From Diaphorobacter sp. HDW4B (GTDB taxonomy: Bacteria; Pseudomonadota; Gammaproteobacteria; Burkholderiales; Burkholderiaceae_C), in the NCBI RefSeq assembly GCF_011305535.1, contig NZ_CP049905.1, positions 3,966,001-4,030,000 on the forward strand: 64,000 nucleotides of DNA, in the 5' to 3' direction. The position numbers and the translations under genes were made by a program. Below the pieces are notes generated by a model that saw only the letters and a program-made list of their open reading frames with translations, did no database searches and was not told where the DNA came from. The stretch's first letter is position 1. Each line of letters opens with the position of its first letter. Shown here in pieces: positions 1-64,000 of the stretch.

Positions 1-141
1 TCTGCGCTTGGCGTTGCTTTGCCTGAGCCTAATTTTTTGAACAAGGTGAGTTTGGATTTTGGGGTGGCGCATGTGGATCAGCATTACCACGTGCCTCTGC
101 TCGTTAGTCCTTGGAGTTACTCTACTTATCGGGGGTCGTGA
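1..141 (+). CDS. 3' end of an unrecognised gene (partial)
   Basis: An open frame enters from the left edge and runs 46 codons to TGA at 139-141. The visible C-terminus ends in the residues [11 protein letters not shown] and contains the histidine-rich stretch VDQHYH. I do not recognise the family. Codons are richer in T-ending triplets than the genes to the right, which could mean a different origin, but 46 codons is too few to judge. No terminator hairpin is evident directly after the stop. The repeat copy at 171-361 follows. Confidence 0.4.
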
Positions 142-170
142 TTTTTTGATTCTGCTTCTTGGTTGAGGGC

Positions 171-361
171 GGGGGCCGGGTCTCGCCCCGGCGGGCGAGT
201 AACTTTTTGCTTGCGCCAAAAAGTCACCAAAAAACGCTTTGAATTCGGGGACACGCGGCAGAACTCAGCTTCACGCCGTAGGCGCTCCGTTCGGGCAACC
301 GCCGCGAGTCAGAATTTTCATAAGAGGAAGGCTCGGCACTTCGCTTCGCTCGTGTCGGGGT
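171..361 (+). repeat. Intergenic repeat family 1, copy A
   Basis: This roughly 190 bp stretch aligns by eye, with few mismatches, to the reverse complement of 3481-3660. The core has perfect 7 bp inverted arms (ACTTTTT, 9 bp loop, AAAAAGT) at about 202-224. The distal part shares words such as CGCCGTAGGCGCT and CGGCACTTCGC with copy B. Small open frames through it are by-products of the repeat and have no independent support. It fills most of the gap between the partial gene and the TonB-like gene. Confidence 0.7.
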
Positions 362-386
362 ATCTCGCGACTGCGCGAGATGCTTG

Positions 387-1034
387 TTACAGCTGGCCTT
401 CGGTCAGCGTGTCCAGTTGGAATTTGCCTGATTTGTCCCATAGCCATGTGTCTGTGTAGACAACGCCGTTCATTTTTGTTGGGGCGGGGTAGGGGGCTGC
501 GGCGCGGACGGTGCGTTCGATTTCTCGGATGACTTCTGGTGCGTGTCTTGGGGCGCGCATCCAGTGCAGGCTTCGTACTTTTCCGTTCTTGTCGATGCTG
601 ACTTGCAGCACGCCGATGGCGTAGAGCAAGGGCTGCAGCTTGCCTTTGTAGATGCGCGATGCGTTCTTTTCGTAGAGGTGCTGCGCGGCGTCCTTGCGGT
701 AGGCCTTGGGGGTAGTCGCGTTCGATATCTTTTCGGGTGGCTTGGGTTGGGCCGGTGCGGGGGCTGGTTTGGGCTTGGGTTGCGCGGGTTTGGGTGTTGC
801 CTGAGGTGTCGCTTGCGATGCTGGCTTCTGCGGGACTGGTGCTGCTGGCGTTGTTGCAGCGGAGTGGATGGGCGGGCCGGGCGGGACTGTTTTCTGTGTG
901 GCGGGCTTCGATGTTTCCTTGTATTGGAAATACGCTGCCGCCGCGATGATTGCGCCGAGGATCAGGAGCCATGCAAGACGCTGCGAGCCGGGGCCGCCTG
1001 TCGCTAGGAATTTTCTTTTCAAAGTCTCTGCCAT
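387..1034 (-). CDS. TonB-like C-terminal domain protein, single membrane anchor
   Basis: The 215-residue protein has the layout of a small energy transducer. A cytoplasmic N-terminus is followed by one membrane helix (about residues 19-37). A long proline/alanine/lysine linker (about 40-103) suited to spanning the periplasm comes next, then a C-terminal domain (about 118-205) with the TonB-like pattern GVLQVSIDKNGKVRS and a conserved amphipathic helix. No ExbB/ExbD genes lie beside it. It is divergent from xdhC, with about 63 bp between the starts. It could power an outer-membrane receptor, but many TonB_C proteins of this size have no known partner. Family call is good; function is inferred. 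Confidence 0.6.
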   Translation of the reverse strand: MAETLKRKFLATGGPGSQRLAWLLILGAIIAAAAYFQYKETSKPATQKTVPPGPPIHSAATTPAAPVPQKPASQATPQATPKPAQPKPKPAPAPAQPKPPEKISNATTPKAYRKDAAQHLYEKNASRIYKGKLQPLLYAIGVLQVSIDKNGKVRSLHWMRAPRHAPEVIREIERTVRAAAPYPAPTKMNGVVYTDTWLWDKSGKFQLDTLTEGQL

Positions 1035-1097
1035 GTGCGCGTTCGCTGGTTATGCTTGCCCGACGTCTTTGTTATTGCCATTCCAAGAAAGGTTTGT

Positions 1098-1958
1098 GTG
1101 CCAGCGCTTGTGCAACGCCTGATCAAAGCCCTGCAAGTGGACGCGCCTGCGTGTCTGGTGTCGGTGGAGTCTACCCAAGGCTCGGTGCCGCGTGAGGCGG
1201 GGGCGTGGATGGCGGTGCTGCCTGGCTCAGGTGGTGCGCTCGGTCATGTCGTTGGAACGATTGGTGGCGGGCATCTGGAGTTGGAGGCGATTCAGATCGC
1301 GCGCAACTTGCTTGTCTTGCCTGAAGCTGCGGATGAACTGCCTGATGAAGAAGGCATGGTGCGGCGTTGGGCGTTGGGGCCCAGCTTGGGGCAGTGCTGT
1401 GGCGGGTTGGTGCATCTGCGCTTTGAGTTGGTGCGCGCCGAGCATGCGCAGGCGCTGCAGAAACGGTTGATGCCATCGCTGCATCCGCTCGCCTTGTTCG
1501 GTGGCGGGCATGTGGGCGCGGCAATCGTGAATGCGCTCGCGCCGCTGCCGTTTGCGGTGCAGTGGATCGACAGCCGCGACAGCGTGTTTCCCGACGAGGT
1601 GCCGATTCAGGTGCGCTGCGAGCATTCCGATCCAGTCGAGGCCGCCGTGCGTGATCTGCCTTCCGGCGCGCGGGTGCTCATCATGAGCTTCAGCCATGCG
1701 GAGGATCTGAACATCGTTGCGGCCTGTCTCAAGCGGCAGCGCGAGCAGGGCGATCTGCCGTTTGTGGGGTTGATCGGCAGTGCGACCAAGCGGGCGGTGT
1801 TCACGAGTCGGCTGCGTCAGCGCGGGTTTGATGAGCACGAGATCGCGCACATCACCTGCCCGATCGGCGTGCCAGGGATCACAGGCAAGGAGCCCGAGGT
1901 GATTGCGGTCGCTGTCGCGGCACAGTTGTTGCAGTCTGTCTATGCCAGTCCGCAATGA
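1098..1958 (+). CDS. xdhC: Xanthine dehydrogenase accessory protein XdhC
   Basis: XdhC binds molybdenum cofactor, promotes its sulfuration and hands it to xanthine dehydrogenase in the cytoplasm. The sequence shows the N-terminal XdhC/CoxI region with the typical GQCCGG motif and a C-terminal Rossmann-type region starting at ALFGGGHVGAAI. The frame is open upstream to a GTG at 1035, but the GTG at 1098 is preceded six bases upstream by AAGAAAGG and gives a normal N-terminus (286 residues), so I prefer it. The downstream puuD and guaD support a purine catabolism role. The xanthine dehydrogenase subunits themselves are not in the window. Confidence 0.88.
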   Translation: MPALVQRLIKALQVDAPACLVSVESTQGSVPREAGAWMAVLPGSGGALGHVVGTIGGGHLELEAIQIARNLLVLPEAADELPDEEGMVRRWALGPSLGQCCGGLVHLRFELVRAEHAQALQKRLMPSLHPLALFGGGHVGAAIVNALAPLPFAVQWIDSRDSVFPDEVPIQVRCEHSDPVEAAVRDLPSGARVLIMSFSHAEDLNIVAACLKRQREQGDLPFVGLIGSATKRAVFTSRLRQRGFDEHEIAHITCPIGVPGITGKEPEVIAVAVAAQLLQSVYASPQ

Positions 1959-2025
1959 GTGCATGAGATTTTGGGGTGAGCAAGGGTAATTCCTATGTCT
2001 TGTGCATGGCGGTTGGTGTTGGTTT

Positions 2026-2033
2026 TGTATACA
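2026..2033. promoter_or_regulatory. TGTATACA palindrome upstream of puuD
   Basis: An 8 bp perfect palindrome sits in the AT-richer part of the xdhC-puuD gap, about 130 bp before the puuD start. GntR-family repressors often bind short palindromes of this kind, and purine-degradation genes are commonly under such control. That link is inference from position only. Confidence 0.25.
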
Positions 2034-2161
2034 CTTTGTGTCTGCAAAAGTCGGTCGCAGCGGTGCCCAGGTGTCTGGTTCAGTCCAGAACAAACCAAGG
2101 TGCGCGGCCAGAATTTTCTGCTCAGAGCGCCCGCAGTGGTGAGCAGGTAAGGTTGAGAGCT

Positions 2162-3424
2162 ATGGAAAGCTACATTCTCGACTGGGCCAACCTGCTGTTG
2201 CGCTGGCTCCACGTCATTACCGCCATTGCCTGGGTCGGCTCCTCGTTCTATTTCGTTTTTCTCGACAGCAGCCTCACGCCGCCGGTCGATGAAAGCCTGA
2301 AGCGCGATGGCGTCTCGGGCGAGCTCTGGGCCGTGCACGGCGGGGGCTTCTATCACCCGGTCAAGTTCAACGTCTCGCCGCCCAAGCTGCCGGACCACCT
2401 GCACTGGTTCTACTGGGAAAGCTACACGACATGGCTGTCGGGCTTTGCGCTGCTGACGGTGTCCTACCTCTGGAACGCGAACATCTATCTGGTCAACCCG
2501 GCCAGCCCCAACCCCATGTCCTCCAGCATGGCCATCATGGCGGCGCTGGCGTTCCTCGTGGTGTTCTGGCTGCTGTACGACGGCATCTGCCGCGTGTTCG
2601 GCCAGAAGAAAAACGGCGACGGCATTGTGGGCGCCATGGTGCTGGTGCTGGTCTGCATCGCCGCCTTCCTCGCCTGCCACATCTTCCCCGGCCAAGCCGC
2701 TTTCCTGCTGATGGGCGCGATGCTCGCGACCTCGATGAGCGCCAACGTGTTCTTCTGGATCATCCCCGGTCAGCGCACCGTCGTGGCCGATTTGAAGGCC
2801 GGTCGCCCCGTCGATCCGATCCACGGCAAGCGCGGCAAGCAGCGCTCGGTGCACAACACCTACTTCACGCTGCCCGTGCTGTTCGCCATGCTGTCGAACC
2901 ACTACGGCTGGCTCTACAACCACGATCTGAACTGGCTCGTGCTGATTCTGATGATGTTCGCAGGCGCAGCCATCCGCCAATTCTTCGTGCTGCGCCACGG
3001 CTTCAAGCTCGGTCGCAACAGCCACCCTTGGCCTTACGCGGTGGTCGGCATCCTCGTCATCATCGGCGTGGCCGCGTGGCTCAAGCCTGCACCCAAGGCC
3101 GCCGTCGCAGCACCTGCTGCGACCAGCGCTCCAGCAGCCGCAGGCGGCACGGCACCCGTCGCCGCAGCAGCCGGTGTGCCCACCTACAACGAAGTGCACG
3201 GCGTGATGGAAAAAGCCTGTGTGGTCTGCCACAGCGCCAAGACCATCGCACAGAAGAACATCTCCTTCGACTCCCCGGAAGAAGTGAAGAGCCACGCGCA
3301 ACAGATCTACACCCAGGTCGTGCAACTCAAAAAAATGCCCTTCGGCAACCCCGCAGGCCTGACCGACGCCGAGCGCGACATGTTCAAACGCTGGTACGAG
3401 GGCGGAGCGCCGACGGCGCCATAA
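2162..3424 (+). CDS. puuD: Urate hydroxylase PuuD, membrane-bound with cytochrome c tail
   Basis: This 420-residue protein is an integral-membrane urate oxidase that converts urate to 5-hydroxyisourate and passes electrons to the respiratory chain. About eight or nine hydrophobic helices (including LLLRWLHVITAIAWVGSSF near the start) precede an alanine/proline linker. A C-terminal cytochrome c domain follows, with a heme motif of C353, C356 and H357 (CVVCH). The frame is open upstream, but the ATG at 2162 has the family N-terminus (MESYILDWANLLLRW) and follows an AAGG-type ribosome site. It lies between xdhC and guaD, so the three form a guanine/xanthine to urate to allantoin route. A strong terminator follows. 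Confidence 0.92.
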   Translation: MESYILDWANLLLRWLHVITAIAWVGSSFYFVFLDSSLTPPVDESLKRDGVSGELWAVHGGGFYHPVKFNVSPPKLPDHLHWFYWESYTTWLSGFALLTVSYLWNANIYLVNPASPNPMSSSMAIMAALAFLVVFWLLYDGICRVFGQKKNGDGIVGAMVLVLVCIAAFLACHIFPGQAAFLLMGAMLATSMSANVFFWIIPGQRTVVADLKAGRPVDPIHGKRGKQRSVHNTYFTLPVLFAMLSNHYGWLYNHDLNWLVLILMMFAGAAIRQFFVLRHGFKLGRNSHPWPYAVVGILVIIGVAAWLKPAPKAAVAAPAATSAPAAAGGTAPVAAAAGVPTYNEVHGVMEKACVVCHSAKTIAQKNISFDSPEEVKSHAQQIYTQVVQLKKMPFGNPAGLTDAERDMFKRWYEGGAPTAP

Positions 3425-3451
3425 CTCCAGGACCCCAGAACCATCAACAGC

Positions 3452-3477
3452 AAAAAAGGCCGCACGCGGCCTTTTTT
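3452..3477 (+). terminator. Rho-independent terminator after puuD
   Basis: GGCCGC and GCGGCC arms close a tiny loop, flanked by A6 on the left and T6 on the right, so the hairpin would work in both directions. It begins about 28 bases after the puuD stop. Confidence 0.9.
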
Positions 3478-3480
3478 GCA

Positions 3481-3660
3481 TTCGGCCACGAGCAACGCGA
3501 AGTGCCGAATCACACCTCTTCCAAACTGACTTCCGGCGGTTGTCCGAGCGAAGCGCCTACGGCGCGAAGTCGAGTTCTGCCGGATGACTTCAAAGCGATT
3601 TTTGGTGACTTTTTGGCGCAAGCAAAAAGTTACTGCCCAGCCGGGGGCAGTCCCGGCACC
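3481..3660 (-). repeat. Intergenic repeat family 1, copy B (inverted)
   Basis: This is the reverse-complement copy of 171-361, including the ACTTTTT/AAAAAGT hairpin core at about 3608-3632. With copy A it brackets the TonB-like, xdhC and puuD genes in inverted orientation, about 3.1 kb apart. The rest of the gap to guaD (3661-3787) holds no feature I can name beyond the likely guaD promoter. Confidence 0.7.
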
Positions 3661-3787
3661 CGCCGCCAGCAACATAGCCAGCCCCCAAGCAGCGCCCAAA
3701 AACAGAACAGCGAAAATACCGCTTTCTTATGAACACTATGCGCGCACAAACATGTCGCCCGCACCCCCAAGCCCGTAAGCTCCGCCC

Positions 3788-5071
3788 ATGCCCATCTACC
3801 GCTCCGCCCTCCTGCGCTTCGACGCCTCCACCGGCAAGGCCATCTACGAAGAAGACGCCCTGCTGGCAACGCAAGCCGACCCCACCGGCGTGCAGCGTGT
3901 GGTGGCCGCCGGAAGCTGGAGCGCGCTGAGCGCCCAATACGCAGGTCAGGGTGAGCCCATCACCCATCTCCCAGGCCGCATCATCGCGCCGGGCTTCGTC
4001 GACCTGCACATCCACTACCCGCAGACCGACGTGATCGGCTCCCCGGCGGACGGTCTGCTGCCCTGGCTGGAAAACTACACCTTTCCGCACGAGTCGCGCT
4101 TTTCCGATCCTGCCTATGCGGGCGATGTGGCGAAGTTCTTTGTCGATGAACTGCTGCGCAATGGCGTGACCACGGCGGTGACTTTCTGCACTTCGCATCC
4201 CGGTTCCGTCGATGCGCTGATGACCGAGGCGCAGGCGCGCCGCATGCGCATCATTGCGGGCAAGGTGCTGCAGGATCGGCATTCTCCCGATGGCGTGCGC
4301 GACGAGACAGAGCAGTCGCTGATCGACACCGAAACGCTGATCAACCGTTGGCACGGCAAAGACCGGCTGGGCTACGCGATCACGCCGCGTTTTGCACCGA
4401 CCAGCACCGATGCGCAATTGCGCGGTGCGGGCGAGCTGGCGGCCAAGTACCGCGATGTGTGGATCCAGTCGCATGTGGCTGAAAATCTGGACGAGATCCG
4501 CTGGGTGCGTGAGCTGTTTCCCGCCGCGCGCAGCTATCTTGCGGTGTACGACGATTTTGGCCTGATGCGCGAGCGTGCGATCTACGCGCACTGCATCCAT
4601 TTCGACGACCATGATCGCGCGCTGATGCGGGATCGCGGCACAGCGGCGGCGGTCAGTCCGACGAGCAATCTGTTTTTGTCGAGCGGGTATTTCGATTTTC
4701 TGAAGGCTGACGAGGCAGGTTTCCAGTACGGCCTGGCCAGCGATGTGGGCGGCGGCACGAGCTTCAGCCCGTTCCACACCATGCTGGCGGCGTACTACGT
4801 GGGGCGCGAAGGCCATGCCAAGCAGGGGCAGTCACTCAAGCCGCAGGCGCTGTGGTGGCAGCACACGGCGGGCGCTGCCAAGGCGGCGGGGCTTGATGGG
4901 GTGGTCGGCAATCTGCAGCCGGGTTGCGAGGCCGACTTTGTGGTGCTCAACCCGCAGGCCACGCCGCTGATCGCGCGCCGTACCTCGCAGGCGCGCAATC
5001 TGGACGAGCTGCTGTTTGCGATGATCGTGCTGGGCGACGACCGCTTGATCGAGCGCACGGTGATTGCCTGA
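3788..5071 (+). CDS. guaD: Guanine deaminase
   Basis: The enzyme hydrolyses guanine to xanthine and ammonia, feeding the xanthine dehydrogenase/urate route encoded just upstream. The 427-residue protein is an amidohydrolase with the zinc-binding HxH motif at H74 and H76 (DLHIHYPQTD). It also has the SHVAEN and YAHCIHFDD segments that supply further metal and catalytic residues, and the SPTSNLFLSSG and ASDVGGGTSFS stretches typical of GuaD. Length matches the family. The ATG at 3788 keeps the usual N-terminus. Confidence 0.93.
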   Translation: MPIYRSALLRFDASTGKAIYEEDALLATQADPTGVQRVVAAGSWSALSAQYAGQGEPITHLPGRIIAPGFVDLHIHYPQTDVIGSPADGLLPWLENYTFPHESRFSDPAYAGDVAKFFVDELLRNGVTTAVTFCTSHPGSVDALMTEAQARRMRIIAGKVLQDRHSPDGVRDETEQSLIDTETLINRWHGKDRLGYAITPRFAPTSTDAQLRGAGELAAKYRDVWIQSHVAENLDEIRWVRELFPAARSYLAVYDDFGLMRERAIYAHCIHFDDHDRALMRDRGTAAAVSPTSNLFLSSGYFDFLKADEAGFQYGLASDVGGGTSFSPFHTMLAAYYVGREGHAKQGQSLKPQALWWQHTAGAAKAAGLDGVVGNLQPGCEADFVVLNPQATPLIARRTSQARNLDELLFAMIVLGDDRLIERTVIA

Positions 5072-5248
5072 AGCACGGGTCGCTGGTCCGGCCAATTGGG
5101 GGCGTCGTCAGCGACGGACGCTTTTGCGGTGAAAATATCCGGTTGGGCGCGCCCCTCGGGCATTCGATGCGCTATATTTTTTGGTAGTGCGACGCCGTCG
5201 GTTCGGCGGCGACACTGCATGCAAACCGTTGTGACTGGAGAAACTGGG

Positions 5249-5815
5249 ATGTCCATCAAGAGCGATAAGTGGATCCGCCGTATGGCTGAGCAAGAAGGCA
5301 TGATCGAGCCGTTCGAGCCCGGACAGGTCCGCCAGGTGGATGGCCGCAAGATCATCAGCTACGGCACCAGCAGCTACGGCTACGACATCCGCTGCGCGCC
5401 TGAATTCAAGGTGTTCACCAACATCCACAGCACGGTGGTCGATCCCAAGAACTTCGACGAAAAGAGCTTTGTCGATTTCCACGGCGACTCCTGCATCATT
5501 CCGCCCAACAGTTTTGCGCTGGCCCGCACGGTGGAGTATTTCCGCATTCCACGCAATGTGCTGACGATCTGCCTCGGCAAGAGCACCTATGCGCGCTGCG
5601 GCATCATCGTGAACGTCACGCCGTTCGAGCCCGAGTGGGAAGGCTATGTGACGCTGGAGTTCAGCAACACGACGCCGCTGCCAGCACGCATCTATGCGGG
5701 CGAGGGCTGCGCGCAGGTGTTGTTCTTCGAGAGCGATGAAGTCTGCGAAGTGAGCTACAAAGACCGAGGCGGCAAGTACCAAGGCCAAGTCGGCGTGACC
5801 TTGCCCAAGGCCTGA
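5249..5815 (+). CDS. dcd: dCTP deaminase
   Basis: Dcd deaminates dCTP to dUTP, the main supply of dUMP for thymidylate synthesis in Gram-negative bacteria. The 188-residue sequence has the family signatures [14 protein letters not shown] at the start, [17 protein letters not shown] and the catalytic-glutamate region [13 protein letters not shown]. The frame is open upstream, but the ATG at 5249 gives the standard N-terminus. It stands alone, about 180 bp after guaD. The gap contains a TATATTTT stretch that may be part of its promoter. Confidence 0.95.
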
Positions 5816-5834
5816 TCTTTTTTCTGGGTTCGCT

Positions 5835-5951
5835 GGTCGTTTTGGGGTGTCAATACTGCCCTTCATGCGTCGTTGTGAAAGCCTTGCCGTACGAGAGTAC
5901 TGATCTGCGGCTTCACGCCTAGCCTGAGGGGCTGTCTTGGCATTGTGGTGG
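5835..5951 (+). repeat. Intergenic repeat family 2, copy 1
   Basis: The stretch shares an ordered set of words with 24893-25035 (inverted) and 31138-31442: GGTCGTTTTG, CAATAC, CATGCGTCGT, GCCTTGCCGTACGAGAGTACTG, CTGCGGCTTC and GAGGGGCTGTCTTG. It is the most diverged of the three copies. The rest of the dcd-metallopeptidase gap contains a distant inverted repeat ATGCCCGC (5960-5967) / GCGGGCAT (6009-6016) and no gene. Confidence 0.7.
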
Positions 5952-6169
5952 GTGTTCGTATGCCCGCTGCGCTGCCTGGGCTCGCTCCGGCTGCGGAAAC
6001 CTTGATTTGCGGGCATGTCCTACTGCGGGGTGGCGCAAAATATTGTCAACTGCGGTACTGAGATTGGCGTTTTCTTGATGCTGCGGCTATTTGCCGGGCG
6101 CGTCGGGCTTTCTCGGCGTAACATCCTGCACCCGCGACAGTGCGCGCAGTTCAAACCGGAGATACGACA

Positions 6170-7048
6170 ATGAGATGGGAAGGCAACCGCGAATCGAGCA
6201 ATGTGGAAGACCGTCGCGATGGTGGCGGTGGTGGAGGCGGCGGCATGATCGGTGGCCGCTCCATCGGCATTGGCACGGTGGTGATCGCCCTGATCGGCTG
6301 GGGCGTTTTCGGCATTAATCCGCTGGCGACCATCGGCATGTTGTCGGGTGGTGGTCAGCCACAGGTCCAGCAGCAGCAAGGTCCGGCCAAGGCACCTCCG
6401 TCGAGTGATCAGGGGGCGAAGTTCGTCTCCACCGTGCTGGCTTCGACCGAGGACGTCTGGACCAAGATTTTCCAGCAGGGCGGTGCGCAGTACCGTGAAC
6501 CCAAGCTGGTGCTGTTCCGTGGCGCGGTGCCGACCGCCTGCGGTACCGGCCAGTCGGCCATGGGCCCGTTCTACTGCCCGGGTGACCAGAAGGTGTATCT
6601 CGACATGGGCTTTTTCGACACCATGAGCCGCCAGCTCGGCGCTCCCGGTGAATTCGCCCGTGCCTACGTGGTCGCTCACGAAGTCGGCCACCATGTGCAG
6701 ACCCTGCTGGGCACGACCGAAAAGGTCGACAGCATGCGCGGCCGCGTGAGCCAGCGCGATCAGAATGCGCTGTCCGTGCGTCTGGAGCTGCAAGCTGACT
6801 GCTACGCAGGCATCTGGGCCAATCATTCGCAGCAGGCCAAGAACTGGCTGGATCAGAGCGACATCGAGTCGGCCATCAACGCGGCCCAATCGATCGGCGA
6901 CGACAAGCTGCAGCGCGAGCAGACGGGCACGGTCCGTCCTGACGGGTTCACCCATGGCTCCAGCGCGCAACGCGTGCGCTGGTTCACCACCGGCCTCAAG
7001 ACGGGCAGCGTCCAGTCTTGCGATACCTTCAACACACAGTCCTTGTGA
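6170..7048 (+). CDS. YpfJ-family neutral zinc metallopeptidase, membrane anchored
   Basis: The 292-residue protein belongs to the YpfJ/KPN_00809 family of predicted zinc proteases. An N-terminal charged segment with an eight-glycine run precedes one membrane helix (about residues 33-55), a glutamine/proline linker and the protease domain. The active-site motif is HEVGHH at residues 170-175 (H170, E171, H174). The downstream ELQADCYAG segment supplies the third ligand in this family. The ATG at 6170 is preferred because it gives the family start MRWEGNRES. Substrate and role are unknown. Confidence 0.85.
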   Translation: MRWEGNRESSNVEDRRDGGGGGGGGMIGGRSIGIGTVVIALIGWGVFGINPLATIGMLSGGGQPQVQQQQGPAKAPPSSDQGAKFVSTVLASTEDVWTKIFQQGGAQYREPKLVLFRGAVPTACGTGQSAMGPFYCPGDQKVYLDMGFFDTMSRQLGAPGEFARAYVVAHEVGHHVQTLLGTTEKVDSMRGRVSQRDQNALSVRLELQADCYAGIWANHSQQAKNWLDQSDIESAINAAQSIGDDKLQREQTGTVRPDGFTHGSSAQRVRWFTTGLKTGSVQSCDTFNTQSL

Positions 7049-7162
7049 TCGTGACTTTGGATGCGAAAAACAGGTGTTCCACAGGCCTCTTGCCAGAGAA
7101 TTGGCAGGGCTTGGCATGTGGAAAACCCGTGATTTGCGCCAAAGTGCGACAATAGAGGCTTA

Positions 7163-8662
7163 ATGACACAAGCCTATTCTTCCCTCGCGCTTGCAGAACC
7201 GCTCAAGCGTGCCGTAGCCGACATGGGTTACGAGTTCATGACGCCCATTCAGGAGCAGGCGATCCCTGTCGTCCTGGCGGGGCAGGACGTGATGGGTGCC
7301 GCCCAGACCGGCACCGGCAAGACGGCAGCTTTCTCGCTGCCGCTGCTCCAGCGTCTCATGAAGCATGAAACCAGCTCGGTTTCTCCGGCCCGCCACCCGG
7401 TGCGTGCGCTGGTGCTTCTGCCTACCCGCGAGCTGGCCGATCAGGTGGCGCAGCAGATTGCGATGTACGCCAAGTACACCAAGCTGCGCAGCACCGTGGT
7501 CTTCGGCGGCATGGACATGAAGCCTCAGACCCTCGAGCTCAAGAAGGGCGTCGAGGTGCTGGTGGCAACGCCAGGCCGTCTGCTGGACCACATCGAAGCC
7601 AAGAACGTGGTGCTCAACCAGGTCGAATACGTGGTGCTCGACGAAGCGGACCGCATGCTCGACATCGGCTTTCTGCCCGATCTGCAGCGCATCCTGTCGC
7701 ACCTTCCCAAGACCCGCACCACGCTGCTGTTCTCGGCCACGTTCTCGCCGGAAATCAAGCGTCTGGCAAGCAGCTATCTGCAGAACCCGATCACCATCGA
7801 AGTGGCCCGTCCGAACGAGACGGCTTCCACGGTGGAGCAGCGCTTCTACTCGTCCACCGACGACGACAAGCGCCGCGCCATCAAGCAGGTGCTCAAGGAC
7901 CGCAACATCAACCAGGCGTTCATCTTCGTGAACAGCAAGCTCGGTTGTGCGCGTCTGACCCGTGCTCTCGAGCGCGACGGCCTCAAGGCCGCAGCCCTGC
8001 ACGGCGACAAGAGCCAGGACGAACGCCTGAAGGCCCTCGAAGCCTTCAAGAGCGGCGAAGTGAATCTGCTGTGCTGCACCGACGTGGCCGCGCGCGGTCT
8101 GGACATCAAGGATGTGCCTGCCGTGTTCAACTTCGACGTGCCGTTCAACGCCGAAGACTACGTGCACCGTATCGGCCGCACGGGCCGCGCCGGCGCATCC
8201 GGCATCGCCGTGACGCTGGTGACATCGCACGACACCCGCTTGGTGACCGACATCGAAAAGCTCATCAAGAAAAAGATCGAAGTGGAAGCGCTGGAGCTCG
8301 ATGACGAGCGCCCACGTGGCCGCTTCAACGACGGCCGTCGCGCCTGGGGTGGTGAAGAGGGTGACTCGCGTCCATCGTCTTCGTCGTCCTCCGGTTCGTC
8401 GTCCTCATCCTCGCGCGGCTACCGCAGCGAAGGCCACAGCCATGGCCGCGATCGTGATCGCGACAGCTACCGCCGCGCTCCGGTGTCCAAGGACCCGTTC
8501 TTCGACAAGCCTTACGAGGAAGGCGCAGCCAAGTCCGAACCTGCCAGCTGGGAAGCCGCCAAGGTCCAACCTGTGCGTGGCGTGTCGGCCAACATCAAGT
8601 CCAAGCGCAAGGTGGCGGCGCTGTTCAGGCCTGCGGTTGCACCGGTCGCCGAGGTGCAATAA
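7163..8662 (+). CDS. rhlE: DEAD-box RNA helicase RhlE
   Basis: RhlE unwinds RNA duplexes in ribosome assembly and RNA turnover. Motifs appear in order: the Q motif (TPIQEQAIP), motif I (AQTGTGKT), motif Ia (PTRELADQ), motif II (DEAD), motif III (SAT) and motif VI (HRIGRTGR). The 499-residue protein ends in a low-complexity tail with a serine run (about residues 404-419), arginine/aspartate repeats and a basic end, as expected of an RNA-binding extension. The gene is convergent with the monooxygenase gene. Confidence 0.93.
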   Translation: MTQAYSSLALAEPLKRAVADMGYEFMTPIQEQAIPVVLAGQDVMGAAQTGTGKTAAFSLPLLQRLMKHETSSVSPARHPVRALVLLPTRELADQVAQQIAMYAKYTKLRSTVVFGGMDMKPQTLELKKGVEVLVATPGRLLDHIEAKNVVLNQVEYVVLDEADRMLDIGFLPDLQRILSHLPKTRTTLLFSATFSPEIKRLASSYLQNPITIEVARPNETASTVEQRFYSSTDDDKRRAIKQVLKDRNINQAFIFVNSKLGCARLTRALERDGLKAAALHGDKSQDERLKALEAFKSGEVNLLCCTDVAARGLDIKDVPAVFNFDVPFNAEDYVHRIGRTGRAGASGIAVTLVTSHDTRLVTDIEKLIKKKIEVEALELDDERPRGRFNDGRRAWGGEEGDSRPSSSSSSGSSSSSSRGYRSEGHSHGRDRDRDSYRRAPVSKDPFFDKPYEEGAAKSEPASWEAAKVQPVRGVSANIKSKRKVAALFRPAVAPVAEVQ

Positions 8663-8700
8663 GCGACGACGCTGCTCAAGCGTGCATGGTCATGAGAAGT

Positions 8701-8728
8701 GGCTGACGGGGAGCACTCCCGGCCAGCC
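8701..8728. terminator. Stem-loop between convergent genes
   Basis: GGCTG-CGGG pairs with CCCG-CCAGCC across a 7-base loop, with mismatches between stem blocks. It lies between the rhlE stop and the convergent monooxygenase stop. There is no clear T-run, so termination is only suggested. Confidence 0.35.
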
Positions 8729-8753
8729 CTTCTCGAAAATCAAAACCTGAAGT

Positions 8754-9047
8754 TCAAGCCACGGCCATGAAGTGCTCCACCACAGGCGGCGCAGCAAAGA
8801 ACGGCCCCACAATCGCACGCCACTCACCAAACGCTGGCGATCCTCGGAAATCGACTGTGTGGTTTTCCAGCGTTTCCCATTGGATCTGCAGCAGATAGCG
8901 CTCTGGCGTTTCGATCGAGTGCTTGATGGTGTGGCCTTGGTAGCCTTTGGCCTTGGCGATCACGGTGGTGACGCCGCGTGTGATGGCTTCTTCAAAAGCG
9001 GCTTGCTGGCCGGGCTGGATGCGGATGTCGACGACTTCCAGGATCAT
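8754..9047 (-). CDS. Antibiotic biosynthesis monooxygenase (ABM) domain protein
   Basis: This 97-residue protein has the compact ABM ferredoxin-like fold pattern (MILEVVDIRIQPGQ at the start, then RYLLQIQWETLENH and a C-terminal VEHF). Relatives include quinol monooxygenases and heme-degrading enzymes, but many have no known substrate. Its ATG overlaps the kinase stop by four bases (ATGA), so it is translationally coupled as the last gene of the response regulator - kinase - monooxygenase operon. The ATG at 9047 is chosen for this overlap although the frame stays open upstream. Confidence 0.75.
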   Translation of the reverse strand: MILEVVDIRIQPGQQAAFEEAITRGVTTVIAKAKGYQGHTIKHSIETPERYLLQIQWETLENHTVDFRGSPAFGEWRAIVGPFFAAPPVVEHFMAVA

Positions 9048-11023
9048 GATGTTCTGTCTTCCTTGTTGACTGGGTTGGTGAACATCGCATTCTGGCATTG
9101 AAGCGGCAGGTCCACGCGCACGACGGTTCCGTGGCCGGGGCTGGATTCGATGGACAGGCTGCCGCCGATGCGGCGGGCGCGTTCGGCCATGCTGCGCATG
9201 CCGACACCGAGGCCGCTGGAATCCTGCGCGGCGGAAACGTCGAAGCCTGCGCCGTCGTCTTCGATCTGAAGGACCATGAGGTGCGGCCCGGTCTGGTGGC
9301 ACCACACGCGGATGGTGGATGCGCGGCTGTGCTTGATGGCGTTGGTCAGTGCCTCTTCCAGAATGCGCGAGAGGCCGAGGCATTGCAGGGCGCTGGGGCG
9401 TATCTCGGTGCTGTGCCAGACGGGGTCGCTGTGCCATTCCCAGGCGATGGTCAGCTCGTCAAGAATGCGGGTGAAGCGATAGCGCAGCGGGGCCATCCAG
9501 AGTTCGGGCGTCTCCGGTACGGTGGCTCCGACGCTGGAGCCGTAGTCGATCATCTGCCGCAGGTCGTCGCGCAGCATTTTCAGGAGCGACAGCATGCGCT
9601 CGTGGGCTAGCGGCTGTTGGCTGCGTTGGGCGCGTTCGACCACTGCGATGCTGCGCACGAGACTGCCGCCCAGGCTGTCGTGCAGGTCATGGGCAAGCTG
9701 CACGCGCTCCTGCAGACGGGTGCGTTCGAGCTTTTGCGAGTGTTCGCGTTCCAGCGCGTGGGCCAGTTCGTTTCGGGCATCGTCCACGCGTTGTTCGAGT
9801 TCGGCATTGAACTGTTCGACCTTGCGCATGCTGGCGGCCAGACGCCCGCCCAGCATCAACGCGATCAGGGCCGTGGTGAGAAAAATCGTGAACGGCACCC
9901 AGGCCTCCTGCTCGGCTTCTATCTGGAATGCATACCTCGAGTCGTGTATGCCGACGATCAGGTAGATGGCCCAGTACAAGGCGGTGAGAATGTTCTTGGT
10001 CTGCCTGCTGCGCCATGCATGCCATTGGATCTGGAGACAGGTGCCAAAGAAGATCAATGCGCAGGTCATCGCGAACAGTTTGGAGGTCGCATCCCAATAA
10101 GCCCGGGGGACCAGCACGATGACGAGGGCCGAGAGTGCACTCATGCACCACAGCAGGCGCTCGACGCGCGGCAGGCGTTGTCCGGTGAAGCGGAAGCTGA
10201 AGATGTTGAACAGCACGATGTACAGCAGCACCGCCACAAGGTTCAGGCGCGCCATGCGGATCGAGCTTTCGAATGTCTCGGTGCCGTGCACGAGGATCGG
10301 CCAGATGGGCCACGGTGCTGACGCGAGAACGGTGCTCAGGTAGAACGACCATGCGAAGGACATCAGCGCGAACCAGCCATAGATGTGTTCGCCTCGGCGC
10401 ATCAGCCAGATCACGAGGAAGATGCAACCCAGCGCTGCGGACAACGCGTTGGACATCAGAAACGCAGTGCCTCGTCGCCAATCGAGTTCGTCGTATTGCC
10501 GGCGCATGGCTTCGACGGCGCCGAGTTGCATGACGTCAAGACCCGGTGTCAGCTCGGCCAGGCCGACCACGCGCACCCAGACGGTGTTGATGCCGGGCTT
10601 CAGCGCCGATGCGGGGACTGCCCACCAATGCGGCGTGTTCCAGCCATGCGTGATGGGGTCGGTGAGCGAGGCGTCGCGCCAGAGCAGGTTGTCATTGAGG
10701 TGGAACTCGCCCGCCATGAAGATGCGCGGAAAGCCGATGCCGACGGGTTCCTGAGCCGCATCACTGTCGCTTGGGCACTGCCGCTCCCAGTCGATGCGGT
10801 ACCAGACCGTGCCGGTATGTTCCGGCCAGCGCTGGTTCCAGAAGTCGGGAAGTTGAACCGGCACCCAGCCTTCGGTGGGGCGAGCGTCATGGGGAATGGT
10901 GGCCTTGGCCGCCAGTGTGGACAGAACGTTGTACGTGCACAGGTCTCGCGGAGCTTTTGCCAGCACGGGCATGCCCCACAGCGCAAGCAGCAGCCACGGC
11001 AGCAACTTTCGCAAAAGTGACAT
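9044..11023 (-). CDS. Sensor histidine kinase with periplasmic jelly-roll and 7TM region
   Basis: The protein (659 residues from the ATG at 11023) begins with a signal-like segment (LLRKLLPWLLLALWGMPVLA). A periplasmic domain rich in tryptophan follows (about 30-180), resembling the 7TMR-DISM extracellular module that often binds carbohydrate-like ligands, then about seven membrane helices. A coiled coil leads to a HisKA_3 dimerisation domain with the phospho-acceptor box LAHDLHDSLGG. The HATPase domain has EALTNAIKHS and DDGAGF. A GTG at 11041 directly follows the regulator's stop and is an alternative start. The partner is the upstream NarL-type regulator. Confidence 0.85.
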   Translation of the reverse strand: MSLLRKLLPWLLLALWGMPVLAKAPRDLCTYNVLSTLAAKATIPHDARPTEGWVPVQLPDFWNQRWPEHTGTVWYRIDWERQCPSDSDAAQEPVGIGFPRIFMAGEFHLNDNLLWRDASLTDPITHGWNTPHWWAVPASALKPGINTVWVRVVGLAELTPGLDVMQLGAVEAMRRQYDELDWRRGTAFLMSNALSAALGCIFLVIWLMRRGEHIYGWFALMSFAWSFYLSTVLASAPWPIWPILVHGTETFESSIRMARLNLVAVLLYIVLFNIFSFRFTGQRLPRVERLLWCMSALSALVIVLVPRAYWDATSKLFAMTCALIFFGTCLQIQWHAWRSRQTKNILTALYWAIYLIVGIHDSRYAFQIEAEQEAWVPFTIFLTTALIALMLGGRLAASMRKVEQFNAELEQRVDDARNELAHALEREHSQKLERTRLQERVQLAHDLHDSLGGSLVRSIAVVERAQRSQQPLAHERMLSLLKMLRDDLRQMIDYGSSVGATVPETPELWMAPLRYRFTRILDELTIAWEWHSDPVWHSTEIRPSALQCLGLSRILEEALTNAIKHSRASTIRVWCHQTGPHLMVLQIEDDGAGFDVSAAQDSSGLGVGMRSMAERARRIGGSLSIESSPGHGTVVRVDLPLQCQNAMFTNPVNKEDRTS

Positions 11024-11041
11024 GCGGCCCGCGTGCTCCAC

Positions 11042-11851
11042 TCAACCCAGCAGATCGCGGCGCGTGAGGGCGGTGTGCACGGCCATGGCGCGGGTGTTCA
11101 CGCAGAGCTTGCGGTAGATGCGCTTCACATGCGTTTCGACGGTGTAGTACGACAGATGCAGGCGCTCGGCGATTTCGCGGTTGGACAGGCCGTTGGCCAC
11201 CATCTTCAGGATTTCTCGTTCGCGCTTGGTCAGCGGTTCGCCTGCCGTTGGAGGAGCGCCCGGCTCGGGTGCTTCTTCGTGCGCCACGCTGATCGCGGGG
11301 GCAGGCGTGGAGGTGTCCACGGCGATGGTCGGTGGTGCTGAACTGGGGGTGTCCGGCAGCAGTTCCAGAATGCGCCTTGCGATGAACGGATCGATGGGGG
11401 CGCCTCCGCGCAGCGCGCTGCGGATTGAGAGCATGACCTCGAAATCGTCGCGTTCCTTGAGCACGTAGCCGGTGGCACCGGCGCGCAGCGCGCCCAGAAT
11501 GTCGTCCTCCGAACTCCATGCCGTCACCACCAGAATGCCCAGAGTCGGGTCCTGCATGCGCAGCTCGCCGATGAGTTCGCGGCCGTTGCCGTCGGGCAGC
11601 ACCAGATCGACGAGCGCCATGGCCACGGGCTGGTTGGCCACCGTGGCGCGGGCTTCGCTCAGCGTGGATGCGAAGAGCAGCGCGTCCGGCGTGTAGCCCA
11701 GCTGCAGCAGCACTTCGCGCAGGCGTTGCTGGAATTCGGGTTGGTCCTCGACCACCAGCACCGGTGTCGGCAGCGTGGAGCCGGGATCCATGCGAGGGCC
11801 GATGGGTCGGGGCAGCGGGTCGGTCGGCTCGGAGTCAGCAGCAGCGGGCAT
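11042..11851 (-). CDS. NarL/FixJ-family response regulator
   Basis: The 269-residue protein has a receiver domain (VLVVEDQ acidic pocket, phospho-acceptor Asp in ALVDLVLPDG, Lys in GYVLKERD). A proline/alanine linker of roughly 60 residues follows, longer than usual, then a LuxR-type DNA-binding domain (LTKREREILKMVANGLSNREIAERL). It is the first gene of the operon with the 7TM kinase, whose reading frame starts immediately after the stop. It should control transcription in response to the kinase's ligand. Target genes cannot be read from the sequence. Confidence 0.9.
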   Translation of the reverse strand: MPAAADSEPTDPLPRPIGPRMDPGSTLPTPVLVVEDQPEFQQRLREVLLQLGYTPDALLFASTLSEARATVANQPVAMALVDLVLPDGNGRELIGELRMQDPTLGILVVTAWSSEDDILGALRAGATGYVLKERDDFEVMLSIRSALRGGAPIDPFIARRILELLPDTPSSAPPTIAVDTSTPAPAISVAHEEAPEPGAPPTAGEPLTKREREILKMVANGLSNREIAERLHLSYYTVETHVKRIYRKLCVNTRAMAVHTALTRRDLLG

Positions 11852-11962
11852 TGTCGGCGTTGTGTTGGGGCTGGGAGACTGTGAGCATCGCTGGTATTGC
11901 AGGCGCGTGGAATCCCGTGAATCAGGTATTTTGGAGCGTCTGCCTTGGCAGGCACCGCTCGT

Positions 11963-12853
11963 TCACGCCGTGACGGGCTTGGCCGAAAACTGCTCGCTGG
12001 GGTTGATGATCTGATCGCGGCAGGCGACGAGCGGCAGGTCGCGCTCGCCGGACTGCGTACGCTGGACCAGCGCGTAGAGCGTGCTCACGGCGCTGGAGAC
12101 GGCCACGGGCGCGGTATTGCCCTGAATCAGATGGCCGAGCAGCACGGACGAGAACACGTCGCCCATGCCGTTGGGCAGCGGCTGCAGATCGATGAAGGGC
12201 GTTTGCACCAGCCATGCGTCGTTGGCGGTGACGGCCAGCGTGGCGAGGCTGTCATTGGGCAGGTCGCCGGTGCGCAGGCTGGTGATGACGATGAGCGCCG
12301 ATTTGGCGTCGTGCATGTGCGTGAGCATGGCGCGCGCAGCCTTGATGGCTGCATCGACCGTGGTGAGTGGTTCACCGCCGCACAGCAGCTCGAATTCGTA
12401 ATGGTTGGGCGTGATCACGCTTGCCATCGAGAGGGCGCGCTTGCGCAGGAATTCAGGGATGCCGGGACGCACGAAGATGCCGCGGCCCACGTCACCCATC
12501 ACCGGGTCGCACAGGTAATGCGCCTTGGGATGCGCGGCGCGCACTTCCTGCACGGCCGAGAGAATTTCCTCGCCCACACCGGCATCGCCCAGATAGCCCG
12601 AAAGCACCGCCACGCAGCGCGAGAGCACGCCGCGTGCGCGCAGGCCGTCGAGCACATCGGCGATATGCGCAGGCGTGAACACCTGCCCCTTGAACTCACC
12701 ATAACCCGTGTGGTTGGAGAACTGCACGGTGTGCACGGCGACGGGCTGGATGCCGAGCATCTGCAGCGGCAGCATGGCCGCGTCGTTGCCCACATGGCCG
12801 TAGGCGACGTGCGATTGGATGGTGAGAACGAGAGGGGTTTGGGGTGTGGACAT
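11963..12853 (-). CDS. pdxY: Pyridoxal kinase PdxY
   Basis: PdxY phosphorylates pyridoxal to PLP in the salvage pathway. The 296-residue ribokinase-family protein shows the substrate segment SHVAYGHVGNDAA, the central HYLCDPVMGD and ITPNHYEFELL, and the anion-hole/base region PNGMGDVFSS, where the catalytic Asp is expected. The ATG at 12853 gives MSTPQTPLVLTIQS, fitting the family; the frame is open nine codons further. It sits 66 bp downstream of the RidA-family gene in the same orientation. Confidence 0.92.
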   Translation of the reverse strand: MSTPQTPLVLTIQSHVAYGHVGNDAAMLPLQMLGIQPVAVHTVQFSNHTGYGEFKGQVFTPAHIADVLDGLRARGVLSRCVAVLSGYLGDAGVGEEILSAVQEVRAAHPKAHYLCDPVMGDVGRGIFVRPGIPEFLRKRALSMASVITPNHYEFELLCGGEPLTTVDAAIKAARAMLTHMHDAKSALIVITSLRTGDLPNDSLATLAVTANDAWLVQTPFIDLQPLPNGMGDVFSSVLLGHLIQGNTAPVAVSSAVSTLYALVQRTQSGERDLPLVACRDQIINPSEQFSAKPVTA

Positions 12854-12919
12854 GGTCTGTCGATTCTGCTCCTCTCCCATGGTCGAGAGAGGAGGCGGGG
12901 CATGGTTGCGTCGGCTGAA

Positions 12920-13381
12920 TCAGTCGGCCAGTTCGGCGATCAGTTCGATTTCCACGCAGGCACCCAGCGGGATCTGCGCGACGCCGAAGGCGCTGCGTGC
13001 GTGCGCGCCCTTTTCGGGGCCGAAGACCTGGGCCATCAGCTCGCTGGCACCGTTGGTGACGATGTGCTGTTCGGTGAAGTCGCCGGTGGAGTTCACCAGG
13101 CTCATCAGCTTGACGATGCGCTTGATGCGGTTGAGGTCGCCCGTCGCAGCATGCAGCGTGCCCAGCAGATCGACGGCCACGGCGCGTGCGGCCTGCTTGC
13201 CTTCATCGGTGGTCACGTTCTTGCCGAGCTGACCGGCCCAGACGGCACCGTCCTTGCGCGCGATATGGCCGGAGAGGAACACCAGCTTGCCGGTCTGCAC
13301 GAACGGCACATAGGCAGCCGCAGGCGTGGCCACGGGAGGCAGGGTGATGTTGAGTTCCTTGAGTTTGTCGTAAACGCTCAT
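12920..13381 (-). CDS. RidA (YjgF/YER057c/UK114) family protein, cytoplasmic
   Basis: This 153-residue protein is of the longer RidA subgroup, with VQTGKLVFLSGHIARKDG and a C-terminal GACVEIELIAEL strand. RidA proteins hydrolyse enamine/imine intermediates released by PLP enzymes, but this subgroup often lacks the catalytic arginine. In the matching segment here (AHARSAFGVAQIPLGACVEIE) an Arg is present. No signal sequence is seen, unlike the second RidA gene at 59640. Upstream of pdxY, so a shared PLP-related role is possible. Confidence 0.75.
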   Translation of the reverse strand: MSVYDKLKELNITLPPVATPAAAYVPFVQTGKLVFLSGHIARKDGAVWAGQLGKNVTTDEGKQAARAVAVDLLGTLHAATGDLNRIKRIVKLMSLVNSTGDFTEQHIVTNGASELMAQVFGPEKGAHARSAFGVAQIPLGACVEIELIAELAD

Positions 13382-13556
13382 GTCGGCAGTCCTGTGAGTA
13401 AGGGTTGGGTCAACGGAGGAAGGCCGGGTGTGCCTTCCAAGGGGAAACGTCAATGTTACAGAGTCGCGAGCACAGTTTCAGGAAAGACCGTGGAACGGCC
13501 CGCGATTGGATGGTTGGATCAAGGCGCGGCACCAGCCGCATACCTAGCATCGACGC

Positions 13557-16064
13557 ATGCCTGATCGCATCGGATTTACCCATCGACGCCCATGGCTTGG
13601 CACGGCCCTGTTGCTGGGCGTTCTGCTCGGCACGGCCTTGCAGTTGCAGCAGCGGAGCCTGTGGGACTGTGCCACCTACCAGACCTGTGTGCTGATCGGG
13701 ATGGCGCTTGGTAGTTGTGCCTTCGTCGGTCACCGAATGCGGTGGGGAAGGGCTGTGTTGCTGTGCGCGGCGGCGGCCTTGGTGACCTTTGCGCAGATCG
13801 GTTGGCGCAGCACGGCGTTTGCCGAACAGGCTTTGAACTCGAACCTCGAAGGGCGCGATTTGCGGATCGAAGGCACGATTGCCGCAATGCCGCAAGTGCG
13901 TGAAAACGGCGTCCGGTTTCGCATGAACGTCGACTCCGCAATGCTGGATGGAGAGGCCGTTCGCGTGCCTGAATTGCTTGATCTGAGCTGGTATGCGCAG
14001 GGACTGTTCGCGGGCGACGACGCGGCGTCCGGCAGCGAGATTCCAAGGCTGATCGCAGGTCAGCGCTGGACTATGGACGTGCGCCTGAAAGCGCCGCACG
14101 GTGCGGCCAATCCGTTGGGGTTCGACTACGAACTCTGGATGTGGGAGCAGGGCGTGCAGGCCACGGGCTATGTGCGTTCGCGCGTCCAGCCACGGTTGCT
14201 GGAATCGACATGGGCGCATCCCGTGGAGCGCTTGCGGCAGCAGGTGCGCGATGCGATTGTGGATCGGCTGGTGGTTCGCTCGGCAGAGAGTGGCGATGCG
14301 TCGCGCATGCGTGCTGCGGGTGTGGTGGCGGCGCTGGTGACAGGCGATCAGCGCGCGATCGATCGCAAGGACTGGGATGTGTTTCGCATCACTGGCGTGG
14401 CGCATCTGGTGAGCATTTCGGGTTTGCATATCACGATGTTTGCGTGGCTGGCCGGGGCCGTCATCGGATGGGCGTGGCGGCGATCTTCGCGTCTGTGTCT
14501 GATGCTGCCAGCGCAACTGGTGAGCATGTTCGGTGGTGTTTTGCTGGCGGCTGCCTATGCGCTTTTCAGTGGCTGGGGTGTGCCTGCGCAGCGCACGATT
14601 TTCATGCTCGCGGTGGTGGCTTGGCTGCGTGCAGGCGGCAGGCGTTGGCCTTGGCCGCATGTGTGGTTGCTGGCCTGTGCGCTGGTATTGCTGTGGGACC
14701 CGTGGGCGATGCTGCAGGCGGGTTTCTGGCTGAGCTTTGTGGCCGTGGGGATTCTGTTTGCAAGCCATCTTTCCATGCCTGCGCACGCGGCGCCGAACGC
14801 GTCGTCGGGATGGCCAAGCCGCTGGATGGCGTTTGGCAAACAGCATGTGATGGCGCTGCTCCAGCAGCAGGGTGTTGTGACGTTGGCGGTTGCGCCGCTG
14901 ACCTTGCTGCTGTTCGGGCAGATGTCGGTCGTCGGCTTGGTGGCCAATCTGCTGGCGATTCCCTGGGTGACGCTGGTGATCTTGCCCGTGGCGTTTCTTG
15001 GCATTGCGTGGAATGCCTTGTGGGATGTGGCTTTGTGGACCGTGCAGTGCTTTGCCTTCGTGCTGCAATGGTGCGCTGCCTTGCCGCTTGCTCAGCTCTC
15101 GCTTCCGGTGGCCCCGCTGTGGGCGGGTGTGCTGGCGGTCTGCGGTGGAATCTGGTTGGCGCTGCGCCTGCCGTGGCGCGTTCGCGCGATGGCCTTGCCC
15201 TGTCTTTTGCCCGCTTTGTGGTGGACTCCGGAGCGACCCGCGCAAGGACTTGTCGAACTGCTGGCCATCGATGTGGGGCAAGGCCAGGCCGTGCTGGTGC
15301 GCACGGCGCATCACAGTCTGCTGTATGACGCGGGGCCGCTGTATTCGGCTGACTCCGATGCGGGCGAGCGCGTGGTCGTTCCACTGCTCAAGGCCACGGG
15401 CGAGCGGCTCGACATGCTGCTGCTCAGCCATCGCGATGCCGACCACACGGGCGGCGCATCCGCCGTGCTGGCCGATCAGCCACAGGCCGTGCTGATGGCC
15501 TCGGTGGAGGGTGATCACCGGCTCTGGCAGGGAAGGCCGTTCAATCCCTGCATGGCGGGCCATTCATGGCGCTGGGATGGGGTTCGGTTCGAGGTGCTGC
15601 ATCCGCTGGCAGAAACGGTGCGGGAATGGGTGGATGGACATGCCCCAATGCTCAAGTCCAACGCCATGAGTTGCGTGCTGAAAATCACCGATGCGCAGGG
15701 TGTGGTCGCGCTGCTGGTGGGCGATATCGAACAGGCGCAGGAACGCGAGCTGCTGGCGCGCAATGCGCTGGGGCCGGTGAGTTATCTGCTCGTGCCCCAT
15801 CACGGAAGCAAGACCTCGTCGAGCGCGGCTTTTCTGGATGCGCTCACTCCGCAGGTCGCCGTGGTGCAGTCCGGTTATCGCAATCGCTTCGGTCATCCGG
15901 CAAGCGACGTGGTGGCGCGGTATCAGGCGCTGGGGATTCATTGGGTGAGCACTCCGGCATGTGGCGCCGTGCGCTGGCGTTCCGCGCAATCGACGACGTT
16001 GGAGTGCGAACGCGAACGATCACGGCGCTATTGGCAGCATTTGGATACAACTACGCGCGATTAA
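13557..16064 (+). CDS. comEC: DNA uptake channel protein ComEC/Rec2
   Basis: ComEC forms the inner-membrane channel for single-stranded DNA in natural transformation. The 835-residue protein is full length. It has an N-terminal soluble region (DUF4131, about 50-210), a polytopic competence domain with the signature HLVSISGLHITMFAWL (about 280), many membrane helices to about 540, and a C-terminal metallo-beta-lactamase domain. That domain keeps its metal motif HRDADH (H625, D627, D629, H630) and a second histidine in PHHGSKTS. The reading frame is intact. Confidence 0.92.
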   Translation: MPDRIGFTHRRPWLGTALLLGVLLGTALQLQQRSLWDCATYQTCVLIGMALGSCAFVGHRMRWGRAVLLCAAAALVTFAQIGWRSTAFAEQALNSNLEGRDLRIEGTIAAMPQVRENGVRFRMNVDSAMLDGEAVRVPELLDLSWYAQGLFAGDDAASGSEIPRLIAGQRWTMDVRLKAPHGAANPLGFDYELWMWEQGVQATGYVRSRVQPRLLESTWAHPVERLRQQVRDAIVDRLVVRSAESGDASRMRAAGVVAALVTGDQRAIDRKDWDVFRITGVAHLVSISGLHITMFAWLAGAVIGWAWRRSSRLCLMLPAQLVSMFGGVLLAAAYALFSGWGVPAQRTIFMLAVVAWLRAGGRRWPWPHVWLLACALVLLWDPWAMLQAGFWLSFVAVGILFASHLSMPAHAAPNASSGWPSRWMAFGKQHVMALLQQQGVVTLAVAPLTLLLFGQMSVVGLVANLLAIPWVTLVILPVAFLGIAWNALWDVALWTVQCFAFVLQWCAALPLAQLSLPVAPLWAGVLAVCGGIWLALRLPWRVRAMALPCLLPALWWTPERPAQGLVELLAIDVGQGQAVLVRTAHHSLLYDAGPLYSADSDAGERVVVPLLKATGERLDMLLLSHRDADHTGGASAVLADQPQAVLMASVEGDHRLWQGRPFNPCMAGHSWRWDGVRFEVLHPLAETVREWVDGHAPMLKSNAMSCVLKITDAQGVVALLVGDIEQAQERELLARNALGPVSYLLVPHHGSKTSSSAAFLDALTPQVAVVQSGYRNRFGHPASDVVARYQALGIHWVSTPACGAVRWRSAQSTTLECERERSRRYWQHLDTTTRD

Positions 16065-16152
16065 CTAGGGATAGCGTGAATGGCCGGGACATGGAATCGG
16101 CGAAAAAACAGGCCCGCAACTTGCTATCCTGTGTCCTCAGGAGGCCTTCTTT

Positions 16153-17718
16153 ATGCACCGGTTTGATGAAATGTACGAAACGCTTCCTATCGCGGCAGGT
16201 GCCGAGCGCGAGCACTACAAGCGCTACGCGCAGTGGCTTGCCCGGCAACCCGACAGCGCCATGCAGGCGCGTCGCGCGGAAGCAGAGATGATCTTTCGAC
16301 GTGTCGGCATCACCTTCGCGGTGTACGGCGCAAAGGACGAGGACGGTTCGGGCACCGAACGTCTGATTCCCTTCGATCTGATTCCCCGCATCATTCCTTC
16401 GCACGAGTGGCAGCGCATGCGCCAGGGGCTGGAGCAGCGGGTCACGGCGCTCAATCGCTTCATCCACGACGTCTACCACGGGCAGGACATCATCCGCGCG
16501 GGCCTGGTGCCGAGCGAGCTGATCAACCACAACGCGCAGTTCCGCCCTGAAATGGTGCAGGTTGATGTGCCCAACAATGTGTACGCCAACATTGCGGGCA
16601 TCGACATCGTGCGTGCACCGGATTCGAGCGGCAACGGCGTCTACTACGTGCTTGAAGACAATCTGCGCGTGCCGTCCGGCGTGTCGTACATGCTCGAAAA
16701 CCGCAAGATGATGATGCGGCTTTTCCCCGAGCTGTTCGCCATGCACAAGGTCGCGCCGGTCGCGCATTACCCCGACATGCTGCTGGACACTCTGCGTGCG
16801 AGCGCGCCGTCCAACAGCGCCGAGCCCACGGTGGTGGTGCTCACGCCCGGCATGTACAACAGCGCCTACTTCGAGCACGCCTTTCTTGCACAGCAAATGG
16901 GCGTGGAGCTGGTCGAGGGGCAGGATCTGGTCGTCAAGGACAAGTTCGTCTACCTGCGCACCACGCGCGGGCTGCAGCGTGTCGATGTGATCTACCGCCG
17001 CGTCGATGACGACTTTCTCGATCCCAAGGTGTTCCGCCCCACGTCGACGCTGGGTTGCGCCGGGCTCATGGACGCGTATCGCGCGGGCAATGTGGCGATC
17101 TGCAATGCGGTCGGCACTGGCATCGCGGACGACAAGTCGGTCTACCCGTATGTGCCCGAGATGATCCGCTTCTATCTGGGTGAAGAGCCGATTCTCGCGA
17201 ACGTGCCCACTTGGCTGTGCCGCAAGCCCGATGATCTCAAGTACGTGCTCGCGCATCTGCATGAACTGGTGGTCAAGGAGGTGCACGGTGCAGGTGGCTA
17301 CGGCATGCTGATCGGGCCTGCCGCCACCAAGGCCGAGATCGAGGAGTTCCGCGCCGTGCTCGTCGCCAATCCGGCGGGCTACATAGCGCAACCCACGCTC
17401 TCGCTGTCGAGCTGCCCAACGTATGTGAACTCCGGCATTGCGCCGCGCCACATCGATCTGCGGCCGTTCGTGCTCTCGGGCAAGCGGGTGCAGATTGCGG
17501 CGGGTGGACTCACGCGCGTCGCGCTCAAGGAAGGCTCGTTGGTGGTCAACTCGTCGCAGGGCGGTGGCACCAAGGACACCTGGGTGCTCAATCCGGAGGA
17601 CAGCCCTGCGGGCACCGGCGCCGGATCGTCGTCGCAGAGCCAAGGTCAAGGCCAAGTGCAAGGGCAGAGACAGATGCAGTCGCAGCTCGATGCATCACAA
17701 AACCAATTCAATTCTTGA
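16153..17718 (+). CDS. Circularly permuted type 2 ATP-grasp protein
   Basis: The 521-residue protein belongs to the DUF404/DUF407 ATP-grasp family, whose members are predicted carboxylate-amine ligases of unknown product. Recognisable segments are HEWQRMRQGLEQRV, VPNNVYANIAGIDIVR, YVLEDNLRVPSGVSYM, the permuted ATP-grasp core KEVHGAGGYGMLIGP and RHIDLRPFVLSG. The last ~35 residues are a glutamine/glycine/serine tail. A strong CAGGAGG site precedes the ATG. It runs 15 bp before an alpha-E gene, its usual partner, so the two are almost certainly co-transcribed. Confidence 0.85.
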   Translation: MHRFDEMYETLPIAAGAEREHYKRYAQWLARQPDSAMQARRAEAEMIFRRVGITFAVYGAKDEDGSGTERLIPFDLIPRIIPSHEWQRMRQGLEQRVTALNRFIHDVYHGQDIIRAGLVPSELINHNAQFRPEMVQVDVPNNVYANIAGIDIVRAPDSSGNGVYYVLEDNLRVPSGVSYMLENRKMMMRLFPELFAMHKVAPVAHYPDMLLDTLRASAPSNSAEPTVVVLTPGMYNSAYFEHAFLAQQMGVELVEGQDLVVKDKFVYLRTTRGLQRVDVIYRRVDDDFLDPKVFRPTSTLGCAGLMDAYRAGNVAICNAVGTGIADDKSVYPYVPEMIRFYLGEEPILANVPTWLCRKPDDLKYVLAHLHELVVKEVHGAGGYGMLIGPAATKAEIEEFRAVLVANPAGYIAQPTLSLSSCPTYVNSGIAPRHIDLRPFVLSGKRVQIAAGGLTRVALKEGSLVVNSSQGGGTKDTWVLNPEDSPAGTGAGSSSQSQGQGQVQGQRQMQSQLDASQNQFNS

Positions 17719-17733
17719 GCAAGGGAGCCTGAC

Positions 17734-18702
17734 ATGCTGAGTCGAACCGCTGACCATCTGTTCTGGATGTCCCGCTACACCGAGCGTGCTGAAAGCACCG
17801 CGCGCATGCTCAACGTGAACTACGAAACCTCGCTGCTGCCGCAGTCCGCCAGCAAGGCGCAGGAGGGCTGGCGCGGCCTGCTGTCCATCAGCGAGCTGAT
17901 TCCTGCCTACACCGCGCGCTACGGCGAGATCGAGCAGGGCAAGGTACTCACCTTCATGGTGCACGACGAGAACAATCCCTCGTCGATCTACTCGTGCCTG
18001 CACGCCGCCCGCGAAAATGCGCGGGCCGTGCGCGGCGCGCTCACCACCGAAGTCTGGGAAACGCAGAACCAGACCTGGCTGGCGCTGCACAAGCATCTGC
18101 GCGATGGAGCCTTCGAGCGCGATCCGGGCCAGTTCTTCGAATGGGTCAAGTACCGCTCGCACCTTTCGCGCGGTGTGACGTTGGGCACCATGCTGCATGA
18201 CGAGGCCTACCGCTTCATTCGTCTGGGCACGTCGCTTGAGCGCTCGGACAACACCGCGCGTTTGCTCGACGTGAAGTTCCACGCCGTGCCAACGGACTTT
18301 CACGGCAGCGTGCGCGATCCCAAGCGCGCAACGCCCGAGTTCGATTTCTATCACTGGAGTGCCATCTTGCGCAGCGTCTCGGCCTTCGAGATCTACCGCA
18401 AGGTCTATCGTGACGTGATCACGCCCGAGCGCGTGGCCGAACTGCTCATGCTGCGCGCCGACATGCCGCGCTCGCTGCATTCCAACATGAAGCAGGTGGT
18501 GGAAAACCTGGCCGCTGTCTCCAACGAGCATTCGGGCGAGACCCAGCGCAAGGCCGGTCGCTTGCTGGCCGATCTGAGCTATGGCCGCATCGAGGAAATC
18601 CTTGCGACCGGCCTGCATGCCTATCTCACGCAGTTCCTCGACCGGGTGAGCGAGCTGGGTTCGCGCATCAGCCGCGACTTCCTGGTGCCGGTGCATCACT
18701 GA
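17734..18702 (+). CDS. Alpha-E domain protein (DUF403)
   Basis: This 322-residue, mostly helical protein opens with MLSRTADHLFWMSRYTERAE, the hallmark of the alpha-E family. That family accompanies circularly permuted ATP-grasp ligases across proteobacteria. Its biochemical role is unknown; association suggests a part in building or transferring a small peptide-like product. In many genomes a transglutaminase-like protease gene completes the set. Here the next gene is an aldehyde dehydrogenase after two terminators, so the third member is missing locally. Confidence 0.85.
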   Translation: MLSRTADHLFWMSRYTERAESTARMLNVNYETSLLPQSASKAQEGWRGLLSISELIPAYTARYGEIEQGKVLTFMVHDENNPSSIYSCLHAARENARAVRGALTTEVWETQNQTWLALHKHLRDGAFERDPGQFFEWVKYRSHLSRGVTLGTMLHDEAYRFIRLGTSLERSDNTARLLDVKFHAVPTDFHGSVRDPKRATPEFDFYHWSAILRSVSAFEIYRKVYRDVITPERVAELLMLRADMPRSLHSNMKQVVENLAAVSNEHSGETQRKAGRLLADLSYGRIEEILATGLHAYLTQFLDRVSELGSRISRDFLVPVHH

Positions 18703-18738
18703 CGCGGAATGACCAAGCGCTGAGCGCTGGGTGATCTT

Positions 18739-18788
18739 TCGGGGGCTTGATCAGCCCCCGATTCTTTTGATGGCCTCGGCCATTTTTT
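18739..18788 (+). terminator. Tandem terminators after the alpha-E gene
   Basis: The first hairpin pairs GGGGGCT with AGCCCCC (18741-18759) and is followed by a T-rich stretch. The second (ATGG/CCAT around CCTCGG, 18769-18782) is followed by T6. They separate the ATP-grasp pair from the aldehyde dehydrogenase gene. Confidence 0.75.
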
Positions 18789-18919
18789 CCGTTCGTTCCA
18801 ATTTCTGAAACGTGGATTCAGCATGGACAAGCCATCTGCCCTATATTGGTGGGTTGTGAGTCGCGCGTGGCGCACACGTGCTTTTCCTACGTCAGTCCAA
18901 TTCAATCCAGGAGCATCTG

Positions 18920-20356
18920 ATGAGCTACCCCAATACCCAACTTTTCATTGACGGCCAATGGCGCGATGCGGCGGATGGCAAGACGCTGGGCGTGTTCAAC
19001 CCTTCCACCGGCAAAGAAATCGGCCGTGTGGCCCATGCGAACAAGGCGGATCTGGATGCCGCGCTGGCTTCCGCACAAAAGGGTTTTGAAGTCTGGCGCG
19101 ATGTGCCCGCCATCGAGCGCGCCAAGACCATGCGCCGCGCGGCTGCGCTGATGCGCGAGCGTGCCGATGCGATCGGCGCCATCCTCACGCAGGAACAGGG
19201 CAAGCCGGTGGCTGAAGCGCGAGGCGAGGCCATGGCTGCTGCCGACATCATCGAATGGTTTGCCGACGAAGGCATGCGCGTGTATGGCCGCATCGTGCCG
19301 TCGCGCAATCTGGCGGTGCGCCAACTGGTGGTGAAGGATCCGGTCGGCGTGGTCGCCGCATTCACGCCGTGGAATTTCCCGATCAACCAGGTGGTGCGCA
19401 AGCTGGGCGCGGCGCTGGCTGCGGGCTGCGCGGTGATCGTGAAGGCGCCGGAAGAAACCCCGGCCAGCCCGGCCGAGCTGATTCGCGCGTTTGCCGATGC
19501 CGGCATTCCTGTGGGAACCATCAATCTGGTCTACGGCAATCCGGCCGAGATTTCGAGTTACCTGATTCCGCACCCCATCGTGCGCAAGGTCACGTTCACG
19601 GGTTCGACGCCTGTGGGCAAGCAACTGGCGGGCATCGCCGGTCAGCACATGAAGCGCGTGACCATGGAACTGGGCGGTCATGCTCCCGTGATCGTCTGCG
19701 ACGACGCCGACATCGCTCTGGCCGTGAAGTGCACGGCTGGTGCCAAGTTCCGCAATGCCGGTCAGGTCTGCATCTCGCCCACACGTTTCCTCGTGCATGA
19801 AGACGTGCGTGCGGACTTCGTCGCCGCGCTCACCAAGTATGCGCAGGGTCTGAAGGTGGGTGATGGTCTGGCCGAAGGCACGCAGATGGGCCCGCTGGCC
19901 AACCCGCGCCGCTTGACCGCCATGGCCGAATTCATGGCCGACGCCGTGCAAAGCGGTGCCGAAGTGACCACCGGCGGCGCTCGCATTGGCGATTCCGGCA
20001 ACTTCTACGCGCCCACCATCCTGAACAACGTGCCCACCACGGCACGCATCTTCAACGATGAACCGTTCGGCCCGGTAGCCGCCGTGCAGGGCTTCACCGA
20101 CCTGAACGCCGCCATCAAGGAGGCCAACCGCCTGGCCTTTGGTCTGGCCGGATATGCCTTCACCAAGTCGCTGAAGAACGCGCACCTGCTGTCGCAGCGC
20201 GTGGAAGTCGGCATGCTGTGGGTGAACCAGCCCGCCACGCCGTCCGCTGAGCTGCCATTCGGCGGCATCAAGGATTCGGGCTACGGCTCCGAAGGCGGCC
20301 CGGAAGCGCTCGAGGCCTGCCTGAACACACGTGCGATCTCGATCACCAACGTCTGA
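18920..20356 (+). CDS. NAD(P)-dependent succinate-semialdehyde dehydrogenase family
   Basis: The 478-residue protein is an aldehyde dehydrogenase of the GabD-like group. Catalytic Cys is C284 (NAGQVCISP) and the general base E250 (ELGGHAP). Cofactor and oxyanion segments [21 protein letters not shown] and [11 protein letters not shown] are all present. The ATG at 18920 follows a CAGGAG site; an upstream in-frame start is unlikely. Substrate could be succinate semialdehyde or another short semialdehyde, which the sequence alone does not settle. Monocistronic, with its own terminator. Confidence 0.85.
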
Positions 20357-20377
20357 TCACTCGCCTGCGTGAAAATG

Positions 20378-20404
20378 AAAAAAGGACCTGCGGGTCCTTT
20401 TTTC
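20378..20404 (+). terminator. Terminator after the aldehyde dehydrogenase
   Basis: AAAAGGACC and GGTCCTTTT arms around TGCG with a T6 end. The A-rich left side makes it usable by the convergent BLUF-like gene as well. Confidence 0.9.
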
Positions 20405-20425
20405 TTGGTGGCTGCGAGCCTGCTT

Positions 20426-21982
20426 TCAGTCCATCAGATCGTCAAGAATCAACCGGCGCAGTGTGGCCAGCGGCAGATCGTCAAGGCGCGCGAACAGGTA
20501 CAGCACCAGCGTCGAATCCAGCGGATGCGGCACCATGATTTCGTGGTGCTCGGAGAAGGTGGAAATCATCTCGCGCATCTGTCCTCGTTTGGCGAGAAGG
20601 TCGAGATCGGCGGTGACGGTCTCTGCCACGATCTTGAGGGCCTTGGCTTCGGGCGCGTTGTCGGTGCGGGCCGCGAAGTCATGCGCGCGCATGTCCAGCC
20701 AACCGGCCCAGGCCGTGGGGCTGAGGCCGTACATCAGGCGATCCAGCATGTCTTTGAGAGCCGGGCCAGACAGGTCGACGGAGCGCTCGGGGAAGGCAGG
20801 CGCTTCGGCTTTGGATTTCTTGCCGGACTTGGTGGCGGGTGGCGGGGCGGGCGTCAGTTCGGGCAGGAGCGCTGGTTCTGGCACGGGCTCGGGCACAGGT
20901 TCGGACGCGGGTTCAGCTGTCAGCGACGCGATGACGGTGGGTGGTTGGGACTCTGTGAATTCTTCCGGTTCGAGCGCCAGATCGACTTCGGTGACTGGCG
21001 CTGATGCTTCCACGGTTTCCTCGGCCTTGGCGCCCTTGCGCAGCGGGCGGACGATGGACAGAAGCTGTTCGTGAATCGCTTTCCAGGTAGGTCCGCCCAT
21101 GAGTACCGAGCCTCTTGTTTCTGTGGACTGCAAACCGGCGTTGCTCACCATCTCGTGCAGCATGTCGGAGAGCCCGGTGTTGCCCCCCGGAGTGACGAAC
21201 AGCACACGCGGCTTGCAGCGCTGCACTACGGGATGGGCGAGGGCGCGGGCCACGAATTCGGTGTCCGTGCCCTGACCGCTGCGGCGCATCAGGAAGACCA
21301 TCAGTTCGATCTTCTCGAGCAGCGGCTGCGACAGCGTGGAGGCCAGCAGCCCCTCGCTGATGCCGACGATGCGCACGGGGCCGGCAGAATCGCCCACCAC
21401 GTCGGCGTAGTCGAGCGGATAGCTGTCCGCATCCTTGCCGGTGTTGGAGACCTTGAGCGCACAGGCCTGGGTGCCAAAGCGCTCCGAGAGGTGGCTGAAG
21501 ATCGGGTTGAACCACAGCACCGAGTTGCTGAAGATGGCGACCTGCCGCACGGGCTGGTTGTGGACGACTGCTTTGCTCGAACGGTTGGGCGTGAGGAAGT
21601 AGCGGAACGGATCGGCCGCATCGCCCGGATCGTCGTCCAGAAACCGCTTGGTTTCCGCGAGGCGTTGCGCTGCATCGGCCCGGTGCTTGGAGCCGTGCGA
21701 GATCACGACGTTCCATTGTTGATATTGGCGTTGCGTGATCTGCCGCTCGAACAGGATCGTCGGAGACTCCTGATCCCAGAACGCGGCAATCCGAGCCACC
21801 AGGCTTTGCACCACAGCGTCATCTCCCTCCAACACGTGAAGGAAATAGCCGTCCGAGATGGTAAGCAGACCGGTGAGTTCGTTGCGTCGCGCGAACTCTT
21901 CGCTGGCAGCCAACAGGCTGTCGGTGGGTAGGGCTACCTTGCCTTGGCGTGCGGCCTTACCGAAATAGCAGACTACTTGCAT
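20426..21982 (-). CDS. BLUF-like domain protein with altered flavin-site residues
   Basis: Residues 1-95 fit the BLUF blue-light sensor fold (VCYFGKA start, NELTGLL, DGYFLHVLEGDD, then RQYQQWNV). The key tyrosine is kept (Y6). The flavin-contacting asparagine aligns to alanine at about residue 31 and the switch glutamine is histidine (H49 in FLHVLEG), so normal photochemistry is doubtful. The middle (about 145-325) is a conserved-looking globular region I cannot name. A proline/glutamate linker (about 355-395) leads to a C-terminal helical domain (about 405-518). The gene stands alone on the minus strand behind a perfect palindrome. Confidence 0.7.
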   Translation of the reverse strand: MQVVCYFGKAARQGKVALPTDSLLAASEEFARRNELTGLLTISDGYFLHVLEGDDAVVQSLVARIAAFWDQESPTILFERQITQRQYQQWNVVISHGSKHRADAAQRLAETKRFLDDDPGDAADPFRYFLTPNRSSKAVVHNQPVRQVAIFSNSVLWFNPIFSHLSERFGTQACALKVSNTGKDADSYPLDYADVVGDSAGPVRIVGISEGLLASTLSQPLLEKIELMVFLMRRSGQGTDTEFVARALAHPVVQRCKPRVLFVTPGGNTGLSDMLHEMVSNAGLQSTETRGSVLMGGPTWKAIHEQLLSIVRPLRKGAKAEETVEASAPVTEVDLALEPEEFTESQPPTVIASLTAEPASEPVPEPVPEPALLPELTPAPPPATKSGKKSKAEAPAFPERSVDLSGPALKDMLDRLMYGLSPTAWAGWLDMRAHDFAARTDNAPEAKALKIVAETVTADLDLLAKRGQMREMISTFSEHHEIMVPHPLDSTLVLYLFARLDDLPLATLRRLILDDLMD

Positions 21983-22018
21983 GGATATTCAATCGGATCA
22001 CACAAAAGTACCGCAATT

Positions 22019-22039
22019 ATCTTTGCGTTACGCAAAGAT
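22019..22039. promoter_or_regulatory. Perfect palindrome upstream of the BLUF-like gene
   Basis: Arms ATCTTTGCGT and ACGCAAAGAT flank one central T, 37 bp upstream of the BLUF-like start. The half-site CTTTGCG/CGCAAAG recurs in the palindrome at 46386-46408, upstream of a sensor kinase. Likely a binding site for a dimeric regulator. Confidence 0.5.
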
Positions 22040-22076
22040 ACACCTAAAACAGCCTGTAATTGTGAATTTCCAATCG

Positions 22077-22979
22077 TTAATTTGTTTCGACTGGTCGATT
22101 TGGATTGCTGCACCAATCACTCCAACTGCCCGCATATAGCGCGGTTCGGCCCAATCCGGCGACTTCCATTGCAATCAAATTGGGCAAAGCACTTACACCG
22201 CTTCCACATTGATGGACCACCCCGGCGATGTCATGTCCGAGCAACAGGGCATCAAATTCCTGACGCAATTGAGCCGCAGGTTTGAATTTGCCGTCCGCCC
22301 CCATATTGGTCGCAAATGGCCGATTCAGAGCACCGGGAATATGTCCAGCCACGGGATCGAGTGGCTCCACTTCGCCGCGATAACGGGCTGGGGCGCGGGC
22401 ATCGATCACGGTTTGGTCAGGATTATCGATATTTTTCAAAACCTCATCGGCATTCACCAGACGGACCAGAGTTGGCTTGAGTTCAAAGTTGAATTGAAAG
22501 TGGGTGACTGCTTCGCCTGATTCCACAGATTCCCCAGCCGCCTGCCAAGCCTGCAGTCCCCCGTCGAGCACGGCAACGGCTTCATGACCGGCCCATTTCA
22601 GCATCCACCACAGGCGTCCGCAGTAATTGGCACCGTTGCGGTCATATACGACGGCCTGCATGTCATTGGCAAACCCGATTTCACTTAACCACATGGTAAA
22701 ACGTTCGAGATTGGGCAGCGGATGGCGTCCACCGGACGCTGGTTTGTCCGCATCGTCGGCGAAGAGGATTTTCCCGTTGCTGCTGGGGCTGCCATGTTTG
22801 GCGCTCAGGTTTTTGTCCAGATCGGCGTGGATGGCTCCCGGAATATGGGATTCGAGATATTGCGATTTTCCCAAAGCCGGGTTGGCCAGATCGAAGCTGC
22901 AATCGAACACCATGAACGGTGCGCCGCTGGCGATGAGGCTTTGCAGTTCGGGGACTTGGATGAGGGTTGTGTATGTCAT
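22077..22979 (-). CDS. Thiosulfate/3-mercaptopyruvate sulfurtransferase
   Basis: Two rhodanese domains make up the 300-residue protein. The first (about 1-135) is inactive, as is typical. The second carries the active-site loop CGSGVSA with the persulfide-forming cysteine in VVHQCGSGVSALPN. The CGSGV(S/T)A type loop is characteristic of mercaptopyruvate sulfurtransferases (SseA-like), with AVVYDRNG and LDGGLQAW also fitting. ATG at 22979 is preferred to the upstream in-frame start at 23003, which adds eight residues. Cytoplasmic; sulfur transfer to cyanide or thiols. Confidence 0.88.
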   Translation of the reverse strand: MTYTTLIQVPELQSLIASGAPFMVFDCSFDLANPALGKSQYLESHIPGAIHADLDKNLSAKHGSPSSNGKILFADDADKPASGGRHPLPNLERFTMWLSEIGFANDMQAVVYDRNGANYCGRLWWMLKWAGHEAVAVLDGGLQAWQAAGESVESGEAVTHFQFNFELKPTLVRLVNADEVLKNIDNPDQTVIDARAPARYRGEVEPLDPVAGHIPGALNRPFATNMGADGKFKPAAQLRQEFDALLLGHDIAGVVHQCGSGVSALPNLIAMEVAGLGRTALYAGSWSDWCSNPNRPVETN

Positions 22980-23109
22980 AGGGGCTCGTTTGAATCTGTA
23001 CACACCATTTGCATGGAGTCTCTTGTCGCGAAGGCTGATCCTGCGTCAGGGAAACATACATCGCATGCCTGTCCGCATTCTGACGGAATCGTCAGCGCGC
23101 TTGAAGAAC

Positions 23110-24021
23110 TCACCGTTCCTCACTCGGCGCATCGGGCGCGTTGCGTGATCGCAGAATGGTGGCGGCGATGCCGCTGGCGATGATGAGGAACATGCCGACC
23201 CAGCCCATCAGCGGGATCTTGTCGCCGAAGAACACCATGCCCGAGATCGCGCCGAAGATGATGCCGGAGTACTGCAGATTGGCCACCACCAGCGTCTCGC
23301 GCGAGTTCTTGGCCTGGGCGTAGGCCTTGGTCAGGCACAGTTGGGCGATGGAGGCCGTCACGCCGATGGGCAGCAGCCAGAGCGTTTGCCAGCCCGACCA
23401 CGGCGAGATGCCAGTGACCAGCGTGGCTACGCCGCCCGCGAGTGCGGAACCGGTGGCGAAATAGAACACGGTGCGGGTTTCGGGCTCGCCGATGCGCGAG
23501 AGCGCGACCACCTGCATGTAGGCGAATGCGGCAGCCATGCCCGACATGAGACCGAGCATGCCGGCAAAGGCCTGGTCCTGATTGAAGTTGGGCCGCAGCA
23601 TGAGAATCACCCCCGCAAAGCCCACGATGATGGTGGCGACCAGCGAGCCCTGCAGCGGTGGCTTGGGTGTGGCGGGCGAGGGCCGCCATGTCCAGAGCGC
23701 TGCGCCTACGAGGAATACCGCTACCCAGACGCTGCTCATGTAGTTCAGCGTCATCGCGGTGGCAAGCGGCAAATGCGCGATGGCGTAGAACCACGCGCCG
23801 AGTGATGTCACGCCGATCAGGCTGCGCCACGCATGCATGCCGGGATACTTCGTCTTGAGCGAGATGCCTTGGTGGCGCGCGAGCCAGACCATCATGATCA
23901 TGCCGATCAGCCCGCGATAGAACACCATTTCGGCGGGGCTGAAGTACGGTGATGCGGCCTTGATGCACACGCCCATGCTGGCAAAGAAAAAGGCTGCCAG
24001 GACCATCCAGAGCGCGTGCAT
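23110..24021 (-). CDS. DMT-superfamily (EamA) transporter
   Basis: The 303-residue protein has about ten hydrophobic helices arranged as two EamA repeats. The first begins with ALWMVLAAFFFASMGVCIKAA and the second near TVFYFATGSALAGGVATLV. Members export amino acids or metabolites; the substrate is not evident here. A short inverted repeat (CTGACG/CGTCAG) lies between it and the sulfurtransferase gene downstream on the same strand. Confidence 0.85.
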   Translation of the reverse strand: MHALWMVLAAFFFASMGVCIKAASPYFSPAEMVFYRGLIGMIMMVWLARHQGISLKTKYPGMHAWRSLIGVTSLGAWFYAIAHLPLATAMTLNYMSSVWVAVFLVGAALWTWRPSPATPKPPLQGSLVATIIVGFAGVILMLRPNFNQDQAFAGMLGLMSGMAAAFAYMQVVALSRIGEPETRTVFYFATGSALAGGVATLVTGISPWSGWQTLWLLPIGVTASIAQLCLTKAYAQAKNSRETLVVANLQYSGIIFGAISGMVFFGDKIPLMGWVGMFLIIASGIAATILRSRNAPDAPSEER

Positions 24022-24121
24022 GAGTGACTTCCGATTCCAGAAACTTCGATGTTGAGGACTGCAGTCACTGGCGCGCTCGAGATGGCGCGAGTGAGTGCGA
24101 ACCTCCGCAGTTTAAAGTGAT

Positions 24122-24345
24122 ATGAGTCGCTTGGAGTCGCTCGCCGCGAGCGGTGCCGCGTCTGCTGCGGCGCTGGCGCGTCGCTCCAGCCCAGACTCAG
24201 CACCTTGTCATGGTATTGCGCGATGGCCTCATCGCGATCCGCGCAGGCCTGATTGCGACCGGAGTCGAGGAGATTCCGGCTCAGTTTCGACGGCGTGCGC
24301 GAACTGCTGCAGGGCAATGACGGCGCAAAGGACCGAGGCGAAAAA
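24122..24345 (-). pseudogene. Possible remnant of a small secreted protein gene
   Basis: Minus-strand reading shows a signal-peptide-like stretch (FFFASVLCAVIALQQFAHA) in one frame. In another frame shortly after comes RNQACADRDEAIAQYHDKVLSL, which looks like a cysteine-bearing mature segment. No single frame joins them and no good start codon precedes the first. It lies directly downstream of the LprI-like gene, so a frameshifted paralogue or neighbour is possible. This is weak; it may be chance. Confidence 0.2.
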
Positions 24346-24352
24346 GAAATGC

Positions 24353-24757
24353 TCAGCGCAGCGTTTCGATGGTCGCGTGCAAATCCTTGGCGCGCTGCAG
24401 ATCAAGCGCCGTAGTGCACAGCATTTCGCGGTCGGGCGCGGACTTCTTGCCGGTCGCCGCCTGTGCCTGAAACGAGCACTGCGCCTTGCGATACTGCCGG
24501 TACTTGGCATTCGCCTGCGTCAGATGCTGACGCGCAGAAGTCTTTGAATTGTGCAACTCGCGCTGAATCGTGGAAGCCAGCAGCTTCTCTGCCGATTCCA
24601 ACTCCTTGGTCGCCGCAGCCGACTGCTCCTTGATGCACGCACGCATGCTGTCATGACTGAGCCGCGAGTAGCAGTTGTTCTCTGCAGAAGGATCGCGTTG
24701 AGCGGCAGTCGCCAACGGAAGAAGTGTGGCGCAAACCAGCAGGAGCGAGCGAAGCAT
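24353..24757 (-). CDS. Small secreted protein, LprI/DUF1311-like
   Basis: The 134-residue product has a signal peptide (MLRSLLLVCATLLPLATAAQ). The mature helical domain has cysteines near YSRLSHDSMRACIKEQ and in AQCSFQAQ and REMLCTTA, a spacing reminiscent of LprI-type lysozyme-inhibitor or DUF1311 domains. The ATG at 24757 is chosen because it begins the signal peptide. Predicted periplasmic; function unproven. Confidence 0.6.
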   Translation of the reverse strand: MLRSLLLVCATLLPLATAAQRDPSAENNCYSRLSHDSMRACIKEQSAAATKELESAEKLLASTIQRELHNSKTSARQHLTQANAKYRQYRKAQCSFQAQAATGKKSAPDREMLCTTALDLQRAKDLHATIETLR

Positions 24758-24892
24758 ATGAGGAGAAATCGTACGGCAACCCAAAATGCCGCGTTCGCAG
24801 GATGGATAGAAAAGAGGACTTAAGAACGAGAAAAATGCGAGGGGTGGACTTCAAAACAGCGGGCCCAAGCAGCGATAACCGTGCCGCGATCA

Positions 24893-25035
24893 ACCACCCC
24901 AACGCCAAGACAGCCCCTCAGGCGCGACGCGAAGCCGCAGACAGTACTCTCGTACGGCAAGGCTTCGCAACAAAGCATGAGGGGCTGTATTGGCGCCTCA
25001 AAACGAATGACTAATCGAAGCCAAAGGCTTCGTAG
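24893..25035 (-). repeat. Intergenic repeat family 2, copy 2 (inverted)
   Basis: Reverse-complement copy of the element at 5835-5951 and 31138-31442. It holds the uninterrupted central sequence with GTACTCTCGTAC (24945-24956), and at its right end the short hairpin CGAAGCC-AAA-GGCTTCG (about 25017-25033) that copy 3 also carries. It occupies the gap between the LprI-like and Rieske genes. Confidence 0.75.
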
Positions 25036-25042
25036 AACCAAA

Positions 25043-26182
25043 TCATTTAGAAGACAAGGAGTCACCCATCTTGGCTCGGTACCACTCGTGGAAATGCTGC
25101 ATGCCATCTTCCATGGGGCTTTGGTAAGGTCCTACCTCGTTGTCACCGCGTTCGTAGAGCGCCTTGCGCCCCGCATCCATGCGTTCGCCGATCTCGTCAT
25201 CTTCGATGGCCGTTTCCATGTACGCAGCCTTCTGCGCAGCCACGAACTCGGGCTCGAATGCGACGATTTCTTCGGGGTAGTAGAACTCCACCACGTTCAT
25301 CGTCTTGTTCACGCTGACCGGATGCAGTGTGGACACGGTCAGCACATGCGGATACCACTCCACCATGATGTGCGGGTAGTAGGTCAGCCAGATCGCGCCG
25401 CGCTCGGGCAGCTTGCCTTCGCGGTAGCTGAGCAGCACGTCGTGCCAGGTTTTGTAGACCTCGGAGCCCGGCTTGCCGAACGTGGGCGCAACGCCGACGG
25501 TCTGCACGGAATACTCCTTGGCGAACTCCCACTTCAGGTCGTCGCAGGTCACGAAATTGCCCAAGCCCGGATGGAACGGACCGACGTGGTAGTCCTCCAG
25601 ATAGACCTCGATGAAGGTCTTCCAGTTGTAGTTGCACTCGTGCATCTCGACATGGCTGAGCACGAAGCCGTCAAAGCTCAGTTCGGACAGCGGGCCCATT
25701 CCGGCCAGATCGGCCCGGATGTCGCGACCATTGCCTTCGAACAGCAGACCGTTCCATTCCTGGAGCTGGTAGTTGTTGAGGTTCAAGCAGGGGTCGTGCG
25801 AGAAATGGGGCGCGCCCAGCAACTCACCGCTGGGGCTGTAGGTCCAGCGGTGCAGCGGGCAGACGATGTTGCCGCCTGCATGCCCCTTGTCGTGGCCCTG
25901 CAGCGAGCCACGGCCCTTGAGCATGATGGCCTGCCGATGGCGGCAGACATTCGAGATGAGCTCGACCTGCCCCTGAGCGTTGCGCACGAGCGCGCGACCT
26001 TCGCCTTCTTGCGGAAGAGCGTAGTAATCACCCGGGTTGGGTACGGCGAGTTGGTGCCCCACATAGCGGGGACCTTGCTGGAAGATGGTCTCCAGCTCGC
26101 GCTTGAAGAGCGCCTCGTCAAAATAAGTGGAAACTGGAAGTTGGCTTGCGGCCTGCTGCAGTTGAAGACTTAAATCAGACAT
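25043..26182 (-). CDS. Rieske-type aromatic ring-hydroxylating oxygenase, alpha subunit
   Basis: The 379-residue protein has a Rieske [2Fe-2S] domain with ligands C80, H82, C108 and H111. The catalytic domain has mononuclear-iron histidines H199 and H204 in EDYHVGPFHPGL. The spacing between the two Rieske halves (25 residues from H82 to C108) is longer than the usual 15-17, with a glycine/histidine-rich insert (SLQGHDKGHAGG). No reductase or beta-subunit gene is adjacent, so electrons must come from elsewhere. The substrate is unknown; aromatic acids and quaternary amines are both used by relatives. Confidence 0.82.
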   Translation of the reverse strand: MSDLSLQLQQAASQLPVSTYFDEALFKRELETIFQQGPRYVGHQLAVPNPGDYYALPQEGEGRALVRNAQGQVELISNVCRHRQAIMLKGRGSLQGHDKGHAGGNIVCPLHRWTYSPSGELLGAPHFSHDPCLNLNNYQLQEWNGLLFEGNGRDIRADLAGMGPLSELSFDGFVLSHVEMHECNYNWKTFIEVYLEDYHVGPFHPGLGNFVTCDDLKWEFAKEYSVQTVGVAPTFGKPGSEVYKTWHDVLLSYREGKLPERGAIWLTYYPHIMVEWYPHVLTVSTLHPVSVNKTMNVVEFYYPEEIVAFEPEFVAAQKAAYMETAIEDDEIGERMDAGRKALYERGDNEVGPYQSPMEDGMQHFHEWYRAKMGDSLSSK

Positions 26183-26239
26183 GAAGGACCTGACCTAAAG
26201 ACTCCCCACAGGGAGGGTGCGCGTGCGACGCACAAACTA

Positions 26240-26281
26240 AAAAAACGAAACCGGCCCAAGGAATACCCCAAGCCGGTTCGT
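26240..26281 (-). promoter_or_regulatory. Terminator-like hairpin in the leader of the Rieske gene
   Basis: Read on the minus strand, CGAACCGGC pairs with GCCGGTTTCG (one bulge) around a ~18-base loop and is followed by T7. It lies about 60-100 bases upstream of the Rieske ATG and just downstream of a perfect TATAAT at 26299-26294. No minus-strand gene lies upstream to be terminated, so attenuation of the Rieske gene is the simplest reading. Confidence 0.45.
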
Positions 26282-26489
26282 GACTGGAATGGGATTATAG
26301 ATGGTGGGGTTATTCCCGGAGGCCCCGTAAGTGTTTTGCCCTGTTGTGGAGCGTCGGGGCCTGTGGCGGGCTCGCCCGGCCTAACCTGCTGGGGAAATCA
26401 CCCTAAACATGAATTCAGGTAACGCCATAGGGGTGCAGCGCCTAAAATGGTCCGTTTTTCCCTCCAGGCGTTCAGCGCTCGCTCTACCT

Positions 26490-26720
26490 ATGCCCAAGGC
26501 ACCTGCCGTCACCGAACCTGTCAGCTACGAAGCCGCGCTGCTTGAGCTGGAACAGCTCATCGAGCGCATCGAGTCCGGCCAGATGCCGCTCGAGCAGATG
26601 CTCGCGGGCTACCAGCGCGGGGCGACGCTGCTGACCTTCTGCCGTTCGCGGCTGGATGCGGTGCAGGAACAGATCAAGGTGCTGGACGACGGCAAACTGC
26701 AGTCGTGGACGCAGGAGTGA
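26490..26720 (+). CDS. xseB: Exodeoxyribonuclease VII small subunit
   Basis: XseB is the small regulatory subunit of the single-strand exonuclease ExoVII. The 76-residue helical protein carries the family pattern [24 protein letters not shown] and ends normally. The ATG at 26490 is used; the frame opens earlier, but upstream residues do not fit. It starts the conserved xseB-ispA-dxs cluster, with only nine bases to ispA. Confidence 0.93.
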
Positions 26721-26729
26721 ACACCAACA

Positions 26730-27650
26730 ATGCGAGTAACGGATTCCGCAGTGCAAACCACAGCAGCAAATTTTGATTTCAAGAATTGGCAAACGCTCCA
26801 GCTCGCCGAGGTGGAGGATTGCCTGTCGCGCTGGGTGAGCGCGGACGCGCCCGCAGGACTGGGCGAATCGATGCGCTATGCAGTGCTCGACGGCGGCAAG
26901 CGCCTGCGCCCACTGCTGGTGCTTGCCGCGAGCGAGGCCGTTGGCGGTCTGCGCGACGCGGCGTTGCGTGCGGCCTGCGCGGCCGAGCTGATCCACGCGT
27001 ATTCGCTGGTGCATGACGACATGCCCTGCATGGACAACGACGTGCTGCGCCGTGGCAAGCCCACCGTGCACGTGAAGTTCGGCGAGGCCGAGGCGCTGCT
27101 CGCGGGCGATGCGCTGCAGGCGCTGGCCTTTGAATTTCTGACGCCCGATGACGGCGTGCCAGCGGCCATGCAGGCCAAGCTGTGCCGTCTGCTCGCGCGT
27201 GCTGCGGGCGCGGAGGGCATGGCCGGTGGTCAGGCCATCGATCTGGCCAGCGTGGGCAAGTCGCTCACCGAAGACCAACTGCGCAGAATGCACCGCCTGA
27301 AGACCGGCGCGCTGCTGCAGGCCTGCGTGACCATGGGTGCCGCATGTGCCGAAACCTCCAAGGAAGCGCGCATTGCGCTGACAGAGTATGGCGCTGCCGT
27401 CGGGCTGGCGTTCCAGGTGGTCGACGACATTCTGGACGTGGTGGCCGATTCGCAGACGCTTGGCAAGACCGCTGGCAAGGATGCCGCGAGCGACAAGCCG
27501 ACCTATGTGTCGCTGCTCGGTCTGGAGCCCGCCAAGCAATACGCGGAAGAACTGCGCGACAAGGCGCATGTGGCGCTTGCGCAATCGGGATTGGCCGACA
27601 CGCGTGCGCTGGCGGCATTGGCCGATGCGGTGGTGCGCCGCACGCATTGA
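26730..27650 (+). CDS. ispA: Farnesyl diphosphate synthase (polyprenyl synthetase)
   Basis: IspA condenses IPP with DMAPP and then GPP to make farnesyl diphosphate. Both aspartate-rich motifs are visible: the first as DDMPCMDND (after LIHAYSLVH) and the second as DDILD in QVVDDILDV, with GGKRLRP near the N-terminus. Length (306 residues) is normal. It sits between xseB and dxs, the standard arrangement. Confidence 0.95.
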   Translation: MRVTDSAVQTTAANFDFKNWQTLQLAEVEDCLSRWVSADAPAGLGESMRYAVLDGGKRLRPLLVLAASEAVGGLRDAALRAACAAELIHAYSLVHDDMPCMDNDVLRRGKPTVHVKFGEAEALLAGDALQALAFEFLTPDDGVPAAMQAKLCRLLARAAGAEGMAGGQAIDLASVGKSLTEDQLRRMHRLKTGALLQACVTMGAACAETSKEARIALTEYGAAVGLAFQVVDDILDVVADSQTLGKTAGKDAASDKPTYVSLLGLEPAKQYAEELRDKAHVALAQSGLADTRALAALADAVVRRTH

Positions 27651-27757
27651 GCGAAGAGACCGACGAAACCGACGGCGCATTGATTGATAGATAGACAACA
27701 GGCTGCCCGGATTCACATCGCACCGGATGTGAATCGACCGCAGCGAAAAGACCCACT

Positions 27758-29677
27758 ATGTCCACGAACTCCTACTCCCTGCTGAAGACTGTGAACGACC
27801 CGGCCGATCTGCGCCGGCTCTCGCGCACGGAACTCAAGACGCTCGCCCATGAGCTGCGCGCGTTCGTGCTGGAGAGCGTCTCCAAAACGGGCGGGCATCT
27901 GTCTTCCAATCTCGGCACGGTGGAACTGACCGTGGCGTTGCACAAGGTGTTCAACACACCGGGCGACCGCATCATCTGGGACGTGGGTCACCAGTCCTAT
28001 CCGCACAAGATCCTCACGGGCCGCCGCGAGCGCATGTCCACGCTGCGCCAACTGGGTGGTCTCGCGGGCTTTCCGAATCGTGCCGAAAGCGAGTACGACA
28101 CCTTCGGCACGGCGCATTCGAGCACCAGTATTTCCGCTGCGCTCGGCATGGCGCTGGCTGCCAAGCAAAAGGGTGAAGACCGCTTCGGCATTGCCGTGAT
28201 CGGCGATGGTGCGATGACCGCCGGCATGGCCTTCGAGGCGCTGAACAACGCGGGCGTGGCCGATGCGAATCTGCTGGTCATCCTCAACGACAACGACATG
28301 AGCATCAGCCCGCCGGTGGGTGCGCTCAACCGTTATCTCGCTCAACTGATGAGCGGGCAGTTCTACACCAAAGCGCGCGATGTGGGCAAGCAGGTCCTGA
28401 AGCCCGTGCCGCCGCTGCTCGAACTCGCCAAGCGCCTTGAGCAGCAGGCCAAGGGCATGGTGGTACCCGCCACGCTGTTCGAGAAATTCGGCTTCAACTA
28501 CATCGGCCCGATCGACGGTCACGATCTGGATTCGCTGATCCCCACGCTCGAAAACATCAAGAGCCTGAAGGGCCCGCAGTTCCTGCACGTGGTGACCAAA
28601 AAGGGCCAGGGCTACAAGCTGGCCGAAGCCGATCCGATTGCCTACCACGGTCCTGGCAAGTTCGATCCGGCGGTCGGTCTGGTCAAGCCCGCCACGCCGT
28701 CCAAGCAGACTTTCACGCAGGTGTTCGGCCAATGGCTGTGCGACATGGCGGCCAAGGACCAGCGCCTTGTCGGCATCACGCCCGCGATGCGCGAAGGCTC
28801 GGGCATGGTGGAGTTCGAACGCAAGTTCCCCAAGCGTTATTACGACGTGGGCATTGCCGAGCAGCACGCCGTCACGTTCGCTGCGGGCATGGCCTGCGAA
28901 GGTGTGAAGCCGGTGGTCGCGATCTACTCGACCTTTCTGCAACGCGCGTATGACCAACTGATCCACGACGTCGCGCTGCAGAATCTGCCCGTGGTGTTTG
29001 CGCTCGATCGCGCGGGGCTGGTCGGCGCCGATGGAGCGACGCACGCAGGCGCTTACGACATCTCGTTCGTGCGCTGCATTCCCAACATGAGCATGGCGTG
29101 CCCGGCGGACGAGCGCGAATGCCGCCAACTGCTGACGACGGCCTACGAGCAAGATCATCCCGTGGCCGTGCGCTATCCGCGTGGCTCCGGCGTGGGCGTG
29201 GCACCGCTGGCCGAGCTCGATGGCCTGCCGTTCGGCAAGGGCGAAGTGCGTCGCAAGGCGAGCGTGGTGGCCGATGCTGCCAAGGGACGCCAACGCATTG
29301 CGATTCTGGCGTTCGGCACCTTGCTGTATCCCGCGCTCGAAGCCGCCGAGGCGCTCGATGCCACCGTCGTCAACATGCGCTGGGCCAAGCCGCTCGACAC
29401 GGAACTGTTGCTCGACATCGCCAACACGCACGACGCGCTGGTCACGGTGGAAGAGGGCTGCATCATGGGTGGCGCAGGCAGCGCGGTACTGGAAGCGCTC
29501 AACGCCGCTGGCGTGCTGCGCCCGGTGCTGCAACTGGGCCTGCCCGATGTGTTCGTCGAACATGGCGATCCGGTCAAGCTGCTGTCGCTGCAAGGCCTTG
29601 ATGCCAAGGGCATTCAGGCGTCCATCGAACAGCGTTTCGGCGCGCGCGAAACGGTGGCTGCGTCCAAGGCTGCCTGA
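27758..29677 (+). CDS. dxs: 1-deoxy-D-xylulose-5-phosphate synthase
   Basis: Dxs makes DXP from pyruvate and glyceraldehyde 3-phosphate with thiamine diphosphate, the first step of the MEP isoprenoid pathway. The 639-residue sequence has [16 protein letters not shown], the ThDP/Mg motif [18 protein letters not shown], the central [11 protein letters not shown] and the C-terminal transketolase domain ([13 protein letters not shown]). All catalytic segments are intact. About 107 bp downstream of ispA; a terminator follows. Confidence 0.96.
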
Positions 29678-29710
29678 GCCGCTACGCGGTTTTCAGACCG
29701 ACATTTTTCC

Positions 29711-29745
29711 AAGCCCGTGTCCGGATTTCGGACGCGGGCTTTTTT
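29711..29745 (+). terminator. Terminator after dxs
   Basis: AGCCCG-GTCCG pairs with CGGAC-CGGGCT around ATTT and ends in T6. The 230 bp that follow, up to dctP, hold no gene; they should contain the dctP promoter, but I see no clear hexamer pair. Confidence 0.9.
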
Positions 29746-29972
29746 GTGTTTGAAATTCGCCAAAACTCAGAATTTGTAGCAACCGAGTACCACACGCAGG
29801 GGAAAACCCGCTGAGGCAGATAGAGACATTTTTCTAGAATTTGCTCACCCATATAGCGTCCAGCGCGTTCCTTATTTACCCAAGGGGACGACGGGCAAGC
29901 GCGATATGAAGTTTGCATCCAAGTTGTTGAACGTTTTCTCGTCACTCAACTTCATCCTCTGGAGATAAATTC

Positions 29973-31052
29973 ATGGATCGTCGTTCCATCATCAAGCAGG
30001 CCGGTATCGCTGGCGTGCTCGCAGCAGGTGTTGCACCCGCAGTGCATGCCCAGGCCACTATCCGTTGGCGCCTGGCATCGAGCTTCCCCAAGTCGCTCGA
30101 CACCATCTTCGGTACCGCCGAAGTGTTCTCCAAGAAGGTCAGTGAAGCGACCGGTGGCAAGTTCCAGATCTCCGTGCATGCAGGCGGCGAGCTGATGCCT
30201 GCTTTCGGCGTGGTGGACGGCGTGCAGAGCGCCTCCGTCGAAATGGCGCATACCGCACCGTACTATTTCTACGGCAAGGACCCCACGTTCTGCTTGGGCT
30301 GCGCAGTGCCATTCGGCCTGAACGCACGCCAGATGACCGCATGGATGTATGAAGGCAATGGCCTGAAGCTGATGCGCGAGTTCTACGCCAAGTACAACAT
30401 CATCAACCTGCCAGGCGGCAACACGGGCGCTCAGATGGGTGGCTGGTTCCGCAAGGAAGTCAAGTCGGTCGCCGACCTGAAGGGCCTGAAGTTCCGTACC
30501 AACCCGTTCGCGGGCAAGGTGCTGGAGCCGTTCGGCGTGATCCCGCAATCCATCCCCGGTGCCGACCTGTACCCCGCGCTGGAAAAGGGCACGATCGACG
30601 CGCTGGAATGGGTGGGCCCGTATGACGACCAGAAGCTGGGCTTCAACAAGGTTGCTCCGTTCTACTACTACCCAGGCTGGTGGGAAGGCGGTCCACAGCT
30701 GGACTTCTACATCAACACCAAGGCCTGGGAAGGTCTGCCGGCCGAGTACAAGGCAATCGTCGAAGCTGCTGCTTCGCACGCGCACGTCACGATGTTGGCC
30801 AAGTACGATGCCAAGAACCCGATCGCCATCAAGCAACTCGTGGGCTCCGGCACCAAGCTGCGTCCGTTCACGCAGGATGTGATGAATGCGGCGTTCAAGT
30901 CGGCGCAGCAGATCTATTCGGATCTGAACAGCAGCAATCCCGAGTGGAAGAAGATCTACCCTGACTACGCGAAGTTCCTGGCTGACCAGAACTCGTGGTT
31001 CCGCTTCACCGAAGGCGCGTTCGACAACTTCATGCAGCGCCAGAAGCTGTGA
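29973..31052 (+). CDS. dctP: TRAP transporter substrate-binding protein, TakP-like
   Basis: This 359-residue periplasmic binding protein begins with a signal having a twin arginine (MDRRSIIKQAGIAGVLAAG, cleavage near VHAQA). The mature part resembles TakP, which binds alpha-keto acids such as pyruvate: RLASSFPKSLDTI, KDPTFCLGCAVPFGLNARQ, NTGAQMGGWFRKE, EKGTIDALEWVGPYDD and YYYPGWWEGGPQL. The residues GGWFR and WVGP are part of the ligand pocket in that family. The matching permeases are on the opposite strand at 32023-34156. GGAG lies eight bases before the ATG. Confidence 0.9.
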   Translation: MDRRSIIKQAGIAGVLAAGVAPAVHAQATIRWRLASSFPKSLDTIFGTAEVFSKKVSEATGGKFQISVHAGGELMPAFGVVDGVQSASVEMAHTAPYYFYGKDPTFCLGCAVPFGLNARQMTAWMYEGNGLKLMREFYAKYNIINLPGGNTGAQMGGWFRKEVKSVADLKGLKFRTNPFAGKVLEPFGVIPQSIPGADLYPALEKGTIDALEWVGPYDDQKLGFNKVAPFYYYPGWWEGGPQLDFYINTKAWEGLPAEYKAIVEAAASHAHVTMLAKYDAKNPIAIKQLVGSGTKLRPFTQDVMNAAFKSAQQIYSDLNSSNPEWKKIYPDYAKFLADQNSWFRFTEGAFDNFMQRQKL

Positions 31053-31086
31053 TTTTTTGATGAGGCTGGAAGGCCTCTTCGGAAAT

Positions 31087-31119
31087 GAAAAAACCGCCGA
31101 TAACCTCGGCGGTTTTTTG
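31087..31119 (+). terminator. Terminator after dctP
   Basis: AAAACCGCCGA pairs with TCGGCGGTTTT around TAACC, with a following T-run. The repeat at 31138 begins right after it. Confidence 0.9.
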
Positions 31120-31137
31120 TTTTTGGGGTTGGTTTTT

Positions 31138-31442
31138 ACGAAGCCTTTGGCTTCGATTGGTGGGTCGTTTTGAGGCGGCAATACAGCCCCTCATGCGTCG
31201 TCGCGAAGCCTTGCCAAGGGCGACTTGTCTCGGGTGAACCCGATGCAGCGCGCCGTGATTCTGGATGAGATGCAAGGCGCAGAACGCAGCAATAGCACCG
31301 CTATTGCGAGGCTCTGCAACGCCGCAGATCGCCGGAATCACGGATGCGATGCGCGGGGACTACCCGAGACAAGTCGCCCCAGTACTGTCTGCGGCTTCGA
31401 CGCCTAGCCTGAGGGGCTGTCTTGCCGTTGTTGGGGTGGTGG
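31138..31442 (+). repeat. Intergenic repeat family 2, copy 3 (interrupted)
   Basis: Same order of conserved words as copies 1 and 2, starting with the CGAAGCC-TTT-GGCTTCG hairpin (31139-31155) shared with copy 2 and ending in GAGGGGCTGTCTTG. The central GTACGAG of the other copies is replaced by an inserted palindromic element (31216-31380). With the terminator it fills the dctP - membrane-protein gap; no gene is visible in it. Confidence 0.8.
31216..31380. mobile_element. Nested palindromic element with 18 bp terminal inverted repeats
   Basis: Perfect 18 bp inverted ends: GGGCGACTTGTCTCGGGT at 31218-31235 against its complement at 31362-31379. Inside are a second pair, CCGTGATTC (31253-31261) / GAATCACGG (31335-31343), and a central hairpin, GCAATAGC-ACC-GCTATTGC (31289-31307). 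The whole could fold into one long stem. It carries no gene. Comparison with copies 1 and 2 of the host repeat marks it as an insertion. Confidence 0.65.
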
Positions 31443-31489
31443 CGTTGGCGTGGTGCGTGCTGCGTAGCTTGTTGTGACGGATTCAGTGC

Positions 31490-32022
31490 TCAGCGTTCAG
31501 TGTTCGGCTGTGCTATTGGCATTCCGCTTTGGTGGCGTACTACGCTTTGGCCGAAGGCGACCAGCAAGTATGGGTCGGCCGAGTTGATCCAGACCATGCT
31601 GCCGTTGCGGCGGCGCACGAGCATGCGGGGGCTGACGATGAATTGCAGCCAGGGCCAGTGGACGATCTTGAAGGTCGCCACTTCGCGGGCTTCGACGCGT
31701 TTGTCCCAGAGCCAGGTTTGGGTGATGGCTCCGTCGCTGTAGTGCGTTTGGCTGAAGACCATCCACCAGCCGACCCACGCGATGACGACGCCAGCGAGTG
31801 CGTAGGTGCTGAGACTGGTGAAGTTCCATTGCGCTTCACGCATGGTGGGCAAGGACCAGAAAGCAAAGGCGGCCAGGGCCGCCACGATGGCTACTGCCAG
31901 CAGGCGAACGAGTGGGGGAAAGGCCTTGCTTTCCCACTCGTCGCTTGCCTGTGTGCTTGCTGCAGGCCCGGTACCTGATTCGATGGCACCGGGCTTTTTT
32001 TCTTCGCTGTCTCCGCTCATCG

Positions 32023-32026
<4 letters not shown>
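31490..32026 (-). CDS. Small membrane protein of the TRAP operon, function unknown
   Basis: The 178-residue protein has a charged, low-complexity N-terminus (about 1-38) and two membrane helices (about 39-60 and 73-92). A C-terminal soluble domain of about 80 residues is rich in beta-strand patterns (TWLWDKRVEAREVATFKIV, MVWINSADPYLLV), resembling bacterial PH-like domains. The ATG overlaps the dctM stop (ATGA), so it is translationally coupled to the TRAP permease. I cannot name the family. Confidence 0.6.
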
Positions 32027-33585
<1,559 letters not shown>

Positions 33586-33616
33586 TGTTGTCTCGTCCTG
33601 AAGGGAGTCGGAGTGC

Positions 33617-34156
33617 TTACTGCACTGGCTTCTCGTAGTGGGTGTTCATTTGGTAGTCGCCCTTGAGGTAGGCGACTCGCTTGATGATTTCGGCAACGCC
33701 TTGCAGAAACATCATGCCGAAGCCCACAGGCAGCAGCAGACCGGCGGGCCAGCGGATGAGACCGCCGATGTTGCCCGACATTTCCTTGGTGACGAACATG
33801 TTCCAGAAGAACGGCCAGGTCAGGTAGGTGAGCAGCGCCATGACCGGCAGCAGAAAGAAGACCAGACCGAAGATGTCGACATAGACCTGCTTGTTGCCGC
33901 GCAGCTTGCCGTAGATGATGTCCACGCGCACATGCTCGTTGAGCTTGAGCACCAGCGGCGCGCCCAGCATCACGGTGGCACCGAACAGGTACCACTGGAT
34001 TTCAAGCCAGGCATTGGAGCTGAGGTCGAGGCCGTAGCGCGAGATGGCATTGCCGGCCGAAATGATCGCCGCCGCCAGCACGGCAACGCCCGCGATCTTG
34101 CTGAGCTTGGTGGACAACCAGTCCACGCCCAGCGCTAGTTTGAGGAGTCCTGACAA
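33617..34156 (-). CDS. dctQ: TRAP transporter small permease (DctQ)
   Basis: The 179-residue protein has four membrane helices and the DctQ segments SSNAWLEIQWYLFGATVMLGAPLVLKLNEHVRVDI, which include the conserved EhvRvDi motif. First gene of the dctQ-dctM-membrane protein operon. The binding protein gene is not in this operon but lies 3' of it in the opposite orientation, with its own promoter and terminator. Confidence 0.9.
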   Translation of the reverse strand: MSGLLKLALGVDWLSTKLSKIAGVAVLAAAIISAGNAISRYGLDLSSNAWLEIQWYLFGATVMLGAPLVLKLNEHVRVDIIYGKLRGNKQVYVDIFGLVFFLLPVMALLTYLTWPFFWNMFVTKEMSGNIGGLIRWPAGLLLPVGFGMMFLQGVAEIIKRVAYLKGDYQMNTHYEKPVQ

Positions 34157-34356
34157 GGGTGTGTCTCCTGTGAATTTGAATTGTTGGAAAAAGCCTGATC
34201 TGGTGAATTGACTTTGGGCGCTGGTGCCGGGTATTGGCCTTTGCGCTGTGTTTCAAATCCTTGTCATGACTGCGACCAGCATGCTTTTTGTAAGAGCAGA
34301 ACCCGTCGAGAAATTGGACAAAAAAGGCAAAAAGGGGTGCGAGGAATCATACATCC

Positions 34357-34403
34357 CACTAGGCGAAATCAAGAAAGCGCAATGATTGGGGTTTCACCTA
34401 GTG
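34357..34403. promoter_or_regulatory. Long inverted repeat upstream of the TRAP operon
   Basis: CACTAGGCGAAA (34357-34368) and TTTCACCTAGTG (34392-34403) match as inverted arms with one mismatch, 23 bp apart, about 200 bp before dctQ. The 354 bp dctQ-modC gap has no gene. The arms may be two regulator half-sites or an RNA hairpin. Confidence 0.4.
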
Positions 34404-34510
34404 CAATGCGCTGATCGCACCATTTGTGTGCGATTTCAACGCTGCCGGGCATGTTTTGTCGTTCGGACGACTGTTTTGCCTGGTCGGTTTTTTGCCGTGC
34501 TCAGTCGGGC

Positions 34511-35617
34511 TTAATCAAGGATCGCCAGGCCTTTGACATGAGCGAACACGTCCTGGCCCGTGGCCAGCATCAGCATGCGTGCCGAGCGCTGCGTGACCCG
34601 TGCAAGCAGCGTGGTGCCTGCGGCGTCCAGACTCACCAGAATCTGGCCGGGGCCTTCTTCGCTCAAGCCGACGACGCGCGCGGGGATGCTGTTGAGAATG
34701 CTGCTGTCATTGAGCGGCGCGAGCGACAGGCTCACATCGCGCGCGGGAATGCGCAGGCGTTTGATCTCGCCCGCTTGGCGCGGCTGATCAGTGGGCAACT
34801 GCAGACGACCGCCGCTGAACTGCAGCGTGAGCAGATGGTCCAGCGCGTCAAACTCGACGACGGTGGCGCTCACCAGCGCACTGGCCGTGTCGGCGTGCGC
34901 CAGCGGCAGATCGAGGCGCGACATCAGCTCGTCGGTCGGGCCGCTTGCCAGCACCTGTCCGGCGTCGAGCAGCACCAGATGCGATGCAAGCCGCGCCACT
35001 TCGTCGGGGGAGTGGCTGACGTAGACCACCGGGATGTCGAGGCTCTGGTGCAGCAGGTCGAGGTAGGGCAGCACCTCACTCTTGCGCTGGGCGTCGAGTG
35101 CCGCGAGTGGCTCGTCCATCAGCAGCACATGCGGGCTGGCGGCGAGTGCGCGGGCGATGGCCACGCGCTGGCGTTCGCCGCCCGAGAGCGTGTCGGGGCG
35201 GCGCTCCATCAGTGGCGCGATGCCGAGCAGTTCAACCGCTTGTTCAAGCGCCACGCGACGCTGCGATTCGGGCGTGCGGCGCAGGCCGTATTCGATGTTC
35301 TGGCGGATGGTCAGATGCGGAAACAGGCTGGCTTCCTGGAACACGTAGCCCAGTCGTCGTTGGTGCGTGGGCAGCCAGACGTGGCGCGCGTCGTCTTGCC
35401 ATACCTGCTCGTTGACGAGCATGTGACCCTGTGCGCGCTCAAGGCCCGCCATGGCGCGCAGGCAGGTAGTCTTGCCGCAACCCGAGGGGCCGAACAGCGC
35501 GCTCACGCCGTGGCCGGGCAGGTCCAGATCGACGTCGAGCGTGAAGTTCGCCCGGGCCAGTCGAAAGCGTGCGCGCAGGCGCTGATCGGTGGTGCTGATG
35601 TTGCTGCTTTGGTTCAT
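34511..35617 (-). CDS. modC: Molybdate ABC transporter ATP-binding protein
   Basis: ModC powers molybdate import. The 368-residue protein has Walker A (GPSGCGKTT), signature LSGGERQR, Walker B (LLMDEPLAALD) and the H-loop in YVSHSPDEV. A C-terminal Mop/TOBE domain (about 295-365) binds molybdate in regulation. ATG at 35617 overlaps the modB stop (ATGA). Last gene of modABC, supplying molybdenum for enzymes such as the xanthine dehydrogenase implied by xdhC. Confidence 0.94.
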   Translation of the reverse strand: MNQSSNISTTDQRLRARFRLARANFTLDVDLDLPGHGVSALFGPSGCGKTTCLRAMAGLERAQGHMLVNEQVWQDDARHVWLPTHQRRLGYVFQEASLFPHLTIRQNIEYGLRRTPESQRRVALEQAVELLGIAPLMERRPDTLSGGERQRVAIARALAASPHVLLMDEPLAALDAQRKSEVLPYLDLLHQSLDIPVVYVSHSPDEVARLASHLVLLDAGQVLASGPTDELMSRLDLPLAHADTASALVSATVVEFDALDHLLTLQFSGGRLQLPTDQPRQAGEIKRLRIPARDVSLSLAPLNDSSILNSIPARVVGLSEEGPGQILVSLDAAGTTLLARVTQRSARMLMLATGQDVFAHVKGLAILD

Positions 35618-36291
35618 GAGCGGGCCTGCGGACGCTGCAGCAGATGAATCGACAACAGCACGATGAACGAGAACACCACCATGCCTGCCGCAAGCCAATG
35701 GGCCTGTGCGTATTCCAGCGCTTCCACATGGTCGTAGATCTGCACCGAGATCACGCGCGTCTGGCCGGGGATGTTGCCGCCGAGCATGAGCACCACGCCA
35801 AACTCGCCCACGGTGTGCGCGAAGGTCATCACCGCAGCGGTGAGAAAGCCATTGCGCGCCATGGGAAAGGCGACGCTGAAAAAGCGGTCGAGCGGCGCAG
35901 CGCCGAGCGTTGCGGCGACTTCCATCGGCCTTTTGCCGAGCGCTTCAAACGCGCGTTGCAGTGGCTGCACGGCAAACGGCAGCGAATACACCAGCGAGCC
36001 GATCAGCAGCCCCTTGAACGTGAACGGCAGCAGCTTCAACCCCATCGATTGCATGAGCTGCCCGACCCAGCCCTGCGGCCCCATCAGGATGAGCAGGTAA
36101 AAGCCGATCACCGTGGGCGGCAGCACCAGCGGCAGCGCGACCACCGCCGAGATCGGCGCACGCCAGCGCGACTGCGTGTGCGCGAGCCACCACGCAAGCG
36201 GCGTGCACAGAATGAGCAGCAAAAGGGTGGTGAGCCCGGCCAGCCGCAGCGTGAGCAGAACGGCTTGCCAGTTTTCGGCGGTGAAATGCAT
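35614..36291 (-). CDS. modB: Molybdate ABC transporter permease
   Basis: 225-residue inner-membrane permease with about five helices and the coupling-loop segment EALGKRPMEVAATLGA that contacts ModC. LPLVLPPTVIGFYLL is typical of ModB. It lies 92 bp after modA and overlaps modC by four bases. Confidence 0.93.
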   Translation of the reverse strand: MHFTAENWQAVLLTLRLAGLTTLLLLILCTPLAWWLAHTQSRWRAPISAVVALPLVLPPTVIGFYLLILMGPQGWVGQLMQSMGLKLLPFTFKGLLIGSLVYSLPFAVQPLQRAFEALGKRPMEVAATLGAAPLDRFFSVAFPMARNGFLTAAVMTFAHTVGEFGVVLMLGGNIPGQTRVISVQIYDHVEALEYAQAHWLAAGMVVFSFIVLLSIHLLQRPQARS

Positions 36292-36383
36292 GCGGTGGCG
36301 GAAGCGGGCGTGAAACGAGGTGCGCTGTCAGAGATGCAGCGCAGTATCCATCATCCCATTGCAGCGTTTGTCGAAAAGCGGGC

Positions 36384-37247
<864 letters not shown>

Positions 37248-37258
37248 TCATTCAGGCC

Positions 37259-38041
37259 ATGCAACGAAAACAAAGCGAACCTTCTTTTGTCGAAGCGCTC
37301 GGCCATGTGCAGTCCGACCGGCGCATCGACATCCTGCGCCAGATCGGCGAACTCGGCTCGATCTCCAAGGCCGCGCGCGCCGTCGGTGTGAGCTACAAGG
37401 CCGCATGGCAGGCGGTGGACACGCTGACCAATCTCTCGGGCGTGGCGCTGCTTGAACGTGTGGTGGGTGGCCGCGGCGGCGGCGGTGCCAAGCTGACCGA
37501 GGCGGGCACGCAATTGCTGGTGGCGGCGCTGGCGCTCAAGAGCGCACGCACGCAGGCCGTGCAGCAGGTGCAAAGTCATGGCCTTGCGCCGGACATGCAT
37601 GCGGAGGCCGCTGCGCGTCTGGCCGTGCGCACCAGCATGCGCAACCAATGGCCGTGCGTCGTGACGGGCATGGACGTGCAGGGCCAGATCGTGATGGTGA
37701 GCTTGCAAGCCGCTGCGTCGGAGCAGTTTCGCGTGCGCGCCCGCATCACCCGCGAAAGCGCCGAATTGCTGGGGCTGCGCAAGGGTATTGCGGTGCAAGC
37801 GCTGTGTAAGGCAACCGCCGTAAAGGCCGCTGCGATGGATGAGGATGTGCTCGGTTTGGAGAACTGTTGGGGTGGGGTGGTGGTCCGGATTTCCCGTGGA
37901 TCGCTGGGGGACGAAATCTCCGCAAAGCTAGGCGGGGACTTGCAGATCGTCGGTTTCTCCGAGCCCGGCGCGGGGCTCAAATCGCGCGCTCGCGTGGTCT
38001 TGCGTGTGGATGATTCGGCGGTCGTGTTGGCGTTGAGTTAA
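37259..38041 (+). CDS. modE: Molybdenum-dependent transcriptional regulator ModE
   Basis: The 260-residue protein has an N-terminal winged helix with SISKAARAVGVSYKAAWQAVDTLTN as recognition region. A tandem of Mop domains (about 125-260) binds molybdate; SRGSLGDEIS begins part of the second. The frame opens at 37232, but the ATG at 37259 gives the shorter, more usual start; this is not certain. ModE with molybdate represses modABC. Confidence 0.92.
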   Translation: MQRKQSEPSFVEALGHVQSDRRIDILRQIGELGSISKAARAVGVSYKAAWQAVDTLTNLSGVALLERVVGGRGGGGAKLTEAGTQLLVAALALKSARTQAVQQVQSHGLAPDMHAEAAARLAVRTSMRNQWPCVVTGMDVQGQIVMVSLQAAASEQFRVRARITRESAELLGLRKGIAVQALCKATAVKAAAMDEDVLGLENCWGGVVVRISRGSLGDEISAKLGGDLQIVGFSEPGAGLKSRARVVLRVDDSAVVLALS

Positions 38042-38067
38042 GGGTTAACGCTGCAATCAAACTGCAG

Positions 38068-38093
38068 AAACGGCGCAAATAGCGCCGTTTTTT
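38068..38093 (+). terminator. Terminator after modE
   Basis: AAACGGCGC pairs with GCGCCGTTT around AAATA and ends in a T6 run. Confidence 0.9.
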
Positions 38094-38225
38094 GCATAGG
38101 CGTAATTACATAGGCATTTCTACCAGTTCCTCCAAATGGAATGCGCACCTAGGATGCGGTGCAACATTACCGAAGGAGACGAAGGTCTGCGGTGCCTATG
38201 ACGGGTGCCGTGTGAACCAGTTGCC

Positions 38226-38996
38226 ATGAGCGACTTCATTCTGGAAACATCCCACCTCACCAAGGAATTCAAGGGTTTCACCGCTGTCAGCGATGTGAAC
38301 CTGTCCGTGCGTCGTGGCTCGATCCATGCGTTGATTGGCCCCAACGGCGCGGGAAAGACCACTTGTTTCAACCTGCTGACCAAGTTTTTGGAGCCCACCT
38401 CGGGCACCATCAAGTTCAATGGTCAGGACATCACCCGCGAAGCACCTGCGCAGATCGCGCGGCGTGGCGTGATCCGTTCGTTTCAGATTTCTGCGGTGTT
38501 CCCGCATCTGACGCTGATGGAGAACGTGCGCCTCGGTCTGCAGCGCAAGCTCGGCAATTCGTACCACTTCTGGCAGAGCGAAAAAAGCCTTGACCAGTTG
38601 AACGGTCGCGCTGTCGAGCTGCTGGGCGAAGTGGGCTTGGCGGACATGGCCGACGAGGTCACCGTGAACCTGCCTTATGGCCGCAAGCGCGCGCTGGAAA
38701 TCGCCACCACGCTGGCCATGGACCCCGAGCTGATGCTGCTCGACGAGCCCACGCAGGGCATGGGCCACGAAGACGTGGACCGCGTCACGCAGCTCATCAA
38801 GAAGGTATCGGCCGGCCGCACGATTCTCATGGTGGAGCACAACATGAAAGTGGTCTCCACCATCGCCGACCGCATCACTGTGCTGCAACGCGGTGCGGTG
38901 CTGGCCGAAGGACCATACGAAGAAGTTTCGAGGAATCCGCAAGTGATGGAAGCCTACATGGGCACAACCGAAGTTGAGTTGCAGGGAGCGCACTGA
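38226..38996 (+). CDS. livG: Branched-chain amino acid-type ABC transporter ATPase (LivG-like)
   Basis: 256 residues with Walker A GPNGAGKTTC, Q-loop region RSFQISAVFPHLT, signature-region LPYGRKRALEIATTLAM (a divergent LSGG replacement, as usual in LivG) and Walker B LMLLDEPTQGM. ATG at 38226 follows the divergent upstream open frame. It is the first gene of a six-gene HAAT-family importer and stops one base before the livF start. Confidence 0.9.
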   Translation: MSDFILETSHLTKEFKGFTAVSDVNLSVRRGSIHALIGPNGAGKTTCFNLLTKFLEPTSGTIKFNGQDITREAPAQIARRGVIRSFQISAVFPHLTLMENVRLGLQRKLGNSYHFWQSEKSLDQLNGRAVELLGEVGLADMADEVTVNLPYGRKRALEIATTLAMDPELMLLDEPTQGMGHEDVDRVTQLIKKVSAGRTILMVEHNMKVVSTIADRITVLQRGAVLAEGPYEEVSRNPQVMEAYMGTTEVELQGAH

Positions 38997-38997
38997 G

Positions 38998-39711
38998 ATG
39001 AGCGGAACGCCTGCATTGGAAATCAAGGGCCTGAACGCGTGGTACGGCGAATCGCACGTGCTGCACGGCGTGGACATGGTCGTGAAGCCCGGCGAAGTGG
39101 TCACGCTGCTGGGTCGCAATGGCGCGGGTCGCACATCGACCATGCGCGCCATCATGGGCCTGACCGGCTCGCGCAAGGGCTCGGTGAAGATCAACGGTGT
39201 CGAGACCATCGACATGCCGACCTACCGTATCGCGCATCTGGGCGTGGGTTACTGCCCCGAAGAGCGCGGCATTTTCTCCAGCCTCTCGACCGAAGAGAAC
39301 CTGTTGCTGCCACCGGTTTTGAAGACCGGCAAGCAGGGCATGTCGCTCGACGAAATCTACGCCATGTTCCCCAACTTGGCGGAGCGTCGCAACAGCCAGG
39401 GCACGCGCCTGTCGGGCGGTGAGCAGCAGATGCTGGCCGTCGCGCGCATTCTGCGCACGGGTGCCAACCTGCTGCTGCTCGATGAAATCTCCGAAGGCCT
39501 TGCGCCCGTGATCGTGCAGGCGCTGGCCCGCATGATCATCATGCTGCGCGAGAAGGGCTACACGGTCGTCATGGTGGAGCAGAACTTCCGCTTTGCCGCG
39601 CCGCTGGCCGACCGCTTCTATGTGATGGAACACGGCCAGATCGTCGAGAAATTCGGCGCGTCCGAGCTCGAAGCCAAGATGCTGGTGCTCAATGAATTGC
39701 TGGGCGTGTGA
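38998..39711 (+). CDS. livF: Branched-chain amino acid-type ABC transporter ATPase (LivF-like), Walker A Lys to Arg
   Basis: The 237-residue partner of LivG has signature LSGGEQQ and Walker B LLLLDEISEGLAP. The Walker A reads GRNGAGRTST, so residue 45 is Arg where the nucleotide-binding Lys is expected. LivG is normal at this position, so the pair would form one intact and one altered ATP site. LivF relatives with this change may exist in the order; I cannot confirm that here. Confidence 0.88.
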   Translation: MSGTPALEIKGLNAWYGESHVLHGVDMVVKPGEVVTLLGRNGAGRTSTMRAIMGLTGSRKGSVKINGVETIDMPTYRIAHLGVGYCPEERGIFSSLSTEENLLLPPVLKTGKQGMSLDEIYAMFPNLAERRNSQGTRLSGGEQQMLAVARILRTGANLLLLDEISEGLAPVIVQALARMIIMLREKGYTVVMVEQNFRFAAPLADRFYVMEHGQIVEKFGASELEAKMLVLNELLGV

Positions 39712-39775
39712 GCGCAGCAATCCGGCCATTCAACCAATCAGAAAACCAACCGAATTTTTGTCAAGGAGATAAGTA

Positions 39776-40975
39776 ATGAAGGCAACTCTCAAAGCACTCG
39801 TGTGCGCAATGGGTGTCGTGGGTCTGGCGTCTGCTTCCGCAGTGCATGCCCAGGAAAAGGTGAAGATCGGCTTCATTACCGACATGTCCAGCCTCTACGC
39901 AGACGTGGAAGGCAAGAACGGCGCAGTCGCCATCCAGATGGCCATCGACGACTTCGGCGGCAAGGCGCTGGGTCAGCCCATCGAACTGGTGACCGCTGAC
40001 CACCAGAACAAGGCCGACATCGCTGCCTCCAAGGCGCGCGAGTGGGCTGATACCGCCAACGTCACCATGCTGTTCGGCGGCACGAACTCGGGCGCGGCAC
40101 TGGCCATCGCCAAGGTCGCTCAGGAAAAGAAGCGCGTGTACTTCAACAGCGGCGCGGGCTCCGCAGCGCTGACCAACGAACAGTGCACTCCCTACACCGT
40201 TCACTACGCCTACGACACCGTGGCGCTGGCCAAGGGCACGGGCGGCGCGGTGGTGGAGCGCGGCGGCAAGAACTGGTTCTTCCTGACGGCGGATTACGCC
40301 TTCGGTCACTCGCTCGAATCGGACACGTCCGCCGTCATCAAGGCCAAGGGTGGTGCGGTGGTGGGTGCGGTCAAGCATCCGCTGAACGCATCCGACTTCT
40401 CGTCGTTCCTGCTGCAGGCGCAGAACTCCAAGGCCCAGGTGCTGGGTCTGGCCAATGCGGGTGGCGACTTCATCAACTCGGTGAAGGCCGCCAAGGAATT
40501 CGGCATCAACAAGACCATGAAGACCGCCGGTCTGCTGGTGTTTCTGTCCGACATCCACTCGCTGGGCCTGAAGAACACCGAAGGTCTGCTGCACACCACC
40601 AGCTGGTACTGGGACAAGGATGATGCATCGCGCGCCTTCGCCAAGAAGTTCTTCGACAAGACCAAGCGCATGCCCACCGACATCCACGCGGCCGACTACT
40701 CCGCTGCCACCAACTACCTGAAGGCCGTGGCGGCAGTGAAGACCACCGATTCGGACAAGGTCATGGCCTACCTGAAGAGCACGCCGATCAACGACTTCTA
40801 CGCCAAGGGCACGATCCGTCCCGATGGCCGTTTCGCCCACGACATGTACCTGGTCGAAGTGAAGAAGGCTGCCGACTCCAAGAAGCCATGGGATTACCTG
40901 AACGTGCTGCAGACACTGCCAGCCGACACGGTCTGGACCACCAAGGCCGATTCCAAGTGCGCGCTCTGGAAGTAA
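39776..40975 (+). CDS. ABC importer substrate-binding protein, copy 1
   Basis: A 399-residue type I periplasmic binding protein of the Leu/Ile/Val (HAAT) family. The signal peptide ends near VHAQE, followed by KVKIGFITDMSSLYADVEGKNG. The ligand is not obvious; relatives bind amino acids, amides or aromatic acids. GGAG precedes the ATG. The next gene is a close paralogue, and both end in CALWK. Confidence 0.88.
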   Translation: MKATLKALVCAMGVVGLASASAVHAQEKVKIGFITDMSSLYADVEGKNGAVAIQMAIDDFGGKALGQPIELVTADHQNKADIAASKAREWADTANVTMLFGGTNSGAALAIAKVAQEKKRVYFNSGAGSAALTNEQCTPYTVHYAYDTVALAKGTGGAVVERGGKNWFFLTADYAFGHSLESDTSAVIKAKGGAVVGAVKHPLNASDFSSFLLQAQNSKAQVLGLANAGGDFINSVKAAKEFGINKTMKTAGLLVFLSDIHSLGLKNTEGLLHTTSWYWDKDDASRAFAKKFFDKTKRMPTDIHAADYSAATNYLKAVAAVKTTDSDKVMAYLKSTPINDFYAKGTIRPDGRFAHDMYLVEVKKAADSKKPWDYLNVLQTLPADTVWTTKADSKCALWK

Positions 40976-41091
40976 TCCGGGCTGCTTGAGTGAATGATCG
41001 AGGCGCTGCCCGCGTCTCGATCCGTGCACTCTGCGCCCCTCGGTGATCACCCGTTTCGCCCTCACGTCAAAAAACCATCAGGAGACACAAC

Positions 41092-42297
41092 ATGCAGACG
41101 AAGAGCAAGTTCACAGCATTGGCAGTCGTTCTCGCAGCGGCGGGCCTATGCTCCCACGCAGCACTCGCGCAGGAGCAGAAGGTCAAGATCGGTCTCATCA
41201 CCGACATGTCGAGTCTCTATGCGGACGTGGAAGGCAAGAACGGCGGCGTGGCCATCCAGATGGCCATTGACGATTTCGGCGGCAAGGTGCTGGGCATGCC
41301 CATCGAACTGCTGACCGTGGATCACCAGAACAAGGCGGACATTGCCGCATCCAAGGCACGCGAGTGGATCGACACGCAGGGCCTGACGATGATCTTCAGC
41401 GGCACCAACTCCGGCACGGCACTGGCTCTTGCCAAGATCGCGCAGGAGAAGAAGCGCGTGATGATCAACAACGGCGCTGCGTCCTCCGCGCTGACCAACG
41501 AGCAGTGCACGCCTTACACCGTGCACTACGCCTACGACACCGTGGCGCTGGCCAAGGGCACGGGCGCGGCGGTGGTGGATGCGGGCGGCAAGAGCTGGTT
41601 CTTTCTGACGGCGGATTACGCCTTCGGTCACTCGCTCGAAGCTGACACGTCGGCCATCGTCAAGTCCAAGGGCGGCACGGTGGTGGGCGCGGTGCGTCAT
41701 CCGCTGAACGCGTCGGACTTCTCTTCGTTCCTGCTGCAGGCGCAGAACTCCAAGGCGCAAGTCCTGGGGCTGGCGAATGCGGGTGGCGACACGATCAATT
41801 CGATCAAGGCGGCCAAGGAGTTCGGCATCGGCAAGTCGATGAAGCTCGCTGGTCTGCTGATCTTCTACAGCGACATCCACAGCCTGGGTCTGAAGACCAC
41901 CGAAGGCATGCAGTTCACCACGAGCTGGTACTGGGACCTGAACGACGAGACGCGCAAGTTCGCGGACAAGTTCATGGCCAAGACCCAGCGCCGCCCCACC
42001 GAAATTCAGGCAGCCGACTACTCGGCCACCATGAACTATCTGAAGGCCGTGGAAGCCGCCAAGACGACCGACGCCGACAAGGTGATGGAAACGTGGCGCG
42101 GCATGAAGATGAACGACTTCTTCGGTGCGGGCCAGATCCGTCCGGATGGTCGCTACGTGCATGACATGTACCTCATGCAAGTCAAGGCTCCTTCGGAATC
42201 GAAGGGGACTTGGGACTACTACAAGCTGATCAAGAAGCTGCCGGGCGACCAAGTGTTCGCCACCAAGGCCGAGAGCAAGTGCGCTCTCTGGAAATGA
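41092..42297 (+). CDS. ABC importer substrate-binding protein, copy 2 (tandem paralogue)
   Basis: 401 residues, collinear with copy 1 over its whole length after a different signal peptide (LAVVLAAAGLCSHAALAQE). DNA is nearly identical in patches: runs of over 35 identical bases around 41522-41646 against 40202-40326. Elsewhere codons and residues differ. Pocket-region differences (MLFGGTNSG versus MIFSGTNSG, LVFLSD versus LIFYSD) suggest related but distinct ligands. Confidence 0.88.
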   Translation: MQTKSKFTALAVVLAAAGLCSHAALAQEQKVKIGLITDMSSLYADVEGKNGGVAIQMAIDDFGGKVLGMPIELLTVDHQNKADIAASKAREWIDTQGLTMIFSGTNSGTALALAKIAQEKKRVMINNGAASSALTNEQCTPYTVHYAYDTVALAKGTGAAVVDAGGKSWFFLTADYAFGHSLEADTSAIVKSKGGTVVGAVRHPLNASDFSSFLLQAQNSKAQVLGLANAGGDTINSIKAAKEFGIGKSMKLAGLLIFYSDIHSLGLKTTEGMQFTTSWYWDLNDETRKFADKFMAKTQRRPTEIQAADYSATMNYLKAVEAAKTTDADKVMETWRGMKMNDFFGAGQIRPDGRYVHDMYLMQVKAPSESKGTWDYYKLIKKLPGDQVFATKAESKCALWK

Positions 42298-42345
42298 CAC
42301 GGCACTGACACGGCAGCGCGGCTGAACCTCTAACTTTTGCTCCCC

Positions 42346-43230
42346 ATGGAAATCTTTGGTGTCTCCCTACCGGCCATGTTGAGCCAGCTCCTTCTGGGGC
42401 TGGTCAATGGCTCGTTCTACGCGATCCTCAGTCTGGGTCTGGCCGTGATCTTCGGCCTGCTCAACGTGATCAACTTCGCGCATGGCGCGCTGTTCATGCT
42501 TGGGGCGCTGCTCACCTGGATGGCCATGAACTACTTCGGCATCAACTACTGGGTGATGCTGATTGCTGCTCCGCTGATCGTGGGGTTGCTCGGGGTGGTG
42601 ATCGAGCGCACGATGCTGCGCTGGATCTACAAGCTCGATCACCTCTACGGTCTGCTGCTGACGCTCGGTCTCACGCTCATCATCGAAGGCGTGTTCCGCT
42701 CGATCTACGGTGTGTCGGGCCTGGGTTACGACACGCCTGAACTGCTCGAAGGCGCCACCAACCTCGGCTTCATGATGCTGCCCAACTACCGCGCCTGGGT
42801 GGTGGTGGCGTCCATCGTCGTGTGCCTGGCCACCTGGTACGTGATCGAGAAGACCAAGCTCGGTGCCTACCTGCGTGCCGGCACGGAAAATCCGCGACTC
42901 GTCGAAGCCTTCGGCGTCAACGTGCCCGTGATGATCACGCTGACCTACGCCTTCGGTGCCGCGCTGGCCGCGTTTGCCGGGGTGCTGGCAGCGCCTGTGT
43001 ATCAAGTGACTCCGCTCATGGGGCAGAACCTCATCATCGTGGTGTTCGCCGTGGTGGTGATCGGCGGCATGGGCTCCATCATGGGCTCCATCCTCACCGG
43101 TCTCGGCCTTGGCGTGATCGAAGGTCTCACCAAGGTGTTCTATCCGGAAGCCTCGTCCACCGTGGTGTTCGTCATCATGGCCATCGTTCTGCTCATCCGC
43201 CCCGCCGGCCTGTTCGGCAAAGAGAAATAA
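42346..43230 (+). CDS. livH: Branched-chain amino acid-type ABC permease (LivH-like)
   Basis: 294-residue permease with about eight helices and the LivH segments LVNGSFYAILSLGLAVIFGLLNVINFAHG and GVLAAPVYQVTPLMGQ. The ATG at 42346 has only a weak ribosome site; one three codons earlier also fits. Confidence 0.92.
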   Translation: MEIFGVSLPAMLSQLLLGLVNGSFYAILSLGLAVIFGLLNVINFAHGALFMLGALLTWMAMNYFGINYWVMLIAAPLIVGLLGVVIERTMLRWIYKLDHLYGLLLTLGLTLIIEGVFRSIYGVSGLGYDTPELLEGATNLGFMMLPNYRAWVVVASIVVCLATWYVIEKTKLGAYLRAGTENPRLVEAFGVNVPVMITLTYAFGAALAAFAGVLAAPVYQVTPLMGQNLIIVVFAVVVIGGMGSIMGSILTGLGLGVIEGLTKVFYPEASSTVVFVIMAIVLLIRPAGLFGKEK

Positions 43231-43245
43231 GAGGGGCACTGTCAC

Positions 43246-44262
43246 ATGAATACGAAGAAATTTGCTCCCATCGGTTATGGCCTTCTTTTGCTCGGCCTGA
43301 TCATCGCGCCGTTCGCCGGTGCCTATCCGGTGTTCGTCATGAAACTGATGACGTTCGCGTTGTTCGCCTCGGCCTTCAACCTGCTGCTGGGCTACACCGG
43401 CCTGCTGTCCTTCGGTCACGCCGCGTTTCTGGGTGGCGCAGCCTACATCACCGGCCAGTCGATCAAGGTCTGGGGCGTCACGCCCGAAATCGGTCTGCTG
43501 CTCGGTCTGGTGACAGGCGCTCTGCTCGGCCTGGTGATGGGCTTCTTTGCGATCCGTCGTCAGGGCATCTACGCCACGATGATCACATTGGCGCTCGCGC
43601 AGATGCTGTACTTCGCCTGCCTGCAATTGCCTTTCACCGGCGGTGAAGATGGCCTGCAGGGCGTGCCACGCGGCAAGCTGTTCGGTGTGCTTGATCTGCA
43701 AAGCGACCTGACCATGTACTACGTGTGTCTGGTTGTCGTCGTGATCGCCTTCCTCGTGATCGTGCGCACCATTCACTCGCCGTTCGGTCAGGTGCTCAAG
43801 GGCATCAAGGAAAACGAACCACGCGCCATCTCGCTGGGCTACGACACCAACCGCTTCAAGCTGCTGGCGTTCGTGATCTCGGCGGCGCTGGCAGGTCTCG
43901 CCGGTTCGCTCAAGACGCTGGTGCTGGGCTTTGCCACGCTGTCCGATGTGCACTGGAGCTCGTCCGGCCACGTCGTGCTGATGACGCTGGTGGGCGGCCT
44001 CGGCACGTTGTCCGGCCCCATCGTCGGCTCGGCCGTGGTGGTGCTGCTCGAAAACAAGATCGGCGACTTCGGCAACTTCCTCGCGCACCTGACGGGCGTG
44101 GAGTGGTTCAACACGCTGGGTGAATCGGTCACCATCGTCACCGGCCTGATCTTTGTGGTCTGCGTGCTGGCATTCCGTCGCGGCCTGATGGGCGAGCTGA
44201 TCGCCTGGCTGGAGCGTCGCCGGGGCAACGGCGGCAGCAACACGGGAGGCGGCGCACACTGA
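43246..44262 (+). CDS. livM: Branched-chain amino acid-type ABC permease (LivM-like)
   Basis: 338-residue second permease with about nine helices, FNLLLGYTGLLSFGHAAFLG near the start and the coupling segment GIKENEPRAISLGYDTNRFKL. Ends in a glycine/asparagine-rich tail. Last gene of the importer cluster; a strong terminator follows. Confidence 0.92.
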   Translation: MNTKKFAPIGYGLLLLGLIIAPFAGAYPVFVMKLMTFALFASAFNLLLGYTGLLSFGHAAFLGGAAYITGQSIKVWGVTPEIGLLLGLVTGALLGLVMGFFAIRRQGIYATMITLALAQMLYFACLQLPFTGGEDGLQGVPRGKLFGVLDLQSDLTMYYVCLVVVVIAFLVIVRTIHSPFGQVLKGIKENEPRAISLGYDTNRFKLLAFVISAALAGLAGSLKTLVLGFATLSDVHWSSSGHVVLMTLVGGLGTLSGPIVGSAVVVLLENKIGDFGNFLAHLTGVEWFNTLGESVTIVTGLIFVVCVLAFRRGLMGELIAWLERRRGNGGSNTGGGAH

Positions 44263-44280
44263 GGCAGCCGCTCCATGAAC

Positions 44281-44318
44281 CACAAAAGCCGCTGGTCGCA
44301 AGGCCAGCGGCTTTTGTG
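44281..44318 (+). terminator. Terminator after livM
   Basis: Perfect 15 bp arms (CACAAAAGCCGCTGG and its complement) around TCGCAAGG; T4 within the right arm. Likely used from both sides, since the sensor kinase gene converges on it. Confidence 0.85.
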
Positions 44319-44356
44319 TTTGTGGCGTGATGCGATGCGTTGCCTGGCGTTGCGCT

Positions 44357-46282
44357 TCAGTGGTGAAGGCGCTCGGGCATGGTCTCGCGAATCCGGGCGA
44401 ACAAGTCCTCGAGCGTGAACGGTTTGAACAGCACCGGGTGCTTGCCTTCCACCAGTCCGTTTTCGATGACGACATCCTCTGAATACCCCGTCGCGAAGAT
44501 CACGGGAATGTCCCGATGCATGGCGTCAAGCTGGCGCAGAAATTCCGCGATGCGCATGTTGCCGGGCATGCGGATGTCCGAAATGATCAGGTCCACGGCC
44601 ATGCCCTGTTGAAGGAACTGGATGGCGTATTCGGAGTTGTAGGCGGTGACGATGTTCTGGTAGCCCACGCCGTTCAACGCCGTGGTGAGTGCATCGCGCA
44701 CGCCGGCGTCGTCATCGATGATCAGCAACGAGGCACTGGTCAGCGGTGCCGCCGATGAGTCCTCTGGCCGCATCTCGACCACCTCCTGCGTCGACATAGG
44801 CAGATACAGCGACACGATCGTGCCGATGCCGGGCGCAGACTCCACGTCCATGAAGCCGCCCGAGCTCTCGACGAAGTTCTTCACCATGGGAATTCCAAGG
44901 CCCGTTCCCTGATGGGGTGCCTTGGTCGTGAAGAAGGGTTCGTAGATGCGCTCCAGCACGTCGGGTGACATGCCCGAGCCGTCATCGCGCATCTTGAAGA
45001 CGACGAATCCGTCGGCATGGCCCGGCAGTTGCAGGCGTGCATTGCTGACCGACAGCGTGATCGTTCCCCGTCCGGCTACGGCATCGCGTGCGTTGATCGC
45101 GAGGTTGACGAGCGAGTTCTCCAAGTACATCTTGTCGACGAGAACCCGGTCGACGTTGTTGTCGATCTGGACGTCGAAGTGGGTCTCCGCGCCCACCGCC
45201 TTCTGCAGCAGATCGCCGATTTCGTCCAGCAGCGATTTCGGGTCCACCGCCGTCACGCTTTGCGGCTTGCGTCCGCTGAAACCCATGAGCTGCGAAGACA
45301 GGCGCGCAGCCTTCTTGATCTGCGCGCGCACGCAATTGGCCGACTCGCGCAGCACGCCATCGGGCAGCTGTTTGAAGAGCAGGTCCGCGTTGAGGCTCAT
45401 GATGAACAGCAGGTTGTTCAAGTCATGCGCCACGCCACCTGCGAGCTGATTCACCAGTTCCATCTTCTGCGCTTTGGCGAGCATGTCGTTGGCGTCCTTG
45501 AGCAGACGCTGGTCATGGCCTTGATGGGCTTTCAGCGTTTGCACTTCGGCTTTCAGTCGCTCTTCCGCGTCCACGAACGATTGGATGTTGATGCCCGTTC
45601 CCACCCAGTATTCGATCACGCCTTGCGCGTTGCGAATGGGGGTGTAGTTGGAGAGATGCCAGTGGTAGTCGCCGTCATCGCCGTTTTTCAGGCGGTAGCG
45701 GAATGGCCGCACCACGCCGTCCGCCATGGCCTTGGCGAAGGTCTGGTTGGCTTCGGGCAGATCGTCCGGGTGGAAGCTGGAAATCCAGTGGGTTCTGGAC
45801 TGGTCATGCACCACATCGGCGCTGTGCGTGAAGCGGTTGCCGGTGTGGTTGCGCCAGAACATTTCGCCTTGCTGGCTGCACATCCATGCGTTGAGTGGAA
45901 ACTTCTCGAGCGCAGTCTGAAAGCGCTTTTCCAGCCGATCTTCCTGCGCCGCCGTGTCATGCGGTCGAGGGGTTGCCAATGCCTGAACGGCCAGCAGTTC
46001 GCCGCCTTCGCCAACGAGCGGCAGAAACTCGAAATCCAGCAGAGACGGTGCGTGTGCAAGCGTGGTCGGACGGAGGTCCTGCTGGCATTTCTGCACCTGC
46101 GCCAGAATCTCTGGATAGTCCTTGAACAGGCTGCGGGTGGTGATGATCTGGTGCTCGGTGATGAGCTTGTCCAGCGCGTCGTTGGCAGCGACCAGCAAGC
46201 CACTGTCCTTGGCGAACACGGCATGCGCAGTGCGCGAACTTCGCATGGACTCCGTCAGAAGATGGACAAGCTGTTGTGGCAT
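44357..46282 (-). CDS. PAS-domain hybrid sensor histidine kinase with C-terminal receiver
   Basis: The 641-residue soluble protein has no membrane helix. An N-terminal PAS-like region (about 10-100) is followed by a PAS/PAC pair (about 120-245, with RYRLKNGDDGDYHWHLSNYTPI) and a coiled coil. The HisKA phospho-acceptor sits in GGVAHDLNNLL. The HATPase domain has NLAINARDAV and DDGSGMSPDVLERIYEPFFTT. A C-terminal receiver (about 515-635) has phospho-acceptor in LIISDIRMPGN. It is cytoplasmic, so the cue is internal. The output partner is not adjacent. Its upstream region carries a CTTTGCG palindrome. Confidence 0.9.
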   Translation of the reverse strand: MPQQLVHLLTESMRSSRTAHAVFAKDSGLLVAANDALDKLITEHQIITTRSLFKDYPEILAQVQKCQQDLRPTTLAHAPSLLDFEFLPLVGEGGELLAVQALATPRPHDTAAQEDRLEKRFQTALEKFPLNAWMCSQQGEMFWRNHTGNRFTHSADVVHDQSRTHWISSFHPDDLPEANQTFAKAMADGVVRPFRYRLKNGDDGDYHWHLSNYTPIRNAQGVIEYWVGTGINIQSFVDAEERLKAEVQTLKAHQGHDQRLLKDANDMLAKAQKMELVNQLAGGVAHDLNNLLFIMSLNADLLFKQLPDGVLRESANCVRAQIKKAARLSSQLMGFSGRKPQSVTAVDPKSLLDEIGDLLQKAVGAETHFDVQIDNNVDRVLVDKMYLENSLVNLAINARDAVAGRGTITLSVSNARLQLPGHADGFVVFKMRDDGSGMSPDVLERIYEPFFTTKAPHQGTGLGIPMVKNFVESSGGFMDVESAPGIGTIVSLYLPMSTQEVVEMRPEDSSAAPLTSASLLIIDDDAGVRDALTTALNGVGYQNIVTAYNSEYAIQFLQQGMAVDLIISDIRMPGNMRIAEFLRQLDAMHRDIPVIFATGYSEDVVIENGLVEGKHPVLFKPFTLEDLFARIRETMPERLHH

Positions 46283-46385
46283 GTCGAGCAGTCGCTTTCA
46301 AAAATCGAACCCACAGGATTCAATCTGTGGACGCCGCTGGGAGGCTCCACAAACTCTCTTTCGTGCCAATCACCGTTGTGCTTTG

Positions 46386-46408
46386 CTTTGCGATAATCTA
46401 TCGCAAAG
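46386..46408. promoter_or_regulatory. Palindrome upstream of the PAS sensor kinase
   Basis: Arms CTTTGCGATA and TATCGCAAAG around ATC, about 104 bp before the kinase start. Shares the CTTTGCG half-site with 22019-22039. Confidence 0.5.
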
Positions 46409-46471
46409 TTACATTCATTGCAAATATCTAATTTTGAAAATGGGTGAACTGCGAGCGCCTGCCGAAAGTGC

Positions 46472-47584
46472 TCAGCTCAGTCGGATGCCGGAAACGTAGC
46501 CCGTCATCTCCAGATAGCCGCGTCCGACGACCTTCTGATCGCCATCGATCAGTTCGCTCAAGCCTTCCCAGTAGACCGTGCCGGTGGAGCCGCTGCTGTC
46601 GAGTTCCTGATCGTCGAGCAAGGCCCGCACCTGGAAGCGACCGGACGGTGTTTCCACGCGCCATTCCACCGGATAACGTGCCTTGCTGTGCGGGCTGCTC
46701 CACGCTCGCGATGGCGTGAAGCGCACCTCGTCATGCGCAAAGATGCGGGCTTGCGTGGCACCCGCAGCGCGCATGGAGCCACCTGCCCACAGGGTGCTTC
46801 CATCAGCGCGCCGCAGTCGGAACGCGGTGAGCGCCGAGCCGTCGAACAGGTTCATGCCGATCCAGTCCCAGCCCACGGCCTCGGCATGCATCAGCGCTTC
46901 GCTCCATTCATGGTCCATCCACGCGCGGTTCACGCCTGGGCCCGCTTCGTCGTCCAGCACATGGCGCACGCCATCGATCGAAATGGAGCCGCGCACCGCA
47001 AGTTGCGGCACGCTGTAGTAGTAGCTGGCCTGATCCACTTCGGGACCTTTGCGCGACAGTCCCGCATTGCCCTGCAGCAGCAGGGGCTGCATGCCTTGCA
47101 GCGTCAAATCCAGCGCGAACTGCGAAGACTGGATGTGGGTGACAAAGCGGTCCTGAGTCGTGCCATGGCGCTGGAGCGTCCAGTCGCGCAATCGCACGTC
47201 GCAGTCGGCTTCCGATGCGCTCGCGATGCCGAATCCCGCGCGCGCAATGCGCTGGTCGTGATGCTGCACGCGGCCTTCGATATCGGTGACGGCGGCATGC
47301 GCAAAGATCAACTGCTTGGCCGCAAAAGCGGAGCGCATCTCCTGCGTGCTTGCCACGCGCGAGCGAAAGAACGTGACCTGAAATCCGAGCTGTCGGCCTT
47401 TGGATTGCGCATGTCCGGTGATGTACCACCACTCGGTCTGCAACTCGGGATGGCTGCCATGATCGCGCGGGAAAACCAAGGTGCGCGGCGGCAAGGCCAG
47501 CGCAGCGCAGGGCAGGGACGAGGCCGCGATCACGCGTGCAGCAAAGCTCAACCAGTCGCGTCTGCTCAGTCCGCCGTTCTGCAT
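46472..47584 (-). CDS. AttH/CrtC-like lipocalin-domain protein, Tat-type signal
   Basis: The 370-residue protein belongs to the lipocalin-like group that includes AttH and carotenoid 1,2-hydratase (LQTEWWYITGHAQSKGRQLGFQVTFFRS, MDHEWSEALMHAEAVGWDWIGMNL). The N-terminus SRRDWLSFAARVIAASSLPCAALA looks like a Tat signal, so it should be periplasmic. AttH-type proteins commonly follow a LolCDE-like ABC permease/ATPase, as in the att cluster of Agrobacterium, which fits the genes upstream here. Here a PLP enzyme gene lies in between, ending seven bases before this start. Confidence 0.82.
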   Translation of the reverse strand: MQNGGLSRRDWLSFAARVIAASSLPCAALALPPRTLVFPRDHGSHPELQTEWWYITGHAQSKGRQLGFQVTFFRSRVASTQEMRSAFAAKQLIFAHAAVTDIEGRVQHHDQRIARAGFGIASASEADCDVRLRDWTLQRHGTTQDRFVTHIQSSQFALDLTLQGMQPLLLQGNAGLSRKGPEVDQASYYYSVPQLAVRGSISIDGVRHVLDDEAGPGVNRAWMDHEWSEALMHAEAVGWDWIGMNLFDGSALTAFRLRRADGSTLWAGGSMRAAGATQARIFAHDEVRFTPSRAWSSPHSKARYPVEWRVETPSGRFQVRALLDDQELDSSGSTGTVYWEGLSELIDGDQKVVGRGYLEMTGYVSGIRLS

Positions 47585-47591
47585 GGGCTGA

Positions 47592-48671
47592 TCAGGCGAT
47601 GAGCATCTGCATGCGTTCGCCCGCCGTGCTGCATTCGCCCATGCAGCGGGTGACCCACTCGTCGTTGAAATAGGTCGGCAGATAACGCTCGCCCGAATCG
47701 CACAGCAGCGAAAGAATCGAGCCTTGTTGGCCCGCATCGCGCATCTCGCAAGCCAGACGCAACATGGCGACAAAGTTGGTTCCGGTCGATGGCCCCACGC
47801 GTCGCCCCAGCATGGCCGAGAGCGCGCGCATCGCCGCGATGGAGTCGACATCGGCGATCTCCTCCATGCGATCGACCAGCGTGCGGATGAAGCTCGGCTC
47901 CACGCGCGGGCGGCCAATGCCCTCGATGCGCGAGCCGGGCGCGGTCATCGTCACGTCTCCCGTGCGGTGATAAGGCGCGAACACCGAACCCGCAGGATCG
48001 GCCACACACAACTGCGTCGCATGGCGCTGAAAGCGCACATAGCGCCCAATCGTCGCGCTCGTGCCGCCCGTGCCTGCACCGACCACGATCCAGCTCGGCA
48101 CCGGATGGCGCTCGCGCTGCATCTGCGAGAACATGCTCTCGGCAATATTGTTGTTGCCACGCCAGTCGGTCGCGCGCTCGGCGTAGGTGAACTGGTCCAT
48201 GTAGTGACCGCCGGTCTCGTTGGCCACCTTGCGCGCGGCGTCGTAGACCTCGCCCGCCGAATCAACAAAATGGCAGCGCCCGCCATAGAACTCGATCAGC
48301 GCAATCTTCTCGGCCGACGTGCTGCGCGGCATCACCGCCACAAACGGCAGCCCCAGCAAACGCGCGAAATAAGCCTCGCTCACGGCCGTCGATCCACTCG
48401 ACGCTTCCACCACCGTGGACTGCTCGTGCAGCCAGCCATTGCACAGCGCATACAGAAACAGCGAACGCGCAAGGCGGTGCTTCAAGCTGCCGCTCGGATG
48501 CGTCGATTCATCCTTGAGATAGAAGTCAATGCCATGCTGCGCAAATGCAGGCATGGGCAGCGGAAACAGATGCGTGTCCGCGCTGCGCTGGTAGTCGGCC
48601 TCGATGCGGGCAATGGCGTTGTGCAGCCAACTTGGCGGGGCTGAAGGAGATGCGTGGGCTGTGTGTTCCAT
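47592..48671 (-). CDS. PLP-dependent cysteine synthase-like protein
   Basis: The 359-residue fold type II PLP enzyme has the Schiff-base lysine in [11 protein letters not shown], the substrate loop [13 protein letters not shown] and the phosphate loop [15 protein letters not shown]. These place it in the cysteine synthase/CBS superfamily but not as a close CysK or CysM, whose lysine motif reads (P)xGSxKDR. Beta-replacement or elimination on a serine- or cysteine-like substrate is likely. No signal is evident. Its start at 48671 leaves 41 bp after the permease stop, and it ends seven bases before the AttH-like gene. Confidence 0.8.
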
Positions 48672-48712
48672 GGCTGTCGATTGTGGCAGCGCTTGGCGTG
48701 CGCGCAGTGGAA

Positions 48713-51274
48713 TTACCAGTCTTCCTTGACGGCCAATACGGCGGATCGGCTGGCGGCGGCGCGGCCTGCTATCCATGCCGTGAGCGTTCCGGCTGCGACC
48801 AGCGACAGCGCGAGGAGCGCGAGGCGCAGCCAGGGCAGATGCAGGTCCATGGTCCAGTGAAAGCTCTGGGGATTGACCACGAAGATCAGCACGGCAGAGA
48901 CCGCTATGCCCAGCGTGGTTCCGGCGATGGTGCCGATGCTGGTCCACGCCGCGCCTTCGCCCGCGACGACACCGAGGATCTGTGCGCGTGTGAGTCCCAG
49001 ATGCGCGAGCAGTCCGAATTCCTTGCGCCGCGCAAGCACTTGCGCACTGAAGCTCGCGGCCACGCCGAACAGGCCGATGCCGATGGCGACGATCTGCAGC
49101 CAGTAGGTGACGGCGAAGGTGCGGTCGAAGATGTTCAGCGAGCGTGCGCGGATGGCACCGGATGTTGTGAATTCAAGCGCTGCGCCAGGCAGGGCTGCGC
49201 TGATCTGTTTTTGCAGCGCTGGCAGATCGGCGTTCGGTTTTGGCCAGATGGCGAGATCGCTGGTGCGGGCGTCTGCGGTGATGCGTTCGTACTCGGCCGC
49301 ATCGATGACGACCGCGCCGAACTGGCGCACATAGTCGCGCCAGACCCCGGCAACGAAAAATCGTGGGGCGCTTTTTCCTTCACGCTGCAATGCATGGGAC
49401 AGGGCTGGCCATTCGTCTCCGGGACGCACGCCATACAGCGGCAGCACCGCTTCGCTGACGTAGATGGGAATGGTGTTTTGCGCTGCGGGGAGCGGTGCGT
49501 TGACCAACGGAAGCGCCTGCTCGACCGCGTTGCCGAGCGGCTTGGCCAGCACGGTGATTGGCGCTTGCGTGGTGCTCAGGCGCAGGCTGCTGACGCGCTG
49601 TGCCTGCAAGCGCTCGACGCCATTCAATCGAGAAATGCCTTGCACCAGATCGCGCGAAAAGATGGCGGCGTCATCGCCCGCAGGCAAACCCGCTGCGCGC
49701 ACATACATGGGCGCGGGCACGACGGTCTCCAGCCACTGGCTGACGGAAGCGCGAAAGCTGGTGACCATCACCGTGAGCGCAACGGCAAGGCTGAGGCTGG
49801 CGACGACTCCGCCCACCGCCACTGCAGCCACACCGCGCATGCGATGTGCGCGCTCGACGGTCAGCAAGGCAAGCGCGTTGTTGCGCGTGAGCGGAAGCGC
49901 GATCTGCAGCAGCAGTTGCACGATCCACGGCAGCAGGGCGATGCCGCCGATCAGCAAGAGGCCCACGGCGACATACGCGGCCACAGGAATGCCCTGCAGC
50001 GGCGGAACCATGGCCAGTGCGGCGCTCGCCGCCAGCAGCGCCAGACCCAGCCACGGCTTGTGTGGCGCGCGCGTCATCGCGCCAAGTCCCTTGAGCGTTT
50101 GCGCGGGGGGAAGATTCAGCGCCTGTCTTGCGGGCCACCATCCGCCGACCAGCGCCGCAACAATCCCCAGCAGACCGTAGACGCAGGCTGTTGCGTTGCT
50201 CCATTGCAGTTGCGGCTCGACGCCCGCGAAATAGCCGCCGCCGAGATCACCACCGAGTAATCGCAGCGCGAGTGCGGCCAGCGACGCTCCCAACGCAAGG
50301 CCGAGCAGGCTGCCGACGATGCCGATCACTCCTGCTTCGGTCAGAACGAGGGCGCGGCGTTGCTGCGGTGTGACGCCCAGCACGGCGATCAACGCGAGCT
50401 GCGGCGCACGTTGCGCCACGCCGAGCGCCAGCACGGAGTAGACAAGAAACGCGCCAGTGAACAGCGCCACGAGGGCCAGCACGGTGAGATTCACGCGGTA
50501 GGCGCGCGAGAGGTTGTCCACGCGCTGCGTGGTGTCGCCGGGAACGCTGAGCAGCACATTGCGCGGCCAGTCGGGCAGTTGCTGCAACTCGCGTTGAACG
50601 CGTGCCAGATCCTGACCTTCGTGCAGTTGCAGATCGATGCGACTCAGGTCGCCTGCGCGGCCAAACAGGTCTTGCGCGGCACCGATGTCCATGACGGCGG
50701 TGGGCGCGCCAGGCGCGGCAATCGTGCCTGCGATGTGCACGGTGTGGCTGGCTGATCCGCTGTGCAGTTGGATGGATGCCTTGGGCAGTTCGGCTTCGTC
50801 AATCCGCAGGGCCTTGAGTGCTGCAGCGTTGAGAAATACTGTGTTCGGTGCGACGAGTGCCAGCCGCTCCGCGCCTTTGGCCGCGCGCGGCATGAGTGCC
50901 GGGGCCATGCTGGCGATGGACAGCGTGTCGGTTCCGAGCACGCGCAAGGTGCTCTTTTCCGAGGATGTCCGGTTGGAGCTGGCGAGCGCTGAAACCTCCA
51001 GCCACGGGCTTGCCAGCGCAATGGAAGACTGCGTGGCCATCAGTCCATAGAGCGATTCGTGCAGGCTGCCATGCGATGCGCTCAGTTCCAGATCGGGCTG
51101 GCCCTGCACTGTGCGCACTGCGCGTGAAAACTCGCTGAGTGCCGAGGCATTGATCAGTTGAACCGAGAGCCCCAACGCCACGCCCAGCATCACGGCAACG
51201 ACCGCGGCCAGCGTGCGCCATGGATGGTGGCGCACGTTCTGCCACACCACGGTGCGAAGCAGCGACCGGATCAT
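48713..51274 (-). CDS. FtsX/LolC-like ABC transporter permease
   Basis: The 853-residue protein has two FtsX-type permease halves: an N-terminal helix, a large periplasmic region, a helix bundle around 265-500, and a second set after about 720. It resembles the AttFG/LolE-like exporters that act on lipids or lipoproteins in the inner membrane. Its start overlaps the ATPase stop (ATGA). It most likely works with the ATPase upstream and the lipocalin-like protein downstream. Confidence 0.85.
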
Positions 51275-51966
51275 GGCTGAGTTTGCGGTGTGTGCATGCC
51301 GTTGGCGGTCAGGCGCAGCGTGCGGTCGGCGTGTGCGGCGGCATTTTCGGAGTGGGTGACGAGCACCAGCGCCGCGCCATGTTCGCGGGTCTGGGCGATC
51401 AGCAGATCCATGACGCGCGCGGCGGTCTCGGGATCAAGGTTGCCAGTGGGCTCATCGGCGAGCAGCAGCGGCGGTCGATGCACGAGTGCACGCGCAATCG
51501 CCACGCGCTGCAGTTGCCCGCCCGAAAGTTCTTGCGGCAGGCGTGCGCCCATGGCGGCGAGGCCTACCGATTCCAGCATGGCCTGCACGCGCGCCAGATC
51601 GTTCTGGCCGAGCAGCATCAGCGGCAGGGCAATGTTCTGCGCGACGTCCAGATGCGGCAGCACGTGGAATGCCTGGAATACGAAGCCCACATGGCTGCGA
51701 CGCCAGATGGCGCGGGCCTTGTCGTCCATTGCACCTAAGTCCGCTCCGCGATGCGTGACCGTTCCCGCATCCCAGGTGTCGAGCCCCGCCATGCAGTTGA
51801 GCAGTGTCGATTTGCCGACGCCGGATTCGCCCACCACGGCGATGAATTCACCGGGATGCACATCCATGTCCACGTTGCCGAAGACGACCGATTCGCCGTA
51901 GCGCTTGGTCAGTCCTCGCAGGCGCATCAAGGCTTCGGTGTCGGGGGCAGCGTCGGTGCTGGTCAT
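51271..51966 (-). CDS. LolD/MacB-type ABC transporter ATPase
   Basis: 231 residues with Walker [11 protein letters not shown], signature [15 protein letters not shown], Walker [13 protein letters not shown] and the H-loop in LVTHSEN. The ATG at 51966 overlaps the miaA stop (ATGA) and the stop overlaps the permease start. A long in-frame upstream extension (to 52305) lies inside miaA and is not real. Confidence 0.9.
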
Positions 51967-52943
51967 GCAAGGATTCCCGATGCAAGCACGCGTTGGCGGA
52001 TGGCCTCGACCAGGGTGTCGATGGCACCCGGCTGATCGCAGGCCACGACATGCCTTTGCGGCATGCTGCGCAGCCAGGTGATCTGGCGCTTTGCCAGTTG
52101 GCGCGTGGCCGCGATGCCGCGTTCGGCCAGCGTGGACATGGGGTGCACGCCGTCCATGGCTTCCCACGCCTGGCGGTAGCCGACGCAGCGCATCGAAGGC
52201 AGATCGGGGTTCAGGTCGCCGCGTGCGCGAAGCTGCTTCATCTCGTCGAGAAAGCTGCTGTTCAGCATGATGTGAAAGCGCTGGGCGATGCGCTCGTGCA
52301 GCCACGCGCGGTTGTCGGGTTCGAGCGAATACAGGGCGTCGGCGGCGAGCAATCCGGGCACGGCTTTTTCGGATTGCCGCGAGTGAAAGCTCGACAGCGG
52401 TTGGCCCGAGACATGCCAGACTTCGAGCGCGCGCTGGATGCGTTGGCTGTCGCCAGGTGCCAGTCGCGCGGCGGTGATGGGATCGACTTGGGCGAGTTCG
52501 GCATGCATGGCAGGCCAGCCGATGTCGGCGGCTTGCGCATCGATCTTGGCGCGCACTTCGGGGTCGGCCGCAGGCATGTCGTCGATGCCGTCGATCAGCG
52601 CCTTGAAGTACAGCATGGTGCCGCCGACCAGCACGGGCAGTGCGCCGCGTGCATGGATTTCGGCGATCAGGCGCTTGGTGTCGTTCACGAACTCGGCGGC
52701 GCTGTAGGCCTCACGCGGGTCGAGAATGTCGATCAGATGGTGCGGCACCTGCGCGAGTTCTTCGCGCGTGGGTTTGGCTGTGCCGACGTCCATGCCGCGA
52801 TAGACCAGCGCCGAATCCACGCTGATGATTTCCACCGGCAACCGGTCACCCAGACGCGTCGACAGTTGCAGCGCGGCGGCGGTCTTGCCGGAAGCGGTGG
52901 GCCCGGCGATCGCAACGCAGGGCAGGGAGGAGAAATCGGTCAT
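51963..52943 (-). CDS. miaA: tRNA dimethylallyltransferase
   Basis: MiaA adds the dimethylallyl group to A37 of tRNAs that read UNN codons. The sequence has the P-loop [41 protein letters not shown] and [13 protein letters not shown], plus [15 protein letters not shown] near the end. Length (326 residues) is normal. An in-frame ATG at 52958 is an alternative start. It begins an apparent operon with the ABC ATPase, joined by a four-base overlap. Confidence 0.94.
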
Positions 52944-52980
52944 GCGCCGATTGTCCATCAGCGCAGGGCGGGCCGAACAC

Positions 52981-53916
52981 TCAGAAGGGATAAACCAGCC
53001 GCGCGGTCAGGCTGGTGTAGCGGTAGTGATCGACACCGCCAGAAATCGATGCGGCGCGGTTGTTGCTGGTTTCCAGTGCGACCTGCCAGAGGGCTTTGCT
53101 CGTGTGATGGTTCTGCAGACCGATGCGTGCGCTCCAGATGCCGCTGTGGTCGCCGTCGATGCGCTGGCGGCCGACATCGGCGTTGGCGAAGAACGCGATG
53201 GGGCCGGGCAGAGCGGTGCGCCAGGAGAGGCCTGCGGAGTATTCACCGAGGTTTTCTGGCGCGAAGTAGCTGCCTTGATACGGACGGCTGTTGTGGTAGT
53301 TGCGCGTTTTCACATACGCGTTCAGGCCGCTGCCTTCGACGAGTTCGTAGTTCCAGCGGGTGCGCAGAATGGGCCGCGTGTTGTTGTCGGAAAAGCGCGT
53401 GGCACCGAGCACTGCGCCGACGTTGAACTGCTTGGTGAACTGCTGATCGAGCACGAGCATCAGCGCGTCGTAGTGCATGCCCGATTCGATGCCGCGCATG
53501 GATTCGACGACATCGCGCTCGGCGCTCACGCCCAGCCAGGTCTTGTCGCCCACGCGCTGCATGTAGTCGAGCATGCCAGTGGCCAGAGTGTGGCCCTTGG
53601 TTTGCGTGGCACCCAGGCGGGCTTCTATGGTGCGTTCCTGATTGCGCTGCTGGTATTGCGCAAAGAGGCCCTTGCCGTTCGCGGACCAGCCGGGCGAAGA
53701 GAAGTGCGACACGTTGAATCCAAGTCCCCAGCCGCTGGAAAACAGGTAGCCCGCGTTCAGCTTGTTGGTGTCGAAATGATCGGAGTCGCGGCTCACCAGC
53801 AGGTTGGAGGTGAGCTGGCCTTGCTCGCTGCTCGCGTCGGCTGCATGGGCCGCGCCTCCCCAAAGTGTGGCGCATGCGGCAATGAGGCTGAGGCCGGTTT
53901 GAACGTGACGGGGCAT
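52981..53916 (-). CDS. Outer-membrane beta-barrel protein linked to the glycosyltransferase
   Basis: 311 residues with signal peptide ([17 protein letters not shown]). The remaining ~285 residues alternate hydrophobic and polar positions and end in a C-terminal Phe ([11 protein letters not shown]), as expected of a barrel. Aromatic-rich strands such as [19 protein letters not shown] recur. It resembles the YaiO-type and PgaA-barrel families loosely. The ATG at 53916 has AAGGAAAA just upstream; an in-frame ATG at 53976 overlaps the glycosyltransferase stop. Likely the export pore or outer-membrane partner of the polysaccharide made by the adjacent enzyme. Confidence 0.6.
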
Positions 53917-53972
53917 GGTTTTTCCTTGGGTGTGAGCGGCAGCCAGAAGGGGCGTTGGAAGGGATGTGAATG

Positions 53973-55337
53973 TCATTTGGTGCCCCAGCGTTTTCCGCGA
54001 GTGACGAATTCCTGTATGTAGCCGACGACGCACGCCGGTTGCAGGATGAGGCCGTAAAACAGCACGTAGATCACCAGCCCGAGCCAATTGCGGCGCACTT
54101 TGAGCCCTTGGCTGGTGAACATTTTCTTTTGAATGAAGTACATGAGCCAGTTCACCAGAAAGGCCAGCGGCAGCACGGCCAGCGTCATCGGGCCCGCGAT
54201 CCAGAAGATGCCGAACAAGGCCAGGATCACGCCGGGAACAAAGGCCAGCGAGAACACGATGTCGAGATAGGGGAACAGCAGATTCCACCAGATGAACAGC
54301 GTGGTCAGCCGTAGCTTGAACAGCATCTGCCAGTGCAGTTTGAAGGCTTCCATCAGCCCACGGGACCAGCGCTGGCGCTGGCGGATGAACTGCTTCCAGG
54401 TGGTGGGCGCGTTGGTGAACAGCACGGCGTTTTCGGCAAAACCGACGCGGTGGCCGGCCTTGAGAATCGCCCAGGTGAGCACGATGTCCTCGCCCACGGT
54501 GTGCGGCCAGCCGCCCACGTCGCGCAGGGTCTGCGTGTCATAGGCCGAGAACGCGCCTTGCGCGACAAGCGTTCCTTGGTAGAGACTTTGCAGTCGCTTG
54601 ACGGCTGCGATGCCGTGGAAGTAGTCCCACTCCTGCACCTTGGTGACCAGATTCGTGCGTGAGTTGCGCACCAGCACGGCACCGGCGACGGCGCGCGTGT
54701 TGGGCGGGTCGCTCATGTAGCGCAGTACCAGATTCTGCAGCGCGCGCTTGTGCAGAAACGAGTCGCCATCGATGGTGATGGTGATGGAGTGCTGCACGCG
54801 CTTGAGTGCGTAGGTCAGGGCATTCGCCTTGCCCACGTTCTTCTTGAGATCGAGCACCTCAAGCCAGGGAAAACGCACGCTGCGCATGGCGGCTGCCGTG
54901 TCGTCGGAGGATCCGTCGTTGATCGCGATGACTTGGAGCGGTCCGCGATAATGCTGGTTGGCGATGCTGAGAATCGTCTGGACGATGTTGCTCTCTTCGT
55001 TGTATGCCGCCACCAGAATGCTCACACCGGGCCAGGCCTTGGTGGCCCGTCGGAATCCGGGTCGTCTGTCCAGCAGCAGACTGGCGACGAGAAACGCGTT
55101 CATGAAACCGGGAACGACGGCGATGCCGAGGAACAGGAAATACGCCAGAAACGCACCGAACAGATCCGTCATCTCGACGACCCATTTGCGGCCGAGCATC
55201 CACGACAGGGTGGCCCAGAGGATGGACAACATCACGGCCATCCAGAACTTGTAGACCACGGGGATGTAGAACCGTGAACTGGGCCCCGTTTCGCGGGGGA
55301 TGGACTGTGAAGAGGACGGATTTCGACGCGTACGCAT
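53973..55337 (-). CDS. PgaC-like processive glycosyltransferase, family 2
   Basis: The 454-residue protein has two N-terminal membrane helices, a GT-A domain (ILVAAYNEES, IAINDGSSDDTA, TIDGDSF, VGEDIVLTW), the processive-synthase motif QRQRW and three or four C-terminal helices. It fits the poly-N-acetylglucosamine/hyaluronan/cellulose synthase type and should polymerise and move an exopolysaccharide. No PgaB deacetylase or PgaD gene is nearby. An upstream TTG in frame at 55424 exists; ATG 55337 is preferred. Confidence 0.82.
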   Translation of the reverse strand: MRTRRNPSSSQSIPRETGPSSRFYIPVVYKFWMAVMLSILWATLSWMLGRKWVVEMTDLFGAFLAYFLFLGIAVVPGFMNAFLVASLLLDRRPGFRRATKAWPGVSILVAAYNEESNIVQTILSIANQHYRGPLQVIAINDGSSDDTAAAMRSVRFPWLEVLDLKKNVGKANALTYALKRVQHSITITIDGDSFLHKRALQNLVLRYMSDPPNTRAVAGAVLVRNSRTNLVTKVQEWDYFHGIAAVKRLQSLYQGTLVAQGAFSAYDTQTLRDVGGWPHTVGEDIVLTWAILKAGHRVGFAENAVLFTNAPTTWKQFIRQRQRWSRGLMEAFKLHWQMLFKLRLTTLFIWWNLLFPYLDIVFSLAFVPGVILALFGIFWIAGPMTLAVLPLAFLVNWLMYFIQKKMFTSQGLKVRRNWLGLVIYVLFYGLILQPACVVGYIQEFVTRGKRWGTK

Positions 55338-55442
55338 GGCCTGTTGACTGAGTACGCCCACGCGAAATCGGATATTTGCGAGTGACTGGCCGACCCAAGC
55401 CAACGTGGCGGTCTGCAAAACCAATCATGACGAAACTATGAC

Positions 55443-55487
55443 TTGACTATAATTAATAGCTAATTGTATTTCCTTGACAATAGTCAA
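55443..55487. promoter_or_regulatory. AT-rich inverted repeats upstream of the glycosyltransferase
   Basis: TTGAC-AATA-GTCAA (55474-55487) is a perfect inverted repeat and TTGACTAT (55443-55450) repeats its half. The AT content is well above the surroundings. Likely promoter/operator region of the glycosyltransferase gene, about 110-150 bp before its start. Confidence 0.4.
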
Positions 55488-55563
55488 ATCATTAAGCGCA
55501 GGTAAAGTTCAGGTGAATGCAAGGAATTTGCGCTCACCTTGCCGGATGAGCGCAATGGCTGCC

Positions 55564-56412
55564 TCAGAGGGGCTTCAACGCAAACAGCTCGCGCAGGCTG
55601 TCCCGGTATTGCGCCATGCCGCGCGAGTTGGTGTCGTGGTGCGTGCCGCCATCGACCAGCACGAACTTCTTGGGGCCGGGTGCGGCCTCGTAGAGTTTGC
55701 GGCCGAGGTCGGCGGGGATCAGCTTGTCGGCGCTGCCATGCACCACGAGCAGCGGCGACTGGATGTCGGCCACCTTGCGCACGCTCTCGAAGCGCTGCGT
55801 GATGAGTGGCGAGACCGGCAGCCAGCCCCATTTGAAGGTGCCGACCACATCGGCGATGCTGGTGAACGTGCCTTCGACGATGGTGCCGCGCTCGTCGCGC
55901 ACCTTGGCAGCGAGATCGATGGCGACGGCACCGCCGAGCGAGTGGCCGAAGATGTAGCGATCGCTTTTCGGGGCCTTGCGGGCAAGCCACTGCCAGGCGG
56001 CTTGCGCGTCTTCCAGCGCGGAGGCTTCCGACGGCAACTCGTTGGTGCTCTGCCCGAAGCCGCGGTAGTCCACCGCCAGCACGGAAAAGCCGAGGCTGTG
56101 CATGCGCCGGATACGCGGCACGGAGCCGGAGACGTTCCAGCGCGCGCCGTGCAGATACAGCATCACCGGCGCGTTGGGCGATGCGGCGGGCATCCACAGC
56201 GCGTGGAGCTTTTTCTTTTCGCCACCGGCCTTGGACTCAGTCAGCGGAATCCAGACGTCTTCGAGCCCGCTCATGTCGCGGCTGCTGCCACCCCAGGCGC
56301 GGTCGCTGGGCTGGAAGATCCATTGGCGTTGCTTGGCGTCGAGCGCCACGGCACCCGTGGTCAGGGCCATGGTGGCGACGGCGGTGGAGGCAAGAATCCA
56401 GCGTTTTTTCAT
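55564..56412 (-). CDS. Alpha/beta hydrolase, exported
   Basis: 282 residues with a signal or anchor segment (WILASTAVATMALTTGAVAL), oxyanion loop LYLHGA, nucleophile S158 in GHSLGGA, acid region VVHGSADKLIP and catalytic His in GGTHHDT. It resembles the BEM46/ABHD13-like hydrolases. Substrate unknown. It neighbours the polysaccharide genes and could be an esterase acting on the polymer, but that is only position. Confidence 0.8.
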   Translation of the reverse strand: MKKRWILASTAVATMALTTGAVALDAKQRQWIFQPSDRAWGGSSRDMSGLEDVWIPLTESKAGGEKKKLHALWMPAASPNAPVMLYLHGARWNVSGSVPRIRRMHSLGFSVLAVDYRGFGQSTNELPSEASALEDAQAAWQWLARKAPKSDRYIFGHSLGGAVAIDLAAKVRDERGTIVEGTFTSIADVVGTFKWGWLPVSPLITQRFESVRKVADIQSPLLVVHGSADKLIPADLGRKLYEAAPGPKKFVLVDGGTHHDTNSRGMAQYRDSLRELFALKPL

Positions 56413-56501
56413 GATCGCAGAGTGAGATTCATGCGTCGTAAGAAAAGTTCAATCTGCGATCTTTTGCTGTCAAGAAGGCGGTGTTTGGCCGCAGATGAAG
56501 C

Positions 56502-56954
56502 TTAGTTGACGAATTCCCGGAGCGCCGCCTTGAGGTTTTCTGCATATTCGCCCAGCACCTGCGGGCCGGGCTCTTTGCGGGGCCAGCTCAGCGCGATGCC
56601 GTCATCTGCATGGCGCGGCACGACATGCATGTGGAAATGCTTGACAGTCTGCCCGCCCTCGGCGCCATTGGCCTGCAGCAGCGTGAGCCCCGCCGACGGG
56701 AACGCCTTTTGGGCGGCCAGCGCGATGCGGCGACTGGTCTGCATGACGGCCGCGGCTTCGGCATCCGTCAGGTCGTAGAGCGTGTCGGCATGGCGTTTGG
56801 TGGTGACCAGCACATGGCCGGGATTGACCTGGCCAAGGTCCATGAACGCAATGGTCAGTTCGTCCTCGTACACCATCGCCGAAGGAATCTCGCGCGCGAT
56901 GAGGCGGCAGAAAATGCATTGGCCGGGTGGCGAGGTGTCTACAAAATTGGGCAA
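56502..56954 (-). CDS. HIT-family nucleotide hydrolase
   Basis: 150 residues with the histidine-triad motif HFHMHVVPRH and the N-terminal zinc-type segment CIFCRLIAREIPS. HIT proteins hydrolyse nucleoside phosphoramidates or dinucleoside polyphosphates. Slightly extended at the C-terminus. Monocistronic. Confidence 0.9.
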   Translation of the reverse strand: MPNFVDTSPPGQCIFCRLIAREIPSAMVYEDELTIAFMDLGQVNPGHVLVTTKRHADTLYDLTDAEAAAVMQTSRRIALAAQKAFPSAGLTLLQANGAEGGQTVKHFHMHVVPRHADDGIALSWPRKEPGPQVLGEYAENLKAALREFVN

Positions 56955-57036
56955 AACTGTCTCCTCTGGTCTCGTGTGGATGGTGTGTTCTGCCTACAGT
57001 CTACGCAATCGTCTACGTCGTCGGCGCGCAAGTCAT

Positions 57037-57711
57037 TCAGGGCTGCGGCTGGAGGTCGGCGTAATCGACGGCATATTTGACGAGTGCGGCACGGCCGTCG
57101 ATGCGCAGTTTGCGGCGCAGGTGCAGGCGGTGGGTCTCCACCGTGCGGATCGACGAGCCCATGAGCTCGGCAATCTCCTTGTTGGAGCGGCCCTGAGCGA
57201 GCAGTTGCAGCACGGTGTTTTCGCGCGGTGTGAGCGTGCGATGGGCGCGCGTGCCGTTGCCATCGCCATTGGTGGCTGCGGGCTGCAGCCATTGCTCCAG
57301 ACCGGGACTCAGAAACGTGTTTCCCGCGTGGACTCGTTCGATGGCCTGCACGAGTTGCTGCGCGGGCGCGTCCTTGAGGACATAGCCGCTGGCGCCGAGC
57401 AGCATCGCGCGCCGTACATATTCCTCTTCCTGATGCATGGACAGCACCAGCACGCGAATCAGCGGATAGCGTTCGCGAAATGTCGCGGTGAGCTGGATGC
57501 CGCTGGCTCCCGGCATTCGGATGTCGGTGACCACGATGTCCGGTTGCACTTCTTCAGCGAGCGCGAAGGCTTCATTGGCGCAGCCCGCCTCGGCGACGAC
57601 GCGGATATGCGGTGTGGCGTCGAGGCGCATTCGCACTCCGTCGCGCACCAGTGGGTGGTCATCGACCAGCAGCACACGAATGGGTAGATGGGGGAGGCGT
57701 GCGTTGTTCAT
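57037..57711 (-). CDS. NarL/FixJ-family response regulator
   Basis: 224 residues: receiver (VLLVDDHPLVRDGVRMRL, phospho-Asp in IVVTDIRMPGASG, Lys in GYVLKDAPAQ) and LuxR-type helix-turn-helix (LTPRENTVLQLLAQGRSNKEIAELM). Its ATG overlaps the Cache-kinase stop (ATGA), so the two are one operon. It most likely acts on the divergent ridA/PLP-enzyme pair, whose upstream region has repeated TACGCA/TGCGTA words. Confidence 0.9.
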   Translation of the reverse strand: MNNARLPHLPIRVLLVDDHPLVRDGVRMRLDATPHIRVVAEAGCANEAFALAEEVQPDIVVTDIRMPGASGIQLTATFRERYPLIRVLVLSMHQEEEYVRRAMLLGASGYVLKDAPAQQLVQAIERVHAGNTFLSPGLEQWLQPAATNGDGNGTRAHRTLTPRENTVLQLLAQGRSNKEIAELMGSSIRTVETHRLHLRRKLRIDGRAALVKYAVDYADLQPQP

Positions 57712-59138
57712 GCGGGTGCGTAACTGGAGTCGAATCGGGAATGGGGGAGCGCGGCGTCATCATCGGCTTCGGCATGCAGGGGCAGGGTGGCGAGGATGCC
57801 TGTGCCTTGTTTTGTGGCGCTGATCGAGAAGCGGCCTTGCAAGGCTTCAATGCGCTCGCGCATGTTGCGCAGACCAATGCCACGGTTGCCATCGGTAAGC
57901 ACTCCGTGGATGTCGAAGCCTTGTCCGTTGTCCTGAACGATCAGCGTGACGCTGCGTGGATCGAACTGCAGCCGGATCAGCACCGCGCTGGCATTGGCAT
58001 GGGTACACGCGTTCTTCACCGCTTCCTGGGCTACGCGGTAGAGCGCGGTGGCGTGCGTGTTGGGGATCGCATGGGCTTCGCCGCACTGCTCGAATTGCAC
58101 GATGGTCGCGTCACCGCTTTCGCACATCTGTTCGCTCAAAAGCGTCAGCGCAGCGGGCAGGCCCAGATCGTCGAGCAGGGCGGGGCGCAAGCCGTGCGAG
58201 ACGCGGCGGATTTCCAGCAGGGCATCGTTGAGGCGAGCAAGACCTTGATCCAGCGCCTTGCTGCTGGGAGGCGCCAAGTCCGGGGCTGTCACATGCGGCT
58301 GCTGCAACTGTGCCGTTTCGAGCAGGAACTTCGACGACACCAGCATTTGCACCACGCCATCGTGCAGGTCGCGCGCCACGCGGGCGCGCTCTTCCTCCTG
58401 CGAATGGACCACGCGCTGCGCCAGTCGCCGGAGCTTGGCGCTGGAGATGCGATGGTCCTTCAGGTTGAGCAGCACGCCGGCTGCGGCAATCGACACCATG
58501 CACAGCGCTGCGATCAGATAGATGCGCTGCTGCGTGGCCGCGATGTTGTTCTTGGCGTGCTCGTCGATGCGTGCCAACGTTTCCTGCACATCGTCCAGAT
58601 ACAGGCCGGTGCCGACCACCCAGTTCCAGCCCGGCACCTGCAGCACGTAGCCCAGTTTGGGAGCCAGTATCCGGGAGGATGGTTTGTGCCATTCGTAGCG
58701 CACGAGGCCCCCGCCCGACTGGGCCTTGTCGAGGATGAGCCGTGCCTGTGTCTGGCCGCTGGGTGAGTTGGGATCGCACAGATCGACATTGGCAACCGCC
58801 ATCTGCTCGGGGTTCACAAGCAATTGGCCTTGCTGGTCGTAGAGAAAAAAGTAGCCATCGTCGCCAAATTTCATTCGCGTGATGATGTGGATGGCCTTTT
58901 TCCGCAGTTCGTCGTCGCTCGCGTCAGGGGAGTCGGCAATGCGCTCGATGGTGCTGCGCGCCAGTTCCACGTAATGGCGCAGTTCCGTTTCCTTGCTGTG
59001 CAGATAGGCCGCTTCGACGAGTTTGCGCTCTTCGTTTGCCAGCGACAGGGTTTGATGGCGCGCGGTGACACCCATGCAGATCAGTGCCACGCCCACAGGA
59101 ATGGCTGCCATCAATATCAGTTTGAGGCGTAGCTGCAT
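57708..59138 (-). CDS. Cache-domain sensor histidine kinase
   Basis: 476 residues: a membrane helix (about 8-27), a periplasmic Cache domain (about 30-195) with DDGYFFLYDQQGQLLVNP and WNWVVGTGLYLDDV, a second helix (about 204-225), HisKA_3 with ARDLHDGVVQML and a HATPase domain (AVKNACTHA, DNGQGFDI). Cache domains bind small ligands such as amino acids or organic acids in the periplasm. The divergent genes encode exported enzymes, so the kinase may sense their substrate or product. Confidence 0.9.
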   Translation of the reverse strand: MQLRLKLILMAAIPVGVALICMGVTARHQTLSLANEERKLVEAAYLHSKETELRHYVELARSTIERIADSPDASDDELRKKAIHIITRMKFGDDGYFFLYDQQGQLLVNPEQMAVANVDLCDPNSPSGQTQARLILDKAQSGGGLVRYEWHKPSSRILAPKLGYVLQVPGWNWVVGTGLYLDDVQETLARIDEHAKNNIAATQQRIYLIAALCMVSIAAAGVLLNLKDHRISSAKLRRLAQRVVHSQEEERARVARDLHDGVVQMLVSSKFLLETAQLQQPHVTAPDLAPPSSKALDQGLARLNDALLEIRRVSHGLRPALLDDLGLPAALTLLSEQMCESGDATIVQFEQCGEAHAIPNTHATALYRVAQEAVKNACTHANASAVLIRLQFDPRSVTLIVQDNGQGFDIHGVLTDGNRGIGLRNMRERIEALQGRFSISATKQGTGILATLPLHAEADDDAALPHSRFDSSYAPA

Positions 59139-59440
59139 GAATATGGATGTGATTTTGCAAATGTGCAGATCATGGGCCTTTATATCTGCGCGTCAAGCGG
59201 CTGATCCCGATATTCAAATGTTGAGTCAATGATTTCCGTTTGTTGAAAACATCGATTATTGGTTGGGTTTTTGTTTCATTGTGTGGGATTTCATGAAAAT
59301 CAAATGGATGTTTCATGTTTATAAACGGCTTATGCAGCATTGATGTGATGCTCTCAAAAAAGGTGCGTGGCGGGTGTTTTGTTATTGCGGAGCAGTATGT
59401 GATGGATTATGTTTTTTGTGTTCTGTTGTATTTGAATTAA

Positions 59441-59480
59441 TGCGTGGTAGTACGCAGATCGATTTGCGTAGTACTGCGTA
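59441..59480. promoter_or_regulatory. Repeated TACGCA/TGCGTA words in the divergent gap
   Basis: TGCGTG (59441), TACGCA (59451-59456), TGCGTA (59465-59470) and TGCGTA (59475-59480) cluster in 40 bp, about 160-200 bp before ridA. The spacing suits paired binding of a NarL-type regulator. The rest of the 501 bp gap (59139-59639) is AT-rich and has no gene. Confidence 0.45.
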
Positions 59481-59639
59481 AGGGAAAAATCAGCACTGAA
59501 ATCGGATTTGTGTTTCTAGAATTCATTCGTGCGATGGGTCGGTTTGAAATCGAATTGAAAGGCTGATTCAACTGGCTTGTCCGGGTTTTTGTGTCAATGG
59601 CATTTTCATTTTGATGATGACTTCAAGAGGAGTTGTGCG

Positions 59640-60107
59640 ATGAACAGAAATACATGTCGTTTCACCATGGTTTTCGGAAGCGTTGCATGCGCTTTGGCGC
59701 TCGCGGGCTGCGCGGCTCCCGGGGGAAAGCGGGAGGTGTTGTCTACCAACCAGATCTACCCGGCCATCGGGCCGTATTCGCAGATGGTCTCGCATGGCAG
59801 CACGATCTACTTTTCGGGCGTGTTGCCGCTCAATGCGGCGGGCAACGCGGTGGCGGGTGCGACGATCGAGGAGCAGACACGCGCGGTGCTGGACTTCATC
59901 GGTGCCAAGCTCAAGAGTCAGGGGCTCGGCTATGAGGATGTGCTTGCGACCACGGTCTACATGAAGGACCTCAACGAGTTCGCCGCCATGAACAAGGTGT
60001 ATGGCGAGTACTTCAAGTCTGCTGCACCGGCGCGGGCAACCGTGGAGGTGGCCCGTCTGCCGCGTGACGTGAAGATCGAGATTGCCGCCATCGTCGGTCG
60101 CCGCTGA
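59640..60107 (+). CDS. RidA-family enamine/imine deaminase with lipoprotein signal
   Basis: RidA hydrolyses reactive enamines such as 2-aminoacrylate to keto acids and ammonia. This 155-residue protein carries a lipoprotein signal with lipobox LAGC (C24 as lipid site, Ala at +2, which would favour the outer membrane). The mature domain keeps the residues that define active RidA: Y46 in IGPYS, G60 in FSGVLP, R132 in APARATVEV and E147 in KIEI, matching Y17, G31, R105 and E120 of E. coli RidA. The next gene, 51 bp on, encodes an exported PLP enzyme. A secreted RidA is unusual. Confidence 0.85.
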   Translation: MNRNTCRFTMVFGSVACALALAGCAAPGGKREVLSTNQIYPAIGPYSQMVSHGSTIYFSGVLPLNAAGNAVAGATIEEQTRAVLDFIGAKLKSQGLGYEDVLATTVYMKDLNEFAAMNKVYGEYFKSAAPARATVEVARLPRDVKIEIAAIVGRR

Positions 60108-60158
60108 TCTCCGATCTCTTGTGCATCCGGATTCTTTCCACCTTTCACGGAGGCTCTC

Positions 60159-61628
60159 ATGAACCAAACCATCACTCCATCGGCGGGCGACGTCGAACTC
60201 TGCGCGCAGGAAACCCTGGACACCAGTCGCTGGACATCCAAGCGACGCGACTTTCTGCGCATGCTGGGCTATGGCGCAGGCGCGGCGACGCTTGGCCCCA
60301 TGCTTGCCGCATGCGGCAGCAGCAATGCGCAATCGACTTCGGAGGCGTTGCGCGCGCAGCTTGTGCAGGACGCAGGGTTCTGGAGCGGTGTGCAGGGCAT
60401 GTTCGTGCTCAATCTGGCCAAGACCTTCATGAACATCGGCACGGCGGGCTCGATGCCGAGCACGGTGCTCGACGTGTTCGCAACGCAGAACCGCGCCAAG
60501 GCGGTGGATTGCCTCAACGGCTATTCCAACTTGCTCGATCTGCGCAAGGCGGCTGCGCCGGGTTTCGGCGTCGATGCGGACGAGCTGGCCTTTTCGGCCA
60601 ATACGTCGTCCGGCATGTGCCACGCCATTCTGGGAATCGACTGGGCGCCGGGTGACGTGGTGGTGACGACCAACCACGAGCATGGAGGAGGCGACACACC
60701 GCTCAAGATCGCCACGGATCGCTATGGCATCGAGGTCTCGCGCATCGCCATGCCGGTGGGCAACAACCAGACCGCAGCCACGTATGTGAGCCTGTTCGAT
60801 GAGCGCATTCGGGCACTCAAGGCGCAGGGCAAGCGCGTGCGCGCGATGATGTGGTCATCTCCCACCTACAAGACCGGCACCATGCTGCCGATCGCCGATC
60901 TGATGACGGTGGTGAAGGCGCATCAACTGATCAGCATTGTGGACGGAGCGCACTTGCCGGGGATGATGGCCTACAACTACGGCGATCTGGGTATGGACTT
61001 CATGTCCGGTGCCGGTCACAAGTGGCAATGCGGGCCGGGCTCCACGGGCATTCTCATTGTGCGCAACAAGATTCGCGCCTCCAATCCGCTACCGTTGCCC
61101 AAGTGGTTTCCGATCCATACGAGCTCGTATTCGCAACTGGAACGCACGACCAATGGAACGGAAACCTATGACATCGCCGCGACCATCACCAGTTGCGGCA
61201 GCGTGCACACGCCGATGTTCATGTCGCTGGTGCAGGCCTGCAAGATGTGGGACGAGATCGGGCGCAAGAAGATCGAGACCTATGACATCACGCTCGCTTC
61301 CTATTTGAAGGAAAAGGTGGCGGAGCGCTGGGGTGTCGACGCACTGTATTCGCCCAAGGATGATCCGAAGCTGCTCTCGGCACTGACCTCGTTCAATCCG
61401 TTCCAGAACAAGGCGGATGTGATGAACAGCCAGAAATCATCAAGTTTCGTGGCGCGTCTGGCGGCGGAGTATCCGCAAGGTTTCGTGATCCGCAATTCCA
61501 ACTTCCCGGTGATTGGTGCTGCGGCGGAGCACTACGGTGTGCGCGTTTCCACGCACCTGTGGCATGACGCGACTGACGTGGATCTGCTGGTCGAAGCGAT
61601 GTGGGATCTCTCCAAGAAGATGGCCTGA
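60159..61628 (+). CDS. Exported class V PLP enzyme (isopenicillin N epimerase/PvdN-like)
   Basis: 489 residues. The N-terminus has a Tat motif (SKRRDFLRML, RR at 29-30) and ends in a lipobox LAAC (C52), so it is probably a folded, lipid-anchored periplasmic protein. The catalytic part is a fold type I class V aminotransferase: D262 in VDGAHLPG binds the pyridine nitrogen and K288 in GAGHKWQCGPGS should hold PLP. Tat-exported relatives include PvdN of Pseudomonas pyoverdine maturation. No siderophore genes are visible here. Reaction unknown. Co-directional with lipoprotein RidA. Confidence 0.82.
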   Translation: MNQTITPSAGDVELCAQETLDTSRWTSKRRDFLRMLGYGAGAATLGPMLAACGSSNAQSTSEALRAQLVQDAGFWSGVQGMFVLNLAKTFMNIGTAGSMPSTVLDVFATQNRAKAVDCLNGYSNLLDLRKAAAPGFGVDADELAFSANTSSGMCHAILGIDWAPGDVVVTTNHEHGGGDTPLKIATDRYGIEVSRIAMPVGNNQTAATYVSLFDERIRALKAQGKRVRAMMWSSPTYKTGTMLPIADLMTVVKAHQLISIVDGAHLPGMMAYNYGDLGMDFMSGAGHKWQCGPGSTGILIVRNKIRASNPLPLPKWFPIHTSSYSQLERTTNGTETYDIAATITSCGSVHTPMFMSLVQACKMWDEIGRKKIETYDITLASYLKEKVAERWGVDALYSPKDDPKLLSALTSFNPFQNKADVMNSQKSSSFVARLAAEYPQGFVIRNSNFPVIGAAAEHYGVRVSTHLWHDATDVDLLVEAMWDLSKKMA

Positions 61629-61696
61629 GATTTCTGTCAGAGCAAGAAACCAAGAATCTCAAGAATCAAGAACCTAATAGAAAGAAAAGGAACCGG

Positions 61697-61733
61697 CCAC
61701 ATTGCGCGCTGCGGAAAGCCGTGCGCAATGTGG
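61697..61733 (+). terminator. Stem-loop after the exported PLP enzyme gene
   Basis: CCACATTGCGC and GCGCAATGTGG form perfect 11 bp arms, about 70 bases after the stop. No T-run follows on the plus strand, so it may end transcription weakly or protect the message. Confidence 0.45.
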
Positions 61734-61778
61734 CGGTAGGCTTGGGGTGGGTGAGCCTTCGCTCCGTACAATTTGCGC

Positions 61779-63140
61779 ATGTCTTCACATGCCGCCTCCA
61801 TCCCCCTGGACGCCGTCGCTGCAGCCGCTGCGCCGGACTTTCGCCGTGATCCTCGCGGCTTTTTGCTTTCGCTGTATGCGGTGGCGGTGCGTCGCGCGCA
61901 GCCCTTGCATACTCTGAAAGACTATCTGCCCCAACCGCCGACGGGCCGTACGTTGGTGATCGGCGCGGGCAAGGCGGGCGCTGCAATGGCGCAGGCGGTC
62001 GAGGCGCTGTGGCCCGAAGATGCTCCCATGTCGGGGCTGGTGGTCACGCGCTATGGGCATATTCCGGAGCGTCCGCAGGGCTTGAAGCAGCGCATCGAGA
62101 TTGTGGAGGCTGCGCATCCTGTGCCGGATGCGGCGGGCATGGCGGCTGCGGAGCGGATCTTGCAACTGGTGCAAGGTTTGACGGCGGATGATCTGGTGCT
62201 GTGCCTGATCTCTGGCGGTGGTTCGGCTTTGCTGACCTTGCCTGCCGACGGCCTTACGCTGGCCGACAAGCAGGCCATCAACAAGGCATTGCTGGAGAGC
62301 GGGGCCAACATTGCCGAGATGAACTGCGTGCGCAAGCATCTTTCGCGCATCAAGGGCGGGCGACTGGCGGCAGCGTGCGCGCCCGCGCAAGTGGTGACGC
62401 TCACCATCAGCGACGTGCCGGGCGACGATCCCGCCATCATCGCGAGCGGCCCGACAGTGCCGGATGCAACGACTTGCGCCGATGCGCTGGCGATTCTCAA
62501 GCGCTACCGGATTTCTGTGCCAGCCTCGGTGATGGCGCAACTGGAGCGCGGCGAGCTGGAAACGCCCAAGCCCGGCGATGCGGTGTTTGCCGGGCAGACC
62601 GTGCATCTCATCGCCACGCCGCAGCAGTCGCTTGTTGCCGCTGCCGAGGCCGCGCGTGCTGCAGGTCTGTCCGCGCATGTTCTGAGCGATGAGATCGAGG
62701 GCGAGTCACGTGAGGTCGGGCGCGTGCATGCGGCCTTGGCCCGAGCCGCCGCCAAGCATGGCGAGCCGTTTGCAAGGCCTTGCGTGATTCTGAGCGGTGG
62801 CGAGACCACGGTGACGATTCGCCCGCAACCCGCAGGCACGCCCAAGGGTCGGGGCGGTCGGGCGGGGGAATTCTGCTTGGGACTCGCGCAGGCGCTGCAA
62901 TCGCAATCCGATGTGTGGGCGCTGGCGGCCGACACCGATGGCATCGACGGCGTGGAGGACAACGCGGGCGCTTTCGTCACGCCGGACAGTTTGTCTCGCG
63001 CGGAAGCGGCCGGTCGCAAGGTGGCCGATGCGCTCGATCGCAACGACGCTTATGGCTATTTCGAGGCCATCGGCGACCTGCTGGTGACCGGGCCGACCAA
63101 CACCAACGTCAACGACTTCCGCGCCTTGCTGGTGCTCTGA
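61779..63140 (+). CDS. Glycerate 2-kinase / TtuD family (DUF4147-MOFRL)
   Basis: 453 residues with the N-terminal DUF4147 Rossmann-like domain (TLVIGAGKAGAAMAQAVE, SGGGSALLTLPADG, NCVRKHLSRIKGGRLA) and C-terminal MOFRL domain (VILSGGETTVTI, LAADTDGIDGVEDNAGA). These enzymes phosphorylate D-glycerate; old annotations call them hydroxypyruvate reductase (TtuD). The shorter ATG at 61779 (MSSHAAS) is preferred to 61773. It follows the stem-loop and may be a separate unit. Confidence 0.88.
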   Translation: MSSHAASIPLDAVAAAAAPDFRRDPRGFLLSLYAVAVRRAQPLHTLKDYLPQPPTGRTLVIGAGKAGAAMAQAVEALWPEDAPMSGLVVTRYGHIPERPQGLKQRIEIVEAAHPVPDAAGMAAAERILQLVQGLTADDLVLCLISGGGSALLTLPADGLTLADKQAINKALLESGANIAEMNCVRKHLSRIKGGRLAAACAPAQVVTLTISDVPGDDPAIIASGPTVPDATTCADALAILKRYRISVPASVMAQLERGELETPKPGDAVFAGQTVHLIATPQQSLVAAAEAARAAGLSAHVLSDEIEGESREVGRVHAALARAAAKHGEPFARPCVILSGGETTVTIRPQPAGTPKGRGGRAGEFCLGLAQALQSQSDVWALAADTDGIDGVEDNAGAFVTPDSLSRAEAAGRKVADALDRNDAYGYFEAIGDLLVTGPTNTNVNDFRALLVL

Positions 63141-63161
63141 GAACAGGTTCTGAAAGCACAA

Positions 63162-63192
63162 CGCGCGCAACCTTTGGAAGGTTTGCGCGCGC
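63162..63192 (+). terminator. Stem-loop after the glycerate kinase gene
   Basis: CGCGCGCAACCTT pairs with AAGGTTTGCGCGCG (one bulge) around TGG. T-run is absent; a structural terminator is likely but not certain. Confidence 0.5.
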
Positions 63193-63263
63193 TGGTCTTG
63201 GAGGTCTTCATGCTCAGGCGGCCACTCGCAACGGCCACCTGATCATGTCAGGCCGGAGCCCGA

Positions 63264-64000
63264 TCAGAAACGGTGGCGAATGCCCACGCCGAAGCTGGTG
63301 CCGGAGTTGTAGTTCGTGACCTTGTCGTTCATGACCATGCCGTACACGTCGGTGCGCTTGGACAGGTTGTAGTCGTAGCCCACGGTCAGCGTCTTGCGGT
63401 TGGCATCGGCACCGGACAACTTGGTCTTGGCCCACGAGCCGACCAACGCGCCGCCGCCCAGTGGCACGGATGCGCCCACTTGCAGAGTCTTGGCGGTGAT
63501 GTCGGTGTTGTCGGCTTCGGACTGGCCGTACGACAGGTAAGGCTTGACCATCTTCAGGTCATACGCGCCACCCAGCATCCAGGCGGTCTTGGTCGTGCCG
63601 AGGTAGTCGCCCGAGCCTGGGTTGCCGATCTGGGCACGCTCGTAGAAACCGGTCAGGGTCAGAGGGCCGCCGAAGTAGAAGAAGTTGCCGCCGACGTTGC
63701 GCTTGTTCTTGTTGTCGCCCGTCTTTTCACCGAATTGGTACTGCAGATTGGCTTTGAAACCGCCGATATCAGGTGTGCTGTAGACCAGTTGGTTGCTCCA
63801 GCCGGTGTCGGCGGGAGTGGTCGCGCCCCAGCCCGTTCCGTTGAACAGCGGCACGTTCATGTGCACGATCAGCGGAGCGAAGGTGAACGAGTCGCCCATC
63901 GGGTTGGCGATCACAGAAGGCAGGAAGTTCGGCGCCATCCAGCGACCGAGCATCACGGAGCCGAAGCCGCCGGACAGGCTGACGTTGGCGTCGCGCGAGA
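63264..64000 (-). CDS. Gram-negative porin, 5' end outside the window
   Basis: 245 codons of the C-terminal part of a trimeric porin of the Burkholderiales OmpC-like type. Visible features are VMLGRWMAPN, loop 3-like segments, repeated strands such as KTAWMLGGAYDL and LTVGYDYNLSKRTDVYG, and the terminal GVGIRHRF ending in Phe as barrels do. The window cuts it before the signal peptide. Typical general diffusion porin; specificity not readable. Confidence 0.92.
   Translation of the reverse strand, partial: SRDANVSLSGGFGSVMLGRWMAPNFLPSVIANPMGDSFTFAPLIVHMNVPLFNGTGWGATTPADTGWSNQLVYSTPDIGGFKANLQYQFGEKTGDNKNKRNVGGNFFYFGGPLTLTGFYERAQIGNPGSGDYLGTTKTAWMLGGAYDLKMVKPYLSYGQSEADNTDITAKTLQVGASVPLGGGALVGSWAKTKLSGADANRKTLTVGYDYNLSKRTDVYGMVMNDKVTNYNSGTSFGVGIRHRF

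What the first reader, a model, noticed from the sequence alone, without database searches (positions are those of the whole stretch)
59640..61628. An exported PLP enzyme paired with a lipoprotein RidA: imine handling outside the cytoplasm
Seen: ridA has a clean lipobox (C24) and keeps all catalytic residues (Y46, G60, R132, E147). The next gene has a Tat motif (RR29-30), a lipobox (C52) and an intact class V PLP site (D262, K288). Known: RidA clears reactive enamines/imines released by PLP enzymes, normally in the cytoplasm; PvdN is a Tat-exported class V PLP enzyme. Inference: the two act together at the cell envelope, on an amino acid or peptide substrate, with RidA removing a reactive intermediate. 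I know of no described two-gene system of this form.
Basis: partly seen in the sequence, partly recalled or inferred. Interest (0 to 1): 0.8.

Follow-up and report, generated by a model that had tools for sequence, protein, structure and literature searches.

The report
Exported RidA with exported PLP enzyme
This bacterium and many relatives export two enzymes together, one that probably breaks down an amino acid using vitamin B6 and one (RidA) that clears the reactive by-product, under a dedicated sensor; RidA was known as a safeguard inside cells, so a matched set outside the inner membrane is new.

Summary
RidA (window 59640-60107) has a Sec lipoprotein signal and intact catalytic residues. 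The class V PLP enzyme (60159-61628) has a twin-arginine signal, a lipobox and an intact PLP site. It is not chance: RidA lies beside this enzyme, on the same strand, in 43 of 43 evaluable related loci, and both carry export signals wherever N-termini can be read. Two RidA lineages, both gene orders and an alphaproteobacterial pair only 32% identical keep the pairing. Best explanation: a Tat-exported C-S/beta-lyase-like enzyme releases an enamine/imine (probably 2-aminoacrylate) at the envelope; RidA hydrolyses it to pyruvate and ammonia, protecting an enzyme whose PLP cannot be replaced there; the kinase controls the operon. Export and pairing are well supported. Reaction, substrate and sensor ligand are inferred. 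The enzyme is related to PvdN, C-DES and Egt2 but meets no tested family cut-off, and lacks the cysteine-desulfurase Cys. New variant of a known kind.

The parts
59640..60107 (+). ridA: exported lipoprotein RidA (155 aa)
   Evidence: TIGR00004 129.6 bits over cut-off 106.25; catalytic residues conserved 38/38
59640..59711 (+). Sec lipoprotein signal of RidA, lipobox LAGC, acylated Cys24; +2 residue is Ala
   Evidence: sequence; lipobox or Sec signal kept in the related RidAs
60159..61628 (+). class V (Aminotran_5) PLP enzyme, 489 aa, KWQCGPG signature
   Evidence: Pfam PF00266; AlphaFold pLDDT 86.8; D262/K288/H175/R445/R462 mapped
60159..60314 (+). twin-arginine signal (SKRRDFLR, R29-R30) with lipobox LAAC, Cys52; +2 residue is Gly
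   Evidence: TIGR01409 over cut-off; twin Arg in every locus whose N-terminus is held
59465..59486 (+). putative operator: direct repeat TGCGTA (59465-59470 and 59475-59480, 10-bp period) followed by AGGGAA
   Evidence: only copy in the genome at up to 1 mismatch; in 32/34 loci with the kinase and regulator, 0/10 without
57708..59138 (-). sensor histidine kinase: two transmembrane helices, periplasmic sCache_2 (58566-58997), HisKA_3, HATPase_c
   Evidence: Pfam; hydropathy peaks near residues 2-27 and 204-227; conserved neighbour
57037..57711 (-). LuxR/NarL-type response regulator
   Evidence: Response_reg + GerE; conserved neighbour

Best explanation
A regulated two-enzyme module that works outside the cytoplasm. 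(1) The PLP enzyme folds around PLP in the cytoplasm and goes through Tat as a holoenzyme; RidA, which needs no cofactor, goes through Sec. In the Diaphorobacter group both are then lipid-anchored, probably facing the periplasm. (2) The PLP enzyme binds an alpha-amino acid through the conserved carboxylate-binding arginines (R445, R462) and, like its relatives C-DES and Egt2, performs a beta-elimination (probably at C-S) that releases 2-aminoacrylate. (3) RidA hydrolyses the enamine/imine to pyruvate and ammonium. This matters most in the periplasm, where an enzyme whose PLP has been attacked by 2-aminoacrylate cannot be refilled. (4) The sCache_2 kinase senses a small carboxylate or amino-carboxylate of this chemistry, and its LuxR-type partner switches the operon through the TGCGTA repeat. 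Shown here by sequence: export signals, intact catalytic sites, conserved pairing, linkage to the kinase, regulator and operator. Inferred: that both proteins are exported and anchored in the cell, the beta-elimination, the identity of the intermediate, sensor ligand, regulator-operator binding. My separate odds: export of both 0.93; functional pairing 0.9; an enamine/imine intermediate handled by RidA 0.75; beta-elimination giving 2-aminoacrylate 0.5; control of the operon by this kinase and regulator 0.8.
For: Pairing: RidA adjacent and same-strand in 43/43 evaluable loci. In the PLP tree the clade with B-type RidA downstream (96/95 support) is nested within lineages with A-type RidA upstream, while A-type and B-type RidA are separate clades: the partner gene was replaced or relocated and the pairing kept. 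L054/L087 has A-type RidA downstream of a 34%-identical PLP enzyme. Palleronia, an alphaproteobacterium, has a Sec-signal Rid directly before a Tat PLP enzyme. Export: twin Arg in all PLP N-termini held; lipobox or Sec signal in RidA. Chemistry: top PDB and fold relatives are C-DES, Egt2, LolT and PvdN; stacking His175, Asp262, Lys288, Arg445 and Arg462 are kept; RidA residues intact. The exported RidA is the only Rid of this genome above the TIGR00004 cut-off, and in the relatives surveyed the 8 genomes with the strong PLP matches are exactly those with the adjacent exported RidA. Precedents: RidA genes cluster with PLP enzymes that make 2-aminoacrylate (PMC4433059); PvdN crosses Tat with PLP bound (PMC6206403). 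Regulation: operator single in the genome, co-occurs with kinase and regulator 32/34 vs 0/10; the sensor is closest to 2qhk/4exo, 4k08 and 5g4y, which bind pyruvate, acetate and propionate (PMC5062169).
Against: No biochemical data. Tat-exported homologues in Streptomyces (47% identical) and in Gammaproteobacteria (35-38%) have no RidA next door, so the enzyme can work without an adjacent RidA in other lineages. PvdN, the characterised exported relative, decarboxylates rather than eliminates. The sensor pocket keeps Tyr, Tyr, Tyr, Trp and Lys but has Asp/Asn/Glu where PscD has His103, so its ligand may be an amino acid rather than pyruvate. The 43 loci share ancestry; the Fisher p value (2.7e-8) is not corrected for that.
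Confidence: 0.6

Rival explanations
1. PvdN-like tailoring: the PLP enzyme modifies the free alpha-amino acid end of a secreted peptide or siderophore in the periplasm, and RidA hydrolyses an imine on that larger molecule.
For: PvdN is the only characterised Tat-exported class V relative; structural match 5i90 (TMq 0.78, the lowest rmsd of the listed leading hits, 3.6 A); shared HEH and DGxH motifs; the gammaproteobacterial homologue scores 126 bits to the PvdN model.
Against: 73 bits against a PvdN cut-off of 650; no peptide-synthetase or siderophore genes next door in the loci inspected; PvdN works without an adjacent RidA as far as I know; the RidA pocket is small.
Confidence: 0.17
2. PLP-dependent amino-acid oxidase: the enzyme oxidises an amino acid with O2 to an imine, and RidA hydrolyses the imine to keto acid and ammonia.
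For: RidA proteins accelerate imine hydrolysis for amino-acid dehydrogenases (PMC5619798, abstract); periplasm is oxygenated.
Against: Known PLP oxidases, from my own knowledge, belong mainly to the aspartate-aminotransferase (class I/II) group; nearest class V relatives are lyases and PvdN.
Confidence: 0.12
3. Signal-processing pair: the enzymes destroy or make a periplasmic signal read by the neighbouring sensor, and metabolism is secondary.
For: Kinase and regulator conserved in 34 of 44 loci; distant exported homologues sit beside SBP_bac_3 and GGDEF-EAL genes (also a similar arrangement in Vibrio).
Against: The pair exists without the kinase and regulator in Massilia, Noviherbaspirillum and Rubrivivax-type loci; simple substrate induction explains the linkage.
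Confidence: 0.08
4. Adjacency without joint function: RidA serves general imine clearance in the envelope and the PLP enzyme is unrelated.
For: RidA is broadly specific; some homologous PLP enzymes lack adjacent RidA.
Against: 43/43 adjacency, two gene orders and two RidA lineages; a shared single-copy operator upstream.
Confidence: 0.03

Closest known systems
PvdN (Pseudomonas, periplasmic pyoverdine tailoring)
   Same: Tat-exported class V PLP enzyme; HEH and DGxH motifs; fold match 5i90
   Different: 73 bits vs cut-off 650; no siderophore genes seen nearby; paired with RidA and a sensor kinase; lipoprotein in this group
C-DES, cystine C-S lyase (Synechocystis)
   Same: Best PDB sequence hit (E 7e-19; 8e-30 by profile); PLP site and stacking His
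   Different: C-DES is, to my knowledge, cytoplasmic and not paired with RidA; about 20% identity; substrate here untested
Egt2/EgtE, hercynylcysteine sulfoxide C-S lyase
   Same: Top Foldseek hit (5uts, TM 0.77); same fold and Schiff-base motif
   Different: Catalytic Tyr134 of Egt2 is His175 here; 25.6 bits vs cut-off 400; exported
Cytoplasmic RidA with 2-aminoacrylate-producing PLP enzymes
   Same: Gene clustering of RidA with PLP enzymes (PMC4433059); RidA catalytic residues intact
   Different: Both partners exported, the PLP enzyme by Tat; dedicated sensor and operator
C2/C3-carboxylate sCache sensors (PscD, 4EXO, 4K08)
   Same: Sensor domain homologous; Tyr96, Tyr100, Tyr148, Trp150 and Lys161 kept in 30/30
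   Different: His103 of PscD is Asp/Asn/Glu here; fused to a histidine kinase, not a chemoreceptor

Membership tests
RidA subfamily (TIGR00004) | score over the curated cut-off | tested here: met
   129.6 bits vs 106.25
RidA subfamily (TIGR00004) | catalytic Tyr17, Gly31, Arg105, Glu120 | tested here: met
   Y46, G60, R132, E147; 38/38 conserved
RidA subfamily (TIGR00004) | enamine/imine deaminase activity | not testable with these tools
   needs a biochemical assay
Aminotran_5 (class V PLP enzymes) | profile match, Asp and Schiff-base Lys | tested here: met
   68.9 bits vs 21.5; D262, K288
PvdN (NF051467) | equivalog cut-off 650 bits | tested here: not met
   73.3 bits
PvdN (NF051467) | Tat export | tested here: met
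   TIGR01409 17.2 bits vs 16.7; RR in all N-termini held; by motif only
Cysteine desulfurase (SufS/IscS/CsdA) | catalytic Cys of the RTGHHC loop | tested here: not met
   loop is absent, R445-N then SNFP
Cysteine desulfurase (SufS/IscS/CsdA) | curated cut-off | tested here: not met
   sufS 52 vs 475 bits
EgtE/Egt2 | equivalog cut-off 400 bits | tested here: not met
   25.6 bits
EgtE/Egt2 | catalytic Tyr134 of Egt2 | tested here: not met
   His175 at that position
C-DES type C-S lyase | conserved class V active site with stacking His and substrate-carboxylate Arg | tested here: inconclusive
   His175 aligns with the His of C-DES; R445 and R462 mapped on SufS-type sequences, not on C-DES; substrate pocket not compared
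C-DES type C-S lyase | beta-elimination of cyst(e)ine | not testable with these tools
   assay needed
C2/C3-carboxylate sCache_2 sensor | PscD ligand residues Tyr90, His103, Tyr143, Lys156 | tested here: not met
   3 of 4 kept; His103 is Asp/Asn/Glu

The most novel reading that the evidence does not exclude
A dedicated extracytoplasmic RidA system: a sensor-controlled envelope module that runs an aminoacrylate-releasing PLP reaction outside the inner membrane, with its own RidA protecting an enzyme whose PLP cannot be replaced there. It would show that 2-aminoacrylate damage is a selective problem in the cell envelope as well as in the cytoplasm.
Probability: 0.5. Interest if true: 0.85.

Novelty: new variant of a known kind. 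Interest (0 to 1): 0.72.

Why it matters
RidA is one of the most widespread proteins of life and is described as a guard of cytoplasmic, mitochondrial or plastid PLP enzymes. A conserved RidA exported together with a Tat-exported PLP enzyme implies reactive enamine/imine chemistry in the bacterial envelope, where holoenzymes cannot be repaired with fresh PLP. It also gives a small genetic system (two enzymes, one sensor pair, one operator) in which the question of what RidA protects can be tested with few confounders, and it flags a wide, uncharacterised family of Tat-exported PLP enzymes (KWQCGPG signature) from Burkholderiales to Streptomyces. My literature searches of the open library found no described case.

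Tried and rejected
Filing the enzyme as PvdN, EgtE or cysteine desulfurase was rejected on cut-offs and residues. A plain greedy gene caller gave antisense noise in this GC-rich DNA and was replaced by a codon-usage caller. I expected the exported RidA to be present with every Tat PLP homologue; Streptomyces and gammaproteobacterial homologues lack an adjacent one. The 3' neighbour (glycerate-2-kinase-like, 61773-63140) and the 5' HIT and alpha/beta-hydrolase genes were considered as pathway partners, but they are conserved only in close Diaphorobacter. Whether RidA-A and RidA-B share one exported ancestor could not be settled: with only cytosolic, A and B groups the RidA tree cannot be rooted between them; a search for the nearest relatives of RidA-B returned general RidAs at about 50% identity. 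Generic promoter and terminator scans were no better than shuffles. Papers on PvdN in Achromobacter and on RidA in chitin oxidation held nothing on exported RidA.

Full report
What is there. The window lies in a 6.2-Mb genome near Diaphorobacter caeni. ridA (59640-60107) and a class V PLP gene (60159-61628) form a probable operon 51 bp apart, each with a good Shine-Dalgarno sequence. RidA has a Sec lipoprotein signal (LAGC24) and the RidA catalytic residues. The PLP enzyme has KRRDFL, a hydrophobic stretch, LAAC52, and an intact PLP site. The residue after each acylated Cys is Ala or Gly, not the Asp that keeps lipoproteins in the inner membrane of E. coli (my knowledge), so the outer membrane is the likelier anchor.

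Not chance. I collected relatives from 84,980 species genomes and from sampled relatives, and took wider flanks for some. In 43 of 43 loci with both sides available, a RidA lies next to the PLP gene on the same strand. The PLP enzyme carries twin arginine in every case where its N-terminus is held. RidA carries a lipobox in most loci and a plain Sec signal in L027, L028, L029 and L175 (the motif search is crude, e.g. at L038, where the lipobox is better read as TSGC). In Noviherbaspirillum the PLP enzyme has a Tat signal but no lipobox, so export is the constant and the lipid anchor varies.

The pairing survives rearrangement. Diaphorobacter, Delftia, Acidovorax, Massilia, Noviherbaspirillum and Rubrivivax-type loci have A-type RidA upstream; Cupriavidus, Cognatazoarcus, Paracidovorax wautersii and one Acidovorax have B-type RidA, about 50% identical, downstream. 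In the PLP tree the B-type group is one clade (96/95) nested inside the A-type lineages, whereas A-type and B-type RidA form separate clades. One locus (L054/L087) has A-type RidA downstream of a PLP enzyme only 34% identical. In Palleronia sp. LCG004, an alphaproteobacterium, a Rid protein with a Sec signal is followed after about 50 bp by a Tat PLP enzyme 32.5% identical to the window's. Replacement and relocation of a partner with the pairing kept is what functional coupling predicts.

A regulator belongs to it. Next to the pair lie a histidine kinase with a periplasmic sCache_2 domain between two transmembrane helices and a LuxR-type response regulator: divergent in the Diaphorobacter group, co-directional in Cupriavidus. 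Upstream of the structural genes I found a repeated TGCGTA motif, TGCGTAGTACTGCGTAAGGGAA, with a 10-bp period. It occurs in 32 of 34 loci with both regulators and 0 of 10 without (Fisher p 2.7e-8, not corrected for ancestry), and only once in this whole genome at up to one mismatch. A dedicated regulator site is the simplest reading; binding itself is untested.

What the enzyme is. Sequence searches give cystine C-S lyase C-DES first, then Egt2 and PvdN. The AlphaFold model (pLDDT 86.8, pTM 0.89) matches Egt2, LolT, PvdN, C-DES and SufS. The stacking His175, Asp262, Lys288 and two arginines (R445, R462) matching the SufS-family arginines are kept, but the cysteine-desulfurase Cys loop is missing. 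No curated family cut-off except the general class V domain is met. The enzyme belongs to a wider group with the signature KWQCGPG, mostly Tat-exported, that includes Gammaproteobacteria and Streptomyces plasmids without an adjacent RidA and cytoplasmic-looking members (L105-L108).

How it probably works. RidA proteins hydrolyse 2-aminoacrylate and related imines, and RidA genes are known to cluster with PLP enzymes that make 2-aminoacrylate (PMC4433059). C-DES and Egt2 are beta-eliminating C-S lyases (my knowledge of the families). PvdN is carried through Tat with PLP already bound (PMC6206403). Putting these together: the holoenzyme is exported by Tat, RidA by Sec; the enzyme eliminates a beta-substituent from an amino acid, releasing 2-aminoacrylate; RidA turns it into pyruvate and ammonium before it attacks PLP. 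In the periplasm a damaged holoenzyme cannot be given new PLP, which would explain why RidA is kept at its side. The sensor domain is closest to chemoreceptor Cache domains solved with pyruvate, acetate or propionate (PMC5062169) and keeps Tyr96, Tyr100, Tyr148, Trp150 and Lys161 in 30/30 orthologues, but has Asp, Asn or Glu in place of the carboxylate-binding His103. So pyruvate is possible, and a small amino acid is at least as likely.

Genome context of RidA. This genome has 11 Rid-family genes, but only the exported one passes the TIGR00004 cut-off. Among the surveyed relatives, the eight genomes with strong PLP matches (G000, G001, G003, G005, G009, G015, G039, G040) all have the adjacent exported RidA above that cut-off.

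Limits. No signal predictor, no biochemistry, no coordinates of the model for pocket analysis; relatives found by exact peptide patterns favour close kin, and loci are not independent. Substrate, reaction and ligand are inference. The most cautious statement that the data support is: a conserved, regulated, exported RidA-PLP enzyme pair.

Noticed in passing
L110:1544-6483, L111:1631-6359, L174:6097-9492: Tat-exported homologues without RidA in Gammaproteobacteria sit beside an exported SBP_bac_3 protein and a GGDEF-EAL protein (domains tested in L110 and L111; L174, Vibrio, looks the same by sequence), another sensory linkage of the same enzyme family.
   Followed up: partly
L173:7809-9242: Streptomyces plasmids carry a Tat-signal homologue 47% identical to the window enzyme with no RidA adjacent.
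   Followed up: partly
L045:4001-5396; L047:4001-4494: In Paracidovorax konjaci the PLP gene is split by a frameshift, and in P. cattleyae only fragments remain without RidA at hand: the module seems to be decaying in some Paracidovorax.
   Followed up: no
window 12932-13324 (-): A second, more distant Rid-family gene (55 bits to PF01042) lies in the same window.
   Followed up: no
L105-L108: A cytoplasmic-looking branch of the KWQCGPG family (about 30% identical) without export signal in one genus of another family of the order.
   Followed up: no
window 59451-59470: An extra inverted half-site, TACGCA-N8-TGCGTA, overlaps the operator repeat in the window.
   Followed up: partly
genome G000, whole: The exported RidA is the only Rid protein of this genome above the TIGR00004 cut-off; cytoplasmic 2-aminoacrylate must be handled by other Rid families or be little produced.
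   Followed up: partly
L176:3636-6107: Haloferax plasmids hold a shorter class V homologue directly after an M20 peptidase gene; no Rid nearby.
   Followed up: no
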